From Natronorubrum thiooxidans (lineage in GTDB: Archaea; Halobacteriota; Halobacteria; Halobacteriales; Natrialbaceae): DNA of 64,000 nucleotides. The stretch is from positions 186,001-250,000 of the forward strand of contig NZ_FTNR01000003.1 of NCBI RefSeq assembly GCF_900156475.1, in the 5' to 3' direction. Of the stretch, positions 1-64,000 are shown in pieces. A model generated the notes under the pieces. That model saw only the letters and a program-made list of their open reading frames with translations. It searched no databases and was not told the DNA's origin. The position numbers and the translations under genes are program-made. The stretch's first letter is position 1. Each line of letters opens with the position of its first letter.

Positions 1-1
1 G

Positions 2-409
2 GCGGTACTCGAGGCGCTCCCACCAACGGTCGAAGTCAATCTTGAGCTGAAGGCCTCCGAGATCGCTGCGGACGTCCTCAAGGCCATCGCCGACGTCGAG
101 AACCGCGTCGTCACGACCTCGTTTCTCCTGTCCGAGCTACGGACGATCCGCGAGCTCGATCCGGGCCAGCCGTCGGGCCTGCTCGTTAATCGCCACCTCG
201 AGACGCCCGTCACGACGGCCATCGAACTCGACTGTGACGTCATCGGCGCGAACTACTGGCGGTGTCTGTCGACGTGGCTCGTCTCCCGTGCGAAGGCCGT
301 TGATCTCGAGATCCATGCGTGGTCGCTCGAGCGACGGCTGACGGCGAAGCTCCTCGAGTGGCGAGGCGTCGACTGTGTGTCGGCGGATCGACCGCTCCGG
401 GTCACATAA
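2..409 (+). CDS. Glycerophosphodiester phosphodiesterase, C-terminal part
   Basis: The frame starting at base 2 is open to a TAA at 407-409 and encodes the last 135 residues of a protein whose start lies outside the window. The segment VNLELK near the beginning matches the metal-binding strand of the GDPD TIM barrel, and the stretch around LEIHAWSLE matches the usual V-x-x-W strand near the end of the fold. Enzymes of this family hydrolyse glycerophosphodiesters to glycerol 3-phosphate and an alcohol. The catalytic His-Arg-Gly motif would be N-terminal and cannot be seen. It converges on the YjbQ gene, with stop codons 7 bases apart. The assignment is good for the family, and substrate is unknown. 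Confidence 0.75.
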   Translation, partial: AVLEALPPTVEVNLELKASEIAADVLKAIADVENRVVTTSFLLSELRTIRELDPGQPSGLLVNRHLETPVTTAIELDCDVIGANYWRCLSTWLVSRAKAVDLEIHAWSLERRLTAKLLEWRGVDCVSADRPLRVT

Positions 410-416
410 GGCCTGG

Positions 417-815
417 CTACTCGCCAACGGTGGTCACCACGACCGTCCGCGTGCGCGGCCCATCGCACTCGACCAACAGCACGGATTGCCACGTGCCGAG
501 TGCCAACTCGCCGTCTTCGACCGGAATCGTCACGTCCGGCCCAATAAGTGCTGCCCGGAGGTGAGAGTCCGCATTTCCATCGAGCTGATCATGAGCGTGA
601 CCCTCGTCGGGAACGAGTTCTCGAAAGAACGACTCGAGGTCGTCGCGCAGTCGTGGTTCGTTCTCCTGGACGAGGAGGCCAGCCGTGGTATGCTGGACGA
701 AGGCGGTTACGGTGCCCGACTCGAGGTCGTCGGGGACGGCGTCGGCGATGCGATCGGTTACGTCGACGGTCGTCAGCCAGGCGTCGGTTTCGACGGAAAA
801 CGTCGACTGGGGCAT
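417..815 (-). CDS. YjbQ family protein (UPF0047)
   Basis: This 132-residue protein has the family length. Its signature features are visible: VQHTTAGLLVQENE in the first half, a GHAHDQLDGNADSHLRA block with conserved His/Asp residues that probably bind metal, and GTWQSVLLVECDGPR near the end. YjbQ proteins are soluble trimers. Some have weak thiamine-phosphate synthase activity when overproduced, and their physiological role is not settled. The gene is alone between a convergent phosphodiesterase gene and a HEAT-repeat gene on the same strand. The start is the only ATG that precedes the conserved MPQSTFSVET N-terminus. Confidence 0.9.
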   Translation of the reverse strand: MPQSTFSVETDAWLTTVDVTDRIADAVPDDLESGTVTAFVQHTTAGLLVQENEPRLRDDLESFFRELVPDEGHAHDQLDGNADSHLRAALIGPDVTIPVEDGELALGTWQSVLLVECDGPRTRTVVVTTVGE

Positions 816-857
816 ACGAGTACCGACGCAGGCCAGCCTCGATTAGTTTGGGGGCAA

Positions 858-1877
858 TTAGGAAAGTCGATCCAGCGCCCAGTCGGCCCGTTCCCGGACG
901 GTCGATGCGGGATCTTCGCTGGCGAGCGTCGCGAGTCGGTCCGTCGCCCCCTCGACGTTACCGTGGCCGAGGGCGACACACGTGTTCGCTCGCACGCGTT
1001 CGTGATCATCCTCGAGCAGCGCGAGGAGTTGCTCCCGTGCGGGATCGATTGCCGCCGGCATCGCGATCGCGATGCGAGCGAGCGCCACCGCGGCGTTAGC
1101 ACGCGTCTCCGGGTCGTTACACTCGAGGGCAGCCGTCAGCTCCGGACGGGCCGATTCGACCGCACCGGGCTCGATGTGGGCCACATCGGCGAGACAGCCA
1201 ATCGCGTTGTTGCGCAGCGTGTCCTCGTCGTGATCGATGAGTGCCACTGCGTGGTCGACGAACTCGAGCGTCGGCAACGACGCCTCGGCGTTGGCCAGCC
1301 GACCCAGCGCCGAGAGTGCGGGTCCACCGTTTGCGTCTGGGTTCGTCGCGAGCGCGTCGGTAAGGACGGGGACGGCCGGTTCGATCGCGGCCGGCCGTTT
1401 CATCGACAGCTGCCTGAAAACACGAACGCCCCAGCGGTCGTCGGCCGGTCGACGGTCGACCACGTTGGCGATCGTCTCCACGTGATCGACGATGACGGCC
1501 GGTTGCTCGGCTGCGATGGTCGCGAGACAGCGAAGCAACTCGCGCGTCGCCGGCTGTTCCGGGTTCTCGGCCGCAAACGAGACGATTCCATCGACCGATG
1601 GTGCGACGTCTGTCGGTGACTCATCCGCAAGCTCCGCCAGACAGTAGGCGACCTCCTCGTGACACTCGAGTGCAGGTTGTGCGAGCAAGCCCCGAAGTTT
1701 CGGAACTGTCGGAATACACGCAGCCGGCTGGTCCCCCAGGGCGTCGCGGATCGTCTCGACGGCCGCCCGTTGCTCGGCTGGATCGTCCGTATCGAGTCGT
1801 GCAAGAACTGATGGCAACTCGAACGCAGACACCTCGGTTCGCCGTTGTTGGATCGCGTCGCCCCCTTCCCCATCCAT
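858..1877 (-). CDS. HEAT-repeat protein
   Basis: The 339-residue product consists almost entirely of alpha-helical repeats of about 38-40 residues, with recurring patterns such as ETRANAAVALARIA, ERVRANTCVALGH and TVRERADWALDRLS. These are typical of HEAT/PBS-lyase-like repeats, which form curved solenoids for protein binding. The frame runs open further upstream to 2024, but that extension is basic and overlaps the end of the SpoVR gene, so I chose the ATG at 1877 (MDGEGGDAIQQ), where acidic haloarchaeal composition begins. No enzymatic motif is seen. It is likely an adaptor or scaffold. Whether it works with the PrkA/SpoVR operon upstream on the same strand is unknown. Confidence 0.75.
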   Translation of the reverse strand: MDGEGGDAIQQRRTEVSAFELPSVLARLDTDDPAEQRAAVETIRDALGDQPAACIPTVPKLRGLLAQPALECHEEVAYCLAELADESPTDVAPSVDGIVSFAAENPEQPATRELLRCLATIAAEQPAVIVDHVETIANVVDRRPADDRWGVRVFRQLSMKRPAAIEPAVPVLTDALATNPDANGGPALSALGRLANAEASLPTLEFVDHAVALIDHDEDTLRNNAIGCLADVAHIEPGAVESARPELTAALECNDPETRANAAVALARIAIAMPAAIDPAREQLLALLEDDHERVRANTCVALGHGNVEGATDRLATLASEDPASTVRERADWALDRLS

Positions 1878-1941
1878 AGTATCCCCAGCATGTGTGATCG
1901 ACGGCAAAAGCTTTCGGGATTTGATGCGAACAGTAACGGAC

Positions 1942-1947
1942 AAAAAA
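1942..1947 (-). terminator. Poly-T terminator after SpoVR
   Basis: Immediately downstream of the SpoVR stop, the minus strand carries a run of six T residues (complement of A6 at 1942-1947). Archaeal RNA polymerase terminates at such U-tracts without needing a hairpin. It would separate the PrkA/SpoVR operon from the HEAT-repeat gene. Confidence 0.45.
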
Positions 1948-1951
1948 CCTA

Positions 1952-3979
1952 TCAGGCAAGCCACTCGTCCGGCTTCGTATCGTAATCGACGTCGTCGGCC
2001 GCGAGATGGTCGACTTCTTCCCACGGGACGTCCTCGACGGTCACATCGGTACCGTCGTACCGGAGCAGTTTGCCCCGTTCTTCGGGTTCGGGTTCGCGAT
2101 TGCGCCGCTTTGCCACCTCAATATCGTGTTCGTCGACCTCTTTGACGATCGTCAGCAAATTCACCGGCCGACCCCAGAGTTCGAAGATCCGCTTGAGCGT
2201 CTCGCGGGCCTGCCCGAGATCGAGCATGACGCCGTTGTACTGGTGGCCCAATAGGAGTTCGTTCGCGTTGTTGTAGTTGCCGTCGTAGACCGCGATCGTC
2301 GGCTTCCCGAAGTTAGTAAACTGCAAGAGCAGCTTCTTTTTGACGTCTTCGGCGGCGTCGCTGGCAACGTGGAACTGCCCGGTCGCCTGGGAGTGTTCGT
2401 AGGTGAAGTAGTTGTTCTCCGTAATGAACTCCTGTGTGAGGAACTCATCGAGGAACGTCACGTCGTTGTGGCTCTCGCGAATATCGTACATCCGATCCCA
2501 GCCCGCAGTGAACTCGACGTCTGCCAGCGCCTCCTCGACGCTCTCATAGCGCGCATCGTCGAAGAGATAGCGACCGATCTGTTCGACGTCGTTCTGACTC
2601 ACACGCGTCAGGAAGCCACGGTGTTGGCGCTTGACCAGTGAGTAGTGGCGGCGGGCCAGCCCCTCGTAGGTCAACACCTTCCAGGGGTACTGCTCGACAT
2701 CGATCTCGCCCTCGCGGGCCGCTTCGAGCGCCTCGTGGTCGACCCATTCGTCGGGCACGCCCTCGAGAGCGTCGAGCGTCTCGGCGGTGATCGTGTCGAT
2801 CGCTTCGGGCGGCTCGAGCGTCTCGAGGACGCCCTCGAAGTCGACGACGTCCATCAGGTTGCGCCAGGAGACGCCCTCGACGCGCAGCAGTCGCTCGAGC
2901 ACCTCGCGACGGTTCGTCCGGTTCTCGACGTACTCCCAGAGCTCCATCCCGAGGCTGTAAGGGTTGAGCCCGCCCGACGCAAGGACTTTCGCCATGTGGT
3001 CGGCGTAGTTCATGAACTCGTCGTCGCCGGCAAAGACCTCGTCGGTCATCATCGTCGACTCCCAGTAGGCCGCCCAGCCCTCGTTCATCACCTTCGTCAT
3101 CTTTTGGGCGGCGAAGTAGTACGCCTCCGCGCGCATCATATCGAGGATGTCGCGTTGCCACTCTTCCATCTCGACTGCCCGACCGGTCTCGCCGTCGTAC
3201 TGTTTGCCGTGTTCGCGGACAAAGGCAAGGACGTCTTTCTGGGGGGTTTCCGGGAAGCTGACGGTCTCGTCCTCGGCCTCGAGTTTCTCGAGCCACTCGT
3301 CGTCGAACACTTCGCCTTTGACCTCCTCGGAGAAGCCGAGTTCGTCCAGTTTCGCCGCGAGATCCTCATCGATCGCTTCGGCCGGCCCATCGACATCGAG
3401 GCGACGCGTGAACACCTGGTGCTGGTCGATGTTATCCTCGAGGGAGAGACAGTGGTCGATCCACTTCTCGACCTCGGCACGGTCGATCTCGGGATCGGAC
3501 ATGTACTCGTCGATCGCCCGCGCGTGGCGTTCGAGCATGGCCGCGGCGTTGACCGCCGCCTGGTCGGCGCGGCCACCGGTAAAGAGGCCGAACCACTCGT
3601 TGTTCGCGAAGAAATCGGAGTGAGCCTCGACGTGGGTGATGACGGCCTTCTGGTCGGCCAGGGTATTCGACTCCTGGAGGAAGGCATGCGCCGGGTTGTC
3701 GTTGTTGACGATCTCGAAGGCTTTTCCGCCGCCGTACTGGCCTTGTTTCTGTTGCTTGTCGTACTGCATCCCCCACCGCCAGTGCGGGTAGCGACTCTGG
3801 AAGCCTCCGTAGGCGATGAGTTCGTTCATTTCGTCGTAGTCGATGATCCAGTACTTGACCGCGTACGGCTCGAGGCCGAGTTTCTGGGCCAGGTTTCTGG
3901 CCTCCGTCACCGGTTCCTCTAAGTCGCTGGCGATCGCCTGTTTGCGGAATCGATCCGCGTTGGAGTTGCGTTTACTCAT
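1952..3979 (-). CDS. SpoVR family protein
   Basis: This 675-residue protein matches the SpoVR/YcgB family. Family features include [18 protein letters not shown] near the N-terminus, the [12 protein letters not shown] block, [13 protein letters not shown] and the [10 protein letters not shown] segment. Bacterial members are about 500 residues, so this one carries extra sequence, as haloarchaeal versions tend to. The biochemical activity is unknown. In bacteria the gene sits with yeaG (prkA) and yeaH and acts in starvation or sporulation responses. Here it is the last gene of a PrkA-PrkA-YeaH-SpoVR operon. Its ATG at 3979 overlaps the stop of the YeaH-like gene by 8 bases, pointing to translational coupling. 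An upstream ATG at 3988 is also possible. Confidence 0.92.
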
Positions 3980-5297
3980 CTGTTTCACCCTCCGTCGAGA
4001 GGATCTCGTAGATCGCGTCGGTCACATCGTCTTTGGTGTTGACGTACGCCACCGCGACGTCGTCGGAATCAGTTCCGAAGTGGCGCTCGAGTTCCTCGGC
4101 GTGGGTGGCGTTGATCGCGTTGCCGCTTGGCTGGGTTTCCACGTAGGCGTGGAGATTGGCGGGGATCTCCTCCATCATCGGGATGACGCGCTCTTCGGTG
4201 TCATTGCTCGAGTTCTCGGAGTCGCCGGCCGCGAAGACATAGCGGTTCCAGTCGCTCCAGGGGTACTCCTCTAACAGTTCGGCGGCGAGTTCGTACGCAC
4301 TCGAGATCTTCGTCCCGCCGCCGGAGCGGATGCCGAAGAAGTCGTCGCGTTCGACCGCCCAGGCGTCGGCGTCGTGGGCGATGTAGATGAACTCGGCGTT
4401 GTCGTACTTGCCCTGGAGATACCAGTCCAGTGGCGTGAACGTCCGTTCGACGAGTTCGCGTTTCTTCTCGCGCATCGACCCCGAGACGTCGCGGATGTTG
4501 ACGACGACGACGTTCTTCTCTTTTTCCTCGATGATCTCGGGGTAGCGGTAGCGTTCGTCCTCGCGGCGGAAGGGGACGTGTTTGATCCCCTCCCGGCGGA
4601 TCTTCTGCTGGACGCTCTCGCGTTCGACGTTCGCTTCGACCGCCTCGATCGAATCCCACATGCCCCGTTCCTCGTCGGGAATGTCGTTGTAGGCCTCCTC
4701 GACCCACGCCATCGACACCGGCAGGTTCTCGCCGCGGGCCCACTCGAAGACCTCGCGGGGTTCGATGCCCTCGACCTTACAGAGTTCGCGCAGGAACTCC
4801 TCGTCGAAGTCCATCGCGAGTTTGCGCTTGAGCCCCTCCTTGAACATCCGCTCGAAATCGAGCGTGCTGTCGGGCCCCGACCGGGTGAGGTCGGTAAACG
4901 GCCCCTCTTTCTCCTCGATCACGCGCTTGCCCTTCGGCTCCAGGTCGAGGCCGAGTTCCTCGTCGAGTTCTTCGGCGAACTCCTCGGGGTCCATCTCGTA
5001 GTACTCGTGGTCGCCGCCCTCCTCGCCGGGGTCGCCGTCGTCACCGTCGTCGTCACCCGGCTGTGGCTGGGGCTGGCCGACCGGCTGGCCGGTGTCGGGC
5101 GTTCCACCGTCGCCCTGGCCGACACCGCCCTGGTCGCGCTGGTCGTACTCGAACTCCGGCAGCGAGACGATCTTGACCGGGATCTGGATCGATCCACGGC
5201 CGCCAGCGAGGTCGCCGTACTGAATAAAGTCGGCCAGATCCTCGCGACGCTGTTCGCCCACTTCTCGGAATCGCTCGAGGTCATCTCTCAGTCCCAT
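3972..5297 (-). CDS. YeaH/YhbH family VWA-domain protein (DUF444)
   Basis: The 441-residue protein begins with [24 protein letters not shown], the usual DUF444 start. A Gly/Gln/Pro/Asp-rich linker follows, then a von Willebrand A-like domain. The metal-ion-dependent adhesion motif is intact: DVSGS in [15 protein letters not shown], then a GGGTK threonine loop and an AAGDSENSS loop. The family partners PrkA kinases and SpoVR proteins, and the VWA domain probably mediates metal-dependent protein contacts. Its start lies inside the end of the upstream PrkA gene by 10 bases, and its stop overlaps SpoVR, so the three are co-translated. Confidence 0.9.
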
Positions 5298-7576
5298 CGG
5301 TAGCTCACCTGTCCCATAACGTGTCTGCTGGTTAGTTCGGCCGACGCCTCGGAGTAGTCGAAGCGCTCGACCATCGTCTCGATCGTCTGTGCTTTGACTG
5401 TCTCCGTCTCCGTTCCGCTCGGTGGGTCATCCCACTGCCGGGGATCGAAGTCCTCGAACGTTCGTTCGACGTCGTCCCAGTCGTGGCTCTCGAGGACGGA
5501 CTTGATCACCGGAATCGCGGTGAGATCGACGTCTTCGACGGCGAAGTCCTCGTCGCGGTGTTCCCACGCGTGGCGGTTCAGTGACGTGATCACTTTCTCA
5601 CGGCGGAAGTTCCGGACGCTTTCGCGCGGTACGTTGCCGTCGTACTCGGCCTCGGAGAACCGGCCAAGGTGTTCGACCTCGAAGAGCTTCATTTTCAGCG
5701 GATCCGGCTCGATGCGCTCGCCGCGGTCGTTGTACAGCGGTTCGTCGGTTTCCCACGCGTAGACGTTTTCGACGTACTCGGCGACGGTCTCCTCGTCGAC
5801 GCGTTTGTCGTGCATAATCGCCTCGATGACGTCCGACTCCTGACGGTCGAAGATGTAGTTTTTCACAGGCACGATCCGGTTTTCGAACTCCGAGCGCTCG
5901 CCCATCGAGAAGACGGGTGCGTCCGCGAGTCCCTCGGCCATCGTGTTCAACACGTCTCGTGGCATCACGACGTCCTCGACCGATAGCTCGGCGTGGTGGC
6001 GGTCCCGGTCGGTCTGGAGGAGTTCCGCGAGGGTATCCCGCGTGTAGGTCACTGGGATCCCGTGTTCGCCGTCATGGGCCTCGCTATCGAAGTCAAACTC
6101 GTCTTTCTCCCGGCGGGAGTCGCCTTCCTGCAGAAAGCCCTGATCGAAGATCAACGCCTTGTCGACCAGATCGAGGCCGTTCGGCAGGTTCTCCTCGTCG
6201 AGTCGGGTGACGACGGCATACAGCGCGGCCGCCTCGATCGCGTGGGGCGCAAACTCCTGGTGGCGCGTCTCGCCGGCCTGGTCTTTGACCGTCACCGACA
6301 CCGGCTCGCGAATCCGTTCCTCGAGGTCGGCGTAGCTCTCGGCCTCCCAGACTGACGTCTCGTTGGTGAGTTCCCGACGGATGAGTTCACACTCGAGGCT
6401 GAGATTCGTCAGGTAGCCAAACTGGTGTTTATCCAGTCGGCGCTTGAGTGCCTTCAGCGGGTCCATCCCGTTCCGGTCGGAGTGCTGGTTGAGCTGGGCC
6501 TCCAGGTCGGGATTCGAGATGATCAGCATCTGGGTGTCGACGTCCATCCCGATCCCCTTGTCCAGTTTGACCGACTGCTCGTCGGGGACGTTCAACAGCT
6601 TCTGGAGCAGGTCGGCGTGTTGGGCCGCGTCCTCGACGATCGTCAGGACGCCGTTGCCCTGCGAGAGGACGCCGTCGTAACTGAACGCCTGTGGGTTCTT
6701 TCGGCCCCGCGAGTCCAGTTCCTGCAGCATCCCGTGCATCCACGAGCCGACGAGTCGTTCCTTCGGCGACCCGTCGTCTTCGGAATGGAGGACGCCGACA
6801 CCCTGGCCGACGTCGACGACGTAGTTTTTCACCCGGAGATGGTCGTCGTCGGTGATCGCCGAGAACAGCGCCTCCTTACCCTCTCGGCGGTAGCGTTCCT
6901 CGAGGAAATCGTACGCCTCCCGCGAGAACGGATCGAGTTTCGAGTCGACCCGGACGGGAACGTGGTCCTCGAGTGAATCGTTGAGATCCGCAAGCAGGGT
7001 CTCGCGGACGTCCGCGGGGAAGACCGACAGCGGGTGGGCCTGTACCGGACTCTCATACCAGTGTTTGTCGTCCATCGCGGTCGGATCGCTGTCGCCGTAG
7101 CTCAATCCGCGCTCGTCGGCTCCAGCGGTGGTCACGTTCCACTCGACGGTGTAGCGACGGCCCTCGGGTGTTTTGGAGTACTCGCACAGTCCGTTGACCA
7201 GACAGCGCTTGAGCTCTGATTTCCCCGTCGCCGTCGGCCCTTCGAACCAGATGATCTTCTCGTCTTTCGCCCGGCCCGAAGCGATCGATCGCAGATCGTC
7301 GACGAACTCGTTCAACACCTCCGTGTTGCCCAGGATCGCGTGTTCGCCGTCGTTGTGTGGATCGTCGAAGAAGCGATAGCGCTCGTTCTCCTCGCCTTCC
7401 TCGACCACGGTTCGGGTGCCCGCGGCCTCGATCGCCTCGAGGAGGTACTTCGAGGCGTGGGAGGCGATCGTCGGGTTCTCGAAGATCCGATCGACGTACG
7501 CCGCGAGGCTCATCGGCTCTTCGTAGGTCTCTTCTAGCGTGCGGTCGGCCTCGGTGACGTAGTCGTTGCCAGTCAT
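5288..7576 (-). CDS. PrkA family AAA+ protein, second copy
   Basis: This 762-residue protein is a PrkA family member with an N-terminal AAA+ domain (Walker [11 protein letters not shown] near residue 115) and a C-terminal PrkA domain. PrkA was described as a serine protein kinase; Bacillus PrkA has also been proposed to act as a Lon-like AAA+ protease, so activity should be treated as open. It is longer than Escherichia coli YeaG (about 640 residues). It differs clearly from its neighbour and paralogue at 7578-9650, so the duplication is old. The genes are 1 base apart, and the YeaH-like gene overlaps the 3' end. Confidence 0.9.
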
Positions 7577-7577
7577 G

Positions 7578-9650
7578 TTAGTCTTCGATCTCTGCTTTGG
7601 CGACCTCCGCGCCGGCGAACTCGAGTACCTCTTTGGCCCCGTCCTCGGAGTAGCCCTGTTCTATCAGCGCGTCGATCCACGACGAGCGCTCGTCGTCGTC
7701 GAACTCGTTGGCGCTGACCAGCGCCGAGAAGTTGATGTTGTGTTTCTTGTCCTCCCAGAGCTTGCGCTCTAGGGCACGGCGCAGGCGTTCGTTGTCCTGT
7801 GGGTTGAACGCCTCGCCCTCGCGAGCGCGCCGGGAGACCCAGTTGCTCACTTCCTGGCGGAAGTCCTCCTTGCGGTCCTCGGGGATGTCGAGTTTCTCCT
7901 CGACGCTTCGGAGGAACGTCTCGTCGGGTTCCTGTTCGCGACCCGTAAGCTCGTCTTCGATCGTGTCGTCGTCGATGTAGGCCATCACGTGGTCCATGTA
8001 CTTCTCGCCCTGGCGCTGGATCTCGTCCAGGTCGTAGGCCAGTGCGTGACGGACGTCCTCGATGGCGCGTTCCTTGTACTCCTCGCGGACGGTCTCGAGG
8101 TAGCGGTAGTACTTCTCGAAGTTGTCCTCGGGGATCGAGCCGTGGTGCTCTAAGTTCTCCTCGAAGAAGTTGAACACCGTCAGCGGCGAGAGGAAGCCGC
8201 GCTGGCGGTGTTTCGAGTCCATGATCGCCTCGGCGATCTCGTCGCCAATAAACCGCGGCGAGATCCCGACCATCCCTTCGCCGATCTCGGCTTTCGCGGC
8301 GGCTTCCTCGCGGAGTTTTTTGACGTCGATGTCGTCGCCCTCGTCGATCTCGTCGTTGTACGCCTTCGCTTTCGAGAGCAGATCGATCGTCTCGGTGTCG
8401 GGTTCCTCGATTCGCGTGAGGACGCCGAACAGCCCCGCCATCTCGAGCGTGTGTGGCTCGACGTTGATGTCGGGGACGTCGGCGTTGTTCAACATCTTGT
8501 TGTAGATCTGGGCTTCGTCTTCGTAGGACAGGACGTACGGGAAGTCGATCCGCTTGGTGCGGTCATTGAAGGCTTCCATCTTCTCGTCGCCTTTCTTGTC
8601 CTTGTACTCGGGCATGTTCGTCCGGCCGACGATCACCTGGTCGATGTCGATCCGCGGGTTGTTTTTCGGCTTGATCGTCTGCTCCTGGGTCGCATGCAGG
8701 AAGTCATAGAGGAACTCCCGCTGGAGTTTGAGCAACTCCTCACCGGAGAAGATCCCGCGGTTTGCGTTACAGAACGCGCCGGAGTAATCGAACGCGCGCG
8801 GGTCGCTTTCGCCGTAGATAGCGATCTTCGAGTAGTTGACGTCTCCCGTCAGTTCGGTTTCGTCCTGGTTTTTCTTGTCCTTGGGCTCGAACGTCTCTAA
8901 GCCCTGGCGCTTGTTCTCGTCGGCGACGAGCCGGATGATCTCGACGTGGTTCTCGAGGACGGCCTGCAGGTCGTCGTCGTAGTACGCCAGCAGCTTGTCC
9001 ATGTAGAACTCGCTTTCCGGGTCCAGCGCCTGCTCGTTCTGGATGGTGTACGGCGCGTCCAGACGCTCGTTTACGTCGTCGATCACGTGCTGGCGCTGTT
9101 CGACGGGCAGAAGGACGAGCGGATCCTGGTTCATCGGTGATCGGACGGTGTCGTCAGCGGGGTCCTGGTCTTTGATGACGTCACAAAGGTTGGACCAGCG
9201 GAAGGTGTACATCCGCCCCTCATCGCGGAGCGTGTAATCCTCGAAGTATCTGCGCACTTGCTTGTCGAAGTGGGATTTCCCGGAGCCGACCGGTCCAAGC
9301 AGGAGTTTGATCCGCCGTTCCGGCCCGAGTCGGCGGGCACCCGACTTGACTTTGTTCACGAATTCGTGGATCGACTGATGGATCACCTTCCCGTAGAACG
9401 TGTTCTCACCGTCGTTCAGCGGGTCCTCCGAGGCGAGGAGGTACTCGACCATCCCCTCGGTCTCGTCGTAGGTCGTCCCGTAGTAGTCGAACATATCCGC
9501 GACTCGCTGGTGGGCGTTGCGAGTGATTTTTGGATCCTCGTACAGCGCCTCGAGGTACCAGTCGAAGGACTTGGTTTCCCGCAGGTCTGCGGGCATCGAT
9601 TCCTTGTAATCCGTACTGAGCGTCTCGAGTGTCTCGATGTCACCGGTCAT
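7578..9650 (-). CDS. PrkA family AAA+ protein, first copy
   Basis: The product (690 residues from the ATG at 9650) has the PrkA layout: an N-terminal part with TRNAHQRVADMFDYYGT, a Walker A motif GPVGSGKSHFDKQ, the segment DPRAFDYSGAFCNANRGIFSG typical of the family, and the C-terminal PrkA domain. It is closer to bacterial YeaG than its tandem paralogue is. The frame is open upstream to 9737, but MTGDIETLETLSTDYKESMP looks like the genuine N-terminus. It is the promoter-proximal gene of the operon. No TATA-like box lies close upstream, so the mRNA may have a leader of up to about 300 nt. Confidence 0.92.
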   Translation of the reverse strand: MTGDIETLETLSTDYKESMPADLRETKSFDWYLEALYEDPKITRNAHQRVADMFDYYGTTYDETEGMVEYLLASEDPLNDGENTFYGKVIHQSIHEFVNKVKSGARRLGPERRIKLLLGPVGSGKSHFDKQVRRYFEDYTLRDEGRMYTFRWSNLCDVIKDQDPADDTVRSPMNQDPLVLLPVEQRQHVIDDVNERLDAPYTIQNEQALDPESEFYMDKLLAYYDDDLQAVLENHVEIIRLVADENKRQGLETFEPKDKKNQDETELTGDVNYSKIAIYGESDPRAFDYSGAFCNANRGIFSGEELLKLQREFLYDFLHATQEQTIKPKNNPRIDIDQVIVGRTNMPEYKDKKGDEKMEAFNDRTKRIDFPYVLSYEDEAQIYNKMLNNADVPDINVEPHTLEMAGLFGVLTRIEEPDTETIDLLSKAKAYNDEIDEGDDIDVKKLREEAAAKAEIGEGMVGISPRFIGDEIAEAIMDSKHRQRGFLSPLTVFNFFEENLEHHGSIPEDNFEKYYRYLETVREEYKERAIEDVRHALAYDLDEIQRQGEKYMDHVMAYIDDDTIEDELTGREQEPDETFLRSVEEKLDIPEDRKEDFRQEVSNWVSRRAREGEAFNPQDNERLRRALERKLWEDKKHNINFSALVSANEFDDDERSSWIDALIEQGYSEDGAKEVLEFAGAEVAKAEIED

Positions 9651-10122
9651 GGTATCATTGCCAGTTGCGGGTTCCCCCGTCTGCATCGTCCCAGGTGGAC
9701 GGTTCTGAAGCGGACGTCGGTCGGCCAGCCGTGGCATCGTGGCCGAACAGTCGGTATCCGTCGAACTGCATTCCCGACAGACACACGGGACTGCGACGTT
9801 CGGGTGGCACGTCGAGTGGCAGGCTCGCAGTGCGTTCCGAACCGCAGCGGGCGGCAGTCTGTCGTGTCATATGTGATCGACCACCACGTTATCGTCGCGG
9901 ACGCCCGTATCACGGACATGAGCAACGATGCGTCGGGGACGGACGCGGGGTGGATCGGTCCATCGGACGGATACCGATAGTATTTAATGAGTGAGTAATC
10001 CAGCTACTTAAATTTGGCCCCAAAAGATATTTATTAGGATCTTATTACAGGCAAATACCGCCAGAATAGTAGACTGTTACTTGCTACCGTGCAGCTTGTT
10101 CGGCCGAGTGGCATATAAATTG

Positions 10123-10165
10123 CCGGCCTGCAATGGCCGGGAATGCTCGCGCGCGGTCGGCGCGC
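10123..10165. repeat. Two adjacent GC-rich inverted repeats
   Basis: CCGGCC at 10123-10128 pairs with GGCCGG at 10135-10140 across a 6-base loop. GCGCGC at 10149-10154 pairs with GCGCGC at 10160-10165 across 5 bases. They lie between a TATA-like element at 10113-10119 and the TATA box of the gene at 10214. They could be protein-binding sites, or hairpins in a short transcript. Confidence 0.5.
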
Positions 10166-10184
10166 AGCCCACGGATGTCGACAG

Positions 10185-10190
10185 TATATA
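10185..10190 (+). promoter_or_regulatory. TATA box of the gene at 10214
   Basis: TATATA is centred 27 bases before the ATG at 10214. This spacing is expected for a leaderless haloarchaeal transcript. Confidence 0.55.
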
Positions 10191-10213
10191 CGGATGCCAG
10201 CGGTATCTAGGGT

Positions 10214-10666
10214 ATGACCGACACGCCGATCGACGACGCCGAACGCATCCGCGAAGCGCTCGTGGACGGCTGGGAAATCTGGAGCCACGGCGATGACGGC
10301 CGCCTCGTGCTTGCTTACCGGCCGGACGTTTTCAACGGCGACGACTTTCCCGCGGCCTGTCTCCCCACGCTGTACGTGACCCACGGCAAGCGAACCCGTC
10401 GCCCGGGGACGAACCCGACCAGTCGAGCCGACGACACCGACTGGTATGTCACCCTCTATCTCGAACCCGACGTCATCGCCGCAAACGAACGGTTCCCGAC
10501 ACGGAACGACGCCGTTGCCCGCGCCCTCGAGCGTGCCCGAGCGTTTGACGACGGTGAAATCGACTACCGCGGCTGCTACCAAGTTCCCCGTGAGACGTAC
10601 TTTGACCGATTAGACGCGTTGACCGGGTCCGAGGGAGACGGGTGCGCCGATTCCGAAACGACGTGA
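10214..10666 (+). CDS. Conserved haloarchaeal protein, probably DUF5820
   Basis: The gene encodes 150 acidic residues. It contains GWEIWSHGDDGRLVLAYRPD and a WYVTLYLEPDVIAANERF strand-rich segment, then a helical part (ARALERARAFDDGEIDYRGCY). There are no membrane segments and no catalytic motif. I recall this layout from a family restricted to Halobacteria, but function is unknown. A good TATA box lies 27 bases upstream, so the ATG is well supported. The next gene on the same strand starts about 70 bases after the stop with its own promoter element. Confidence 0.75.
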   Translation: MTDTPIDDAERIREALVDGWEIWSHGDDGRLVLAYRPDVFNGDDFPAACLPTLYVTHGKRTRRPGTNPTSRADDTDWYVTLYLEPDVIAANERFPTRNDAVARALERARAFDDGEIDYRGCYQVPRETYFDRLDALTGSEGDGCADSETT

Positions 10667-10739
10667 CTCGACATGCGTGACTCGAGCGACGGCTCGCCCG
10701 GACGTGAGTCTTAACCGCGGCCGGAAACTACTCACCACC

Positions 10740-11186
10740 ATGTCTACTGTTACGCTCGTCGGTACGCGGCTCGCCGAGCCGGGCACCGAGTTCGTCTACC
10801 ACGGCGAAGCCGACGGCTGTGCCGGCTGTCCCTATCGGAGCCAGTGTCTCAATCTCGAGACGGATACCAAGTATCGAATCACATCCATCCGGGAAAACGC
10901 ACAGACACTCGAGTGTGCGATGCACGACGGCGGCGTCCGCGCAGTCGAAGTCGAACCCGTCTCCGTACGCGCGAACATCACCTCGAAAGGCGCGTTCGCC
11001 GGCAGCAAAACGAGTCTGCCCGGTCCCTGTCCGTACGTCGACTGCCCGAGCCACGAGTACTGCGAACCCGACGCCGTCGAGTTCGACGAGGAGTATCGCA
11101 TTCGGGACATCCTCGGCGACCCGCCACACGAGATCTGTCATCTGGATCGATCACTCGAGTTAGTCGAGTTAGACACCAGCGAGTAG
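10740..11186 (+). CDS. UPF0179 family protein
   Basis: The 148-residue protein belongs to a family found only in archaea. It has cysteine clusters CAGCPYRSQC near the N-terminus and CPYVDCPSHEYC in the second half, plus a final Cys-His, which suggest a metal or iron-sulfur site. An alternative upstream start exists, but the ATG at 10740 gives the standard MSTVTLVGTRLAE N-terminus. A TTAAC element about 27 bases upstream (10711-10715) supports a leaderless start there. The biological role is not known. Confidence 0.9.
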   Translation: MSTVTLVGTRLAEPGTEFVYHGEADGCAGCPYRSQCLNLETDTKYRITSIRENAQTLECAMHDGGVRAVEVEPVSVRANITSKGAFAGSKTSLPGPCPYVDCPSHEYCEPDAVEFDEEYRIRDILGDPPHEICHLDRSLELVELDTSE

Positions 11187-11275
11187 GCGTCTCACCGGTC
11201 ACAACTCGAATGCAGGGACGGACGACACGGACCGGGGTGTTTTTGATCGATCCACCCTAACCGTGAGTCATACAC

Positions 11276-11962
11276 GTGCTGTCGGTTGAACTCCACGCTC
11301 ACTCATCGTTGTCCTATGACGGTCGTGACCCGGTCGAGTTGATCTTAGAACAGGCAGACGCCGTCGGCCTGGACGCGATCGCCGTGACCGACCACGACGA
11401 AATCGACGCCAGCCTCGCCGCCGCCGAACGCGCCCCCGAGTACGGACTGGTCGGCATTCCGGCGATGGAAATCTCGAGCAAGGCCGGCCACATTCTGGGC
11501 TTTGGACTCGAGGAGGCGGTCCCGCCCGGCCTCTCCTACGCATCGACCCTCGAGGCGATCCACGACCAGGGTGGGCTCGCGGTGATCCCACATCCATTCC
11601 AGGAGTCACGCCACGGCGTGATGGCTCGCGTGTCCCGCGACGAACTCGCCGAGGGCGATGCGATCGAGATCTACAACTCCCGGCTGCTGACCGGCCGGGC
11701 GAACCGCCAGGCCGAGCGCTTTGCGAAATCCCGTGAGCTGCCGATGACTGCTGGCAGCGACGCACACATCAGCGAGATGGTCGGCCAAGCCGTCACCCGC
11801 GTCGACGCCGACGACCGCTCCGCCGACGCGATCCTCGAGGCGATCCGCGATGGTCGAACCTCCGTCGAAGGCAAACGAACGCCGTGGCGGATCAGCTTCC
11901 GGCAGGCTGCCGGTGGCGTCTCACGACGGGTCAGAAACGGCTTTCTGGGGCTGTTTCGATGA
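11276..11962 (+). CDS. PHP-domain metal-dependent phosphoesterase
   Basis: This 228-residue protein starts with GTG and the sequence LSVELHAHSSLSYDG, the first PHP metal motif (HxH). AVTDHDEI provides the second, a conserved Glu occurs in MEISSKAGHILGFG, HPFQ is the later His, and GSDAHI near residue 160 supplies the last Asp-x-His ligands. PHP proteins hydrolyse phosphoesters, often nucleotides, in a trinuclear metal site. The substrate cannot be told from sequence. Its TGA overlaps the ATG of the asparagine-synthase-like gene in an ATGA arrangement, so the two are translationally coupled. Confidence 0.88.
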   Translation: MLSVELHAHSSLSYDGRDPVELILEQADAVGLDAIAVTDHDEIDASLAAAERAPEYGLVGIPAMEISSKAGHILGFGLEEAVPPGLSYASTLEAIHDQGGLAVIPHPFQESRHGVMARVSRDELAEGDAIEIYNSRLLTGRANRQAERFAKSRELPMTAGSDAHISEMVGQAVTRVDADDRSADAILEAIRDGRTSVEGKRTPWRISFRQAAGGVSRRVRNGFLGLFR

Positions 11963-13098
11963 GCCCGACAGTACGCGGTGCCGACGCCGAAACCGTCCGT
12001 CGAGCGCTCGAGCACGGCGAGCCGTTACCGGGGACGGTCGGCTTTGCCGGCGAACTCGACGGGCTACTCGTCCGTGACGTCCTCGGCCGGGTGCCGCTGT
12101 ACGTCGACGCCGATCGTACTGTGGCGAGTCCCGCGGCCGCCCAGTGGGCGTTCGAGCCCACATCCCTCGAGTCGCCCGAACTGCTCCCACCGGGGTCGAC
12201 GCTGGATCTAACTCCGGCCGACGCCGATCCCGAGCGACAGTGGACGCTTCCCGAGCCGCCGCTCGAGACGGACCACGACGCGGCACTCGAGACCCTCTCG
12301 AGTGCGATTCGGACAGCAACCGATGTGGCTCGAGAGAGCGACCGTGAGGTCGCAGTCGCCTTCTCCGGCGGTGTCGACTCCGCGCTGGTCGCCGAACTGC
12401 TGGACGCGCCGCTGTTCGTCGTTGGCTTCCCCGACAGCCACGACGTCGAGGCTGCCCGAACAGCCGCCGACGCGATGGGACGCAAGCTGACCGTCGTCGA
12501 ACTCGAGCCGGCAGACCTCGAGCGTGCCGTTCCCGACGTCGCCCGCGCGATCGGCCGAACGAACGCGATGGACGTCCAGATCGCCCTGCCGCTGTATCTC
12601 GTCGGCGAACACGTTGCCGCCGAAGGCTTCGACGCGCTGGCGGTGGGACAGGGGGCCGACGAACTGTTCGGCGGCTACGAGAAAGTCGTTCGCCTCGACC
12701 ACCGCGTCGACGCCGAGACGACCCGCGGAGCCGTTCGCGAGGGGATCGAAACGCTGCCCGACCAACTCCCCCGCGATATCCACGCAATCGAGGCGACGGG
12801 ACTCGAGCCAGTTGCGCCCGTGCTCCACGACGCCGTCGTCGACGCCGCACTGCGACTGCCCGATTCGTTGCTGGCCGACGAGACCGTACGCAAACGCGCG
12901 CTTCGACTCGTCGCTGCCGACGTGCTCCCCGAGGAAGTCGCCATGCGGGACAAAAAGGCCGTCCAGTACGGCAGCCTCGTCGCCCGCGAACTCGATCGCC
13001 TCGCCCGACAGGCCGGGTACAAACGCCGGATCGACGACCACGTTACGAAATACATCCGTTCGCTGCTCGAGGACGAACCGGTTCCGCCAACGGAGTGA
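11959..13098 (+). CDS. Asparagine-synthase-like ATP-pyrophosphatase protein
   Basis: The 379-residue protein has an AsnB-type synthetase domain. The PP-loop VAFSGGVDSALVAELL (near residue 120) binds ATP, and GQGADELFGGYEK is the second conserved loop. MRDKKAVQYGS near the end is also typical. The N-terminal 90 residues resemble a shortened class II glutaminase fold (GELDGLLVRDVLGRVPLYV), but there is no Cys at position 2, so it cannot use glutamine in the normal way. It is much shorter than true AsnB (over 500 residues). It probably uses ammonia or transfers an adenylyl group in an unknown amidation. Coupling to the PHP gene suggests a shared pathway. Confidence 0.82.
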   Translation: MSPTVRGADAETVRRALEHGEPLPGTVGFAGELDGLLVRDVLGRVPLYVDADRTVASPAAAQWAFEPTSLESPELLPPGSTLDLTPADADPERQWTLPEPPLETDHDAALETLSSAIRTATDVARESDREVAVAFSGGVDSALVAELLDAPLFVVGFPDSHDVEAARTAADAMGRKLTVVELEPADLERAVPDVARAIGRTNAMDVQIALPLYLVGEHVAAEGFDALAVGQGADELFGGYEKVVRLDHRVDAETTRGAVREGIETLPDQLPRDIHAIEATGLEPVAPVLHDAVVDAALRLPDSLLADETVRKRALRLVAADVLPEEVAMRDKKAVQYGSLVARELDRLARQAGYKRRIDDHVTKYIRSLLEDEPVPPTE

Positions 13099-13251
13099 GA
13101 GATGGCGTCGAAGCCGACCTCAGCGGCCGTGTCGCTGCTCGTGTCGATCACTCGTTCTCGAGAGCAGCTTCAACTGCCAGCTCCCCGCGAACAGTACCAT
13201 CCCTGCTGAATCGCCGCCAACCTATTTATGTCCGCTCGGTGGCCGTCTCCT

Positions 13252-13500
13252 ATGGCAGAGACGACCGATCACGACGAACAGGTTTCACGGGACGAAGCCG
13301 CTGATCTGGTACAGGAACTCGCACAGGAAATTCGGAGTGAGGGTCCCGCGGAGGTTCGCGTCGGCAACAAGCTGTTGACGCTGTCACCACCGCCGGAACT
13401 CGAGTACGGGATCGAAGTCGAAGAGCGCTCGCCAATGCTCGGTGGACCCCGTGAGAAAATCACGGTAACACTCGAGTGGAAACTCGAAACAGAGAGCTGA
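13252..13500 (+). CDS. Amphi-Trp domain protein
   Basis: This small protein (82 residues) matches the amphi-Trp family: a helical N-terminus DEAADLVQELAQEIRSEG, the core AEVRVGNKLLTLSPPPELEYGIEVEER, and a closing strand KITVTLEWKLE with the conserved Trp. The family is short, common in haloarchaea and some bacteria, and of unknown function. A TATTTAT box centred about 26 bases upstream of the ATG supports this start and a leaderless, single-gene transcript. Confidence 0.85.
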   Translation: MAETTDHDEQVSRDEAADLVQELAQEIRSEGPAEVRVGNKLLTLSPPPELEYGIEVEERSPMLGGPREKITVTLEWKLETES

Positions 13501-13548
13501 CACGCTGTACTCGAGTTTCGATCAAAATCGTATCGCCCAGTCGAGAGA

Positions 13549-14643
13549 CTAGTCTTCCGTTTCGGTCGGAAGCGCGTTGTCCGGCTCCCCGCTACCGACG
13601 TTTTTCGCGACCGTCCGGCGGTTGACCTCGCCAATGCGATCGGAGACCTCTGCGACGAACTCCTCGACGGTCTCCTGGACCGGACTCGAGTCGTCTTTGA
13701 CGAGTGCTCCCTCACTGCCCTCGGCACCGAAGTCGGGGTGGATCGGGATCTGGCCGAGCAGCGGGATGTCGTATTTGTCGACGATGGTCTGTGCCCCTTC
13801 GGTGCCGAACAGGCCGTGTTCGTCGCCACAGGACGGACAGACGAACGAACTCATGTTTTCGACGACGCCAAGCACCGGCGTGTCGTGTTTGTTGAACATC
13901 TGGATGCCTTTCCGGGTGTCGTCGAGGGCCATCTCCTGAGGCGTCGTGACGACGACCGATCCGGTCACGGGCATCGACTGCAACAGGTTCAGCGTCGCAT
14001 CACCGGTACCCGGCGGCAGGTCGACGATGAGGTAGTCGAGACGGCCCCACTCGACGCCCTCGAGGAACTTCAGCATGAACTTGTTGACCATCGGGCCGCG
14101 AAGAATCGCGGGATCGTCCTCGTCTTCCATCATAAAGCCCATGCTGATGACCCGGACGCCATCGGAGCGGGGCGGCACGATATCCTCACTCGGCGTGACA
14201 CCGGGTTCGCTCTCGACCGGCAGAATCCGTGGCACGTTCGGCCCGTGAATGTCGGCGTCGAGCAGGCCAACCATGGCACCGCGTTTTTCGAGGCCCGCCG
14301 CAAGGTTCGCGGCGATCGTCGTCTTGCCAACCCCACCCTTCCCAGAGGAGACCGCGATAACGTTGCGTACTCGAGGAAGGACCTCGTCGTCGAACCCGTG
14401 TTCCGAGCCGACGTGTGCTCGCAGATCCGCCGTAAGTCCGGCCTCGCTGACGACTTCACGGATCCGGTTGCCGAGTTCCATCTCCGAGGGTGCATACGGC
14501 GCGTTCAGCGCCAGCGAGATCCGAGCGGTCTCATCCTCGATGGTGACGTCGTTGATCAACCCGAGCGAGACGATATCCTCGCCGATGTCCGGATCTTCGA
14601 TTCCCTCGAGTTCGATCTTGAGTTCGTGTTCTGTGATACTCAT
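13549..14643 (-). CDS. Mrp/ApbC family iron-sulfur carrier ATPase
   Basis: The 364-residue protein has an N-terminal MIP18/DUF59-type domain (to about residue 85) and then a P-loop NTPase with the deviant Walker A SSGKGGVGKTT. It continues with DADIHGPNVPRIL, DLPPGTGD and a C-terminal pair of cysteines in FVCPSCGDE that would bridge a 4Fe-4S cluster between two subunits. Mrp/NBP35 proteins carry clusters to apoproteins. The frame extends upstream to 14739, but the ATG at 14643 gives the conserved MSITEHELKIELEGIEDPDIG start. It may serve iron-sulfur proteins such as the nearby 16-Cys ferredoxin subunit, which is inference. Confidence 0.93.
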   Translation of the reverse strand: MSITEHELKIELEGIEDPDIGEDIVSLGLINDVTIEDETARISLALNAPYAPSEMELGNRIREVVSEAGLTADLRAHVGSEHGFDDEVLPRVRNVIAVSSGKGGVGKTTIAANLAAGLEKRGAMVGLLDADIHGPNVPRILPVESEPGVTPSEDIVPPRSDGVRVISMGFMMEDEDDPAILRGPMVNKFMLKFLEGVEWGRLDYLIVDLPPGTGDATLNLLQSMPVTGSVVVTTPQEMALDDTRKGIQMFNKHDTPVLGVVENMSSFVCPSCGDEHGLFGTEGAQTIVDKYDIPLLGQIPIHPDFGAEGSEGALVKDDSSPVQETVEEFVAEVSDRIGEVNRRTVAKNVGSGEPDNALPTETED

Positions 14644-14754
14644 AGGAGTGGAGTGCGTTACTCGGTAATATGGTGTCCAAACGGGATACGTGTGATGGTT
14701 TGGGAACCGAATCACGCACTCGCCGGATCGGGCAAACAACGGATCCGCGGCGTG

Positions 14755-15045
14755 TTAGACTCCCGGCAACTCACCGTAGAAGATGATGCCGATCAACACC
14801 GTCAGGACGAGCATGGAGGCCCACATGCTCGTCGCGATGCCGACCAGATACGAGACCCCGAGCAGTCCCGTTTTCGTCTCTCGGGGAGAGCCAGCGAACC
14901 ACGCGACGAGCATAACGTAGATAGGAAGCAAGATGACGGCGAAAATAATGTACGTCCCGTCATTGGGAAACCCAGTCAACCCTGCAGTGCCCTCGTACCC
15001 GTGGTAGAGGACTGTCGCCAGCGCGGTCGAATATGTCATACGCAC
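14755..15045 (-). CDS. Small membrane subunit paralogue of the redox operon
   Basis: This 96-residue protein has two strong membrane segments (TYIIFAVILLPIYVMLVAWF and the MLVLTVLIGIIFYG region) with a further hydrophobic stretch between them. It is closely similar to the small subunit at 15221-15559 in the VLYHGY, GLTGFPN, WFAG-P-R-TKTG-LGVSYL and C-terminal motifs, so it is a tandem duplicate. About 175 bases separate it from that gene's stop. The start could be the ATG at 15045 or at 15039. It lacks the C-terminal tail of its paralogue. It may be an alternative subunit of the NrfD complex. Confidence 0.7.
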   Translation of the reverse strand: MRMTYSTALATVLYHGYEGTAGLTGFPNDGTYIIFAVILLPIYVMLVAWFAGSPRETKTGLLGVSYLVGIATSMWASMLVLTVLIGIIFYGELPGV

Positions 15046-15220
15046 GATTTGTGATCCGGATTGGTGGTGATTTCCCCTGAGTGTGCAGGGTGATCATGAT
15101 AACAGATGCCACGATAGCTATCAAGAGTCATGGCTACCGTCTCGGAGTTCTGGAACGTCGAGGCAAAAAACGAGACGAAAAATCGGTTCGTCGGGAGCCG
15201 ATCCAGTTACACCGAGTGAC

Positions 15221-15559
15221 TTACAGGAAGCCGAAGATCGGTGAGTCAACGGACGGTCCGGACGCACCGAGCGGCTCCGGCATCCCGCCGTAGAAGACGA
15301 TACCGATGATGACGGTCAGGATGAACATCCCGATCCACATCTGCGCGGTGATACCGATGAGGTAGGAGACACCGAGCATTCCGGTCTTCGTATCGCGTGG
15401 GTCGCCGGCGAACCACGAGATGACCATGATGTAAACCGGCACCAGGATGACCGCGAAGATCAGGTAGGTCCCGATGTTCGGAAAGCCGGTCAGTCCTTCA
15501 GTGCCGCTGTAGCCGTGGTAGAGGACGGCATCCATCAGTGCTGGAAGTGCAGTACTCAT
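15221..15559 (-). CDS. Small membrane subunit of NrfD-type redox complex
   Basis: The 112-residue protein has two or three transmembrane helices and the same core as the gene at 14755-15045. It is the last gene of the ferredoxin-NrfD operon: its ATG overlaps the NrfD stop in an ATGA arrangement. A strong Shine-Dalgarno sequence, AAGGAGGTG (complement of 15565-15573), lies in the end of the NrfD gene 5 bases before the start. A tail of about 20 residues rich in Gly, Ser and Pro ends in GFL. I infer it is an accessory membrane subunit because of its coupling to NrfD. No redox motif is visible. Confidence 0.78.
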   Translation of the reverse strand: MSTALPALMDAVLYHGYSGTEGLTGFPNIGTYLIFAVILVPVYIMVISWFAGDPRDTKTGMLGVSYLIGITAQMWIGMFILTVIIGIVFYGGMPEPLGASGPSVDSPIFGFL

Positions 15560-16920
15560 GCTTTCACCTCCTTGGTCGTCTCGGATTCATCCGTGTCGTG
15601 GCCATGTCCGTGATCGCCACGGAGGTGTTCGACCGCGTGGAGTTCGACCACGGGAACGAGCTTGGAGACGACGAGGAAGATCAACACGACCAGTCCCGTC
15701 GTGCCGACCAGCGAGAGCCACTCGATCGCACTTGGGAAGTACTCACCGGGCGTTGCAGCGTAAATCTCGAACGTCGGATGGAAGAAGCCCTCGACGACGA
15801 ACAAGATCTTTTCGATCAGGGTTCCCGTGAGCACTGCGAATGCAGCGACGATGGCTCGCGTCCTCGAGAACAGCGATGGACGGATCGTCTGCGCGAAGAT
15901 GAACGCGAGCGTCAAGAAGACCAGGCCCATCGAGAGCTGGTAGAGCGGATGAGCAAGCGTCGCCTGCTGTGCGACGCCGACGTTGACCGGGGCCTTGAAC
16001 AGGCCGACGACGTTCTGCTGGAGCTGCAGCCAGAGGAACAGCAGGGAGAAGAATCCGAGCCACAGGAGCAGCCCGCGGAAGACATCGTCGGTCATGATGT
16101 GGTCCCAGTCGTAGGCACGACGGAACGCAGCGGCGACGATGATGACGCCGCTGATCGCGGAGGTCAGTGCGATGGTCAGGAACTGTGGCCCCTGCACGGC
16201 ACTGAACCAGCCGGGCATGCCAGGGAGCACTGCGAACAACCACGGAATCACACCGCCGTGAAGCAAGAGCGGTGCCATGATGATGATCGCAAGTGCGAGC
16301 CACCAGACCATCCGCTCGACGACTTCGTCTTCGTCTTTGGTGTAGCCGAGGGTCATGACCTTGTAGAACGGTTCGAAGTGGTCCGGCAGCTGATCACGCA
16401 GTCGCGTGATGTCGTACCGAAGCGTCAGTGCGAGGTACGTCGCCGTCAGCACGAAGTACGCCGTAATGACAGTCACGTCCCACACCAGCGGCGAATTGTT
16501 GACCGTGATGTGGTAGTGACCGAGCACGCTCGTGACCATTCGGTCCGGACGACCCATGTGGACCAGAATGTAGAAGCCAGCCGCCGAGAGGCCAGCGATC
16601 GTCAGCAGTTCGGCCAGTCGTGCAACTGGCATGTATCGATCCATATCAAGCAGGCGAACCGCAGCCGAGAGGATGATCCCCCCGTGAGCGATCCCGACCC
16701 ACCAGATGAACGCGCCGATGTACAGCCCCCACGTCACACCGCCACCGGAACCCCAGTCCGAGAGGCCGGTGACGGCCATCCCGTTTGCCAACTGGTACAT
16801 CCAGGCGACGAGGAAGGCACCGAGTGCCAGCGCAGCGGCACCGAACAGCATGAAGTACTTCTTCGAGACGTTATTGACCGGCCGGAGGATGTCCGCCTCG
16901 GATGGCGTCTTGGTACTCAT
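15556..16920 (-). CDS. NrfD/PsrC family membrane quinone-reactive subunit
   Basis: This 454-residue protein has about ten transmembrane helices and matches NrfD/PsrC family proteins, for example in FIWWVGIAHGGIILSAAVRLL and YHITVNNSPLVWDVTVITAYF. NrfD subunits sit in the membrane and exchange electrons with the menaquinone pool through a partner ferredoxin subunit. The C-terminus is His-rich (HAVEHLRGDHGHGHDTDE), which may bind metal. The gene overlaps the upstream ferredoxin gene by ATGA and the small subunit downstream by ATGA, so all three are made together. The catalytic molybdenum subunit usual for such systems is not in this window. Confidence 0.88.
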   Translation of the reverse strand: MSTKTPSEADILRPVNNVSKKYFMLFGAAALALGAFLVAWMYQLANGMAVTGLSDWGSGGGVTWGLYIGAFIWWVGIAHGGIILSAAVRLLDMDRYMPVARLAELLTIAGLSAAGFYILVHMGRPDRMVTSVLGHYHITVNNSPLVWDVTVITAYFVLTATYLALTLRYDITRLRDQLPDHFEPFYKVMTLGYTKDEDEVVERMVWWLALAIIIMAPLLLHGGVIPWLFAVLPGMPGWFSAVQGPQFLTIALTSAISGVIIVAAAFRRAYDWDHIMTDDVFRGLLLWLGFFSLLFLWLQLQQNVVGLFKAPVNVGVAQQATLAHPLYQLSMGLVFLTLAFIFAQTIRPSLFSRTRAIVAAFAVLTGTLIEKILFVVEGFFHPTFEIYAATPGEYFPSAIEWLSLVGTTGLVVLIFLVVSKLVPVVELHAVEHLRGDHGHGHDTDESETTKEVKA

Positions 16921-18704
16921 AGACTCACCCCGGCGTCACCGACAGTCTTCTCGTCGAGGACATCTTTGCGGTTGTCCGTTCCGCCGATGTCGGAGTAGGC
17001 AACGGGGCCTTCGACCTGCTCGGCCTCTGGACCGGGTTCGTTGCCGATGTACGTGACGTTCGGGTTCGTCCCGACGTCTTCGAGCAGTTTGAACGTCGAC
17101 GCTTCGCCGCCGGCGTAGGCTTCGAGCACGTTCTGGGCGCTCCCCTCGTCGGTGATCCCCGCTTCGGACACCCACGGCTCCTCTTCGCCGTCGAGCAGCG
17201 CCAGCGACTCTTCGACTTCAGCAGGCGTGATCTCGCGGGATTCGTAGCGGTCGACGACGGCCTGAACGCCCTCTTCGGCGTCCGTGATGACGGCGTCGAT
17301 CGCCGTGTTGGCAGCGTCGAGGTCGTCCGAATCGACGTCGCCTTCGCTTGCATCGCCGAGCAGGACGTCGGCGAGCGTGCCGAGTTCCTCATCTTCGAGT
17401 TCGGCGAGCGCATCAGCATCACCGATGATGTCGATGACGACCTCGCGGAGTTCCTCGTCCTCGAGCGTCAGCTCGCTCTCGGCGAGTTCGCCCTGGATGA
17501 ACAGGGCAGCCTGGATCTCGTCGTGGTCGCCGTCCTCGAGATACTCCATCTCGAGCAGTTCGACGTCGCCCTCGAGGAAGTTATAGGACTCCTGGACGTT
17601 CTCGCGGTTGGGACTCTGGCCGTCGACCATGCGCTCTGCACGGGTCTGAACAACGTTCGTGAGGTACTGCTGTGGTTTGCTCTCGGGGTCGTTCATGTCG
17701 CCGAAGTTGATCGCTTCGGGCGGGCAGGCGTCCTCACAGGCCGTCGTGCCGACCTTCTCGTCACCCATGTGCCCGTCCTGTCGGGTCGGACACATGGTAC
17801 ACTTGCTCATCACACCACGGGGGGCACGGCTGTCGACCCAGCGATCACGGTGATCGGTCATGTGATCGCCGTCCATGCCCATGTCATCTGCCGTCTGTTT
17901 GATCTCGTCCGTCGAGACCGATGGTTCGTCCCACTGGAAGTAGTTGACACCGTAGGGACAGGCAACCTGACAGTAGCGACAGCCGATACAGACGTCGTAG
18001 TCGGTCAGGACGAGGCCGTCCTTGTCGCGGGTGTGACGGGCCGTCGTCGGACAGACCTTCTCACAGGGTGCGTCAGTACAGTGCTGACACGGTCGGACGA
18101 GTCGGTTTCGCGACCCGGAGTTGTCCCCGTCGGGTTCCTCGTAGTCGAGGACGTACATCCAGTTGACACCCTGGTCGGTCTGGTTCTCTTCCTGACAGGC
18201 AGCGACACAGGAGAGACAGCCGTCACAGCGCTCGAGGTCGATAACCATCCCGAGCTGGGTGCCGTCGTTTTCGACTTTCCCGTAGCTTGAGTGGTCGTCG
18301 GCCGCGGCGAGGTTCGCCTCGGGACCGTCGTCGACGGTGCCCCACGCACCGAGTCCGACGGCCGCCGCACCGACACCCATCTTCTTCATCGTCTCGCGGC
18401 GACTCTCTTCGCCGTCGCCCTCGAAGGCCTCGAGCATCCGAGTCGCAGTCCCCTTCTGTTCTTCTTGGGCCTGCTCGTAGGCTGCTTCGGTTGGGCGGTC
18501 GTCGACGCCGAACTCCTCCATCACGTCGTCGTGATACATCTCGTGGAATTCGGCTTCGGAGAGCTCACCTTTCGTGACCCGCATCGCGTCCTGGGCCATC
18601 TTCATCCCCAGGTCGCTGTCGTACTCGGTGTCATCGAGCATCTCCTCGAGTTCGCCTTCCCACTCGTTACCGAGCGGGTGGAATGATTCATCGTCCGTGC
18701 TCAT
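16917..18704 (-). CDS. Four-cluster ferredoxin subunit of the NrfD complex, with a large insertion
   Basis: The 595-residue protein carries four CxxC-type clusters for 4Fe-4S centres: Cys 160/163/166/170, 206/209/214/218, 239/242/245/249 and 302/305/323/327. This is the pattern of PsrB/NrfC/DmsB-type electron-transfer subunits. A twin-arginine motif (SRRETMKKMG) sits unusually far in, at residues 101-110, after an acidic N-terminal extension. After the last cluster, the family usually goes directly to the FKLLEDVGTNPNVTYIG segment; here about 180 acidic residues (roughly 352-535) are inserted. Translation starts at 18704, 10 bases after a GGAGGTG ribosome-binding site (complement of 18715-18721). 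Confidence 0.88.
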   Translation of the reverse strand: MSTDDESFHPLGNEWEGELEEMLDDTEYDSDLGMKMAQDAMRVTKGELSEAEFHEMYHDDVMEEFGVDDRPTEAAYEQAQEEQKGTATRMLEAFEGDGEESRRETMKKMGVGAAAVGLGAWGTVDDGPEANLAAADDHSSYGKVENDGTQLGMVIDLERCDGCLSCVAACQEENQTDQGVNWMYVLDYEEPDGDNSGSRNRLVRPCQHCTDAPCEKVCPTTARHTRDKDGLVLTDYDVCIGCRYCQVACPYGVNYFQWDEPSVSTDEIKQTADDMGMDGDHMTDHRDRWVDSRAPRGVMSKCTMCPTRQDGHMGDEKVGTTACEDACPPEAINFGDMNDPESKPQQYLTNVVQTRAERMVDGQSPNRENVQESYNFLEGDVELLEMEYLEDGDHDEIQAALFIQGELAESELTLEDEELREVVIDIIGDADALAELEDEELGTLADVLLGDASEGDVDSDDLDAANTAIDAVITDAEEGVQAVVDRYESREITPAEVEESLALLDGEEEPWVSEAGITDEGSAQNVLEAYAGGEASTFKLLEDVGTNPNVTYIGNEPGPEAEQVEGPVAYSDIGGTDNRKDVLDEKTVGDAGVSL

Positions 18705-19025
18705 TCTGGTCGAACACCTCCGGACGAGAATCCGTTCGATACAAAGTAGTTACGCGCCGACACGTAGTTAAATACGGTCATATGTGGATCCTCTACCCCG
18801 GACTCACAACTAGATACGGTTGAAGTATAGACTTGATTTCCACGACATGAGAATGGATGCGAACATATTCGTGTATATATAAAATAAAAAGAGACAGACG
18901 AGCCGCTCGATCCGACGGAGACGGTTGATAGTCTGAGACAGGAACGGTGTCTCAGATTGGTACCGAACCCGACAGCTCTCACACTGGTTTTCGAGCCGTT
19001 CGAGCGGACGGTTCCGCCGACAGTC
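18705..19025 (-). promoter_or_regulatory. Promoter region of the redox operon
   Basis: No gene is seen in these 321 bases. On the minus strand a TATTTAAC element (18766-18773) would place transcription start near 18743, giving a leader of about 40 nt that includes a GGAGGTG ribosome-binding site. A second AT-rich element at 18873-18890 reads as TATATATA or, for the regulator gene ending at 19026, as a T-rich terminator. The repeated words around 18757-18773 (GTAGTTACG and GTAGTTAAA) may be operator sites for the adjacent regulator. Confidence 0.5.
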
Positions 19026-19700
19026 TCAACTGCTCGCGAGTTGGTCTTCGAGTGACTCCTCGGAATCGAAATCCGGGAGATCATCGACGAACCGCTTGAT
19101 GATTCCCTCCTCGGCCCGGTGGAGTGTCTCGCTGCAGGTCGATTTCGCGATCCCCAGATGGTCTGCAAGCTCCGTCAACGAACAGCGCCGGGGTGTGTCG
19201 TAGTAGCCCGCTTCGACGGCGGCCACGACGACCTCGAGCTGTCGATCCGAGAGCAACTGACTCTCGTGGAGTCGCTCACGGACGTGTTCGATTCGGTAGC
19301 TAAGGCCGTATCGCTCGAACTGGTCGACGAGTTCGGCGAGGCGGTCCCGCGAGCCGGTGACCTCGATCGTCGCCTCGCCGTCGACGATCTCAACGGGGAG
19401 TTCGATTGGGATCCCCGACTCCCGTGCAGAGAACAACAACAGTGGGGCCGTCGTTTCGAAATGAACTGTCGCCTCGTTGTTGCTCGACTGGGCGAGCGTG
19501 ACCTCGAGAATCTGGGGATGGTCGCGCATGTCCGCGACCACGTCGGCGACTTCGGGGCCAGAGATTCGGACGAGCGCGAACCCGGTCTCGGAGCCGGGGA
19601 CGGCTGCAAGCACCCGAAAGGTCGTTGTCGGATACGCCGTCGACAGCTGCTGGATCCAGACCTGTTCGGGCATCGTGAGTGTGAGTGTCGCCTGAGCCAT
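19026..19700 (-). CDS. Bat/DmsR-type HTH-10 transcriptional regulator
   Basis: The 224-residue protein ends with a bacterio-opsin-activator helix-turn-helix domain: LSDRQLEVVVAAVEAGYYDTPRRCSLTELADHLGIAKSTCSETLHRAEE is diagnostic, split here into its parts DRQLEVVVAAVEAGYYDTPR and LTELADHLGIAKSTCSE. The N-terminal 150 residues form a small sensor-like module. In Halobacterium the related DmsR lies beside the DMSO/TMAO reductase operon. This gene lies directly upstream of the NrfD operon on the same strand, so it is the probable regulator of that operon in response to oxygen or electron acceptors. Confidence 0.88.
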   Translation of the reverse strand: MAQATLTLTMPEQVWIQQLSTAYPTTTFRVLAAVPGSETGFALVRISGPEVADVVADMRDHPQILEVTLAQSSNNEATVHFETTAPLLLFSARESGIPIELPVEIVDGEATIEVTGSRDRLAELVDQFERYGLSYRIEHVRERLHESQLLSDRQLEVVVAAVEAGYYDTPRRCSLTELADHLGIAKSTCSETLHRAEEGIIKRFVDDLPDFDSEESLEDQLASS

Positions 19701-19841
19701 ACGAACGGTTTCGTTCGATGGTATATACCCGTGCTGCCGAATAGAGTACCCTCAGTTCCCAGCTCCTGGGAAGCTTGACAACTCGAGACATTCGACTCCG
19801 TCCCACAGCCGTTTGTCGAACTGGACACGACAGCCAACAGA

Positions 19842-20756
19842 TCAGCTGGCAAGCGACAGCCAGTCACACAGTAGCTCGGACAACTGTGTCGGCCGCTCGT
19901 GTTGCACCCAATGGCTCGTCGCTGGGAGGAGTTCGAGACGGCTGATCGGACAGTGCTGGTCGCTGTCGACTGCCAGTTCGGTCGTCAGTGCCGTGTCATT
20001 CTCGCCCCAGACGATCATCGTGGGGGCGTCGACTTGTTCGCTCGGCAGTGGCTGCGGATACCGGGCCGCCGCGCGATACCAGTGTATCATACCCGTGAGT
20101 GCACCGTCTCGGTCCCAGGCAGCGCGATAGTGTTTTCGCTCCGATTCGGCGAACGTCTCCGGTGCGGCGGTCTCCCGAAGCGCCCGCTCGAGCAAGGAAA
20201 AGTCGTCGCGGCGACAGGCGAGTTCCGGGATCCACGGAAGCTGGAACACGAACACGTACCAGCTCCGGCGCAGCTGGTCTGGATTCGAACGGAGATGGTG
20301 GCGATAGACGCCCGGATGGGGCGCGTTGACGATTCCGAGTCGATCGACCACGGACGGGTACCGAAGTGCGAGCTCCCAGGCGACCATACCACCCCAGTCG
20401 TGGCCAACGATGTGAGCCTGATCGCGACCCTCGCTGGCGACGAGTGCGACGATGTCCCGCGAGCACTCACGGATTCGATATGCTCGGACTCCCGCCGGTT
20501 TATCGCTCAGATTGTACCCTCGCTGGTCGGGAACGAGGACCCGGTAGCCCGCGTCAACGAGCGGTTCGATCTGGTGTCGCCAGCCGTACCAGAACTCGGG
20601 AAAGCCATGGAGCAAGACGACCAGCGGATCGGCGTCATCTCCAGCTTCGACGACGTGGATCCGAACTCCATTGATACGTCTCACGGTGGATTCCGCCTCG
20701 ACCGTCGACAGCAGTGTCGCATCCGTCTCGAGGCACTCGGCCGAACGCGATTCCAT
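19842..20756 (-). CDS. Alpha/beta hydrolase, epoxide-hydrolase-like
   Basis: This protein of about 304 residues shows the epoxide hydrolase/haloalkane dehalogenase layout. The oxyanion-hole motif HGFPEFWYGWRHQ appears early. The nucleophile elbow is GHDWGG with Asp as nucleophile. A lid region follows, then an acid in WGENDTAL and the catalytic His in TSHWVQHE. These Asp-nucleophile enzymes open epoxides or remove halide from haloalkanes; the HGFPE motif fits epoxide hydrolases better. The ATG at 20756 was preferred to an upstream one at 20816 because the intervening residues look non-conserved. It stands alone with no obvious partner. Confidence 0.82.
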   Translation of the reverse strand: MESRSAECLETDATLLSTVEAESTVRRINGVRIHVVEAGDDADPLVVLLHGFPEFWYGWRHQIEPLVDAGYRVLVPDQRGYNLSDKPAGVRAYRIRECSRDIVALVASEGRDQAHIVGHDWGGMVAWELALRYPSVVDRLGIVNAPHPGVYRHHLRSNPDQLRRSWYVFVFQLPWIPELACRRDDFSLLERALRETAAPETFAESERKHYRAAWDRDGALTGMIHWYRAAARYPQPLPSEQVDAPTMIVWGENDTALTTELAVDSDQHCPISRLELLPATSHWVQHERPTQLSELLCDWLSLAS

Positions 20757-21045
20757 ATCTTGTGTGGCGACGGTGGGCGTAATACCGGTTGGGGTCAGGT
20801 CCAGACACGGAGACAATCACTCGAGCAGAAATGGAGGTCGATCTGCGTGTCGGGCTCGTTCGAGACGTGGGTCGTCAGCGTGTAGGCAACCTCTGCCGAG
20901 TCACAGTTGTCACAGCGCATACGAGACCGATCATGAGCGGTGATATTCAGTATGCTGTGAGTATCATCGTCTGGAGACAGGTAACCACAGCATACCGCGA
21001 GTCAAAAACACGTTGCCGACGCGCGTCGGCACCGAGCTGACCCGG

Positions 21046-22023
21046 TCAGGCCGGGGCGTCGTCTTCGGCCTCGAGCAACTCGTGATACCGGTTGCGGATG
21101 GTGACTTCGGAGATGCTGGCGACGTCGCTGACGTCGTTCTGGGTGACTTTCTCGTTGGTCAGCAAGGCGGCGGCGTAGACGGCGGCGGCGGCGAGGCCGA
21201 CCGGTGACTTGCCGCTGTGAATCCCGGTTTCCTTGGCCGTCGCCAGGAGGCTGCGAGCGCGGCGTTCGGTCTCGTCCGAGAGGTCGAGGTCGCTGGCGAA
21301 TCGTGGCACGTAGCTTTCGGGATCGGCCGGCTGGACCTCGAGGCCGAGTTCCCGGATGACATAGCGGTAGGTGCGGGCGATCTCGTCTTTCTCGACGCGG
21401 CTGACAGCCGCGATCTCGTCTAAGCTGCGTGGTGTGCCGGCCTGCCGGGCGGCGGCGTACAGCGAGGCCGTGGCGACGCCTTCGATCGATCGACCCGGCA
21501 GCAGATCCTCCTCGAGGGCGCGCCGATAGATGACCGAGGCCGTTTCGCGGACGTTTTTGGGGAGACCAAGCGCCGACGCCATGCGGTCGATCTCGCCGAG
21601 TGCCTGTTTGAGGTTGCGCTCTTTGGAGTCGCGAGTCCGGAACCGTTCGTTCCACGTCCGGAGTCGCTGCATCTTCTGGCGCTGGCGGTTCGAGAGGGAT
21701 TTCCCGTAGGCGTCTTTGTTCTGCCAGCCGATGTTCGTCGAGAGCCCCTGATCGTGCATCATGTTCGTCGTCGGAGCACCGACGCGGGATTTCTCGTCTT
21801 TCTCGCTGGCGTCGAACGCACGCCATTCGGGACCGCGATCGATCTCACCTTCCTCGACGACGAGTCCACAGTCGTCACAGACGGTTTCGGCGTGTTCGGC
21901 ATCGGAGACGAGCCGGCCGCCACACTCCGGACACTGCTCGCGTTCTGGCGTTCGCTCACGCGACTCAGTCGACTCACGCTGGCTTCGCTCACCGCTCCGC
22001 GTTCGAATCGTGGTATCTGTCAT
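21046..22023 (-). CDS. tfb: Transcription initiation factor IIB (TFB)
   Basis: The 325-residue product has an N-terminal zinc ribbon (CPECGG ... CDDCG), the B-finger/linker GPEWRAFDASEKDEKSRVGAP, and two cyclin-fold repeats with the characteristic GLPKNVRETASVIYRRALEEDLLPGRS and TGIHSGKSPVGLAAAAVYAAALL. It recruits RNA polymerase to TBP-bound promoters and recognises the BRE. Haloarchaea have several TFB paralogues used for different regulons; which one this is cannot be settled here. It is transcribed divergently from gatC. Confidence 0.96.
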   Translation of the reverse strand: MTDTTIRTRSGERSQRESTESRERTPEREQCPECGGRLVSDAEHAETVCDDCGLVVEEGEIDRGPEWRAFDASEKDEKSRVGAPTTNMMHDQGLSTNIGWQNKDAYGKSLSNRQRQKMQRLRTWNERFRTRDSKERNLKQALGEIDRMASALGLPKNVRETASVIYRRALEEDLLPGRSIEGVATASLYAAARQAGTPRSLDEIAAVSRVEKDEIARTYRYVIRELGLEVQPADPESYVPRFASDLDLSDETERRARSLLATAKETGIHSGKSPVGLAAAAVYAAALLTNEKVTQNDVSDVASISEVTIRNRYHELLEAEDDAPA

Positions 22024-22199
22024 TGTGTTGGGTCACAACGATCGCTGGAAAACGCTCTATCGTGGACGGTATCATAGTCTCGCCGTCACTTAAATTCTTC
22101 GATAGTATCGGGAGACGAACGGGCCGCTACGGCCCGCTGCCCTCGGTCGAACGTTTCGCTATCGAAACCCTTACTCCCTACTGGCAAGTGCGAGCAAGC

Positions 22200-22478
22200 A
22201 TGAGCGACGACGCCGTCAGTCCCAAGGAGGTCCGCCACGTCGCGGAACTGGCTCGCGTCGGCCTCGACGACGACGAGGTCGACCAGTTCACGCGACAGTT
22301 TGCGGACATCCTCGAGTATTTCGAGACGCTGGACGAGGTGCCAGAGGTCGACCGCGAGGCCGACTTGACGAATGTGATGCGACCCGACGAGGTCCACGGC
22401 TCGCTCGAGCGCGAGGCGGCCCTCGAGAACGCTTCTGAAACCGAAGACGGCTACTTCAAAGGCCCGAACGTATCCTGA
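22200..22478 (+). CDS. gatC: Aspartyl/glutamyl-tRNA amidotransferase subunit C
   Basis: The 92-residue protein has the GatC pattern: VRHVAELARVGLDDDEVDQFTRQFADILEYFETLDEVPEVD, then NVMRPDEV and the closing FKGPNV. GatC is the small stabilising subunit of the GatCAB enzyme that converts Glu-tRNA(Gln) or Asp-tRNA(Asn) to the amidated form. The gene is 2 bases upstream of gatA, so they are co-transcribed; gatB is not in the window. A CTTACT element about 29 bases upstream supports the ATG chosen. Confidence 0.95.
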   Translation: MSDDAVSPKEVRHVAELARVGLDDDEVDQFTRQFADILEYFETLDEVPEVDREADLTNVMRPDEVHGSLEREAALENASETEDGYFKGPNVS

Positions 22479-22480
22479 TC

Positions 22481-23749
22481 ATGTCGGATAAGATCTTTAT
22501 TACCGAGGAGACGATCGACGGCGCAGAGAGCGGTCCGCTCGCGGACACGACCGTCGCGGTCAAAGACAACATCTCGACCGAAGGCGTCCGGACGACCTGT
22601 GGCTCGCGGATGCTCGAGGAGTACGTTCCACCGTACGACGCGACGGTCGTCTCGCGGCTCAAGGAGGCTGGCGCAACCATCGTCGGCAAGGCGAACATGG
22701 ACGAGTTCGGGATGGGGACGACGACCGAAACCTCACATTTCGGGCCGACGGATAACCCGGCTGCACCGGGCCACGTCCCCGGCGGCTCGTCGGGTGGCTC
22801 GGCCGCCGCCGTCGCTGCGGGCGAGGCCGACGTCGCGCTCGGCTCCGATACGGGCGGGTCGGTCCGCTGTCCCGCCGCGTTCTGTGGAGTCGTCGGAATC
22901 AAGCCCACCTACGGACTGGTCTCGCGCTACGGGCTCGTCGCCTACGCCAACAGCTTGGAACAGATCGGTCCATTCGGCCGATCCGTCGAAGATGCCGCCC
23001 GACTCCTCGACGTCATCGCTGGCAGCGACGACCGGGACGCGACCACTCGAAGCGAAGGTGATGACTCGAGCTACGCCGACGCCGCCACTGGCGACGTCGA
23101 TGGGCTCCAGATCGGCGTCCCCACGGAACTGCTCGAGGGCGCCGACGAGGGCGTCGTCGAGACGTTCTGGGACGCCATCGCCGACCTCGAGGCACAGGGC
23201 GCGGAATACCACGAAGTCTCGCTGCCCTCCGTCGAACACGCCGTCGAAGCCTACTACGTGATCGCGATGTCGGAGGCCTCGTCGAACCTCGCGCGGTTCG
23301 ATGGCGTTCGCTACGGTCACGACGCCGACGCTGAGGGCAACTGGAACGAGACCTTCGCCCAGACCCGCGAGGACGGGTTCGGCGACGAGGTCAAACGCCG
23401 CATTCTGCTTGGCACCTACGCGCTCTCGGCTGGCTACCACGACAAGTACTACAAGAAGGCCCAGGACGCTCGCGCGTGGGTCAAACAGGACTTCGACGAG
23501 GCGCTCGACGAGGCCGACGTGCTCGCCTCGCCGACGATGCCGATCCCACCGTTCGAACTCGGCGAGAGCCTCGACGATCCGCTCCAGATGTATCTCGCCG
23601 ACGCGAACACCGTCCCCGTCAACCTCGCCGACCTGCCCGCAATCTCGGTACCCGCCGGCGAGACCGACGGCCTCCCCGTTGGCCTCCAACTCGTCGGCCC
23701 GGCGTTTGGCGAAGAGCGCCTGATCCGTACCGCGAGCGCACTCGAGTAA
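22481..23749 (+). CDS. gatA: Aspartyl/glutamyl-tRNA amidotransferase subunit A
   Basis: This amidase-signature protein (422 residues) has the full catalytic triad: Lys28 in AVKDN, the cis-Ser in GGSSGGSAAAVAAG, and the nucleophile Ser in DTGGSVRCPAAFCGVVGIKPTYG. GatA releases ammonia from glutamine and passes it to GatB for tRNA-bound Glu or Asp amidation. It directly follows gatC. The protein is somewhat shorter than bacterial GatA (about 480 residues), as expected for haloarchaeal versions. Confidence 0.96.
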   Translation: MSDKIFITEETIDGAESGPLADTTVAVKDNISTEGVRTTCGSRMLEEYVPPYDATVVSRLKEAGATIVGKANMDEFGMGTTTETSHFGPTDNPAAPGHVPGGSSGGSAAAVAAGEADVALGSDTGGSVRCPAAFCGVVGIKPTYGLVSRYGLVAYANSLEQIGPFGRSVEDAARLLDVIAGSDDRDATTRSEGDDSSYADAATGDVDGLQIGVPTELLEGADEGVVETFWDAIADLEAQGAEYHEVSLPSVEHAVEAYYVIAMSEASSNLARFDGVRYGHDADAEGNWNETFAQTREDGFGDEVKRRILLGTYALSAGYHDKYYKKAQDARAWVKQDFDEALDEADVLASPTMPIPPFELGESLDDPLQMYLADANTVPVNLADLPAISVPAGETDGLPVGLQLVGPAFGEERLIRTASALE

Positions 23750-23756
23750 CGCGACC

Positions 23757-23772
23757 GAGCCGCGGCTCTTTT
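23757..23772 (+). terminator. Palindrome plus T-run after gatA
   Basis: Seven bases after the gatA stop, the perfect palindrome GAGCCGCGGCTC (23757-23768) is followed by TTTT. It is a plausible terminator for the gatCA transcript. Confidence 0.4.
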
Positions 23773-23858
23773 GCGACTGCTCTCGAAGGTCTCATCGAGA
23801 AAGCCGTCGGCAAACGTCGTGTCGGCCGAATCCGTCGAAAAACGTCTCGTCAGTTGAA

Positions 23859-24218
23859 TTACTGTTCGTACGCGAGATTCATGATCCACTGCGAGAAGGC
23901 GTCGCTGTTGGGATCGACTTCTTCTTCGCCGATAAACGGCGAGAGCATATCGCCAGCCATCAGCAGGGTAAAGTCAAGATCGCGTGCGGTCGGCGTGATG
24001 TGGTAGGTGTTGTGGCCGTCGTACACCGTCTCCTCTCGATTGACCAGTTCCTTCTCGACGAGCGACTCGACGATCCGGCTGCCCTTTCGCGAGGAGACGT
24101 CCAGTTCCTTCCAGAAGTCGCTCTGGTGAATGCCACCGGTCTGGCGAACGAGTTCGAGTCCGGCCCGTTCATCTTCGGAGAGTTCGGCTTCGATCGCGGA
24201 AACGCTCACGGTGACCAC
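23859..24218 (-). CDS. Winged-helix DNA-binding protein
   Basis: The 119-residue protein contains a winged helix: LSEDERAGLELVRQTGGIHQSDFWKELDVSSRKGSRIVESLVEKELVNREE, with a wing leading to YDGHNTYHITPT. It resembles MarR-like one-domain haloarchaeal regulators. The C-terminal part (FTLLMAGDMLSPFIGEEEVDPNSD, then an AFSQWIMNLAYEQ tail) is conserved-looking and may serve dimerisation. The start is a GTG; an in-frame GTG nine bases later (MSVSAIE) is an equally good choice. No effector domain is visible. It converges on gatA, and its targets are unknown. Confidence 0.72.
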   Translation of the reverse strand: MVTVSVSAIEAELSEDERAGLELVRQTGGIHQSDFWKELDVSSRKGSRIVESLVEKELVNREETVYDGHNTYHITPTARDLDFTLLMAGDMLSPFIGEEEVDPNSDAFSQWIMNLAYEQ

Positions 24219-24281
24219 CTCTCCGTACTCGTCGCTACAGGCAGGAGTGCGTCCATGTACGTACGAGGCACATCGAGGCGC

Positions 24282-25079
24282 TTAAATGTGCCCTTCGACG
24301 TCGCAATCTGCCTCGACCGCGGACGGACTCGTGTCCGTCTTCGATTCGAGGGCGACGGGTTCGTACGCCGTCTCACAGGGTGGGCCCGGCGCGAACGCAT
24401 ACTGCGTCGTCTCGGGGCCGAGGGCGATCAGCGACGACGATTTCGTGCCGAATCCGTTGCGGTGGAGACAGACGCCGTACTCGTGATCGCCGAGGACGTC
24501 GCCGGCGCGCTCGAGCCACGTCGAGACTGACTCGCCGTCCTCGACCGCCAGCGTCTCACGGACCGCGAGGGCGTTATCGGCCTGTTCGCGAGCAACAACG
24601 AGGTGATCCGACGGGAGCTGGACGGTGTCGTTGACTGCGGCATTAACAATGACCTGCACACCGGGTTCGAAGTCGATGCGTGAGAGAGTGCCGTTCCACT
24701 GGTAGCAGTAGGCAGCCGACTCGTCGGCGACGACGAGATTGAACGCGTCGTACTCGTCCGTCTCGGTTGCCGCCTCGATCGTTTCGGCCGCTGCCGCCGC
24801 GGACTCGGCAGCGAGCACGTCGGCGACGAGCAGGCCACGCGATCGCTCGGCGGCGAGGTCGGCGTCGGTCCACTTGTTCGTAATGCCAGCGAAGACGCCG
24901 TGTTCGTTGTAACCGATCCACGTGCCGCCGGCTTCGGCGTCTCTGGGAGCGACGATCAACGGCTCCTCACGGTAGACGCCGGGAGAAACCGACTCGCGCT
25001 CGAGGGCCTCGTCTCGGTTGGCGGCGACTGCCACTGGCGCGTCGTCGAAAACCTGCCAGGCGAGGGTCAGTGTACACAC
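24282..25079 (-). CDS. NRDE-family protein (TANGO2-like)
   Basis: The 265-residue protein starts with (M)CTLTLAWQVFDDAPVAVAANRDE, which contains the NRDE signature, and continues with PRDAEAGGTWIGYNEHGVFAGITN, also typical. A Cys at position 2 in this family looks like an N-terminal nucleophile. I chose the GTG at 25079 to place Cys at residue 2, as in homologues; an upstream ATG at 25100 is possible. The human relative TANGO2 has been linked to haem and lipid handling, but prokaryotic roles are not established. It follows menE by about 140 bases on the same strand. Confidence 0.85.
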   Translation of the reverse strand: MCTLTLAWQVFDDAPVAVAANRDEALERESVSPGVYREEPLIVAPRDAEAGGTWIGYNEHGVFAGITNKWTDADLAAERSRGLLVADVLAAESAAAAAETIEAATETDEYDAFNLVVADESAAYCYQWNGTLSRIDFEPGVQVIVNAAVNDTVQLPSDHLVVAREQADNALAVRETLAVEDGESVSTWLERAGDVLGDHEYGVCLHRNGFGTKSSSLIALGPETTQYAFAPGPPCETAYEPVALESKTDTSPSAVEADCDVEGHI

Positions 25080-25217
25080 AGCCGAAAGAACGAACGCCAT
25101 CGACTTATACTGTCGGACAGTGGCCGCTGACGGCTCAGACGCACTGCTGTCGGTCAGTGTCGGCTCCCCCGCGACCCACCCTTCGAGACCACCGGGAGAT
25201 CGGGACAACAGACCCGA

Positions 25218-26804
25218 TCACACGTCGGTCCCCGCCTCACGCAGACGATCACGAACCGCCTCACGATCAACGGTTCCCGACGCGGTTCGGGGCAGGGTAT
25301 CGACAACACCGATCGTCTTCGGCCGTTTGAAGCCGGCCAGTCGCGTCTCGCAGTGCTCGAGAACCGACTCGAGGTCGAGTTCGGCGTCCCCATCGCGGCC
25401 GTCGCCGTCGGCGGGGACGACGAGCGCCCCGACGCGTTCGCCCCACTCCGAATCGTCGAGGCCGACGACGGCGGCGTCCTCGACGGCCGGATGGGAACGA
25501 ACCGTCTCGAGTACCTCGCCGGGATCGACGTTCTCGCCGCCGGTGACGATCCGGTCGCTCCGGCGGTTGAGCACCCAGAGTCGCCCGTCTTCGTCCTCGT
25601 AGCCGACGTCGCCAGTGTGGAGCCCGTACGCGCCGACTGCGGCGTCCGTTTGCGCGGCCTCGAGATAGCCCGGCGTCACCGTCGGCCCGGAAACGACGAG
25701 TTCGCCCGCCTCGCCGGCCGGAACCGGCTCGCCCGCGTCGTCGACGACCGTCACGTCGGTAAATAACAGCGGTTGGCCGACCGTCCCCTCGTGGCTCGCC
25801 GCCTCCGCAGGTGTCGCCGTCGCGATCTGGGAGGCCGTCTCGGTCATCCCGTAGGTCGGGTGTGTCGGCACGCCGGCCGCCTGGCAGCGCTCGAGCAGGT
25901 CGCTCGAGGCCGGCGCGCCGCCGAGGAGGACGAATCGCAACGAATCAGTTGGCTCCCAGCCCGCATCGAGCAGCCGTTTGCACATCGTCGGCACTAGCGA
26001 GACACCCGTGATGTCATACTCCTCGAGGATGCGAGCGGTCCCGTGGCGGTCGAACGAGCGCTGGACGACGACCGTCGTGCCGTAGAGTGCCGACCGCAGG
26101 ACGGGGGCCAGCCCACCCATGTGGTACATCGGGAGACAACACAGCCAGCGGTCGCCCGGATCGACGCCCAGTCGGAACGCCGACGCGGTCGCGCTCGCGA
26201 CGAGATTGCCGACGGTCAGTCGGACGGCTTTGGGCTCGCCAGCGGTGCCCGACGTGAACATGATCATCAACGGATCGTCGCGCTCGAGCGAGACGGGGTC
26301 GACCGTCGGCGTGGCGTCCGGATCGCCAGCCTCGACGCTCGCGAACAACCGTCGTGCCCGTCCATCGGCTGACTCGTCGACGGTCAGAACGGCAGGCGAC
26401 TCGGTCGCCGCGCCGGAGTCGAGCGCATCGGCGACCTCGAGCGCCGTCGACTCGGTGTCGGCCTCACAGACGACGGCTGCGGGGGCCGTTCGGTCGACTT
26501 TCCCGGCGAGTTCGGCGACCGTTTCGCGGACGTTCAGCGGAACGATCGTGACCCCCGTCCGCATCGCGGCGAAAAAGACGGTGACGAACGCGGGTCTGGT
26601 GTCCATGAGCACGCCGAGTCGCGGCCGGTCGGAATCCGTCTCGAGGCCGGCGAGCGAAGCAGCGACCTGATCGACCCGACGATCCAGTTCTCGGTAGGTC
26701 CACGTCGTTCCCGTCTCGTCGTCGATCAGCGCCGTCCGTTGTGGGGTCGCGGCCACCCGATGGGAGAGCAGATCGCGAGTCGGCCAGTCGACCGGTTCGC
26801 CCAT
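25218..26804 (-). CDS. menE: 2-succinylbenzoate-CoA ligase
   Basis: This 528-residue acyl-CoA synthetase has the AMP-binding motif FTSGTAGEPKAV, the PTYGMTETASQI motif, and HTGDVGYEDEDGRLWVLNRRSDRIVTGGE near the C-terminus (read as separate blocks). It forms o-succinylbenzoyl-CoA in menaquinone synthesis. The assignment to MenE rather than another acyl-CoA ligase rests on its position directly after menA and menC: its ATG shares one base with the menC stop. The frame extends far upstream to 27038, but that part is antisense-like and overlaps menC. Confidence 0.9.
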   Translation of the reverse strand: MGEPVDWPTRDLLSHRVAATPQRTALIDDETGTTWTYRELDRRVDQVAASLAGLETDSDRPRLGVLMDTRPAFVTVFFAAMRTGVTIVPLNVRETVAELAGKVDRTAPAAVVCEADTESTALEVADALDSGAATESPAVLTVDESADGRARRLFASVEAGDPDATPTVDPVSLERDDPLMIMFTSGTAGEPKAVRLTVGNLVASATASAFRLGVDPGDRWLCCLPMYHMGGLAPVLRSALYGTTVVVQRSFDRHGTARILEEYDITGVSLVPTMCKRLLDAGWEPTDSLRFVLLGGAPASSDLLERCQAAGVPTHPTYGMTETASQIATATPAEAASHEGTVGQPLLFTDVTVVDDAGEPVPAGEAGELVVSGPTVTPGYLEAAQTDAAVGAYGLHTGDVGYEDEDGRLWVLNRRSDRIVTGGENVDPGEVLETVRSHPAVEDAAVVGLDDSEWGERVGALVVPADGDGRDGDAELDLESVLEHCETRLAGFKRPKTIGVVDTLPRTASGTVDREAVRDRLREAGTDV

Positions 26805-27904
26805 CACTCGGCCCACACCCCCTCGACGCCGAGGCCCTTCGCCTGCGGGACGACCGCCAATCCTTTCTCGAGTAAGACGGGATCGCGACCCAGATCGTCG
26901 GCGAGCAACGAGGCCGTGGCCAGCCCGCAGGCCGGCACGTTCGGGATCGACGCGGCGAGATGGACCGCGCCCGTTCTGGCGACGACGCCGTCGATCGTCG
27001 TCGTCACGATCGGCGTGATCTCGAGTTCCTGGACCCACGCGGCGATCTGTCGAGCGATATCGATCCCGCCGAGCGCCATGGGTTTGAGAACGAGCACGTC
27101 GGCTGCGCCCGCCTCACAGATCGCGTCGACGCCGTGTTCGAGCAGCCCTTCGTCGATGGCGATCGCGACCCCTTCGCCGGGTTCGAACTCCCGGAGCGCG
27201 GCATGGCCCTCGAGTGCGCCCGCCGGCAGCGGTTGCTCGAGGATCGAGACGTCGAGGTCGGCGAAGGCCGCGAGCGCCGTTTTCGCCTCGGTGTAGGTCC
27301 AGGCCTCGTTCGCATCGACCCGCAGTTCGACGTCGGGGCCGACGGCCGTGCGAGTCCGCTGGAGCCGTTCGATATCCGTCTCGACGTCTCGAGCGCCGAC
27401 CTTTATTTTACAACAGTCGAAACCGCGGTCGACGGCCTCGCTGACCGCTCGAGCGGTCTCGTCGGGCGTGCCGTCACCGATCGTCGCGTTGACCGGCACC
27501 CGGCCGACCATCGGGCCCCTCCCGATGTGTCGATACAGCGGCGTCGCCTCCCGGCTGGCTCGAAGATCCGCGAGCGCGAGCGTGACTGCGTGTCTGGCCG
27601 CCACCTGTTCCTCGACGGCCTCGAGCGCCGCAGTTGGCCCATTTTCGATCGCGACGCTTGCGCGCTCGAGAGCGGCCTCACAGTCCGCGATCGACTCCGT
27701 CCAGCCCGCAAGGGGCGTGGCTTCGCCGTAGCCGACTGCCTGCTCGTCTTCGTTGGCAGTCGACGCGACGATTCGGACGAGAAAGCCATCACGCGAATCG
27801 ATCGTTCCGGCGGCCGTCTCGAGTGGACTCGCAAGTTCGAGCGAAAACGACTGGTACTCGAGTTTGCAGTCGAGTTCGCGATTGACGTCGACTCTGTCAG
27901 TCAT
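26804..27904 (-). CDS. menC: o-Succinylbenzoate synthase
   Basis: The 366-residue protein is an enolase-superfamily enzyme. Metal and acid-base residues are visible: KIKVG (Lys base), RVDANEAW (metal Asp), LEQPL (metal Glu), AIDEGL (metal Asp) and LKPMALGGI (second Lys). MenC dehydrates SHCHC to o-succinylbenzoate. Other muconate-cycloisomerase-like activities are excluded mainly by context, since menA and menE overlap it on both sides. The menA stop overlaps its start by four bases (ATGA). Confidence 0.92.
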   Translation of the reverse strand: MTDRVDVNRELDCKLEYQSFSLELASPLETAAGTIDSRDGFLVRIVASTANEDEQAVGYGEATPLAGWTESIADCEAALERASVAIENGPTAALEAVEEQVAARHAVTLALADLRASREATPLYRHIGRGPMVGRVPVNATIGDGTPDETARAVSEAVDRGFDCCKIKVGARDVETDIERLQRTRTAVGPDVELRVDANEAWTYTEAKTALAAFADLDVSILEQPLPAGALEGHAALREFEPGEGVAIAIDEGLLEHGVDAICEAGAADVLVLKPMALGGIDIARQIAAWVQELEITPIVTTTIDGVVARTGAVHLAASIPNVPACGLATASLLADDLGRDPVLLEKGLAVVPQAKGLGVEGVWAE

Positions 27905-28845
27905 AGCACCACCCCGACGGCGAACAGCACCGAATAGATCGCGAGGAGTTTTCCGGTGCCCTCGAGGGCGGGGTTGAGCGCCTCGCCATCAGTACGCGTC
28001 AGAATCGTCTGGGTGACGACGGCAGCGTAAGGCAGCGACACAAGCGGGAGCAAGACCGTCGGGCCAAAGCCGGCGGCGAGCCAGAACCACAGCGGCGTGA
28101 CGTAGGCGAGCGCGAGCAGGGCGACGTACTCCGCGCGACTCCAGCGGTAGCCGAGTCGGACCGCAAGAGTTCGCTTTCCGGCCTCGACGTCGGTTTCCCG
28201 GTCGCGAATGTTGTTGACGACGATGATCGCCGTCGAAATGCCGGCCACCGGGAGGCTGGCGACGAACGCCTCGAGTGTGATCGTGCCCGGTGGAATCGTC
28301 GTCGGCAGCGGTCCAACGGGGGCGACGGCTACGGCCTGGACGTAGAACGTTCCCATCACGGCGACGATGCCGAAGAAGACGAACACGAAGGGATCGCCGA
28401 GTCCGTGATAGCCGAGTGGGTAGGGGCCGCCAGTGTAGGCCCAGCCACAGAAAACGCTCACCAGCCCGATAACGAGAATCGGCAGCCCGCCGACGGAGAC
28501 GAGATACGTGCCGGTAAGAATCGCCAGCGCGAACGTCACGATCGTCGCCAGTTTCACCTGCTCCGGCGCGATGATTCCTGCCTGCGTGACTCGAGTAAAC
28601 CCCTCCCGATCCTCCGTGTCGGCACCCTTGATCGCATCGTAGTAGTCGTTCGCGAAGTTGGTCCCAATCTGAATCAGCGCCGCACCGATAAACGCCAGCA
28701 CCGCCGGCAGCGGGGCAAAGACGTCCGCGTGGACCGCAAGCCCCGTGCCGACAATCACCGGGGCTGCGGCCGCGGGCAAGGTCTGGGGCCGTGCAGCCAG
28801 CAGCCACGCCTTCGTCCGTGAGATGTCGACCTCGGCCGTACTCAT
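27901..28845 (-). CDS. menA: 1,4-Dihydroxy-2-naphthoate prenyltransferase
   Basis: The 314-residue membrane protein has about nine transmembrane helices and two UbiA-type Asp-rich motifs: NFANDYYDAIKGADTED near residue 70 and NNIRDRETDVEAGKRTL in the middle. These bind the prenyl diphosphate through magnesium. The enzyme attaches the isoprenoid tail to DHNA. It is the first gene of the menA-menC-menE operon. The ATG at 28845 gives MSTAEVDISRTKAWLLAARPQ; a second ATG lies six codons upstream. Confidence 0.93.
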   Translation of the reverse strand: MSTAEVDISRTKAWLLAARPQTLPAAAAPVIVGTGLAVHADVFAPLPAVLAFIGAALIQIGTNFANDYYDAIKGADTEDREGFTRVTQAGIIAPEQVKLATIVTFALAILTGTYLVSVGGLPILVIGLVSVFCGWAYTGGPYPLGYHGLGDPFVFVFFGIVAVMGTFYVQAVAVAPVGPLPTTIPPGTITLEAFVASLPVAGISTAIIVVNNIRDRETDVEAGKRTLAVRLGYRWSRAEYVALLALAYVTPLWFWLAAGFGPTVLLPLVSLPYAAVVTQTILTRTDGEALNPALEGTGKLLAIYSVLFAVGVVL

Positions 28846-28939
28846 TACTCGAGTCTCCGACACGCGGACGTGTCAACGTTGGCATTGCGGTTAGCTGACT
28901 CGTCGCCAGCGACCCGGGCGGAGACCAACGATGGTGTGG

Positions 28940-29590
28940 TCAGTCCAACCGACGGACGGCGAACAACAGCACCGCACCGACCGCGAGCAGCGCCGATGGA
29001 ACTGCAAAGCCGGCGACGGGGTCGATCCCACCATCGGTGCCATCGATCGTGATCGTCGCGTCGCGTTCAAAGACCGCCTGTGAATACTCACTGATGTCCA
29101 TTGCCGAACCGTCCGTGAGTTCGACGGTTTCGTTCGTTGATGAAGCGTCCTCAGCGACCTCGAGTGTAATCGTCGCAGCCGTGTCGGTCGTTTTCGCTCC
29201 GTCACCTGACGGCGTTCGCTCCTGATCGATCGTCGCCAGTCCCGCCTCGTCATCGATTTCGACGGTACCGTCGACTGTCGCATTCGAGTCGCCTGCCGCT
29301 AGCATTGGCCCGTGGTCGACGTCAGCCACACTGAAGACATCGGGATCGTACGCGATCGTCGCAGACAGCTGGTCGATGCCCTCGCCGACATAATTCCCGT
29401 GACTACTCACGACGAACTCGAGGGTGACGGTCTCACCGGCGTCAGCGTTGCCCTCGCTCGGCTCAAGAAAAAAAATGGTCACGCTGTCACCGGCCCCGAC
29501 AGTCGCTGGGACGACCGCGCCGACAGTAAGCGTACAGACACACACCACAGCGAGGACGACCGAGAGACGGGCTACTGTCGGTCTCGTCAT
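28940..29590 (-). CDS. Secreted cohesin-domain protein with C-terminal membrane anchor
   Basis: The 216-residue protein has an N-terminal signal peptide (hydrophobic VVLAVVCVCTLTVGAVVP). A cohesin-type beta-sandwich follows: VTIFFLEPSEG, AGETVTLEFVVSS, LSATIAYDPDVFSVADVD, then ITLEVAEDA. It ends in a transmembrane helix PSALLAVGAVLLFAV and the basic tail RRLD. Cohesin-like domains mediate extracellular protein binding. It is the last of three coupled genes for exported proteins; its ATG overlaps the stop of the lipoprotein gene (ATGA). It probably anchors or tethers a partner at the cell surface. Confidence 0.72.
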   Translation of the reverse strand: MTRPTVARLSVVLAVVCVCTLTVGAVVPATVGAGDSVTIFFLEPSEGNADAGETVTLEFVVSSHGNYVGEGIDQLSATIAYDPDVFSVADVDHGPMLAAGDSNATVDGTVEIDDEAGLATIDQERTPSGDGAKTTDTAATITLEVAEDASSTNETVELTDGSAMDISEYSQAVFERDATITIDGTDGGIDPVAGFAVPSALLAVGAVLLFAVRRLD

Positions 29591-30843
29591 GCGTCTGACT
29601 CCTCCGGGACGGTGAACTCGAGTGACGGCATCTCGAGAAACGCCGTCTCGTACCCCTGGTGGCGGGCGACCTGTGGCGGCGACTCGATCGTGACCGTGAC
29701 CGAGTCGCCCGGCTGGAGAGCCGGGAGCGATGCGCCGTAGTGGAGGTCGTACTCGCTGTCGATGGTCTGCTCGAGGGCGACCCCGTCTGCGTCGCCGACC
29801 GGTTCGCCCTCGCGGTCGACCGTCACGGACATGGCCATATCCGCGAGCGGCACGCGGTTGTACGGCGTCCGTGGCGAGACGAGCAGATACTGCTCGTCGC
29901 CGTCGGCAAGCCGGGAGCCGGCCTCGAGCAGCGTCACGAGAACCGCCGCATCGCCGCTTCGGGGGAGATCGGTGTCGACTCCGTCGGTGGGCTCGAGCCG
30001 GGTGCCGGGATACGCCTCGGCGGACGGCAGCGCGGAGTCGGGGACGTGACCGTTGTCGTGATGGTGGCCATCGTCGTCGTGGTCGTCGCCGTGCTGTCCG
30101 TCATCGCGCCCATGGTCCATCGGCTCGAGTGCGCCGCGTTCGCCCCACTCCGATTCGTCGAGATACTCGACGCCGCCGACGACCTGGTCGCGAAACGCCT
30201 GGTCGTACTCGAACTCGAACGTCGCCGTTTCGCTGTCGGTAAATCGACCCTCGAGGTCGCCCGTCGTGTGCGTCGGGATCGGCGGGAGTTCGACCTCGAC
30301 GGTGTAGGTACCGTCGTCCTCGAGGGGAACGTTATCGCCGAAGTGAAAGCCCATCTCCTGGGAGATCATTGGCCAGGGCGACTGGGGTGAGCCGATCTGG
30401 TCGCCATCCTGAAAGATCCGGATCGTCGCGCTGGTATCGACCGGGAGGACGATTCCTGTGTCGTCGTCCCAAAGCGTGATCATCAGGTGGACGCCCCGGC
30501 CCTGCTCGGGATCGACGCGTTCGACGTCGTCCTCGCCAGTGCCGCCTGTGATGAGCCAGAACGGGTGGGGGTACGATAGCATCGGCGCGAGCGTATACTC
30601 GCCGGCCGTGATCGGCTCGAGCATCCGCATCGATTCCCGATGTGTCGGGCGGTAGACTGCCGCGGGCGGATCGTCGATCTCCGGAAATCGCGGCATTTCG
30701 GCGTCGTCGCCGTTGTCGGGGTCGTCCCTGTCCTCGTCTTCGTCATCGCCGTCGGTTCCCAGACAGCCCGCCAGCGCGAGGATACCCGTTGTTGCGCCTG
30801 TCCGCTGAACGAACGTCCGTCGGTCGAGGTCGTGGTCGTGCAT
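29587..30843 (-). CDS. Tat lipoprotein, Tp34/P19-like iron-binding candidate with His-rich loop
   Basis: The 418-residue protein starts with a Tat motif (DRRTFVQ, residues 7-13) and a lipobox (LAGC, Cys27), so it is exported folded and lipid-anchored. Repeated beta-sandwich-like segments follow, with LTPHPFW-like and MGFHFGDN (164-171) motifs that resemble Tp34/P19 periplasmic iron-transport proteins. A His/Asp-rich stretch occupies residues 244-266 and would bind metal. The frame runs upstream to 30945, but the ATG at 30843 yields the standard Tat start. It is flanked by a Dyp-like protein gene 40 bases upstream and a cohesin gene overlapping downstream. The iron role is inferred. Confidence 0.6.
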   Translation of the reverse strand: MHDHDLDRRTFVQRTGATTGILALAGCLGTDGDDEDEDRDDPDNGDDAEMPRFPEIDDPPAAVYRPTHRESMRMLEPITAGEYTLAPMLSYPHPFWLITGGTGEDDVERVDPEQGRGVHLMITLWDDDTGIVLPVDTSATIRIFQDGDQIGSPQSPWPMISQEMGFHFGDNVPLEDDGTYTVEVELPPIPTHTTGDLEGRFTDSETATFEFEYDQAFRDQVVGGVEYLDESEWGERGALEPMDHGRDDGQHGDDHDDDGHHHDNGHVPDSALPSAEAYPGTRLEPTDGVDTDLPRSGDAAVLVTLLEAGSRLADGDEQYLLVSPRTPYNRVPLADMAMSVTVDREGEPVGDADGVALEQTIDSEYDLHYGASLPALQPGDSVTVTIESPPQVARHQGYETAFLEMPSLEFTVPEESDA

Positions 30844-30883
30844 GGTATGGTCGTGCCGTCGTGATCGGCGTGTCCCGTCGGTC

Positions 30884-32143
30884 CTACTGCGGGTTCGTCG
30901 GCGGTAACGCCCGGAGCGAGCGCGGTGGAAGCAGGTAGTTCCCACGTCGGTCGACGAAAATGTAGCTTAGAATCCCGTTGTTCGCGTTCCCCACATCGAG
31001 GTCGGCGCCCGTCATCGCCTCGCGAACGCGAACGAACTCGTCGATTCCGTGCTGGAGCGAGAGGAAATGGACGCCTGGGCGATCCCCATCGACGGTGTTG
31101 AAGTCCCGCCGCAACAGCGGTGGTTCGCCGTCGATCCTGCCTCGAGCGGCCTTTTGGGCGTGGCCGACGACGCCATCTCGAGCATCTGCCTCGGTCGCGT
31201 CGATCCGCTCGTCGGTTAGCCCGTTCGTGGTCGTCAGCTTCTCGCCGACGTCGCCGACCAGCTCCTCGTCGGCGTGTTCCGGGCTGAACAGCTTCCGAAC
31301 CCGCATGGGGTGGCTGTCCTGCTCGAGCCAGGTCCGAAGCTGGGTTTCCAGCGACTCGATATGCTGTGTCGTCGCGCCGGCGAACGGGCCGTCCTCGATC
31401 GTCACTCGATCTTCGGTCGCCTGACTGTCTATGAATCCCGAGCGAAAGCCCATAAAAAAGGGCGCGTCCTCGGGAACCGAGTCGGGGACGCCCGAGACGT
31501 CGGTGTGTTCGGCGGGGAGTCCTGCCCCGACGAAGCCGGACCGGCGCTGCTCCTCGAGGCGTTCGAACACACCCGTTAAATCCGTCTCGACCGCGATACC
31601 GTTGAGGTCGTCGTGGTCACCGAACAGGCCTTCTTCGGCCTCGAGGACGACCTGCGAGTGGTCGCTCGCGAGGTGGAGTACAGCGTCGAACTCATCGAAT
31701 ACGGGGTTCTCGGCGGCGGTCAGCGCCGCTGGCTCCGGGAGGGCGACCGACTCGGGAAGCGAGTCATCGAACCGATCGAAGTACGCCGGTGTATAGCCGA
31801 TAGTAAAGACCAGTCCCTCGTTGCTCCACTCGTAGGCGCGCTCGAGCGTCCGCAGCGCGTCCTCGACCTGCGCTCGAGCGGCGTCCGTCGGCTCGTCAAC
31901 CAGCGACAGTGGGAGCAGGACGTGATGTTCCGGCGACTGGACGTTGCCGTCGTCGTCCCGTGAGAGGACATCGTTCCAGGCGTGCTGTCGCGCCGGGAGC
32001 GACTCTGGATCGTCCGTTCCAGTAGGAACGTCGACCGCGCCGCTCTCGGAGACGCAGGCGCTGAGTGCAGTCGCGCCGCCAATGGCGACCAGCGTCCGGA
32101 GGTAGTCCCGACGGGACAGTGCGGACCGATCGGGGAGTGTCAC
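30884..32143 (-). CDS. Tat lipoprotein related to Dyp-type peroxidases
   Basis: The 419-residue protein begins with a Tat motif (SRRDYLRTL, RR at 11-12) and a lipobox-like ALSAC (Cys30). Its length and layout, with a GFRSG segment at 232-236 in the place of the Dyp GxxDG motif and a C-terminal LLRRDFNTVDGDRPGVHFLSLQ block, suggest a relative of EfeB-type Dyp peroxidases. EfeB enzymes remove iron from haem or act as secreted peroxidases. Here the catalytic Asp of GxxDG appears to be Ser. It is the first gene of a three-gene exported cluster. The relationship is inferred from pattern, not alignment. Confidence 0.58.
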   Translation of the reverse strand: MTLPDRSALSRRDYLRTLVAIGGATALSACVSESGAVDVPTGTDDPESLPARQHAWNDVLSRDDDGNVQSPEHHVLLPLSLVDEPTDAARAQVEDALRTLERAYEWSNEGLVFTIGYTPAYFDRFDDSLPESVALPEPAALTAAENPVFDEFDAVLHLASDHSQVVLEAEEGLFGDHDDLNGIAVETDLTGVFERLEEQRRSGFVGAGLPAEHTDVSGVPDSVPEDAPFFMGFRSGFIDSQATEDRVTIEDGPFAGATTQHIESLETQLRTWLEQDSHPMRVRKLFSPEHADEELVGDVGEKLTTTNGLTDERIDATEADARDGVVGHAQKAARGRIDGEPPLLRRDFNTVDGDRPGVHFLSLQHGIDEFVRVREAMTGADLDVGNANNGILSYIFVDRRGNYLLPPRSLRALPPTNPQ

Positions 32144-32354
32144 TAGCAGTGTCTCCGGGCCGGAACGCCCAAAGCATTGTCCTTTCCGCCGAATATACCG
32201 TAATTGGTGACAGCGCCATGATCGAGCGCTGATCCGTTATATTGGGCGTTTTCGTCCCGGAGCAGCCACTGCTGAACGGATTCGAGAACGCAGTTGGTCG
32301 TAGCTGTCGGCAGTTATTTCTGGCAGTTCGACAGTTCTCGAGGCGAGACTACAG

Positions 32355-33248
32355 TCAGTAGTGCCACGGGTAGTCGTCGAAGTCGGGGTCACGCCCCTCG
32401 ACGAACGCGTCCCGTCCCTCCTCGGCCTCGTCGGTCATGTACCCCAGCCGGGTCGCCTCGCCGGCGAAGACCTGCTGGCCCACCATCCCGTCGTCGGTCA
32501 TGTTGAACGCGTACTTGAGCATCCGCATCGCCGTCGGGCTCTTGGCGTTGATCCGGTCGCCCCACTCGAGGGCCGTCTCCTCTAACTCCTCGTGGGGAAC
32601 GACCTCGTTGACCATCCCCATCTCCGCGGCCTCCTCCGCATCGTAGGTCTTCCCGAGGAAGAACACCTCGCGGGCTTTCTTCTGGCCGATCTGTTTGGCG
32701 AGGTAGGCCGACCCGAAGCCGGCATCGTAGCTCGCCACGTCGGGGTCGGTCTGGAGGAACTTCGCGTGTTCCTCGCTCGCCAGCGTCAGATCACAGACGA
32801 CGTGCAGCGAGTGGCCGCCGCCGACGGCCCAGCCCGGGACGACGCAGACGACGACTTTCGGGATGTGACGGATGAGGCGCTGGACCTCGAGGATGTGTAG
32901 CCGCCCCTGTTCAGAGGCCCGCTCCTCGTCACCGTCGTACTGATAACCGTCCTCTCCCCGGATCGTCTGATCGCCGCCGGAACAGAACGCCCAGCCGCCG
33001 TCTTTCGACGACGGACCGTTCCCGGTTAGCAGGATACAGCCGACGTCGGTCTGGCGTTTGGCGTGCTCGAGGGCGTCGTAGAGTTCGTCGACCGTCCCCG
33101 GTCGGAAGGCGTTGCGAACGTCGGGGCGGTCGAACGCGATCCGGACCGTTCCGGAGTCGACCGCGCGGTGATAGGTAATGTCGGTGAACTCGTCGTTCAG
33201 GTTCGCGACCGGTTCCCATTGTGCCGCATCGAAGCGTTCTGAAACCAT
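32355..33248 (-). CDS. menB: 1,4-Dihydroxy-2-naphthoyl-CoA synthase
   Basis: This crotonase-family enzyme (297 residues) shows the MenB signatures WAFCSGGDQTIRG, VPGWAVGGGHSLHVVCDLTLA and DAGFGSAYLAKQIG, with the C-terminal DDYPWHY tail. It cyclises o-succinylbenzoyl-CoA to DHNA-CoA. The ORF extends upstream of 33248, but the ATG there gives the conserved VSERFDAAQWEPV N-terminus. A TATTTC element centred about 29 bases upstream fits a leaderless promoter. It is separate from the other men operons, lying between the exported cluster and the sensor kinase. Confidence 0.95.
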   Translation of the reverse strand: MVSERFDAAQWEPVANLNDEFTDITYHRAVDSGTVRIAFDRPDVRNAFRPGTVDELYDALEHAKRQTDVGCILLTGNGPSSKDGGWAFCSGGDQTIRGEDGYQYDGDEERASEQGRLHILEVQRLIRHIPKVVVCVVPGWAVGGGHSLHVVCDLTLASEEHAKFLQTDPDVASYDAGFGSAYLAKQIGQKKAREVFFLGKTYDAEEAAEMGMVNEVVPHEELEETALEWGDRINAKSPTAMRMLKYAFNMTDDGMVGQQVFAGEATRLGYMTDEAEEGRDAFVEGRDPDFDDYPWHY

Positions 33249-33300
33249 TGGCTCGCAGTTGTCGACAGCGGATGAAATAGGTTCGTGTCGGCGATGCCGC

Positions 33301-36300
33301 TCACGACGCGATCGGTAACCGAACGGTGAACACGCTGCCCGTGACCGCCTCGTCGCCGGTCTGTGTCCGCTCATCTGTGGCCCATCGCTCTGTTCTGTCC
33401 GCGACCCAGACGTCCCCACCGTACCGATCGACGAGCGTCCGGACCAGATACAGCCCCAGCCCAGTTCCATCGCTCTCGAGGCCCTTCTCACCCTCCTCAA
33501 AGATCGTCGCTTTGCGTTCGTCGGGGATGCCCGGTCCGTTGTCCGCGATCTGGACCTCGACGTCGTCGCCTTCGACACTCGCAGACACCGTTATCACTGG
33601 AATCTCTGCATCGTTGTGTTCGATCGCGTTCGTCAACAGGTTCCGAAACACCGACTCGAGCATGTCGTCGGCGACGACCTCGAGGCGGGGAATCGTGCCC
33701 TCGGTCGTCACAACCGCGTTCTCGTAGGTTGACCGGATCTCGTCGAGTTCGTGCTCGAGCGTGTACCGGAGCCGGACCTGTGTCGGTTCGGTATCGGCCT
33801 GTAACATCACCTCGGAGACGTCTCTGGCCGTTTCGGTGATCGCGACGGCATCGCGTGCGCTTGCCAGGACCTGGTCGACGTACTCACGGCCTGCCTCGTC
33901 GACGACCTCCTCAAGCATCTCCGCGTAGGCCAACACCAACTGGAGGTCGTTGCGGATGTCGTGACGGACGACCTGGTTGAGTACCTCGAGGTTGTCCCGC
34001 TGGGTCTCGAGCTGTCGTTCGTACTCCTTGAGCTCGGTCACATCACGGGCATATCCCAGCACAGCCGCGTCGCCGGTCCCGGCGATTTCGTAGGGGAGTT
34101 TAGTCGTCTGGAGGATCCGCGTCTCGCCGTCGGCAGTGGTCAACGCTTCCTCGGAGCCGTGCATCGGCTCGCCGGAGTCGATGACCGCGATGTCGTCCTG
34201 GTGGAACTGGCGAGCCTGTTCGGTGTCGGGGAGCAGTTCGACATCCGTCTTCCCCTCGACGGCCGAGCGAGGGCGGTCGTAGTAGGTCGCAGTCGTCTCG
34301 TTTGCGAGGATGTACTCGCCATCGCGGTTCTTGACGAACAGCATGTCGGGCACGAGGTCGATGATCTGCTGGAGTTCGTCACGCGCCTGCTCGAGGGCTT
34401 CCTCGTACTGTTTCCGGTCGGTAATATCCTGAATCGTGCCGCGGATACGGACGGTCTCGCCGTCCTCACACTGTGGATCGCCACGGACGTGGACCCATCG
34501 ACTCTCGCTTTCGTCGCCAAGTCGGAGCTCGAGATCGTACGGCTCGCCGGTGTCGATGGCCCGCTCGAACGCCTCTCGAACGACTGGCTGATCATCCGGA
34601 TGGAACTGTTCGATGCCCTCGCCTGGCCCCGGTTCGTACTCTGTTGGCAGCCCGAAGATCCGACAGACCTGTTCGGTCCACCACCCTCGTTCAGCCTGCA
34701 GATCGGTCTCCCAGGCACCGATCGCGGCGATTTCCTGTGCCCGCTCGAACAGATCGGTCTGGCGTCTGCGCTCGCGCTCACGTTCCTTGCGCGCGGTAAT
34801 GTCACGGGAGAGTGCCAGAATCCGTTCCGTCTCGTCGAGCGTGATTTTGCTGATCCAGACCTCGACTGGGTACGTCGAGCCGTCTTTTCTACGGTGTCTT
34901 CCCTGGACTGTCGCCGTCTTCCCGACGTCCATGGTCGTCCACAGCTCACGAAGTTCCTCGAGATCATCCTCGACCTCGATATCGCCAACAGAGAACGAGA
35001 GCAGTTCCGCCCGGCTGTAGCCGAGATCCGTGGTCGCTCGATCGTTGACGTCGACGATGGTCCCGTCCGTGTCGTGGACGAATATCGCGTCCGGAGAGCG
35101 ATCGAACAGGACACGAAGTCGCTCTTTGCTGTGTTCAAGCCGCTGTTGGCGCTCCCGTCGCTCGGTAATATCGCGGACGACGCTGACGACACGTCCGTCC
35201 TCGAGGTGGGCAAGCGAGAGCTCTTTCGGGAAGGTCGACCCGTCTGCGCGGACGCCAGTTGCTTCGCCACGCCACGCCCCCTCTTCGGCAAGCGTCGGGA
35301 CGACGTCGTCTTCGAACCGCTCGATTTCGTCGTCCGAGAGCAGCGTTCGCCAGTCGGTACCGATGAACGCCTCGCGGTCGGCGTAGCCGTAGATCTCGGC
35401 GTGGGCCTCGTTGGCGTAGATACAATTCCTGTCGTCGTCGAGAATCGCCATGCCGTCCATCGACGCCTCCATCGCGGCTGCCTGCCCGAGGACACCCTGG
35501 GCTCGCTCCTGGTCAGTCATGTCGACGAACAGCGCGTGGGTGCCGATCGTCTCGCCGGTCGGGTCCCGCCGTGGCGTCGACTGGAGCTGCGTCGACAGCC
35601 GTTCCCCATCACGGGTGATGAGCGTTCGCGATTCGGTCACGGACTCGCCTGCCCGCGCCCGCTCGTGACCACCGGTTGCAAGCTTCGTCGCCGACGGCTC
35701 GGCGTACACGTCGGCGAGTGGCTGGCCGCGTAGCTCCTCGCGAGCGTAGCCGAGTTTCCGTGCAAACCGTCGATTGCAGTCGTCGATAACCGGCTCGCCG
35801 TCTTCGGGGTCGGTGCGTGTCAGCGCCACCATCACCGGCGCTTCCTCGAACAGTTCCTGATACTGCGCCTCGTACTGGGTTTGCAACTGGACGCGGTGGT
35901 AGGCGTGGGCAATCGTCTTCCCCAGCTCCGCCAGCATCGCTTGCTCGTCCGGCTCGAACACGCCCGTCCGGTCCGCATAGACGTTCAGCACGCCGTAAAG
36001 CGTGTTTTCGTGGACGAGTGGCACGGCAGCACTGGCCCGATAGCCGCTCTCGAGGGCGTCGTCGCGCCACGATTCGTACGCCGGATCCGACTCGAGGTCC
36101 TGGACGACCTGCAAGGAGCGCGTTTGAACCGCCAGACCCGTCGGGCCGCGACCGGTCGCTGTGTCGTCCACCGTGATCTCGAGCCCGGAGAGATATCCCG
36201 ACTGATGGCCTGCAGAGGCGCGGGGGACGACTCGTTCGTCGGCGTCCCGATACTCGCCGATCCAGGCGAATACGTACGGCTCAGCGTCGACGAGCATCTC

Positions 36301-36792
36301 GCAGACGGCGGTATCGATCGCCGCTCGAGACGTCGCGTGGACGAGTTCGGACTGGACGTTCCTGACGAGCGCTGCCACACGTTCGTACTTCCGCGCTCGT
36401 TGTGCGGCCGGCCGCTGCTCGATCGCGTCCATGATCGTTTCCGCCAACTGATCGGCCGTCGTCTCCGCATCGAGTCGCAGATAGTCAGTAACGCCGGCCG
36501 AGATTGCGTCGCTCGCCACCGCCTCCGACCCCTCTCCGGTATAGAGGATAAACGGGCACGTCGGCTGGTGCTCACGCACGCTGGTCAGCAGTTCGAGTCC
36601 GTCCGTCCCGTCCATTCGGTAGGCCGAAACGACCCAATCGATCGCCCCGTCCTCGAGGACGTCGAGGGCCACAGCAGGGTCCGACGTCGAGCGGACGGTC
36701 AATCGATCATCCATGGACTCGAGTCGGGCGGCAGTCCGTTCTAGCCGGCCGACGTCGTCGTCGACATGGAGAATCCGAACGTCAGCGGTCAT
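33301..36792 (-). CDS. Multi-PAS sensor histidine kinase with degenerate receiver domain
   Basis: The 1163-residue soluble protein has, in order: a receiver-like domain (1-125), a GAF domain (about 150-310), five PAS/PAC domains (about 315-935; PAC-type endings VVRDITERR, LSRDITARK, IQDITDRK), a HisKA domain with the H-box VVRHDIRNDLQ, and a HATPase domain with NAIEHND, ADNGPGIP and GTGLGLYLV boxes. In the receiver, the phospho-accepting Asp is Ala57 (VVSAYRM) and the conserved Lys is Leu (DYLRLDAE), so it should not be phosphorylated. There is no membrane segment. The signal is probably cytoplasmic (redox, light or ligand). It is divergent from the J-domain gene. Confidence 0.9.
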   Translation of the reverse strand: MTADVRILHVDDDVGRLERTAARLESMDDRLTVRSTSDPAVALDVLEDGAIDWVVSAYRMDGTDGLELLTSVREHQPTCPFILYTGEGSEAVASDAISAGVTDYLRLDAETTADQLAETIMDAIEQRPAAQRARKYERVAALVRNVQSELVHATSRAAIDTAVCEMLVDAEPYVFAWIGEYRDADERVVPRASAGHQSGYLSGLEITVDDTATGRGPTGLAVQTRSLQVVQDLESDPAYESWRDDALESGYRASAAVPLVHENTLYGVLNVYADRTGVFEPDEQAMLAELGKTIAHAYHRVQLQTQYEAQYQELFEEAPVMVALTRTDPEDGEPVIDDCNRRFARKLGYAREELRGQPLADVYAEPSATKLATGGHERARAGESVTESRTLITRDGERLSTQLQSTPRRDPTGETIGTHALFVDMTDQERAQGVLGQAAAMEASMDGMAILDDDRNCIYANEAHAEIYGYADREAFIGTDWRTLLSDDEIERFEDDVVPTLAEEGAWRGEATGVRADGSTFPKELSLAHLEDGRVVSVVRDITERRERQQRLEHSKERLRVLFDRSPDAIFVHDTDGTIVDVNDRATTDLGYSRAELLSFSVGDIEVEDDLEELRELWTTMDVGKTATVQGRHRRKDGSTYPVEVWISKITLDETERILALSRDITARKERERERRRQTDLFERAQEIAAIGAWETDLQAERGWWTEQVCRIFGLPTEYEPGPGEGIEQFHPDDQPVVREAFERAIDTGEPYDLELRLGDESESRWVHVRGDPQCEDGETVRIRGTIQDITDRKQYEEALEQARDELQQIIDLVPDMLFVKNRDGEYILANETTATYYDRPRSAVEGKTDVELLPDTEQARQFHQDDIAVIDSGEPMHGSEEALTTADGETRILQTTKLPYEIAGTGDAAVLGYARDVTELKEYERQLETQRDNLEVLNQVVRHDIRNDLQLVLAYAEMLEEVVDEAGREYVDQVLASARDAVAITETARDVSEVMLQADTEPTQVRLRYTLEHELDEIRSTYENAVVTTEGTIPRLEVVADDMLESVFRNLLTNAIEHNDAEIPVITVSASVEGDDVEVQIADNGPGIPDERKATIFEEGEKGLESDGTGLGLYLVRTLVDRYGGDVWVADRTERWATDERTQTGDEAVTGSVFTVRLPIAS

Positions 36793-36992
36793 TGTAGGGC
36801 ATACCGACCGTTGCCAATTGAATCTAGTGTTTCAGCGACTGTCTCGAAATTCGGAGAGAACGAAATTCTGTATTGCGATTATTGATTTATCTGTCGCCGT
36901 TCCACCGGTAGCACAGACGCTGGAATACGTCCACGTTCGACAGGTCACTGTGACAAGACTTTCCCCGTCGCCGAGTGACGGCACTCGTGTCG

Positions 36993-37910
36993 ATGGGCGA
37001 GACGTACTACGACGTTCTCGAGGTGGGTTCCGATGCCACACGAGACGAGATTCAGGCGGCGTATCGCGAGCGCGTCCTCGAGACCCATCCCGACCACAAC
37101 GACGCCCCCGACGCGGCCGCACAGTTCAAGCGGGTCGCAAGGGCGAAATCGGTGCTCACCGACGGCGACGAACGAGCCAGATACGATCGCCTCGACCACG
37201 ACGCCTACGTCCGACTCGCCCAGCAGTCGACCGCCTCGAGTGAGGCGAAAACGACGGACGAGGCGAACGAGAGTCACCGAGACGACGGTCGGACACGGAC
37301 CGAAACTGACCGAACACGCTCGCGGACGGCGTCGGACCGAACCGATCGGGCTGCGAGCCATCACGCGCGTCACCGGCGTCAGCGACAGCGAAGGCAGGCC
37401 CGCACACAGGCGACAGATGAGTGGCCGTTCGACCGCGACGAGGCAGCCACGGCCACGGGTCACACGCATGCGACGGCCAACGATACCGAGCCATCGAGAG
37501 CGAGCGAGTCACCCGCAGACTCGACGGCCGACTTCCGGTATGCCGTCCACGATTGGGACGGCAACATCGACCTCGAGTGGGACGGCCGGCTGATCGATCA
37601 CACGACGGCGGTGACACTCGGCTGTCTCTGGCTCCTGTATCCGATCCTCGTCGCGGCGACTCTCACCCCGCTGTTCCCGACGGTCGTCAACGGTATCGTC
37701 GCCGCGTGTACGCTGGTGCTTGTCGGGGCGGTCCTCACGAAACCCTGGATCGCGACCGCGTTGTTCGGGTTCTGGAGTCTCGTGTTCCCGCTCGTGATGC
37801 TCCGGAGCACCGTCGTCGAATCGGTGTCAGTTACCGGACTGCTCGCGCTCGGATTCGTCTGGGTGCCGTTTGGCTACGCGCTCGGACTCTGGTGGGCACT
37901 CCGGCCGTGA
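36993..37910 (+). CDS. Membrane-anchored J-domain protein
   Basis: The 305-residue protein starts with a J domain: YYDVLEVGSDATRDEIQAAYRERVLETHPDHND holds the HPD motif that stimulates Hsp70 ATPase. A long, Arg/Thr/His/Gln-rich hydrophilic linker follows (about residues 85-180), then three or four hydrophobic helices (LGCLWLLYPILVAATLTPLF and following) at the C-terminus. It lacks the zinc-finger and substrate domains of DnaJ, so it is a specialised co-chaperone that would recruit DnaK to the membrane. The ATG at 36993 is preferred because MGETYYDVL is the usual start. Its stop is 3 bases from the convergent menD stop. Confidence 0.85.
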   Translation: MGETYYDVLEVGSDATRDEIQAAYRERVLETHPDHNDAPDAAAQFKRVARAKSVLTDGDERARYDRLDHDAYVRLAQQSTASSEAKTTDEANESHRDDGRTRTETDRTRSRTASDRTDRAASHHARHRRQRQRRQARTQATDEWPFDRDEAATATGHTHATANDTEPSRASESPADSTADFRYAVHDWDGNIDLEWDGRLIDHTTAVTLGCLWLLYPILVAATLTPLFPTVVNGIVAACTLVLVGAVLTKPWIATALFGFWSLVFPLVMLRSTVVESVSVTGLLALGFVWVPFGYALGLWWALRP

Positions 37911-37913
37911 ACG

Positions 37914-39719
37914 CTACGGACGTCCCGCGCCGATTTCGTCACGGACCCGCTCCCGAAGCGCGTCCCGTCGCCGGTGGTTCGCGTCCGACTCGAAGTCGAC
38001 AGCGAGCACTTGAGTCCCCTCGGACTCGAGCGATTGACGGTACGCGGAGACAAACTCCACGGGAGCGACGCGCTCGAACTCGAGGCCATACAGGTCGCCC
38101 AGTGGCTCGAACTCGAGGCCGTGGGGCGTTTTGAACTGGTCGGTAAACGGCGGCTCGAACTCTTCGATCGGCAGTTTATGGAAAATGCCGCCGCCGTCGT
38201 TGTCCAGCAGAACGATCGTCGCATCGACGTCACAACGGTCGACGGCGAGCAGGCCGTTCGAGTCGTGATAGAAGGCCAGATCCCCGGTGACGAGAACGAG
38301 CGGCTCGTCAGTCGCGCTGCCAGCGCCCAGTGCTGTGCTCGTGATGCCGTCGATACCGCTTGCGCCACGGTTCCCGAGCACCGTGAGATCGGTCGATTGT
38401 GGCCGACCGAACCGATCTGCGTCCCGAATCGGCATACTGTTCGAGACGAAGACGGTCGCCGGATTCGGTGCGTTCTCGAGGACCGAAGCGAGGATCGCCC
38501 CCTCGAACGGGTCGGCCTCGAGCGTCTTCGGCGCGAGTGCGTCGTCACGAACGCGCCAGTGAGCGCGTTCGGCGGCGTCGAATCGGGCTCGCCACTCGCG
38601 TTCGTCAGCGTCCGTTTCGGTCGTTGCTCCGTTGTCGAGCGCCTCACACAGCCTCTCGAACACGGGGCCGGGAGCGGCCGCGAGCAGTTCCGTCGCGGTG
38701 AACGTCGCCTCGCGCCACGCCCCGGCGGGGTCGAGCAGGAACTGGCGGGCATCGCTGTCACGTAGTGCGTGGCGCAGCGGCTTCGAGGTCGGCGAGGCAC
38801 CGAATCGGACGACGACGTCCGGTTCCGGCAGCTCGCTGATGTAGCCGTCGTAGCCGCCGTAGACGCGGCGTTCGTCGGCGTCGGTCCCGACGTGAGGGCC
38901 GAATCGAAGGTTCGAGAGCGGATCGGCGAGGATCGGTGCGCCGATGTGGTCGGCCACCGCGACGACGTCGGCTGGCTCGAGCCCTGATAGCGCTGCTGGG
39001 TCAGCCGGTCCAGCCACGATCAGCGGGCGTTCGGTGTCTGCGAGCGCGTCAAGGAGCGGTCGAAGCTGGTCGACCTCGAGCGTCACTGAACCGGTCGTGG
39101 TCTCGACGAATGCTCCCTCCCGCCCTGTGCCGGCCAGCGTCTCCGAAAACACCTCGGGAACGTCTCCCGGAACCTCGAGTGGCTCGAGCGGCTTGCGGAA
39201 CGGACAGTTCAGGTGGACGGGACCAGGATCAGGACCGCCGGTTTCGGCGAGTGCCCGTGCGGCGGTCGTCCGGAGGCTCCGTACCTTGCGCTCGTCGGCT
39301 TCGGGGTCGGGGAGTTCCGCATACCACCGAACCGTGTCACCGTATAGTTTGACCTGATCGACCGTCTGGTTCGCGCCGCTGTCGCGGAGTTCGGCAGGGC
39401 GGTCGGCCGTCAACACGAGCAGCGGCACGCGGGCCTGATCGGCCTCCATTACAGCAGGATGAAAGTTCGCCGCCGCCGTCCCCGAGGTGCAGACCAGTGC
39501 CGTCGGCTCGCCGGTCCGGCGTGCGCGCCCGAGCGTGAAAAAGGCCGCCGAGCGCTCGTCGAGATGCGAGTAGACGTCGACCTCAGGATGGGCGGCGAAG
39601 GCGACCGTCAGCGGCGTCGAGCGACTGCCAGGGGCGATGCAGACGGCCTCGAGGCCGCCCGTTGCGAGTTCGTCGACGAGGACGCGACCCCACAGCGTCG
39701 CGCGATTTGGTGCACTCAT
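37914..39719 (-). CDS. menD: SEPHCHC synthase
   Basis: The 601-residue thiamine-diphosphate enzyme has WGRVLVDELATGGLEAVCIAPGSRSTPL at the N-terminus and the MenD-type C-terminal ThDP site GDLAFYHDSNGLLAV followed by VLLDNDGGGIFH. It joins isochorismate and 2-oxoglutarate in the first committed step of menaquinone synthesis. It lies 4 bases downstream of menF and is clearly co-transcribed. The ATG at 39719 gives the family N-terminus; the frame is open to 39818, inside menF. Confidence 0.95.
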   Translation of the reverse strand: MSAPNRATLWGRVLVDELATGGLEAVCIAPGSRSTPLTVAFAAHPEVDVYSHLDERSAAFFTLGRARRTGEPTALVCTSGTAAANFHPAVMEADQARVPLLVLTADRPAELRDSGANQTVDQVKLYGDTVRWYAELPDPEADERKVRSLRTTAARALAETGGPDPGPVHLNCPFRKPLEPLEVPGDVPEVFSETLAGTGREGAFVETTTGSVTLEVDQLRPLLDALADTERPLIVAGPADPAALSGLEPADVVAVADHIGAPILADPLSNLRFGPHVGTDADERRVYGGYDGYISELPEPDVVVRFGASPTSKPLRHALRDSDARQFLLDPAGAWREATFTATELLAAAPGPVFERLCEALDNGATTETDADEREWRARFDAAERAHWRVRDDALAPKTLEADPFEGAILASVLENAPNPATVFVSNSMPIRDADRFGRPQSTDLTVLGNRGASGIDGITSTALGAGSATDEPLVLVTGDLAFYHDSNGLLAVDRCDVDATIVLLDNDGGGIFHKLPIEEFEPPFTDQFKTPHGLEFEPLGDLYGLEFERVAPVEFVSAYRQSLESEGTQVLAVDFESDANHRRRDALRERVRDEIGAGRP

Positions 39720-39723
39720 CGGA

Positions 39724-41082
39724 TCACCGCAGTTCGTCGAGGATCGGTCGGAACTTGAGCTGTACCTCGTCCCACTCGTCGTCGGGGTCGCTGTCGGCGA
39801 CGATGCCGCTGCCGGCAAAGAGCGTCACCGTGTCGTCGCTTGCGACCCCGGAACGGAGGCCGACCGCGAACTCGCCGTCACCGGCGGCGTCGAACCAGCC
39901 GACGGGCGCGGCGTACCAGCCACGATCGAATGTCTCCGTATCGCGGATCGTTTCCCAGGCCGCTGCGGGCGGCACGCCACCAACGGCGGGCGTCGGATGC
40001 AGGGCTTCGACGAGTTCGAGGACGTGTCGATCCGCCTCGAGGGTCGCCGTAATCGGTGTCTGCAAGTGCTGAATCGTCGCGAGCCGTCTGATCGTCTGCT
40101 CGGCGACGGCGAGTTCGGACGCGAGTGGCTCGAGTTGGTCGCGAATCGCCTCGACGACGAGGCCGTGTTCGCGCTGGACCTTCTCGCTGTCGCGCATCTC
40201 TTCGGCGTGGGCGTCGTCTTCTTCCGGCATGTCGCCGCGTGGCACGGAGCCGGCAAGTGCCTCCGTCTCGACGCGGTCGCCGCGTTTCGAGACGAGGCGT
40301 TCGGGTGGCGCACCGAAGAAGGTCTCGTCGGCGTCGGGGCCGATCAGGAACCGATAACAGTTCGGATACTGCCGGCGCAGGCGCTCGAGCGTGCCGGGAA
40401 CGTCGATTGACTCCTCGAGGCTGACCGACAGCGATTGGGCGAGGACGACCTTCGTGATCGTCCCTCGGTCGATGCGCTCGAGGGCGGCTTCGACCTGCTC
40501 GGTCCAGGCCGCCTGCGAGGTCGTCCGCTGTGTCGATTCGACGCCGGGGCCGGTGCCACTCGGCTGCATCGCCGGGAGGTCGGCCAGCCGGTCGTACCAG
40601 CGCTCGAGGCGTTCGGTCGCCGTCTCGGCATCGGTTGCAACGGCCGTCAACCAGGTTCCCTCCTCGCTGCGGACGACGAGCGTCCGTGGGATCACGAACG
40701 AAGCCGCGTCGAAGCCGGTCCAGGGTGGTCCCGGCTCGTGCTCATCGTGAAACGAAAACCCGCCGAACGCTCGCGGCCGAGCCACGCGCGGCCCGCTATG
40801 GTCTACTCCGGCAAACGTTCGATCGGCAGCCGCTCGAATGCGGTCGAACCGGTCCGGCCCGCGAGCGGATAGTCGTGCGGCGATGCCCCGTCCGACGACC
40901 TCGAGGCCGTCGGGGGTGGCCCACAGAACTCGAGACTCGTGTTCGGCATCGACGATCGCGCCGAACGACACGTCCTCGAGTTCGCGGCTATAACTAACGA
41001 GATCGGTCGGTTCGTCGGCTGGCGGTGACTCCGTCTCAGCCGTCAGTCGACGCCCACCCGACGATCCATCCATTGATCGCAT
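39724..41082 (-). CDS. menF: Isochorismate synthase
   Basis: The 452-residue protein has a chorismate-binding domain, with TKVVLAQSLSVS, ETFFGAPPERLVSKRGDRVETEALAGSVPRG, HPTPAVGGVP and the C-terminal DPDDEWDEVQLKF, which point to isochorismate rather than anthranilate synthase. It converts chorismate to isochorismate for MenD, the next gene. The N-terminal 40 residues are acidic and variable; an in-frame ATG at 41073 is an alternative start. Confidence 0.93.
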   Translation of the reverse strand: MRSMDGSSGGRRLTAETESPPADEPTDLVSYSRELEDVSFGAIVDAEHESRVLWATPDGLEVVGRGIAARLSARGPDRFDRIRAAADRTFAGVDHSGPRVARPRAFGGFSFHDEHEPGPPWTGFDAASFVIPRTLVVRSEEGTWLTAVATDAETATERLERWYDRLADLPAMQPSGTGPGVESTQRTTSQAAWTEQVEAALERIDRGTITKVVLAQSLSVSLEESIDVPGTLERLRRQYPNCYRFLIGPDADETFFGAPPERLVSKRGDRVETEALAGSVPRGDMPEEDDAHAEEMRDSEKVQREHGLVVEAIRDQLEPLASELAVAEQTIRRLATIQHLQTPITATLEADRHVLELVEALHPTPAVGGVPPAAAWETIRDTETFDRGWYAAPVGWFDAAGDGEFAVGLRSGVASDDTVTLFAGSGIVADSDPDDEWDEVQLKFRPILDELR

Positions 41083-41121
41083 CTCAGGACTGCCGCGTCT
41101 TCAGCCTAACTATTCCGGGTG

Positions 41122-41760
41122 CTAGCTGTACCGTTCTTCCTGCCACGGGTTTGCCGTCCGGGAGTAACCACGCCGCTCCCAGTAGCCGCGTTCAGGCTCC
41201 GTCAGGAACTCGATGCCGTCGACCCACTTTGCGCCCTTGTAGGCGTATCGATGCGGGGTGACGACCCGCAGTGGGCCGCCGTGGTCGGCCGGCAGCGGCT
41301 CGCCGTCGTACCCCCACGCGAACAACACCCCCTCACGCAGACAGTCCTCGAGCGGGAGGTCGGTCGTGTAGCCGTCGAGTGCCGAGAACATGACGTGGAC
41401 GGCCTGCCCCGAGTCCGTCGGGTTGCCCGTCGACCGTCGCTCGTCGACGTCGTCGATGACCCCCGCACGCTCGGCGAGCTCGAGGAACGGAACACCGGTA
41501 AACGCACAGTCGAACATGCTCCAGCCGGTGACGCAGTGAAAGTCCTGTTGCTGAGTCTCGCTCGGCAGATCCTGAAACTCGTCCCACGAAAACGTGAGTT
41601 CGTTTTCGACGGCCCCGGTGACAGTAAATTCCCACGTCTCTGGGTCCCACTCCGGCGTGGGCCCTTTCGAGAGGACCGGAAACGCCTCGGTTTCGCGCTG
41701 TCCCGGTGGAAGCCGCTCGTCGCCGAACTCCTCGTAGAGTTCCGTGACGTCCTTGTGCAT
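41122..41760 (-). CDS. Sulfite-oxidase-like molybdopterin protein
   Basis: The 212-residue protein has the oxidoreductase molybdopterin-binding fold of the sulfite oxidase/YedY group. FHCVTGWSMFD holds the Cys that would ligate molybdenum, and GGPLRVVTPHRYAYKGAKWVDGIEF is the typical C-terminal cofactor-binding block. It has no signal peptide and no dimerisation domain, so it is a minimal cytoplasmic version. The substrate is unknown. The ATG at 41760 is the first that gives a normal acidic haloarchaeal protein; the frame upstream is basic and antisense-like. Confidence 0.88.
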   Translation of the reverse strand: MHKDVTELYEEFGDERLPPGQRETEAFPVLSKGPTPEWDPETWEFTVTGAVENELTFSWDEFQDLPSETQQQDFHCVTGWSMFDCAFTGVPFLELAERAGVIDDVDERRSTGNPTDSGQAVHVMFSALDGYTTDLPLEDCLREGVLFAWGYDGEPLPADHGGPLRVVTPHRYAYKGAKWVDGIEFLTEPERGYWERRGYSRTANPWQEERYS

Positions 41761-41980
41761 ACCCGTTCGTTCGTGTCGACGACTGTAGCTGTGACGCCTC
41801 CAGTCGACATAAGAGCGCACGATCGCCCCGAGTGAGACGACTGGCAGAACCAAGACCGGATTTCCGGGACGGCACCGTGATCGAAACGGATCGAAACGGT
41901 TCGTTTGACGACACACTTCGCGCCCTTTCTTGTGAAACCCTCGCCACCTCTTAGTACCGTCTCGCCGATACTCGTCCCGT

Positions 41981-42280
41981 ATGGCGAGCAAACAGCAGCT
42001 CACGGAACGAGACGTCTCCGGACAGATGGTAGAAGAAGCTGGCGAGCAGGCCCTCGGCCCGGCAGCCCTCGCGTCGGCCGCATCGGTCGGACTGTCGTTG
42101 TACTACTTCTTCGTCCGCGGGGACCGCCAGCTCGGCGCGTTCGTCGGCCTCTGGCCGCCGACCATCCTCGCGTTCGCGAGTTACTTCAACCAGCGGAAGA
42201 TGCGCCGACAACTCGACTCGATCACCCAGCCGGGGACGACGCTGAAGAACGCGCTCGATTCGATGATGGGGAATAAATAA
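41981..42280 (+). CDS. Small haloarchaeal membrane protein
   Basis: This 99-residue protein has an acidic N-terminus, two hydrophobic segments (AALASAASVGLSLYYFFV and FVGLWPPTILAFASYF) and a hydrophilic C-terminal helix NQRKMRRQLDSITQPGTTLKNA. A TTAGTA box centred about 28 bases before the ATG supports a leaderless start. It resembles small conserved membrane proteins of Halobacteria with no known role. About 210 bases without a gene follow. Confidence 0.68.
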   Translation: MASKQQLTERDVSGQMVEEAGEQALGPAALASAASVGLSLYYFFVRGDRQLGAFVGLWPPTILAFASYFNQRKMRRQLDSITQPGTTLKNALDSMMGNK

Positions 42281-42492
42281 GCTGACCGCAACACCCACGA
42301 CGAGCGCGCCGATCGCCGTCCTGAAACCGGTCTCACGATCGATTTCGCCTGGTTTTCCGTCAGCGAATTACTCGAGGGAGAGACAGTGACGGCTATGAGA
42401 CGCTACTCCATTGATCTCACCGTGACTGATTCGCTCACGCAGTGTGGTGTCCCCGTCAAACCTAAATACCCCCTCGCCGAAAGCCGAATCAG

Positions 42493-42714
42493 ATGCCGAA
42501 AGTAGAGATCACCATACCGGAGCACCTCGAGATGCAGATCGCCCAGATGGTCGAACGCGGCGAGTTCGTCAACCGGGAGGAAGCGATCGAGGATCTCCTG
42601 TCGACGGGCATTAAGGCCTACAAGACCAGTGGACCGATGGACGAAGAAGAGGGTACAGGTACCGGCCTCGAGGACGACGGCATGATGGGCCACGACGACG
42701 AGTACGTCTTCTAA
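42493..42714 (+). CDS. Ribbon-helix-helix (CopG-like) DNA-binding protein
   Basis: The 73-residue protein has the RHH layout: a short strand MPKVEITIPEHLE, helix QIAQMVERGEF, then VNREEAIEDLLSTGIKAY. Such proteins bind DNA as dimers through the strand pair. The C-terminal 25 residues are acidic and flexible. A CTAAATA box centred about 27 bases before the ATG fits a leaderless transcript. No partner toxin is visible, so it is more likely a small regulator than an antitoxin. Confidence 0.8.
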   Translation: MPKVEITIPEHLEMQIAQMVERGEFVNREEAIEDLLSTGIKAYKTSGPMDEEEGTGTGLEDDGMMGHDDEYVF

Positions 42715-42744
42715 TTCCTGCGTTTCGCGGTGACGATCGTTGTT

Positions 42745-42906
42745 TTATAGTGCAATCGTTAGGAGCGGGATCCCGAACGCGATTGCCACGCCGATCGCCG
42801 TGACGACAAACCCGATGCCGACCGCGCTCGAGGAGTAATCGCTCATCGGTGCCGTCGTTCGTTCGGCCGAGTCCTGAGCCGCCGTCTGGTCCGTGTCGGC
42901 TGTCAT
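42745..42906 (-). CDS. Very small membrane protein
   Basis: The frame ends in a hydrophobic helix (SAVGIGFVVTAIGVAIAFGIPLLTIAL) right at the C-terminus after an acidic, Thr-rich N-terminus (MTADTDQTAAQDSAERTTAP). From the ATG at 42906 the product is 53 residues. Small one-helix proteins of this shape are conserved in Halobacteria with no known function. The open frame extends upstream to 43134, but that part overlaps the hisF start and is not acidic. Confidence 0.6.
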   Translation of the reverse strand: MTADTDQTAAQDSAERTTAPMSDYSSSAVGIGFVVTAIGVAIAFGIPLLTIAL

Positions 42907-43050
42907 ATGAGCGTGTTGTCCACTCGCCACAATAAAGACATCCATCATCGGCACTGACGGCCGTGTCCGATCGATCGCACGAGCGGGGGAGCGATTGCTC
43001 GATCCAGACGGCTTTACTACCCGGGGTGCAAACCCTCGCGTAACAACCAC

Positions 43051-43866
43051 ATGACGCTGACCAAACGAATCATCCCGTGTATCGACGTCGACCTGGACGA
43101 AGATGGGAACCCGGCGGTCTACACTGGCGTTCACTTCGAGGATCTCAAGTACACCGGCGATCCGGTCGAGATGGCCCGCGCGTACAACGAACTGGGGGCC
43201 GACGAGTTCGTCTTCCTCGATATCACCGCCTCAGCGGAGGGGCGTGAGACGATGCTCCACGTCGTCGAACAGGTCGCCGACGAGGTGTTCATCCCGCTGA
43301 CCGTCGGCGGCGGCATCCGCACCACAGACGACATCAAAGAGACTCTGCGCGCTGGCGCGGACAAGGTCTCGATCACGACAGGCGCACTCGAGCGCCCCGA
43401 ACTGGTCAACGAGGGTGCGAAAGCCTTTGGCAGCCAGTGTATCGTCATCAGCGTCGACGCCCGACGCCGCTACGACGAGCAGGGTGAGAACTACATCGAG
43501 ATCGACGGCGAATCCTGCTGGTTCGAATGTACCAAGAAAGGCGGCCGCGAAGGGACGGGAATCGACGTCCTCGAGTGGGCCACAGAGGCCGAGTCCCGCG
43601 GTGCGGGCGAACTGTTCGTCAACTCGATCGACAAAGACGGAACGAAAGACGGCTACGACATCCCGCTGACGACGGCCGTCACCGAGACCGTCGATACGCC
43701 AGTCATCGCCTCCTCGGGCTGTGGCGGCCCAGAGGATATGTACGAGGTGTTCACCGAGGCCGACGCCGATGCCGGACTCGCCGCGTCGATCTTCCACTTC
43801 GACGAACACTCGATCAAGGATGTCAAACAGTATCTCGACGAACGGGACGTTCCAGTCCGGCTTTAG
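43051..43866 (+). CDS. hisF: Imidazole glycerol phosphate synthase, cyclase subunit
   Basis: The 271-residue TIM barrel has both catalytic aspartates in context: IPCIDVDLDEDG and IVISVDARRRYD. The phosphate-binding loops VGGGIRT and SSGCGGPEDM are intact. HisF with HisH makes IGP and AICAR in histidine synthesis. No other his gene is nearby. A CTTTACTA promoter-like element lies about 35 bases upstream of the ATG. Confidence 0.97.
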   Translation: MTLTKRIIPCIDVDLDEDGNPAVYTGVHFEDLKYTGDPVEMARAYNELGADEFVFLDITASAEGRETMLHVVEQVADEVFIPLTVGGGIRTTDDIKETLRAGADKVSITTGALERPELVNEGAKAFGSQCIVISVDARRRYDEQGENYIEIDGESCWFECTKKGGREGTGIDVLEWATEAESRGAGELFVNSIDKDGTKDGYDIPLTTAVTETVDTPVIASSGCGGPEDMYEVFTEADADAGLAASIFHFDEHSIKDVKQYLDERDVPVRL

Positions 43867-43959
43867 GCCGCACGCGAACACGGCGATACGAGACGTCTTG
43901 ACTGCTTTTCGTTCCGATTTCCAACACGCTTATACCGACACAGTTGTGCTCTACAACCA

Positions 43960-44787
43960 GTGAAATGGCGGTGTACGTGGTGTGGCAAACCACACGCGGA
44001 AAACGACCCACCCTGTGACAACTGCGGGCACAACACCTTCGAAGAAGCCGTCGTCCGCGAGGGAGACGAGCCGACGGTTTCGCCGACCGAAACGGTCGAT
44101 ACCGGGACGACGTACGTCTGGCAGTGTCCGAACTGTGGTCGCCAGCACGTCAGGAACAACCCACCCTGTTCGCGCTGTGGCAATCCCGACCTCAAGAAGA
44201 CCGAGCAGACCTACGACGACGTTGCTCGCGACCTCGAGACCCCGAGTTGGCTCGAAGTAGCCAGACCCTACGCCCCGATCCTCGTCGTCTTCGCGGTGGT
44301 CGCTGCACTGTTTGCGACCGGCATCGTCCCGCTATCGATCATTCCCGGCGTCGGCGCGCCGTCGCCACCCGACGCACCCGGCGAGGGCACCGAGGCGGCC
44401 GGGATCGACCTCGAGGCGACCGAACGCGAGGTTCACGAGCGACTCGAGGCCGACCGCGCTGCAGACGAGTCACGAACGTACGACAACGACCTCGCGGCGT
44501 ACGCCGAATACCTGAATCGCGCGCTCGTGGCGATCGAATACGACGATGCGAGTCCGGCACAGGTAACGCCGAGCGATTTCGGTGTCGACTGCCAGCGTGA
44601 TCCGATCGTCGGGCAAGCGGAACCGACGCTCACGCTCTCTGACTACGATGATGAAGCCGCGCTCGCCGATGCGGTGGCCGACGCCTTACAGTCGAGCGAC
44701 AGTCTCGGTGGGGCAGACCGCACCGCCGAAGGAATCGACATCCACGTCGTCGACGAGTCAGTCTACGTGTTCTACGCGGCGTGCTAG
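43960..44787 (+). CDS. Double zinc-ribbon membrane protein
   Basis: The 275-residue protein begins at GTG with two similar zinc ribbons: CTWCGKPHAENDPPCDNCG and CPNCGRQHVRNNPPCSRCG, each with two Cys pairs. One transmembrane helix follows (PILVVFAVVAALFATGIVPL). The outer part, starting with REVHERLEADRAADESRTYDNDLAAYAEYLN and ending in HVVDESVYVFYAAC, is reminiscent of a reduced CAP/SCP domain, but that is tentative. A CTTATAC box centred 28 bases before the GTG confirms the start. It may sense or bind nucleic acid or protein on the cytoplasmic side. Confidence 0.72.
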   Translation: MKWRCTWCGKPHAENDPPCDNCGHNTFEEAVVREGDEPTVSPTETVDTGTTYVWQCPNCGRQHVRNNPPCSRCGNPDLKKTEQTYDDVARDLETPSWLEVARPYAPILVVFAVVAALFATGIVPLSIIPGVGAPSPPDAPGEGTEAAGIDLEATEREVHERLEADRAADESRTYDNDLAAYAEYLNRALVAIEYDDASPAQVTPSDFGVDCQRDPIVGQAEPTLTLSDYDDEAALADAVADALQSSDSLGGADRTAEGIDIHVVDESVYVFYAAC

Positions 44788-44903
44788 TGGGCCGGTTTTG
44801 AATGATCACGAAACTGGTCGCTGACCGTGGCAAGCCGGACTCGAGCGTCGAGTCCGAAATCGAAGAAACGAGAGAATCGGGGCTCGGCCCGGGGCTGTCG
44901 CGT

Positions 44904-45188
44904 TTATGCGGCTGCTTCGAACGCGTCCCGGAACGAGGTCGCTTTCTCACGAACGTCGACTGCAGCCTCCTCGAGTGCCTCGAGGGGGTCGACGCCGGCT
45001 TCGGTTTTGATCGTCAGGATCGGTTCCGTCTGGCCACCTGACTGTTCGGGATTCACGTCGTAGGTGGCAGCGCTTACGTCGTCGTGCTCGAGCAGTGCGC
45101 CCTTGAGGACGTTCATAAAGGTGTGGTCCTCGCCGGTGATTTCGATCGAGAGTTCGTTCTCGCTGCTCTCGGTGACCCGCAGTTCCAT
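44904..45188 (-). CDS. rpoL: DNA-directed RNA polymerase subunit Rpo11 (L)
   Basis: This 94-residue protein fits the Rpb11/Rpo11 family: [23 protein letters not shown] (first part), the [15 protein letters not shown] helix that pairs with Rpo3, and a C-terminal helix [14 protein letters not shown]. It forms the assembly platform of archaeal RNA polymerase with Rpo3. The open frame extends far upstream to 46076, but everything before the ATG at 45188 is antisense to the rhomboid gene. The two genes are divergent, about 115 bases apart. Confidence 0.95.
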
Positions 45189-45302
45189 AGTCTCGTTTCC
45201 GTTCGTCGGCTGCTTGTACCTTTCCTTTCGGTCGAGTTCGGTCCGGGTGAGTACCCGAATGGGAGAGGAAATCCATATACAGTCTCGCCCGAACCAGAGG
45301 AT

Positions 45303-47129
45303 ATGGTCCCGACTGGGGCGCTTTTGGAGACGATGCTGCCGCTGCTGACGGTGCTGGCGCTGCTCGTCTCGGTGGCGACCGTCAGGCGACTCCACCGCCC
45401 CGAGCGTCGATGGGGAGACGTCGCTCGCTCGCGCCTCGTGATGGGGGTGCCCTGGGGCTCGCTGGTCGTGATTGGACTCGTCTGTGGTGTCTATCTCCTC
45501 GTTCAGGATGGACTCACGGCGTTCGACGACCCGGTGACGATCCCCTACCGGGCGTACTCGTACTTCTATCCGCTCGGAATGTTGACGGCGTCGTTTTCCC
45601 ACGCTGGGCCGAATCACCTCATCGGCAATCTCTCCGGAACGATCGTCGTCGCTCCCATCGCGGAGTACGCGTGGGGTCATTATCCGACCGGACGGGACGA
45701 GGCATCGTCCGGCTCGTGGCGCACCGATCCGTGGGTGCGGGCGCTGGTGATCTTCCCGCTCGCCGTCGTTGGGATCGGGACGCTGACGAGTCTGTTCGCA
45801 CTCGGCCCCGTCATCGGCTTTTCGGGCGTCGTCTTCGCGTTCGCTGCGTTTGCACTCGTCCACTACCCGATCGCCACCATCGTCGGCGTCCTCGGCATAC
45901 AGGGCGTCCTCGTGACACTCTACCGCGCGCTTCAGACACCCATCGGCGTCTACGTCGCCGAGTCGAGCCCGCCCACAGCGCCGTCGTGGGCCGGAATCGC
46001 CATTCAGGGCCACGCGCTCGGCTTCCTGATCGGGCTCGTTCTCGGGATCGCCGTGCTCCGCAAACGTGGGCTCCAACCCGATCCGCTCAAATTCTGGCTC
46101 GCAACCTTGCTGTATGGCTTCGCACAGGGGCTATGGCAGATCTACTGGTTCGGCAGCGAGGACACCTTCATTCTGTTTCAGGGACCCGGTGTCCTCATCG
46201 TCACCGCGCTTGCGCTCGTGATCACACTCGCGGTCACGGCCTCACGAAGGCCCGTCGCCCCACGGCGGCTCGAGGGCCTGCTCGCTCGAGTCCGTCGAAA
46301 ACGCTCCAAATCGTCCGTCGAGCGCTCGCTCGAGATCGCTCACGCTGCCGGCAACCGGGCGACGGCGACGACATCGCGACTCGAGCGCATCAGCGCACTC
46401 GCATCGGCGGAGCGATCGCGCGGGTCGGGCCGGCTCTCGGCCGTCGACCAGCAACGGGCCGCGTCCGTGGTCGTGCTCCTCGTGCTCGCGATCGTCGCCG
46501 GAATGGCGATCCCGGTCAATCTCTTCGTGCTCGCAGACACCACCACGACCGCCGACACCGCGATCGAGATCGAGGATTACACGGTCCACTACGCCGAGGG
46601 CGTCGAAAACGAGCTGACGGCCCCGGTCAGAGTGGGGCCGCTCGAGGACGCCGTGTCGATCGAATCGAGCGGCGTGATCGTCGCCAGCGAGCGGCGCCAG
46701 CTCTGGCTAGAGTCCGTACCGGCCCGGCAACTCGCGTTCACGGGCGAGGAGTCCGTCGTCGTCGGCGGTCCCGGCTGGCGCGAGACCGTCCACGTCGAGC
46801 GGACCGGGTGGGAGCCAGTCGGCAACGACACCGTCTATCGGATCGACCTCTGGGCCGACGGCGACGACCGCCAGCTCGCCCACGAGTCCAACGGGTCACG
46901 CGCCGACGTCCGCATCGATAATCGGACCGTAACGATCACGGTCGAGGACGGGACGTTCATCCTCGAGGTCGAATCGCTCGAGACCGACACCGTCGAGACG
47001 ACGGCGATGCCCGAAGACGGGGAATCGACGGCTGCCGGTGGGCTGACGTTCGACCGCGACGAGGGGACGGTCTACGCGCGTTCGGATGGGACCCGGGTCG
47101 CCGTTGCAAGTGCGGAGACGTACGACTGA
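45303..47129 (+). CDS. Rhomboid-family intramembrane serine protease with a large C-terminal domain
   Basis: The 608-residue protein has a rhomboid core in its first 360 residues: [14 protein letters not shown] (H100, H105, N109), the catalytic Ser174 in GFSGVVF, and catalytic His237 in [11 protein letters not shown] basic linker follows ([22 protein letters not shown]), then another transmembrane helix near 435 and an outward-facing acidic domain of about 160 residues rich in beta structure. The ATATA box centred 26 bases before the ATG supports the start. Haloarchaeal rhomboids affect glycosylation and cell-surface processing; the substrate here is unknown. Confidence 0.87.
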
Positions 47130-47460
47130 GACGGTCTGCTGTACCGATCACCAGCGGCAGGAGTCGGTAATCGGCGGTCAGTGACGACAGCAGTCCGTAT
47201 GAATGCTGTCACCGCTCGGACGCCGGCAACGTGTATCGAAAACAGAGCGTCATCAGTACGTGTACGTTTCACCCACGCCGACGCTGGTTGTCGGTGCCAA
47301 ACACGTTGCTGTACAGGACGGTCGCAACTCGCGTACAGTAGCGGCTGCAAACCAGTTCGTTGCACACGGGCAACGAAGTTAACGGCGTCCTTGCTGTGGG
47401 AAGCCGGAGAGAAACAATGGCCGGCTGTGCCATCGGTCCGAGCGAGTTGAATCCGGACAG
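47130..47460. promoter_or_regulatory. Non-coding region before the ABC exporter operon
   Basis: These 331 bases hold no convincing gene; the short frames found there have unusual Cys/Arg-rich composition. The notable element is the perfect inverted repeat TTCGTTGC (47356-47363) / GCAACGAA (47370-47377) with a 6-base spacer, about 85 bases before the exporter start codon. Two further TGCTGTACAGG/GTACAGTAGC-like words lie at 47310-47345. The region probably carries an operator and the promoter of the exporter operon. Confidence 0.5.
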
Positions 47461-48204
47461 ATGAGCAACCACGCACTGGAGCAGGCGACCGCCTCGAGCG
47501 GCCAGCGGAGTACCGACGCCGAATCGACGGCAGCCGTTCGCCTCGAACGCGTCACCCACGAGTACGGCTCGAGCGGCGACCGGGCAGTGACGGCGCTCCG
47601 GAACGTCTCCGTCACGGTGCAGACGGGCGAAATCGTCGGCCTCGAGGGCCCAAGCGGGAGCGGCAAGTCGACGATTCTCCACGCGGTCACCGGGCTGTTG
47701 GTCCCGATTGACGGCACCGTCGAACTGCTCGGAACTGATCTCACTGGACTCTCAGATCGGAAGCGGACGCGACTGCGGCGACAGCACATCGGCATCGTCT
47801 TCCAGCGGTTCCATCTCCTGCCGTCGCTGTCGGCGCGGGCGAACGTCGCGTTGCCCCTCGTGCAGGCAGGGGTTCCGACGGCGACGCGACGCGAGCGCGC
47901 CGAGACATTACTCGAGCGAGTTGGACTCGCAGATCGCACGGGTCACCTGCCGGGCGAGCTCAGCGGTGGCGAACGCCAGCGCGTCGCCATCGCGCGGGCG
48001 CTCGTGACCGATCCCGACGTCATCGTCGCCGACGAGCCGACGGGTGAACTCGACACGGCGACCGGCGCGGACGTGCTCGACCTGTTGACGGACATCGGCC
48101 GCAACCGGGCCGTCCTCGTTGCCTCACACGACGACGCGACGCTGTCGGTCGCCGACCGCGTGGTCGGGCTGCGCGATGGACGGGTGGTCACGGATGGGCG
48201 GTGA
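47461..48204 (+). CDS. ABC transporter ATP-binding protein, MacB/LolD type
   Basis: The 247-residue ATPase has Walker A GPSGSGKST, the signature LSGGERQRVAIARAL, Walker B VIVADEPTGELD and the switch His in VLVASHDD. The closest group is the LolD/MacB/FtsE family that powers FtsX-like permeases for export or mechanotransmission rather than import. The next two genes are exactly such permeases. The downstream permease ATG lies 11 bases inside this gene, so they are coupled. The substrate may be lipoprotein, lipid or drug. Confidence 0.92.
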   Translation: MSNHALEQATASSGQRSTDAESTAAVRLERVTHEYGSSGDRAVTALRNVSVTVQTGEIVGLEGPSGSGKSTILHAVTGLLVPIDGTVELLGTDLTGLSDRKRTRLRRQHIGIVFQRFHLLPSLSARANVALPLVQAGVPTATRRERAETLLERVGLADRTGHLPGELSGGERQRVAIARALVTDPDVIVADEPTGELDTATGADVLDLLTDIGRNRAVLVASHDDATLSVADRVVGLRDGRVVTDGR

Positions 48205-49471
48205 CGACGAGTTCGACGTGAGTTCGGGCGGCACACGCCGCGCTCGCTGGCGCGGGCTCGTCGGCATCTCGGTGATCCGGCTGTGGAAACGCATGGTCAC
48301 GACCAGATCCGGCCGCCTTGTGGCGACGATCGGTGCCGTCGCGCTGACGATCGCGCTGCTGGTGGTCGTCACGGGTATCGCACTGGGGCTTGCCGACGGT
48401 GGTGCAGTCGCCGATGACGACGCTGACGTTCGGATCGCCCCCGAAGAGAGCGCCACGCTGTCGGCCGTCGACGGCGTCGAAGGGCCACGGCTCGGCGCGA
48501 CGAACGACCGCGCCGAAACGATCCGCGCCGAGGACGGCGTCGCACACGCCTCGCCAGTCCTCGTCGAACCCGTCCAGCTCGAGTCGACCGACGGCGACCC
48601 ACGGACACTGCTGCTCGTCGGTGTCGTCCCCGACGACGAGCCGCGGACCGTCGGCGGACTCTCGACCGAATCGCTCGAGTCGGGCGGTCCCCGCGACGCG
48701 GACGACTCGTCCGACGGGCCACCGGCGGGCGAGATCGTCCTCTCGGCGACTGCTGCGGATCGCCTCGAGGCGGACGCCGAGGAGACTCTCACGGTCACTG
48801 GACCACACCGATCGGACGAACGACCGGCACCGTCGTTTACCGCGAGCGCTGTCGAAACGGCCGGCGACGATGACCTCGAAACGCCGATCGCGCTCGTGCA
48901 CCTGCGAGATCTCCAGACGGTCGCCGGCGCTGACGGCGGCCAGCTCGCCGACCATGTCCTGATCTGGGGCGACGCCGACGCGGCGACGGCGGCTGCCGCC
49001 GAGGCGTATCCCGACGCGACGGTCCAGGCGACCGACGGCACCGATCCGTCCGCGCTGTTCGGCGACGGGCTGGCGTTTGCGACGAGCCTGCTCGCGCTGA
49101 TCGTCGGCGTGACGATCTGTGCATCGTTCGTCGCGACGACAGCCGGGATGACGGTTAACGAGGATCGGCGAACCCTCGCCGTCCTCGAGTCGGTCGGCTA
49201 CCCAACGCACAGTCGCCTCACGATCATCGCGGTCTCGACGCTGCTCACCACACTCTGTGGGGCGCTACTGGGGATCATCCTCGGCGTGGGTGGCATCCAT
49301 GCGCTCAATACTGTCGCCAGCGCGACCGTCGCCCCTGGAGCCGTCGCAGCGGTGCACCCGGTGTTTGTCCCCTACGCTATCGTCGTCGCGCTCGTCTCGG
49401 GGCTCGTCGCCGTGCCCTACCCGCTCGCGGTCGCCGCTCGCACGTCCGTCCTCGCGGAGGTGGGCCGATGA
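48194..49471 (+). CDS. ABC transporter permease, FtsX/MacB type (first)
   Basis: The 425-residue protein has an N-terminal helix (VATIGAVALTIALLVVVTGIAL), a large extracellular domain rich in Asp/Glu/Thr (about residues 65-300), and three C-terminal helices starting near TSLLALIVGVTICASFVATTAG, the typical FtsX topology. The segment TVNEDRRTLAVLESVGYPTHSRLTII matches the conserved FtsX motif. It is coupled to the ATPase gene upstream and overlaps the second permease by ATGA. The two permeases probably form a heterodimer. Confidence 0.85.
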   Translation: MGGDDEFDVSSGGTRRARWRGLVGISVIRLWKRMVTTRSGRLVATIGAVALTIALLVVVTGIALGLADGGAVADDDADVRIAPEESATLSAVDGVEGPRLGATNDRAETIRAEDGVAHASPVLVEPVQLESTDGDPRTLLLVGVVPDDEPRTVGGLSTESLESGGPRDADDSSDGPPAGEIVLSATAADRLEADAEETLTVTGPHRSDERPAPSFTASAVETAGDDDLETPIALVHLRDLQTVAGADGGQLADHVLIWGDADAATAAAAEAYPDATVQATDGTDPSALFGDGLAFATSLLALIVGVTICASFVATTAGMTVNEDRRTLAVLESVGYPTHSRLTIIAVSTLLTTLCGALLGIILGVGGIHALNTVASATVAPGAVAAVHPVFVPYAIVVALVSGLVAVPYPLAVAARTSVLAEVGR

Positions 49472-50715
49472 GTCTGCAGCGCATCGCCGTTCGAACGCGA
49501 GCCGTCGTCGGCCTCGCGCTCGCACAACTCCGCCGTGCACCCGGCCGGACCGCACTCACCGTCGTCGCCGTCATGCTTGCCGTCCTCTCGGTGACGCTGC
49601 TTGCCAGCCTCGGCGTCGGCGTCGTCCAGACGGGCGAGGACGGCCTCGAGAACGCCAATCGAGATATCTGGATCTCGAGCGATCCGATCGATCCCGCCGC
49701 CAGCGGGACGGCAAACCCGATCGTCGGGTCGCACGGTGTGTCGGCCGATATCACCGAGCGCGACGACATCAGCTCCGCCTCGCCGATCGCGATGCACGAG
49801 GTCTATATCGGGACCGAATCCGGCGACCTCGAGCGGACGTCGGCCGTCGGCGTTCACGAAACCCACGACGGGTTCGACTTCGAGGCCGGTGGCGGGTTCG
49901 AAACCGTGCTGAACGTCTCGGCGGGCGAGCATCTCGAGCACCAACGTACTGGCGAGCCGACGAACGAGGAGATCGTGCTCGATCCCAACACGGCCGAGAC
50001 ACTCGACGTTTCGGTCGGAGACACGGTCTTTCTCGGGACCAGTCGAGAGACAGCGCAGGATCACGAGTTTACCGTCGTCGGGATCGCGGCGTACTACTCG
50101 CAGTATCTGGGGTCGGACGCGGAAGCCGTCCCGCTGACCGACCTGCAGGCCGTCGCCGGGACCGCTGGCACGGATCGAGCGACGTTTATCACCGCAAGCG
50201 TCGAGGACGGGGCCGATCGGGACGCCGTCAGCGACGACCTCGCTGCCGAGTATCCGGCCTACGACGTCCGCACCAGCGACGAGCAGGTCGGCGCGATGTT
50301 CGAAGAACGATCGCTCGTACTCGCCAGCGGGGCGACGCTGGTCGGCCTCGCCCTCGTCGGCGGCATCGTCCTCACGATCAACCTGTTCGCGCTCGTCGCC
50401 TACCAGCAACGGGACGAACTCGCGGCGCTCCGGGCGATCGGCCTCTCACGATGGGTGCTCGCGGGCACGATCGGCGTCCAGGGGCTCGTCATCGGCCTTT
50501 TCGGCGGCCTCGCGGGTCTCGCAGCGACACCCGTCCTCACGATGGCACTCAACCACCTCGCGTCGTCGGTCGTCGGCTTCGATTCGCTCCTGCAGACGCC
50601 ACTCGAGGTCTACGTTGCCGGCCTCGCACTCGCGATCGTCGTCGGAACGGTCGTCGCCGTCGTCACCGGCTGGCGAGCCGGCCGCTACGCGCGTCTCGAG
50701 CACCTCGAGGGCTAA
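49468..50715 (+). CDS. ABC transporter permease, FtsX/MacB type (second)
   Basis: This 415-residue protein repeats the topology of the preceding one: an N-terminal helix (LTVVAVMLAVLSVTLLASLGVGVV), an extracellular domain, and C-terminal helices with AYQQRDELAALRAIGLSRWVLAGTIG as the FtsX motif. Sequence similarity to the first permease is limited, so they are not recent duplicates. Its stop overlaps by three bases with the stop of the convergent METTL5-like gene. Confidence 0.87.
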   Translation: MSLQRIAVRTRAVVGLALAQLRRAPGRTALTVVAVMLAVLSVTLLASLGVGVVQTGEDGLENANRDIWISSDPIDPAASGTANPIVGSHGVSADITERDDISSASPIAMHEVYIGTESGDLERTSAVGVHETHDGFDFEAGGGFETVLNVSAGEHLEHQRTGEPTNEEIVLDPNTAETLDVSVGDTVFLGTSRETAQDHEFTVVGIAAYYSQYLGSDAEAVPLTDLQAVAGTAGTDRATFITASVEDGADRDAVSDDLAAEYPAYDVRTSDEQVGAMFEERSLVLASGATLVGLALVGGIVLTINLFALVAYQQRDELAALRAIGLSRWVLAGTIGVQGLVIGLFGGLAGLAATPVLTMALNHLASSVVGFDSLLQTPLEVYVAGLALAIVVGTVVAVVTGWRAGRYARLEHLEG

Positions 50716-51341
50716 GCCCACTCGATCCGGAACACTTCCGCCTCGAGCGTCTGCTCCGCTTCGGTGTGAAAGTCGAACCGCTTTGCGATCGGGAACTCGG
50801 CGCTGAACGCGTGTGTCACGTTGCCGCCTTCGTCGGCTGCGAACGACTCGACAAATTCCTGACTCCCCTCGTTGTGGATCGTATACGAGACGCTCGCGAT
50901 CGAACTGATCGCCTCGAGAAAGTCGCGGTCGGCGTGGCGGTTGCCACGCTGTGCGCCAAAGGGCGGGTTCGAAACGACGGTGGCGTCGGTACACGAGAAC
51001 GGTGGTCGGGTCGCGTCACCACGGAGCCACTCGAGCATCCCATGGCCCGCCTCGTCGATCCGGGCTGCGTTCTGTCGGGCCACGGCGAGCGCGTCGGGAT
51101 CGATATCGATCCCCACGACACGATCGGCTCCCGCGAGCGAGGCGGCGATTGCCAACATTCCCGTCCCGGTACCGAGATCGACGACCCAGCCCTCAAGATC
51201 GTCCTGCAGGCGGGCCTGATGGCAGATGTGGGCGGCAATCTCCGGCGGCGTGAGATACTGCTCGAGGGCGGCGTCGGGATCCGAAAAGTCCGCAAGCGTC
51301 TCGAGCGCTCGAGCGAGCGTTCGTCGCGACGGGCCGGCCAT
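50712..51341 (-). CDS. METTL5-type SAM-dependent methyltransferase
   Basis: The 209-residue Rossmann methyltransferase has the SAM motif VVDLGTGTGMLAIAASLAGA, an acidic loop GIDIDPDALAVARQN and the NPPFGAQRGNRHADRDFLEA motif. NPPF identifies amino-group methylation of adenine, and FGAQ matches METTL5 homologues, which methylate N6 of an adenosine in small-subunit rRNA. The N-terminal EQYLTPPEIAAHI is also a family feature. A role in rRNA modification is the best inference. Confidence 0.88.
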   Translation of the reverse strand: MAGPSRRTLARALETLADFSDPDAALEQYLTPPEIAAHICHQARLQDDLEGWVVDLGTGTGMLAIAASLAGADRVVGIDIDPDALAVARQNAARIDEAGHGMLEWLRGDATRPPFSCTDATVVSNPPFGAQRGNRHADRDFLEAISSIASVSYTIHNEGSQEFVESFAADEGGNVTHAFSAEFPIAKRFDFHTEAEQTLEAEVFRIEWA

Positions 51342-51470
51342 TTCGAGAGGGTTGCGCCTCGAGTGTCATAGCTCCGTCGGGTTCACGGCTCGCGCTGGCG
51401 GCTGTTCGTCGACGCGGTGTTCTGTAGACATGACAAGTTCGAATAGAGTTAAGAAGAGGCCGTCTAACAG

Positions 51471-51674
51471 ATGAGTATGGAGTGTCCACGGTGTCAGCGC
51501 TCGCTCGAGGAACTTTCGCTGGGTGACGTTTCGACAGTGGCCTGTCCACACTGTGGATTCGCGGACGTTCCCGTCGACCACGTCAGCGAGGACGACGAAC
51601 CCGAGACCTGGCGGGACGCGTTCAACCGGTTTTACGAGGACACCGTCGGTCGCGAAGACGCCACTGAACGCTGA
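51471..51674 (+). CDS. Small zinc-ribbon protein
   Basis: This 67-residue protein has two Cys pairs, CPRCQ and CPHCGFADVPVDH, forming a single zinc ribbon, and an acidic C-terminal helix with ETWRDAFNRFYEDTV. Two ATGs compete (51471 and 51477); a GTTAAG element around 51447-51452 lies 27 bases before the second, which would give MECPRC. Similar tiny zinc fingers are frequent in Halobacteria, and some affect biofilm formation and motility, but this one is uncharacterised. Confidence 0.75.
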   Translation: MSMECPRCQRSLEELSLGDVSTVACPHCGFADVPVDHVSEDDEPETWRDAFNRFYEDTVGREDATER

Positions 51675-51734
51675 GGACTGCAGTATCCGAAACCGCGAAC
51701 GTCGCAGTGGACGTCCACGGAGACTATCGCGAAC

Positions 51735-52766
51735 TTACTCGTTTGCAGCGGCCGCTTCCGCTTCGTCGTCGCTGGTGTCGTGGTCGACGTCCTCGTCGGA
51801 TCGGGCGGCGACAAGGCCACCGCGTGCCACACTGTAGAGTGGCTCGTTGGCGTGGGTGACGCCGCTGATCGAGAACGGAATGTTCGCATCACTGAGATGG
51901 TCACGGAACAGCGCCTCGAAGCCGCTTGGGCTCGAGGTGCCGCCGGTGACGACGACGGGCACGTCGAGCCCTTCCTCGACGTCTTCCTCGTCGACTTCCT
52001 GGACGATTTTGTCGATGACGTAGTCGAGCAGGTTCTCGTAGTAAATCGAGAGCGCCCCTTCGACGCCGCCGACGTCGGTCGTAAAGTCGAGTTCGAAGTC
52101 GTCTTCTTTGATCGAGGTCACCTTGTCGACTGGTGTCCCGGTTGCACGGGCTGCCTGCTCGTCGACCCAGTCGCCACCGCGGGCGACGGAGAACTTCATG
52201 ACGGGCACGGCGTAGTAGGACAGACAGACGTTCGTCATTCCGGCACCGAAACTGATGCCGAGTCCGGTGAAGTTGTTGTCCGCGAGTTCGCTGTAAATGA
52301 CGGACATCCCTTCGTTGATCGGTTCGGCGTCGTATCCCATGTCATTGAGGAACGACTCGATCGTCTTCTGGTGGTACAACGTCGAGAGATCCGAATCGAT
52401 CGGATCCGCCGGGGAGGAGAAGTAGAGCTTCTCATCCGGATAGGCCGGTTCGCCAACGACCTGTTCGATGATGAGTTTCATCATCGGGATCGCGCTCTTC
52501 TCGTCGTTCGAGAGGATCCCGTGTTTCATCGGGCGGCGGGTTTCCTTATTGAAAATGTTCGCAAAGTTGAGTGCGTCGTCGCCGACGACGTACACCTTGT
52601 CGTCTTTGCGGATGTGCAGCACCTCGCTTCGCGAGAGCATCTGCTCGGCCATATCCGAGTACTCGATCTCTACGAAGGAGTTGCGCTGTTGTACGAACAC
52701 CGTATCGTTGCCATCCTGTTGGGCCGACAGGATGTTCATCGTCCCAACGTCTAGGCCTTTTGCCAT
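51735..52766 (-). CDS. Actin-like cytoskeletal protein, probable salactin family
   Basis: The 343-residue protein has an actin-superfamily ATPase fold. The first phosphate loop is LDVGTMN (residues 5-11), the second [10 protein letters not shown], and the adenosine loop [13 protein letters not shown]. It is shorter than crenactin and unlike Hsp70. The N-terminal sequence [17 protein letters not shown] and overall pattern match my memory of salactin, a dynamically unstable filament in Halobacterium that aids chromosome distribution. A near-perfect TATA box 27 bases upstream indicates a strong leaderless transcript. It follows the DUF7139-like membrane gene by about 100 bases. Family membership is likely, but it is a memory-based match. 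Confidence 0.82.
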
Positions 52767-52790
52767 AGTCGAAAAAGGCCACCGATGGAT

Positions 52791-52796
52791 TATAAA
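52791..52796 (-). promoter_or_regulatory. TATA box of the actin-like gene
   Basis: The minus strand reads TTTATA here, centred 27 bases before the ATG at 52766. This is the clearest leaderless promoter in the window and gives the actin-like gene its own start. Confidence 0.65.
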
Positions 52797-52862
52797 TCTA
52801 TGTGGAATATCCACATCTCAACTAAGAGACGATATGCCTATTTTAACCGCATAAGAAGGGAA

Positions 52863-53768
52863 TTACTCTCGGCGAAGGAGCGAACGGAATCGCTCGAGTA
52901 GCCCCGAGATCGGCGTCGACGAGCCGTCGTCGTCTGCCGTCGCCAGTTCATCGATCCGCTGTTGTTCGCGCAACTCTTTGAGTTTCGCCGTCTGGTCGTC
53001 GACCGTCGACTTCGAGGTGGTCTGTTTCGTCTCGCCGCCTTTCAGTCCCTTGAGGCCGGCGACCTGTGCGTCGACGCCGGTCGATCGGGTCGTCTTCGCC
53101 GCGCCGTCGGTGTTGACCGACACCTCGTCGAAGTCGTCTTCGGAGAAGCTGAGTCGCTTGTGTTCGGTTTTCTCGACGCCACCCCAGGAGAGTTCGACGT
53201 CTTCCATCGCGTCGTCGATATCCTGCTGGACGTCGAACTCTGGCTCGTCGTCTTCGTCCACCTCGTCGTCGGCGTTGGCCTGCGTGACGGCACGCGCCAT
53301 ATCGAGGTAGTGGGCAATCAGTGCCGCACCGGTCGAGGCAGTGAGCCCGGCGAGTCCGATGGCGTAGACGGCGACAACCTCCGCGGTGTAGTCGTTCCCG
53401 TAGCCGTTCCAGTCGTCGGGGTAGGCATACAGGAAGCCAGCAACGGCCGCGAGCGTGACGGCGACGCCGGCGATCGACGCGTACAGGACCCGACGTTCCG
53501 ACGGCAACAGGACCACGATCCCGAGCATCAACAGCGGCAGCGCGACCATGGCGATCCCGTACGCCGGCTCAGCCCACGTGACGTGGGCGATACTACGGGC
53601 CTCGAAGGTGCCGCTCCAGAAAAAGAGCACCAGCGCGACGAGCGCGAGGCCGATCCCGCCGAGGAACAGACCGAATCCGACGTAGACGTCTGTGCGGTCT
53701 TCCGGTTCACCGATGTATCGACGGTAGAGGTCGAAGAGATACCCATCTGCAGGCTGTTCCGCTGACAT
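52863..53768 (-). CDS. Four-helix membrane protein with cytoplasmic acidic tail (DUF7139-like)
   Basis: The 301-residue protein has four transmembrane helices in the first 160 residues (VGFGLFLGGIGLALVALVLFF and following) and then a 140-residue cytoplasmic tail rich in Asp, Glu and Lys. The tail ends in a short predicted coiled coil (STVDDQTAKLKELREQQRIDELA) and a basic C-terminus FRSLLRRE. I recall it as a family found in Halobacteria next to the actin-like gene. No transport motif is visible. Its position directly upstream of the actin-like gene makes a membrane anchor role plausible. Confidence 0.7.
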   Translation of the reverse strand: MSAEQPADGYLFDLYRRYIGEPEDRTDVYVGFGLFLGGIGLALVALVLFFWSGTFEARSIAHVTWAEPAYGIAMVALPLLMLGIVVLLPSERRVLYASIAGVAVTLAAVAGFLYAYPDDWNGYGNDYTAEVVAVYAIGLAGLTASTGAALIAHYLDMARAVTQANADDEVDEDDEPEFDVQQDIDDAMEDVELSWGGVEKTEHKRLSFSEDDFDEVSVNTDGAAKTTRSTGVDAQVAGLKGLKGGETKQTTSKSTVDDQTAKLKELREQQRIDELATADDDGSSTPISGLLERFRSLLRRE

Positions 53769-54042
53769 TAGCCCCTCGTTTAGACTCCAGTACTATGACT
53801 GTTGGGACAATTGTAACTCTCCACGGAACTGACTTGACCGAGAGTCAACACGCTCGAGCGACCACGGACGCTCGATCGTCGCTCGACCGGCCCGCCGTCA
53901 GCTCGCCACAGTCGGTCTCGAATCCCCGGTTGGCAGCGAGCGATGCCCTCGAGTGACGGCGACTCTCGGCTCCCGATGTCTCTCGAAGAGCCGAGGTTGG
54001 CAAAGCGCCGCCGTTATACGTTCGTGGCCGCTAGGACGGCCA

Positions 54043-55092
54043 ATGAGTCAGGAGTCGGAGTACACCGAGGGCGACCTCCGGAACACCGGAATGCGTCTCA
54101 AACACGATCGCGAGTGGGACTACGAACTCGAGCAGATCGTCGACGCAATCGAGGAGCGAGACGCCACAAAGGTCGGGTTGCAGTTCCCCGAAGGATTGAA
54201 ACGACGTGGCCCTGCTGTCGCCGACGACCTGCGCGAGCTGGCCGGCGACGACGTGACGTTCATGCTCTCGGGCCAGCCGTGTTATGGGGCCTGTGATCTG
54301 GACACCTATCTGATGAAACGCACCGACGTGTTCGTCCACTTCGGTCACTCGCCGATGAAGAACACGGACAAGGTCATCTACGTGCCGCTGTTCTCGAACG
54401 TCGAGGTCGAGCCGATCATGGAAGAGGCACTCGAGACGCTCGAGTCACCCGAGGAGACCGCAGACGTCGGGCTCGTCACCACTGCCCAGCACATGAACCG
54501 CTACGAGGAGATGACCGAGTTCTTGGAAGCACGCGGCTACGAGGTCCACAGCCGTCGCGGCGACGAGCGCCTGACTCACGAGGGACAGGTACTGGGCTGT
54601 AACTACGCGAGCGCAGACGTGCCCGCAGACCAGGTGCTCTACGTCGGTGGCGGGAAGTTCCACCCGCTCGGGCTGGCGATGGAACATCCCGACAAACACG
54701 TCGTCATCGCCGACCCGGTCAACAACGTCGTTACCGTCGCGGATACGGACAAGTTCCTCAAACAGCGCTACGGCGCGGTCCACCGCGCGATGGACGCCGA
54801 GAAGTGGGGCGTTATCTTCTGTACCAAAATTGGGCAGGGCCGCTGGGAGCAAGCCCAGAAGATCATCGACGACAACGACAACGCCTATCTCATCACCATG
54901 GACGAGGTGACGCCCGACCGCCTCCGGAACTTCGATATGGATGCCTTCGTCAACACCGGTTGTCCGCGAATCACGACCGACGACGGCCCGCAGTTCCACA
55001 AGCCGATGCTCACCCCCGGCGAGTACCGAATCGCCGTCGGCGACGAACCCCTCGACAGCCTCTCGTTCGACACGTTCCACGGCACCTGGTAG
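54043..55092 (+). CDS. dph2: Diphthamide biosynthesis enzyme Dph2
   Basis: The 349-residue enzyme has the three cysteines that bind the noncanonical radical-SAM 4Fe-4S cluster: CYGACD, VLGCNYAS and NTGCPRI. It splits SAM to transfer a 3-amino-3-carboxypropyl group to a histidine of elongation factor 2, the first step of diphthamide formation. Archaea use a Dph2 homodimer. The TTATAC box centred 27 bases before the ATG at 54043 decides the start over an upstream ATG at 53953. Confidence 0.95.
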   Translation: MSQESEYTEGDLRNTGMRLKHDREWDYELEQIVDAIEERDATKVGLQFPEGLKRRGPAVADDLRELAGDDVTFMLSGQPCYGACDLDTYLMKRTDVFVHFGHSPMKNTDKVIYVPLFSNVEVEPIMEEALETLESPEETADVGLVTTAQHMNRYEEMTEFLEARGYEVHSRRGDERLTHEGQVLGCNYASADVPADQVLYVGGGKFHPLGLAMEHPDKHVVIADPVNNVVTVADTDKFLKQRYGAVHRAMDAEKWGVIFCTKIGQGRWEQAQKIIDDNDNAYLITMDEVTPDRLRNFDMDAFVNTGCPRITTDDGPQFHKPMLTPGEYRIAVGDEPLDSLSFDTFHGTW

Positions 55093-55372
55093 TCGATTCT
55101 ACCGTCTCGAGCAGAAATCCGTTCGGGAGAGTCATAGTCAGACCGGCCGCTGTCGCTAACGCGCCAGTGGAGCCATCTACTGCCCAGACAGTCCCATCAG
55201 AAAGACACGCATTTAGAATTGAATATCTATCTCTTATATCGAAATACGGTACTACTCTGCAGTATTATACAGTTAAGAGTGACAGAATATCAGTCATACA
55301 CCGGTAATTAGCGACTGATCCCAAACCAGTTTGGGCAAGTTCTTTTGCCCGGGTAGAATAGAACAGTAGCTG

Positions 55373-56119
55373 ATGAGTAGCCCAGACGGCTCCGGACGAC
55401 CGAGATACGATCGAGACGGGCTCTTCAGCGCGCTCGCCGACGAGACCCGGCGCGAGGGCCTCCAGATCACCCACGAGCAGTCGCCGACTGGGCTCACAAA
55501 AGCCGAACTCGCTGCCGAACTCGTCTCGAGAACCGCTGTCGACACAGCCGCCACGGTGACCGACGACGATCGACAGCGTGCGCTCGTCGACTGTCACCAC
55601 CGGCTGATTCCCGCGCTGGCCGACGCTGACCTCATAACGGAGTTCGATGACCGAATCGTAGCGACCGACCACTGGGCGTTCGACGACGCCGAACTCATGA
55701 CCGTGATCGCTGGGCAGACAACCGATTACGGAACTGATCTCGACGCGTTGTTCGAGGCACTCGCCGACGCCAGACGCCGAACGACGATCACCGTCCTCGA
55801 GGATCGACAGCAACCGCTTTCAGTTGACACGCTTGCCCGTGAGATCACAGCCAGCGAGGCGACCCCGTCCGACGGCGAGGATCCACAGGATCGGATCGAA
55901 CAGACGCTGTCGACGCTGACGCACGTCCATCTCCCTATCTTACACGATTCGGGGCTCATCGGCTACGACGCTCCAGCGCGCCGCGTCTCGTATGAGGGCC
56001 ACCCGATGTTACATGCTGGCTGGCTCGAGGAGACACACGAACGCGGATCACACGCGGACACTCGGGATCGGTTGCCGGAACCGGGACCGGAACTCGTCCG
56101 ATCCGGTATCGAACGGTAA
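55373..56119 (+). CDS. Double winged-helix protein (DUF7344-like)
   Basis: The 248-residue protein holds two related winged-helix units. The first covers DGLFSALADETRREGLQITHEQSPTGLTKAELAAEL and its wing; the second begins LDALFEALADARRRTTITVLEDRQQPLSVDTLAREI. Both end in the pattern H-x-x-L-P-x-L-x-D-x-x-L-I (HHRLIPALADADLI and HVHLPILHDSGLI). Such tandem DUF7344 proteins are common in haloarchaea and probably bind DNA. About 280 AT-rich bases precede it, with TATA-like words near 55225-55245. Confidence 0.75.
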   Translation: MSSPDGSGRPRYDRDGLFSALADETRREGLQITHEQSPTGLTKAELAAELVSRTAVDTAATVTDDDRQRALVDCHHRLIPALADADLITEFDDRIVATDHWAFDDAELMTVIAGQTTDYGTDLDALFEALADARRRTTITVLEDRQQPLSVDTLAREITASEATPSDGEDPQDRIEQTLSTLTHVHLPILHDSGLIGYDAPARRVSYEGHPMLHAGWLEETHERGSHADTRDRLPEPGPELVRSGIER

Positions 56120-56195
56120 GGGCGACTCGCGATCGGGTCCACGGCCCAGAACGGATACAATAACACTTACCCACTCGCTCCTCTCACCCTCGCAC

Positions 56196-57029
56196 ATGAT
56201 TGAAAGCGACTGGGGAGACTGGCTCGTTCGCGACGTCGAAGACGCAGCCCCCGAGGGTGTCGCCGTCTGGTATCTCGGCTGTAACGGCTTCGTTCTCAAG
56301 GGGTCCGAGGGAACGACGATCTACATCGATCCCTACCTCGGGCTGGGCGATCCGCCACGAACCGTCCGGATGATTCCCGTGCCGTTCGATCCCGAGGACG
56401 TCGCCGAGGCCGACGCAGTCCTCGCGACGCACGAACACACGGATCACGTCCACGGCGCAAGTCAGGCCCCAATCCTCGAGTCGACGGGGGCGACCTTCTA
56501 CGCGCCAGACGACAGCCTCGCCGTCGCCCGTGAGGAAGAAGCGTGGGAAGACGAGTGGGATCTCGAGGCCGATCAGTTCGCCGAAGTGAGCGAGGGTGAC
56601 ACCGTCGACATCGGCGAGTTCACCGTCCACGTCGAGGTGGCCAACGATCCCGACGCAACCCATCCGGTCAGCTACGTTTTCGAGCACGATGCCGGAACGT
56701 TCTTTCACGGCGGCGATACGAAGCCGACCGACGAGTTCGAGCGCATCGGCGATGCGTACGACATCGACCTCGGTGTCCTCGCGTTCGGCACCGTCGGCCG
56801 GATTCCGGACAAACAGACGCGCGAACCGAAGCGGACCCGCTGGTACAACGACGAAAACCAACTCGTCGAGGCCGCCTCGGCCCTCCAACTCGAGCGAGTG
56901 TTGCCGAGCCACTGGGATATGTGGCGCGGGCTCACGGCGGATCCGAAAGCGCTCCATCACCACGCAAAGAGTTTCGCGTCGCCACAGCGACTGGAACTCG
57001 TCGAGATCGGTGATCGGGTCGACCTGTAG
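56196..57029 (+). CDS. MBL-fold metallohydrolase, UlaG-like
   Basis: This 277-residue protein has the beta-lactamase-fold motif THEHTDHVHG (HxHxDH), later His in DPDATHPVSYVFE, Asp in HGGDTKP and His in LPSHWDMW, so the two-metal site is complete. AVWYLGCNGFVLKGSEGTTIYIDPYLG matches UlaG-type lactonases, which open L-ascorbate-6-phosphate and similar lactones. The ATG at 56196 is the first that gives the family N-terminus. Upstream frame sequence overlaps the DUF7344-like gene and is unrelated. The natural substrate in haloarchaea is unknown. Confidence 0.85.
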   Translation: MIESDWGDWLVRDVEDAAPEGVAVWYLGCNGFVLKGSEGTTIYIDPYLGLGDPPRTVRMIPVPFDPEDVAEADAVLATHEHTDHVHGASQAPILESTGATFYAPDDSLAVAREEEAWEDEWDLEADQFAEVSEGDTVDIGEFTVHVEVANDPDATHPVSYVFEHDAGTFFHGGDTKPTDEFERIGDAYDIDLGVLAFGTVGRIPDKQTREPKRTRWYNDENQLVEAASALQLERVLPSHWDMWRGLTADPKALHHHAKSFASPQRLELVEIGDRVDL

Positions 57030-57068
57030 CGATTGACGAATAACTTGATCGTGAGATTGTCCGCACAA

Positions 57069-57074
57069 TTTATA
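57069..57074 (+). promoter_or_regulatory. TATA box of the acidic coiled-coil gene
   Basis: TTTATA lies 26-31 bases before the ATG at 57100, the expected leaderless spacing. This AT-rich spot gives the acidic-protein/HisG-like pair a promoter of its own. Confidence 0.6.
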
Positions 57075-57099
57075 GTAATGGTGTGGTAACGTTGGCCTC

Positions 57100-58818
57100 A
57101 TGAGTACCACCGCTGACACGGACGACGTGATCGAGGTCAGTGCTGATGGATTGTCGGTCGAAAAAACGTTCACGGCGGATGAGTTTCCCGTGCCTGCGAT
57201 CCGGTTCGAGATCGACTCGGACCACGACGAGCAGGTCGCATTCCGACTCTCCGAGGAGGTTCCCGAGTCGTTCCCGATGGACAAAGTCGGATTTCACCCT
57301 GACTACCACAGCGACGACTGGACGGCGTTTCAGGACAACCACGTCGAGTTTACCGGCCGGATCGAGCCGGACGAACAACTCGTAACAGTCTATGGCATTC
57401 GTATCGACGACGAGAGCGACGCCGAACCGTTCATGACGGAGCCGGAAATTGTCGAGGTCAGCCCCGACGGCGAGGGTGGCTCCGACGCTGAAACGCTCGA
57501 TGACGACGTCATCGGCAACATCGTCGAAAACGATCGCAACCAGCCCGTCAAGGACATGATCTCCGGTGAGTCGGATACCGTCCCCGGACTCGAGGACGAG
57601 GAGAGCGAGGAAACGGCCGCCGACGATGCTGCTGCTGCGGCTGAAGCTGACGAGCAGACCGACCTCGAGAATGAAGACGGCGGTCTCGACCTCGATCTGG
57701 ATCTCGGCGACGTGGAGACGGAGCCCGAGCCGGTCGACGACGAGGACGAGCCGGAAGACGACACGCCGGACATCGATCTCGGGTTCGGTGAAGACGACAT
57801 TCCGGGTTCCGACGACGAGGATGAATTGAGTGCGACTGGCCTCGAGATCGACCTCGGTGACGACAAAGACGACGAGGACGACCTCGACGAGGAAGACGAG
57901 GAAGACGTCAAACCGGACCTCGACGACGAAGAGACGGACGAGACCGATGACGTCGAATCGGATCTCGACGAGGAAGACGCCGAACCGGACCTCGACGACG
58001 AAGAGACGGACGAGACCGATGACGTCGAATCGGATCTCGACGAGGAAGACGCCGAACCGGATCTCGACGACGAAGAGACGGACGAGACCGATGACGTCGA
58101 CGAGGATGTGCTCGAGGACGACGTCGAGGACGATCCTGAGGACGACACTGAGACTGCTCTCGAAACGGCCGCCGCCGAGTCGACACCGGATGCAGACGAG
58201 TCGACACCGGACGCAGACGACAGCCCGGTGGCTGAGACGGCTGCCGAACCGGCACAGCCAGCGGCCGACACGACGGCTGCGACGACAGCGACGACGTTCA
58301 ATGGCTCCGTTGTCGACCAGCTCGTCACGGAACTCCGTGACGGCGACCTCGACGAGGACGAGCGGGAGGCTCTCCGGTCGGCACTCGATCTCGAGCCGTC
58401 CGGCCCCGAGATCGCGAAAGTCGAGCATCTCCAGTCTCGCATCGAGGAAGTCGCTGCCTACACCGACGCCCTCGAGCAGTTCCTCGAGGACAACGGCACC
58501 GGAAAACAGCTCATCGAGGACGTGCAGGCGGATCTCGAGTCCATCGAAGCCGACCTCGACGAAATGGACGACCGTGTTGGCGGTACCGAGGATCGTCTCG
58601 ATGACGTCGAGGACGAACTCGAGGCTGTCGACGACGACGTCGACGCCCTCGAAGACGACGTGACTGACCTCACGGACGATGTTGACGATCTCGAGGCAGA
58701 CGTCGAAGCCCTCGAAGACGGCCTCGAGGATGTCGAAGACGACATCGAAGACGTGCGCGCGGACGTGACGGACATTCAGGAGTGGCGCGACCAGCTTGGC
58801 TCGATGTTCTCGAACTAA
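57100..58818 (+). CDS. Hyperacidic protein with internal repeats and C-terminal coiled coil
   Basis: The 572-residue protein has three parts. Residues 1-115 form a beta-rich domain (FPVPAIRFEIDSDHDEQVAFRLSEEVPE, split in the protein at natural strands). Residues 115-400 are extremely acidic and low-complexity, with a 24-residue unit (DLDDEETDETDDVESDLDEEDAEP divided over the repeat) present nearly three times. Residues 430-565 form a long coiled coil with a strict 7-residue pattern (DRLDDVEDELEAVDDD type). There is no signal peptide. It may be a scaffold or spacer in the cytoplasm. The next gene starts 57 bases downstream on the same strand. Confidence 0.8.
   Translation: MSTTADTDDVIEVSADGLSVEKTFTADEFPVPAIRFEIDSDHDEQVAFRLSEEVPESFPMDKVGFHPDYHSDDWTAFQDNHVEFTGRIEPDEQLVTVYGIRIDDESDAEPFMTEPEIVEVSPDGEGGSDAETLDDDVIGNIVENDRNQPVKDMISGESDTVPGLEDEESEETAADDAAAAAEADEQTDLENEDGGLDLDLDLGDVETEPEPVDDEDEPEDDTPDIDLGFGEDDIPGSDDEDELSATGLEIDLGDDKDDEDDLDEEDEEDVKPDLDDEETDETDDVESDLDEEDAEPDLDDEETDETDDVESDLDEEDAEPDLDDEETDETDDVDEDVLEDDVEDDPEDDTETALETAAAESTPDADESTPDADDSPVAETAAEPAQPAADTTAATTATTFNGSVVDQLVTELRDGDLDEDEREALRSALDLEPSGPEIAKVEHLQSRIEEVAAYTDALEQFLEDNGTGKQLIEDVQADLESIEADLDEMDDRVGGTEDRLDDVEDELEAVDDDVDALEDDVTDLTDDVDDLEADVEALEDGLEDVEDDIEDVRADVTDIQEWRDQLGSMFSN
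57911..58100 (+). repeat. In-frame 72-bp tandem repeat
   Basis: A 72-bp unit begins at 57911, 57983 and 58055. The first two copies are complete and nearly identical, and the third is cut at 46 bases by a switch to different acidic codons. It encodes a 24-residue acidic block. The near-identity in DNA shows a recent expansion, so copy number may vary between strains. Confidence 0.85.
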
Positions 58819-58875
58819 CGCGGTATCGTTCCCGAAACGCAACTCGTTTATCCGTTGCCGGTCGAGAATCGGTCG

Positions 58876-59814
58876 ATGGGCGAGACGATTCCGATCGCAG
58901 TTCCACGGAAAGGACGACCACTCGAGTCGGTACTCGATCGACTCGCCAGTCGGCTCGACGTTCCCGAGCTCGCAGACGATATCACGTCGACACTTCGTCA
59001 CGAGAAAGCACTCACGAAGGGAACGATCGAACCCGACGGCGATGCAGCTGCAAATGACGTCTACCATCGTCTCGCCACGTACAGCTCTGTCCACGACCCC
59101 ACCGAACCCGAGTACACGCTCTTGCGAGACGACCGCGCCGGCAAACCCCGTCGGATCGTCTTCGACAGCGTCACGATTCCGCTTGAGGGTATCGAAGGTG
59201 TCGACGACGACGCAGCGATCCAGCTGATCGGTCGCGAAGAGCCGTTTCGAGCGCTTCGAACCCACGAGTTTGCACTCGGGTTCGACAGTGCCGATCTCAT
59301 CCTGGAGGAAGTCGTCGAACTCCGTCCGGAGCCGCTCGGCAGAATCGAAGACATTAACGCCCGGATCAACCCCTCTGATACCGACGTTCGCGTGATTACG
59401 GGGCTTGGCGACACTGTCTACCATACGCTGATGGCGACCCCCGAGATCGCCCCTGCTGTCGGCTCGCTCGATCGGACGTTCCTCGAAGGCTACGAGGGAC
59501 CGCTGTGTATCGAACCCCGGTATGAACGGCTCGTCCAAGCCGTCCTCGGGACGCAGACGCTTGATGGGGTCCAATTCGTGTATCCCGAAAACGGCCGCGA
59601 GGAAGAAGCCGCGATCGCTGACACTGGACTTGGCGTCTACCTGACGGTGACGGGCTCGACGGCTCGAGACCACGGCCTGTTGCTCGGCGAGCAGCTGTTC
59701 CCGAGCGAAACCGTCCTGTTGGAGAGCACGCCGACGTTGACCGAGACGATGACGGCCGTTCGCTCGTTGTTGAACGGGGCCGACCTCGAGACGGAACTGA
59801 CGGTCGAACAGTAA
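58876..59814 (+). CDS. Uncharacterised protein with HisG-like N-terminus
   Basis: The 312-residue protein starts with IPIAVPRKGRPLESVLDRL, which resembles the opening strand and phosphate loop of HisG (IAxPxKGRL). The end, TGLGVYLTVTGSTARDHGLLLGEQLFPSETVLLES, recalls the PRPP-binding STGTTLRxNxL region of HisG in order and position. The middle differs, and a VITGLGDTVYHTLM segment is unique. True HisG is expected elsewhere. It could be a diverged phosphoribosyltransferase or ligand-binding protein. It is in the same transcription unit as the acidic coiled-coil protein. I do not recognise a named family. Confidence 0.55.
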   Translation: MGETIPIAVPRKGRPLESVLDRLASRLDVPELADDITSTLRHEKALTKGTIEPDGDAAANDVYHRLATYSSVHDPTEPEYTLLRDDRAGKPRRIVFDSVTIPLEGIEGVDDDAAIQLIGREEPFRALRTHEFALGFDSADLILEEVVELRPEPLGRIEDINARINPSDTDVRVITGLGDTVYHTLMATPEIAPAVGSLDRTFLEGYEGPLCIEPRYERLVQAVLGTQTLDGVQFVYPENGREEEAAIADTGLGVYLTVTGSTARDHGLLLGEQLFPSETVLLESTPTLTETMTAVRSLLNGADLETELTVEQ

Positions 59815-60107
59815 CAAAGCGGCTGCAGGTTTGTAACACAGCCAGCAAAGAGTGACAACTCGAGACGCTGGTCCGTTTTCGATCCCACTCTTAGACCGTG
59901 TGCCGAGTGGACACTGGAGTCAAAACGCTCGCGAGCTACTCCGAACCGGCCGATAACCCGCGAATGAGGTTGTGTCGAACGAACGGGAACCAACCGATTT
60001 TGATATATCAGTATGAGGTTTATTTGCTCGAGTAGAGGCAAATATATTGAGTGAAAAGTGAGTAACTACCAGAATAGAGGAACAGAACACAGCGAAAACC
60101 ATACTCG
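59815..60107. other. AT-rich non-coding region with short inverted repeats
   Basis: No gene is visible. From about 59990 the sequence becomes AT-rich and contains a perfect palindrome TGATATATCA (60001-60010) and an inverted repeat TATTTGC (60021-60027) / GCAAATA (60038-60044). It lies between the convergent ends of the HisG-like gene and the tyrosine recombinase. The repeats may be terminators for either side, protein-binding sites, or a recombination site for the adjacent recombinase. Confidence 0.4.
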
Positions 60108-61145
60108 CTACACGGAGAGCGAATAGATGTGCTCGAGATACGTTTCCCGGACTCGGTCGCCCCAGTTGTGAGTATAGGTATCGATCACGTCACTGGCGAC
60201 GTCCCCGCGAAGATACTGGACGATCCCGCGATCACCCGTTCGGTCCCGCAGGTGTGTCGTAAAGAAGTGTCTGAAATAGTGTGGGGTGACGTTCTCGGCA
60301 GCGCCGCCGCCGGTTCGGTACCAGCCTCGCTCCCGGGCATACTGCTCGACGACGTGGTGGACGACGTTTGGCGTCAGTCGCTCACCCCAGCTGTCTGCCG
60401 TTCCGACGAACAGTGGCTCTGTCGCTGCACCCGTCGTCGTTCTCGAGGGCGTATCCGGTCGCACTGCAAGCCACCGGACTAACACGGCTTTCAGTTCCTC
60501 GTCGATCGGGACAACGGTCTCGCGTTTGCGTTTGTTCGATGCCGTCCGCAGTTCGCCGCCGGATTCACGTCCATAGGTGTGCTCAGTGGCGACAAATAGT
60601 GAGTCCGGACGGCCCGCGATATGCGCTCGTGGCTGCCACGTCTGGGCCTCATGTGCGAGGTTGAGGTCGATCAGATCGAGGTTGCAGAGTTCGCCGGCTC
60701 GGATCCCGGTTTTCAACAGCGTAGTCACGAGCGCTCGGTGGAGTGGATGGCGAATATCCGTGACGAACGATCGCATCTCGGGCAACGTCACGTCACGCCG
60801 GGTCGGGTTCGATTCGATCGATTCGGTCATCTCCTCCAAGACGACCGTCATCGGATTCTCCTCGACGTGTCCAACTCGCTCGAGATAGCTGTAAAACCGG
60901 TTGAGATACGACGCATACGTCGCGACGGTGCTCTCTGAGTGTGTGGTTCGAAGCTCGTGTACCCACGCCATACAGTCCCGGTAGCTGGCTGCTGGTGGCG
61001 TCTTGTCGAAGCGGTCGTCGAGGAACTGCTCATATTCCGAGAGCACGCGCTGATAGGCCGCTGCAGTGCGCTCGTTGCGGCCGTGGTGTTCGATGTCCTG
61101 CAGGAAGTATTCGACCGTGCCCGACTGCTGGTGGCCCTCAGTCAT
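60108..61145 (-). CDS. Tyrosine recombinase, haloarchaeal XerC/D-like
   Basis: The 345-residue protein has an N-terminal SAM-like core-binding domain (about 10-105) and a C-terminal catalytic domain. Visible catalytic residues are Arg in LLKTGIRAGELCNL, the HxxR box in TPHYFRHFFTTHL, and the nucleophile Tyr in DTYTHNW. The LGH-like segment is YLRGDVASDVID, where Arg-Gly-Asp replaces the usual Leu-Gly-His; this is common in haloarchaeal members. The ATG at 61145 overlaps the stop of the DUF5805-like gene by 8 bases. It may act in chromosome dimer resolution or mobile-element integration. Confidence 0.88.
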   Translation of the reverse strand: MTEGHQQSGTVEYFLQDIEHHGRNERTAAAYQRVLSEYEQFLDDRFDKTPPAASYRDCMAWVHELRTTHSESTVATYASYLNRFYSYLERVGHVEENPMTVVLEEMTESIESNPTRRDVTLPEMRSFVTDIRHPLHRALVTTLLKTGIRAGELCNLDLIDLNLAHEAQTWQPRAHIAGRPDSLFVATEHTYGRESGGELRTASNKRKRETVVPIDEELKAVLVRWLAVRPDTPSRTTTGAATEPLFVGTADSWGERLTPNVVHHVVEQYARERGWYRTGGGAAENVTPHYFRHFFTTHLRDRTGDRGIVQYLRGDVASDVIDTYTHNWGDRVRETYLEHIYSLSV

Positions 61146-61527
61146 TGTTGGTGACCACGTAGCCGCCCTCACGGCCGCTGTATCGGATCGTGTTCTCGTC
61201 CTGCAAACGCTGTAGCTCCGCGTCGAGATCTGCTTCGACGTCGTCGATAAGCGCCTCGACCAGCCCATCCCAACCGAGGACGCCCTTTCGCTCGAGGACC
61301 TCGAGAATCCGATCTGCGAACTCGTCGTCAGGTGCGGACCCGGTGTCGGTTGGAGCGCCGGCCGAAGACTGATCGGCTGGGATCTCGAACTCCTGGCGTC
61401 CCGCCTGTACCATCGTTCTGACGAACTCGCTTTGACTCATCTCGAGGGCGTCGGCTTGGGCCTCCCAGATTTCCTTTTGATACTGTGGCACGTACGTCTT
61501 TACAGCGACACGGTCGTCGTCGGCCAT
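61138..61527 (-). CDS. DUF5805-like protein, partner of the recombinase
   Basis: The 129-residue protein has an N-terminal ribbon-helix-helix-like region (RVAVKTYVPQYQKEIWEAQADALEMSQSEFVRTMVQAG), a Ser/Pro/Asp-rich linker, and a C-terminal winged-helix-like part (DEFADRILEVLERKGVLGWDGLVEALIDD, then LQDENTIRYSGREGGYVVTN). I recall DUF5805 proteins as directly upstream partners of XerC/D-like genes in haloarchaea. It probably binds DNA and controls or directs the recombinase. The ATG at 61527 is preferred over one at 61557. Confidence 0.78.
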   Translation of the reverse strand: MADDDRVAVKTYVPQYQKEIWEAQADALEMSQSEFVRTMVQAGRQEFEIPADQSSAGAPTDTGSAPDDEFADRILEVLERKGVLGWDGLVEALIDDVEADLDAELQRLQDENTIRYSGREGGYVVTNND

Positions 61528-61956
61528 ACGCTGGTGCTCACAGCGAAGACACTTCAATCTAACCTACATTCACAAATAAGGGCATTTATTTGGCTCTGCA
61601 GTGCCCCAGTTCGGCCGGTGATAGTCGATTATATTGATATACAGGACTGCAAAATATCGGATAGTAGGACTATATATGAGTCTAAACAGAGAGGGCGACG
61701 TCGATGCCAGCATCGGTTGAGGGGACACATCGCCGATCAGAACTGAAAGAAATTCTATATTCATCCCACTGCAATCTCGTGCGGTATCGATGAGTGTCCT
61801 CGACTGAATGACGCCAATCAGCACACAAAAGCGGCAATATTTGAGTGACTATCTCGAGGCCCAGACCCTAGGGGTCACGGACCGAAAAGAGGAGTCTACA
61901 GATCGCCGTCGCACGCCATTTTTAGTATGTTATTTGATACGATATCGGAGGGTGTG

Positions 61957-62265
61957 TCACAGTCTGTGTAATTGGGTAGCTAGGTCTCGGGTTGTCGATC
62001 CAACCGCCACTGCATGAATCGTTGTGGCCTGACGAATCGTGACCATCGCTCGAGTCAGTGGGTTGCCCCAGCGTCGGTCGCAGATCGCCAAGACACGATT
62101 CGACGGCTGCCAGTCTTCGAGATGCACGGATGATTCCAGCGGGTCGCTTACAGAACGACCGAGTTGCCTAGCGTGGTACATCTCACCGATCGCTGCTCGA
62201 GAGAAATCGTTGTTCTCGAGGAACTCACGGATCGTCGCTGTGATCGGGTCAATGAACGCGTTCAC
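61957..62265 (-). CDS. Hypothetical protein or gene remnant
   Basis: A 102-residue frame has protein-like features in its first half (MNAFIDPITATIREFLENND and EMYHARQLGRSVSDPLE) but no recognisable domain. It lies in an AT-richer decayed region and is in a different reading frame from the candidate upstream at 62382-62717, so both may be pieces of one frameshifted gene. No promoter is obvious. I give it low weight. Confidence 0.25.
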   Translation of the reverse strand: MNAFIDPITATIREFLENNDFSRAAIGEMYHARQLGRSVSDPLESSVHLEDWQPSNRVLAICDRRWGNPLTRAMVTIRQATTIHAVAVGSTTRDLATQLHRL

Positions 62266-62381
62266 GTATCGAGGGCTGGTGGTGCCGCGGAGACGTCGTC
62301 GGCCTCGGTTTCCGATCGTGTCGGCAGCCGATCTCGAACTGGTAGGCGAGCCACGTCTCGTGGTATGCTATGTTACAGAAT

Positions 62382-62717
62382 CTACTGTCCGAACCGCTCA
62401 CGGACCCGCTCAAGGCACTCGTCGAGTGTGTCTCGAATGCGTCGCCCGGGAGCCTCGCATTGGTGTCTGTGGACCACGTCACGGACTGCTTCAGGCGACC
62501 GAACGCCGTCGGTATCGCTGACAGACGCATCGCTGTGCGTGTATCCGAGAATCCAGTTGTCGCTGATCAAAAGATCGAACACCCGAAAGCCATCACAAGA
62601 CCGCTCAACGCGCCGTGATCGATTGCGATGAGAACGCAACACGAGGCCCGCGTTGGCAGCGTTTCGAAACGCTCGTCGGCCAGCGATGTACCAGCCGGTT
62701 TGAACGAGGTTGAACAC
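62382..62717 (-). pseudogene. Hypothetical protein or gene remnant
   Basis: This 111-residue frame contains a plausible stretch (RVFDLLISDNWILGYTHSDASVS, within residues 45-70) but is Arg-rich and lacks the low-pI composition of real haloarchaeal proteins. It may be the 5' part of a broken gene whose remainder lies in other frames down to 61957. No homology is recognised. Confidence 0.25.
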
Positions 62718-62940
62718 ATATATTGCATGCTGCTATATCTAAATCTCCCGTGCTGATGTTGCGAAGATAGTTCTATAATGTACAGGTTCCACTCCAAACA
62801 AGCCTGAAAGAATCGGTTGTTAGAATTTGAGAAGGGTGATTTGAGAAACTCATCGGAAACCAATCACGAACGGTCGGAGAAAAGACCGATCAAGACAGCG
62901 CCGCCGCTACCGAGCAGGCACACCCAAAGGGAAGAACCCG

Positions 62941-64000
62941 TTAGTCAGGCGGGTCCAGTCCGTAGCTTTTCTTCGCCAGCGTCAGGAACGAGTTCGCCGA
63001 GACCGACGGTTCGTGGCCGACTTCGCCGTCGAGGTCCAACTGTACCAGAATGTCCACGAGACGCCAGCAGTTGTACAGCACACACGCGAAGGCGAAATTG
63101 AAGTACCGATACCGGTGATCCTTCGATTTCGTCTCTGCGAGGAACGTCTTCAGCTTCTTGAAGCCGTTTTCGATACCCCAGCGACGGCGGTACTTCGCCA
63201 TCATCCGACCGATCTGGTGCTTCATCTCCGTCTCGGTCGCCGGGTCGACGTCGACGAGTTCATAGTTCGTCTCAAACGGTACGACCGGCGCTTCGGCCCG
63301 CTCTGGCTCGTCGATCACCTCCTTGTCGTGAACGTCACCGAGAAGATCGTTGAGTGGTGAGTCACCGTCACGATCTTCCGAGAGGGGCGTCGCGTCGACG
63401 ACCTCGGAGAACTCATCCAACAGTTCCTGACGGACCGTCACGTCTGTTCCATCATCGTTTTGGTCCTTACGTTCCCACTCGCGTTTGGGCAGATAGATCG
63501 CCTTCCGCGTCGGGCCGTCGTCGAGCCGCTGTTGTGCGACGACGTCGAAGTCCTTCTCCGAGTTGGCGAGGCGAGCGATATGTCGCTCGTACTCGCTGCT
63601 TGAGCGGACGATAACTGGATTCAGGTACGCGACACCGTGGTCTTCGCACGCTTCTTTGACGCCATCATTGGCGAACTCGCGGTCCATCATCACGAGATCG
63701 ATGTTCGGGACGATATTGGTCGCGCCATCGAGGAGATCGTCCACGATATCGGCTCGCTTCCGACCACGTTTGACCGGGACCGCATCGAGAATCAACGGGA
63801 CATCGTGGCCAACAATCTTGATCACGGCCCACTGGAAGAACGGTTTGTCCTCGTCCTTGTAGCCAAGAATCCACGGCTCTTGGCTGTTTCCGTCACTGTC
63901 TCGTTCGATTTTGCCGCCCCATGGCCTCCCCTTCGTAATGTCAATCGCCGCCATCACTTCCCGACCCATCTAGTCTTCCGACTTCGCTTGAGTAACGAGC
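62941..64000 (-). pseudogene. ISH-type DDE transposase, cut by window edge, with in-frame TAG
   Basis: From 63969 to 62941, 342 residues match haloarchaeal IS4-like transposases such as ISH3 relatives: MAAIDITKGRPWGG (first catalytic Asp), LVMMDREFANDGVKE (second Asp) and YRRRWGIENGFKKLK (Glu in the Y-(2)-R-(3)-E-(6)-K motif), then FAFACVLYNCWRLVDIL. The frame continues upstream without the expected start: residues LVTQAKSED precede a TAG (complement of 63970-63972) directly before the ATG at 63969. Full-length relatives carry a long N-terminal domain, so the gene is probably interrupted by this nonsense codon. Its 5' end lies beyond the window. Confidence 0.7.

Follow-up and report, generated by a model that had tools for sequence, protein, structure and literature searches.

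An actin-like gene lies in the window (the whole 64,000-nucleotide stretch of Natronorubrum thiooxidans DNA analysed here) beside a gene for a membrane protein with a long tail. The locus raises the question of which filament is encoded, and whether the membrane protein works together with it. The two genes are placed as follows:

51735 to 52766, minus strand: volactin gene (actin-like filament protein, 343 amino acids), matching Pfam PF25216
52863 to 53768, minus strand: gene for a DUF7139 four-helix membrane protein with a volactin-type tail (301 amino acids), based on PF23600, an AlphaFold2 model and linkage

The actin-like gene product is volactin. It exceeded the curated cut-off of Pfam PF25216 over its full length (residues 2-322, 462.8 bits, E 9.4e-139, cut-off 35). 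The preliminary description had labelled the filament salactin-type, and this label was wrong: PF25216 gave 463 bits, whereas the salactin profile NF053533, with its cut-off of 400, gave only 15.6 bits, and the distribution across genomes also follows volactin. A profile search of the window's genome returned no salactin match at E 1e-30, and salactin was not found among the listed members of the window's family, in which both volactin and the membrane protein are present. Salactin itself (NCBIfam NF053533) is a dynamically unstable actin of Halobacterium salinarum (PMC10746226). The start codon of the volactin gene was placed at ATG 52766 (MAKGLDVGT...) and not at the GTG upstream of it at 52814, which was without conservation in homologues. 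Identity to homologues ranged from 77 to 97%, and the best named relatives were the Natronorubrum bangense and N. sulfidifaciens loci (98-99%). A volactin model built from a shallow alignment reached a pLDDT of only 41.5 and was set aside.

A long open frame with a second, divergent volactin-like domain was observed in about 54 genomes; all belong to the window's family, and the window's own genome is among them. The copy in that genome (L252:8576-11296, G000:C40) encodes a protein of 906 residues that combines the divergent domain with a long stretch of predicted coiled coil and a membrane helix at the C-terminus; this helix was seen in 14 of 17 such loci that were read out, the other three being missed by a simple pattern. 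The protein shows that a single polypeptide can carry both a volactin-like domain and a membrane segment, but it did not arise by fusing the membrane gene and the volactin gene of the window and serves as an analogy only. Within the window, a plus-strand gene at 57100-58818 encodes a very acidic protein of 572 residues that contains DDEETDETDDVESDLDEEDAEPDL-type repeats and ends in a coiled coil; its Pfam matches were to generic coiled coils.

The membrane protein matched DUF7139 (PF23600) over residues 10-158 (E 2.9e-49, 167 bits, cut-off 30). An AlphaFold2 model built from 35 homologues bore out the preliminary count of four helices:

53301 to 53696, minus strand: four-helix membrane module (residues 25-156), from helices in the AlphaFold2 model

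These helices were modelled with high confidence at residues 25-52, 60-87, 92-115 and 128-170, with pLDDT above 90 across most of the membrane part, and a short conserved helix (10-18) precedes them. Positive charges were read in the N-terminal segment and in the loop joining helices 2 and 3, which suggests that the N- and C-terminal ends would both be cytoplasmic. By model and sequence, the protein thus has the predicted transmembrane segments and cytoplasmic tail of a membrane anchor. No solved structure matched the fold significantly, the best hits being generic four-helix bundles (E 0.063), and family scans found no sensory or catalytic domain.

The tail comprises residues 157-301 (about 145 residues) and was mostly disordered in the model, with helices at lower confidence at 177-189, 233-243, 256-278 and 286-299. 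Three segments stood out:

53148 to 53240, minus strand: tail motif 1, DIDxAMxDVELSWGGVEK (residues 177-207), mean relative entropy 2.87 bits, predicted helix 177-189
52956 to 53078, minus strand: tail motif 2, GVDxQVxGLKxLKGGE...STVDDQTxxLxELREQ (residues 231-271), 2.64-2.89 bits, helices 233-243 and 256-278
52866 to 52913, minus strand: basic amphipathic C-terminal helix (residues 286-301), from the predicted helix 286-299 and the charge of the last 12 residues

Among 56 linked homologues, residues 177-207, 231-250 and 251-271 carried 2.6-2.9 bits per column, a degree of conservation matching that of the membrane helices, while the linkers flanking these blocks carried 1.2-1.8. The consensus across the type reads DIDxAM...WGGVxK, then VDxQVxGLxxLxGG...DDQxxxLxELR, then the basic amphipathic C-terminal helix. 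Before the last 12 residues the net charge of the tail averaged about -19 in homologues, and the last 12 residues were positive in 49 of the 56 (mean charge +2.1), in agreement with the long acidic tail and basic tip reported earlier. The short coiled coil given in the same description held in part: a single helix is predicted at 256-278, inside a conserved motif (pLDDT 82 at 261-270), but a more apt description of the tail is three short conserved blocks with variable acidic linkers. The tail profile had no match among PDB sequences.

DUF7139 proteins are commonly present in two or three copies per genome, and one type in the sampled genomes ends in DUF7140, a cysteine-containing domain. A family scan found no DUF7140 in the window's membrane protein, while it was present in a paralogue (G000:C22), and none of the other DUF7139 proteins that were examined had the volactin-linked tail. 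The tail profile occurred as a single copy in nearly every positive genome despite the two or three DUF7139 genes. Given these differing tails and the one copy of the volactin type, DUF7139 seems to be a membrane module of general use that carries varied cytoplasmic parts, the volactin-linked one forming a kind of its own. DUF7139-DUF7140 proteins (L085:3998-4963 in G000:C22, and L067-L084) have a conserved cysteine-rich C-terminal domain and were present in nearly all sampled haloarchaea. The window's genome also encodes a 964-residue protein with a DUF7139 module followed by many DUF1508 repeats (L086:1568-4459, G000:C22).

As described earlier, the membrane gene lies directly upstream of the volactin gene on the same strand, with a gap of 96 bp. 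The linkage survey proposed with that description was clearly positive. Among 60 volactin loci sampled across genera of the class, a DUF7139 gene was upstream on the same strand in 55 (median gap 98 bp), and in named loci the tail gene was on the same strand in 76 of 80; one of the remaining four was a contig starting at volactin. The five non-adjacent loci of the 60 all came from one genus (g27), which we infer to be Halorubrum-like from its resemblance to the named Halorubrum loci (L155, L156) that are likewise without a membrane-gene neighbour. Linkage was near-universal among volactin-bearing genomes, the opposite of an absence in most haloarchaea, and only some 60% of the surveyed genomes contained volactin itself. 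A volactin pair was also observed on pNG700 of Haloarcula marismortui (RR_RS02760, RR_RS02765).

Such an arrangement might be ordinary synteny, in which common descent or joint regulation keeps two genes side by side without functional contact, and the locus does in part retain its Dph2, methyltransferase and zinc ribbon neighbours. These were retained in only 28-37 of the 60 loci, against 55 for the membrane gene, and because of this difference and the 76 of 80 named loci the adjacency exceeds chance. The gap between the genes also contains the following element:

52791 to 52796, minus strand: TATA-like element 30 bp before the volactin ATG, at a position that suits a leaderless transcript, part of a conserved core promoter

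TTTA/TTAT was found at -35 to -23 of volactin in 59 of 61 loci, compared with 4.9% of background windows. Volactin, as read from sequence, has its own conserved core promoter in the intergenic gap, so the adjacency would not be solely a single-promoter or operon effect, and a strict operon is weakened as an explanation. Just upstream of the TATA element is a perfect palindrome, ATGTGGAATATCCACAT (ATGTGGA-ATA-TCCACAT, 52800-52816), which was considered as an operator and set aside, being without conservation at other loci.

Co-occurrence was scored with the tail-only and volactin profiles in the same 292 genomes. Volactin and tail were observed together in 174 genomes and both were missing from 117; one genome had the tail without volactin, and none had intact volactin without the tail. 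The tail-only genome (G187) is a fragmented assembly of about 180 contigs, and the single volactin-only match, in G060, was an 84-residue remnant with the tail absent. Both genes were found in all 75 genomes of the window's own family within this set, and both families were present in the Haloferax volcanii control genome. Positive and negative species were mixed in ten genera. Copy numbers also agreed, with three of each gene in G106 and two of each in G212 and G270, every copy being a linked pair; the G106 pairs were on contigs C3, C4 and C5, and the C4 volactin was split into two frames. It is highly probable that volactin and the membrane protein are functionally interdependent.

The co-occurrence is equally compatible with the membrane protein being a regulator or a cargo, the latter meaning that volactin filaments position or partition the membrane protein without being controlled by it. 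In the passages of the volactin report considered here (PMC10869688), volactin dynamics are described as ParM-like and transport of substrates along filaments is raised as a question, both in keeping with a cargo. We consider a cargo role improbable, however, as the joint absences and matching copy numbers suggest mutual dependence, and a cargo would be expected to occur sometimes without its motor, yet only one genome carried the tail alone.

The Halorubrum-like genus allowed co-occurrence to be viewed apart from adjacency. Of its 52 genomes, 35 contained both genes, one the tail only and 16 neither, and the pair was adjacent in only three. In ten genomes both genes were on one contig at distances from about 70 kb up to over 1 Mb, and in the remaining two-gene genomes they were on different contigs; the membrane helices and the motifs of the tail were retained in the products of the separated genes. 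In an rpoB-region tree comprising 47 species (four were left out as incomplete or with missing or fragmentary genes), there were at least six presence changes and no disagreements between the two genes. Negative species G133, G202, G207 and G298 with G300 were placed among relatives with separated genes, so that a joint absence through one deletion is unlikely there; support for branches around these negatives was moderate for some (44-100). Near the G249 lineage, in which the genes are linked, joint absence may reflect a single event. Since species within a genus are not independent, formal Fisher values overstate certainty and were given little weight. Co-occurrence and joint absence thus outlast gene separation in this genus, by which ordinary synteny is already largely refuted, and we regard it as highly improbable. 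A functional link between volactin and the membrane protein is well supported. Of the earlier proposal of a membrane anchor, nucleator or cargo adaptor, the functional tie therefore stood through linkage and co-occurrence, but the filament concerned is volactin, not salactin.

What the link might consist of can be considered in light of work in H. volcanii, where volactin was described as HVO_2015 (VolA) and which is the only species for which dynamic filaments with tip contact are known. In the parts of that report drawn on here (PMC10869688), volactin filaments bridge the cytoplasm and contact the membrane by their tips only, volactin helps the rod-to-disk change, and its binding factors are called unknown by the authors. 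The same parts of PMC10869688 make no mention of a partner protein or of the adjacent membrane gene, and later papers, in the portions covered, mention volactin and name no partner. A search of open-licence papers turned up nothing on DUF7139 or HVO_2016. According to a 2025 paper, volactin is the only actin homologue identified in H. volcanii (PMC7617734); in our searches, a salactin profile match above the cut-off was observed in the H. volcanii control genome.

The best explanation is a membrane protein dedicated to volactin, which would anchor the filament ends at the membrane or regulate them. The DUF7139 part would sit in the cell membrane with both ends cytoplasmic, and the WGGV and DDQ/ELR blocks of the flexible acidic tail would most likely contact volactin, while the basic amphipathic C-terminal end may contact either the membrane or a further partner. 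Filament ends could then be captured or started at the membrane through this protein, which fits the imaging of tip-only membrane contact in H. volcanii. Because of the predicted topology, the conserved helical tail blocks and the published tip attachment, we think that the membrane protein probably joins the filaments to the membrane physically. Direct binding, a position at the tips and a role in anchoring, nucleation or regulation are predictions, and sequence does not separate anchor, nucleator, regulator and cargo adaptor from one another. A more specific form is plausible but somewhat short of probable: an archaeal actin would here have its first dedicated membrane tip-anchor, a protein with short linear motifs in its disordered tail that capture or nucleate volactin ends, and this protein would be the factor behind tip attachment and disk-shape development.

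The protein might instead be a regulator or sensor and not an anchor, with the four-helix module reading the membrane state and the tail promoting or dissolving filaments. The genomic evidence for such a role is identical to that for an anchor, and a shared DUF7139 module with different cytoplasmic domains resembles a receptor family. Furthermore, the parts of PMC10869688 used here report quick disassembly of volactin filaments before cytokinesis, for which its authors propose regulation by unknown factors. We find this alternative unlikely, since family scans of the protein revealed none of the known sensory or catalytic domains and its conserved tail blocks are short and helical, like binding segments; a regulatory role would also be compatible with simultaneous anchoring. 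For the anchor or regulator of filament ends, the membrane gene offers a genetically tractable candidate in nearly every volactin genome, with directly mutable motifs, and would make membrane attachment of an archaeal actin testable now. Volactin affects the rod-to-disk change and tissue-like development in Haloferax, and a protein binding it was not found in the literature searched.

Among known systems, the closest is VolA (HVO_2015) of H. volcanii, the window actin being a full-length member of the same family, PF25216. Salactin of H. salinarum is likewise a dynamically unstable haloarchaeal actin but belongs to a different family. DUF7139-DUF7140 and DUF7139-DUF1508 proteins have the N-terminal four-helix module in common with the window protein and differ in their tails. 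In bacteria, RodZ and MreC/MreD are membrane partners of MreB, in which a cytoplasmic part contacts the filament and the genes often travel together. The working mode would be similar if the membrane protein binds volactin, whereas family scans gave no sequence relation of the membrane protein to RodZ or MreC/MreD, and topology and tail differ.
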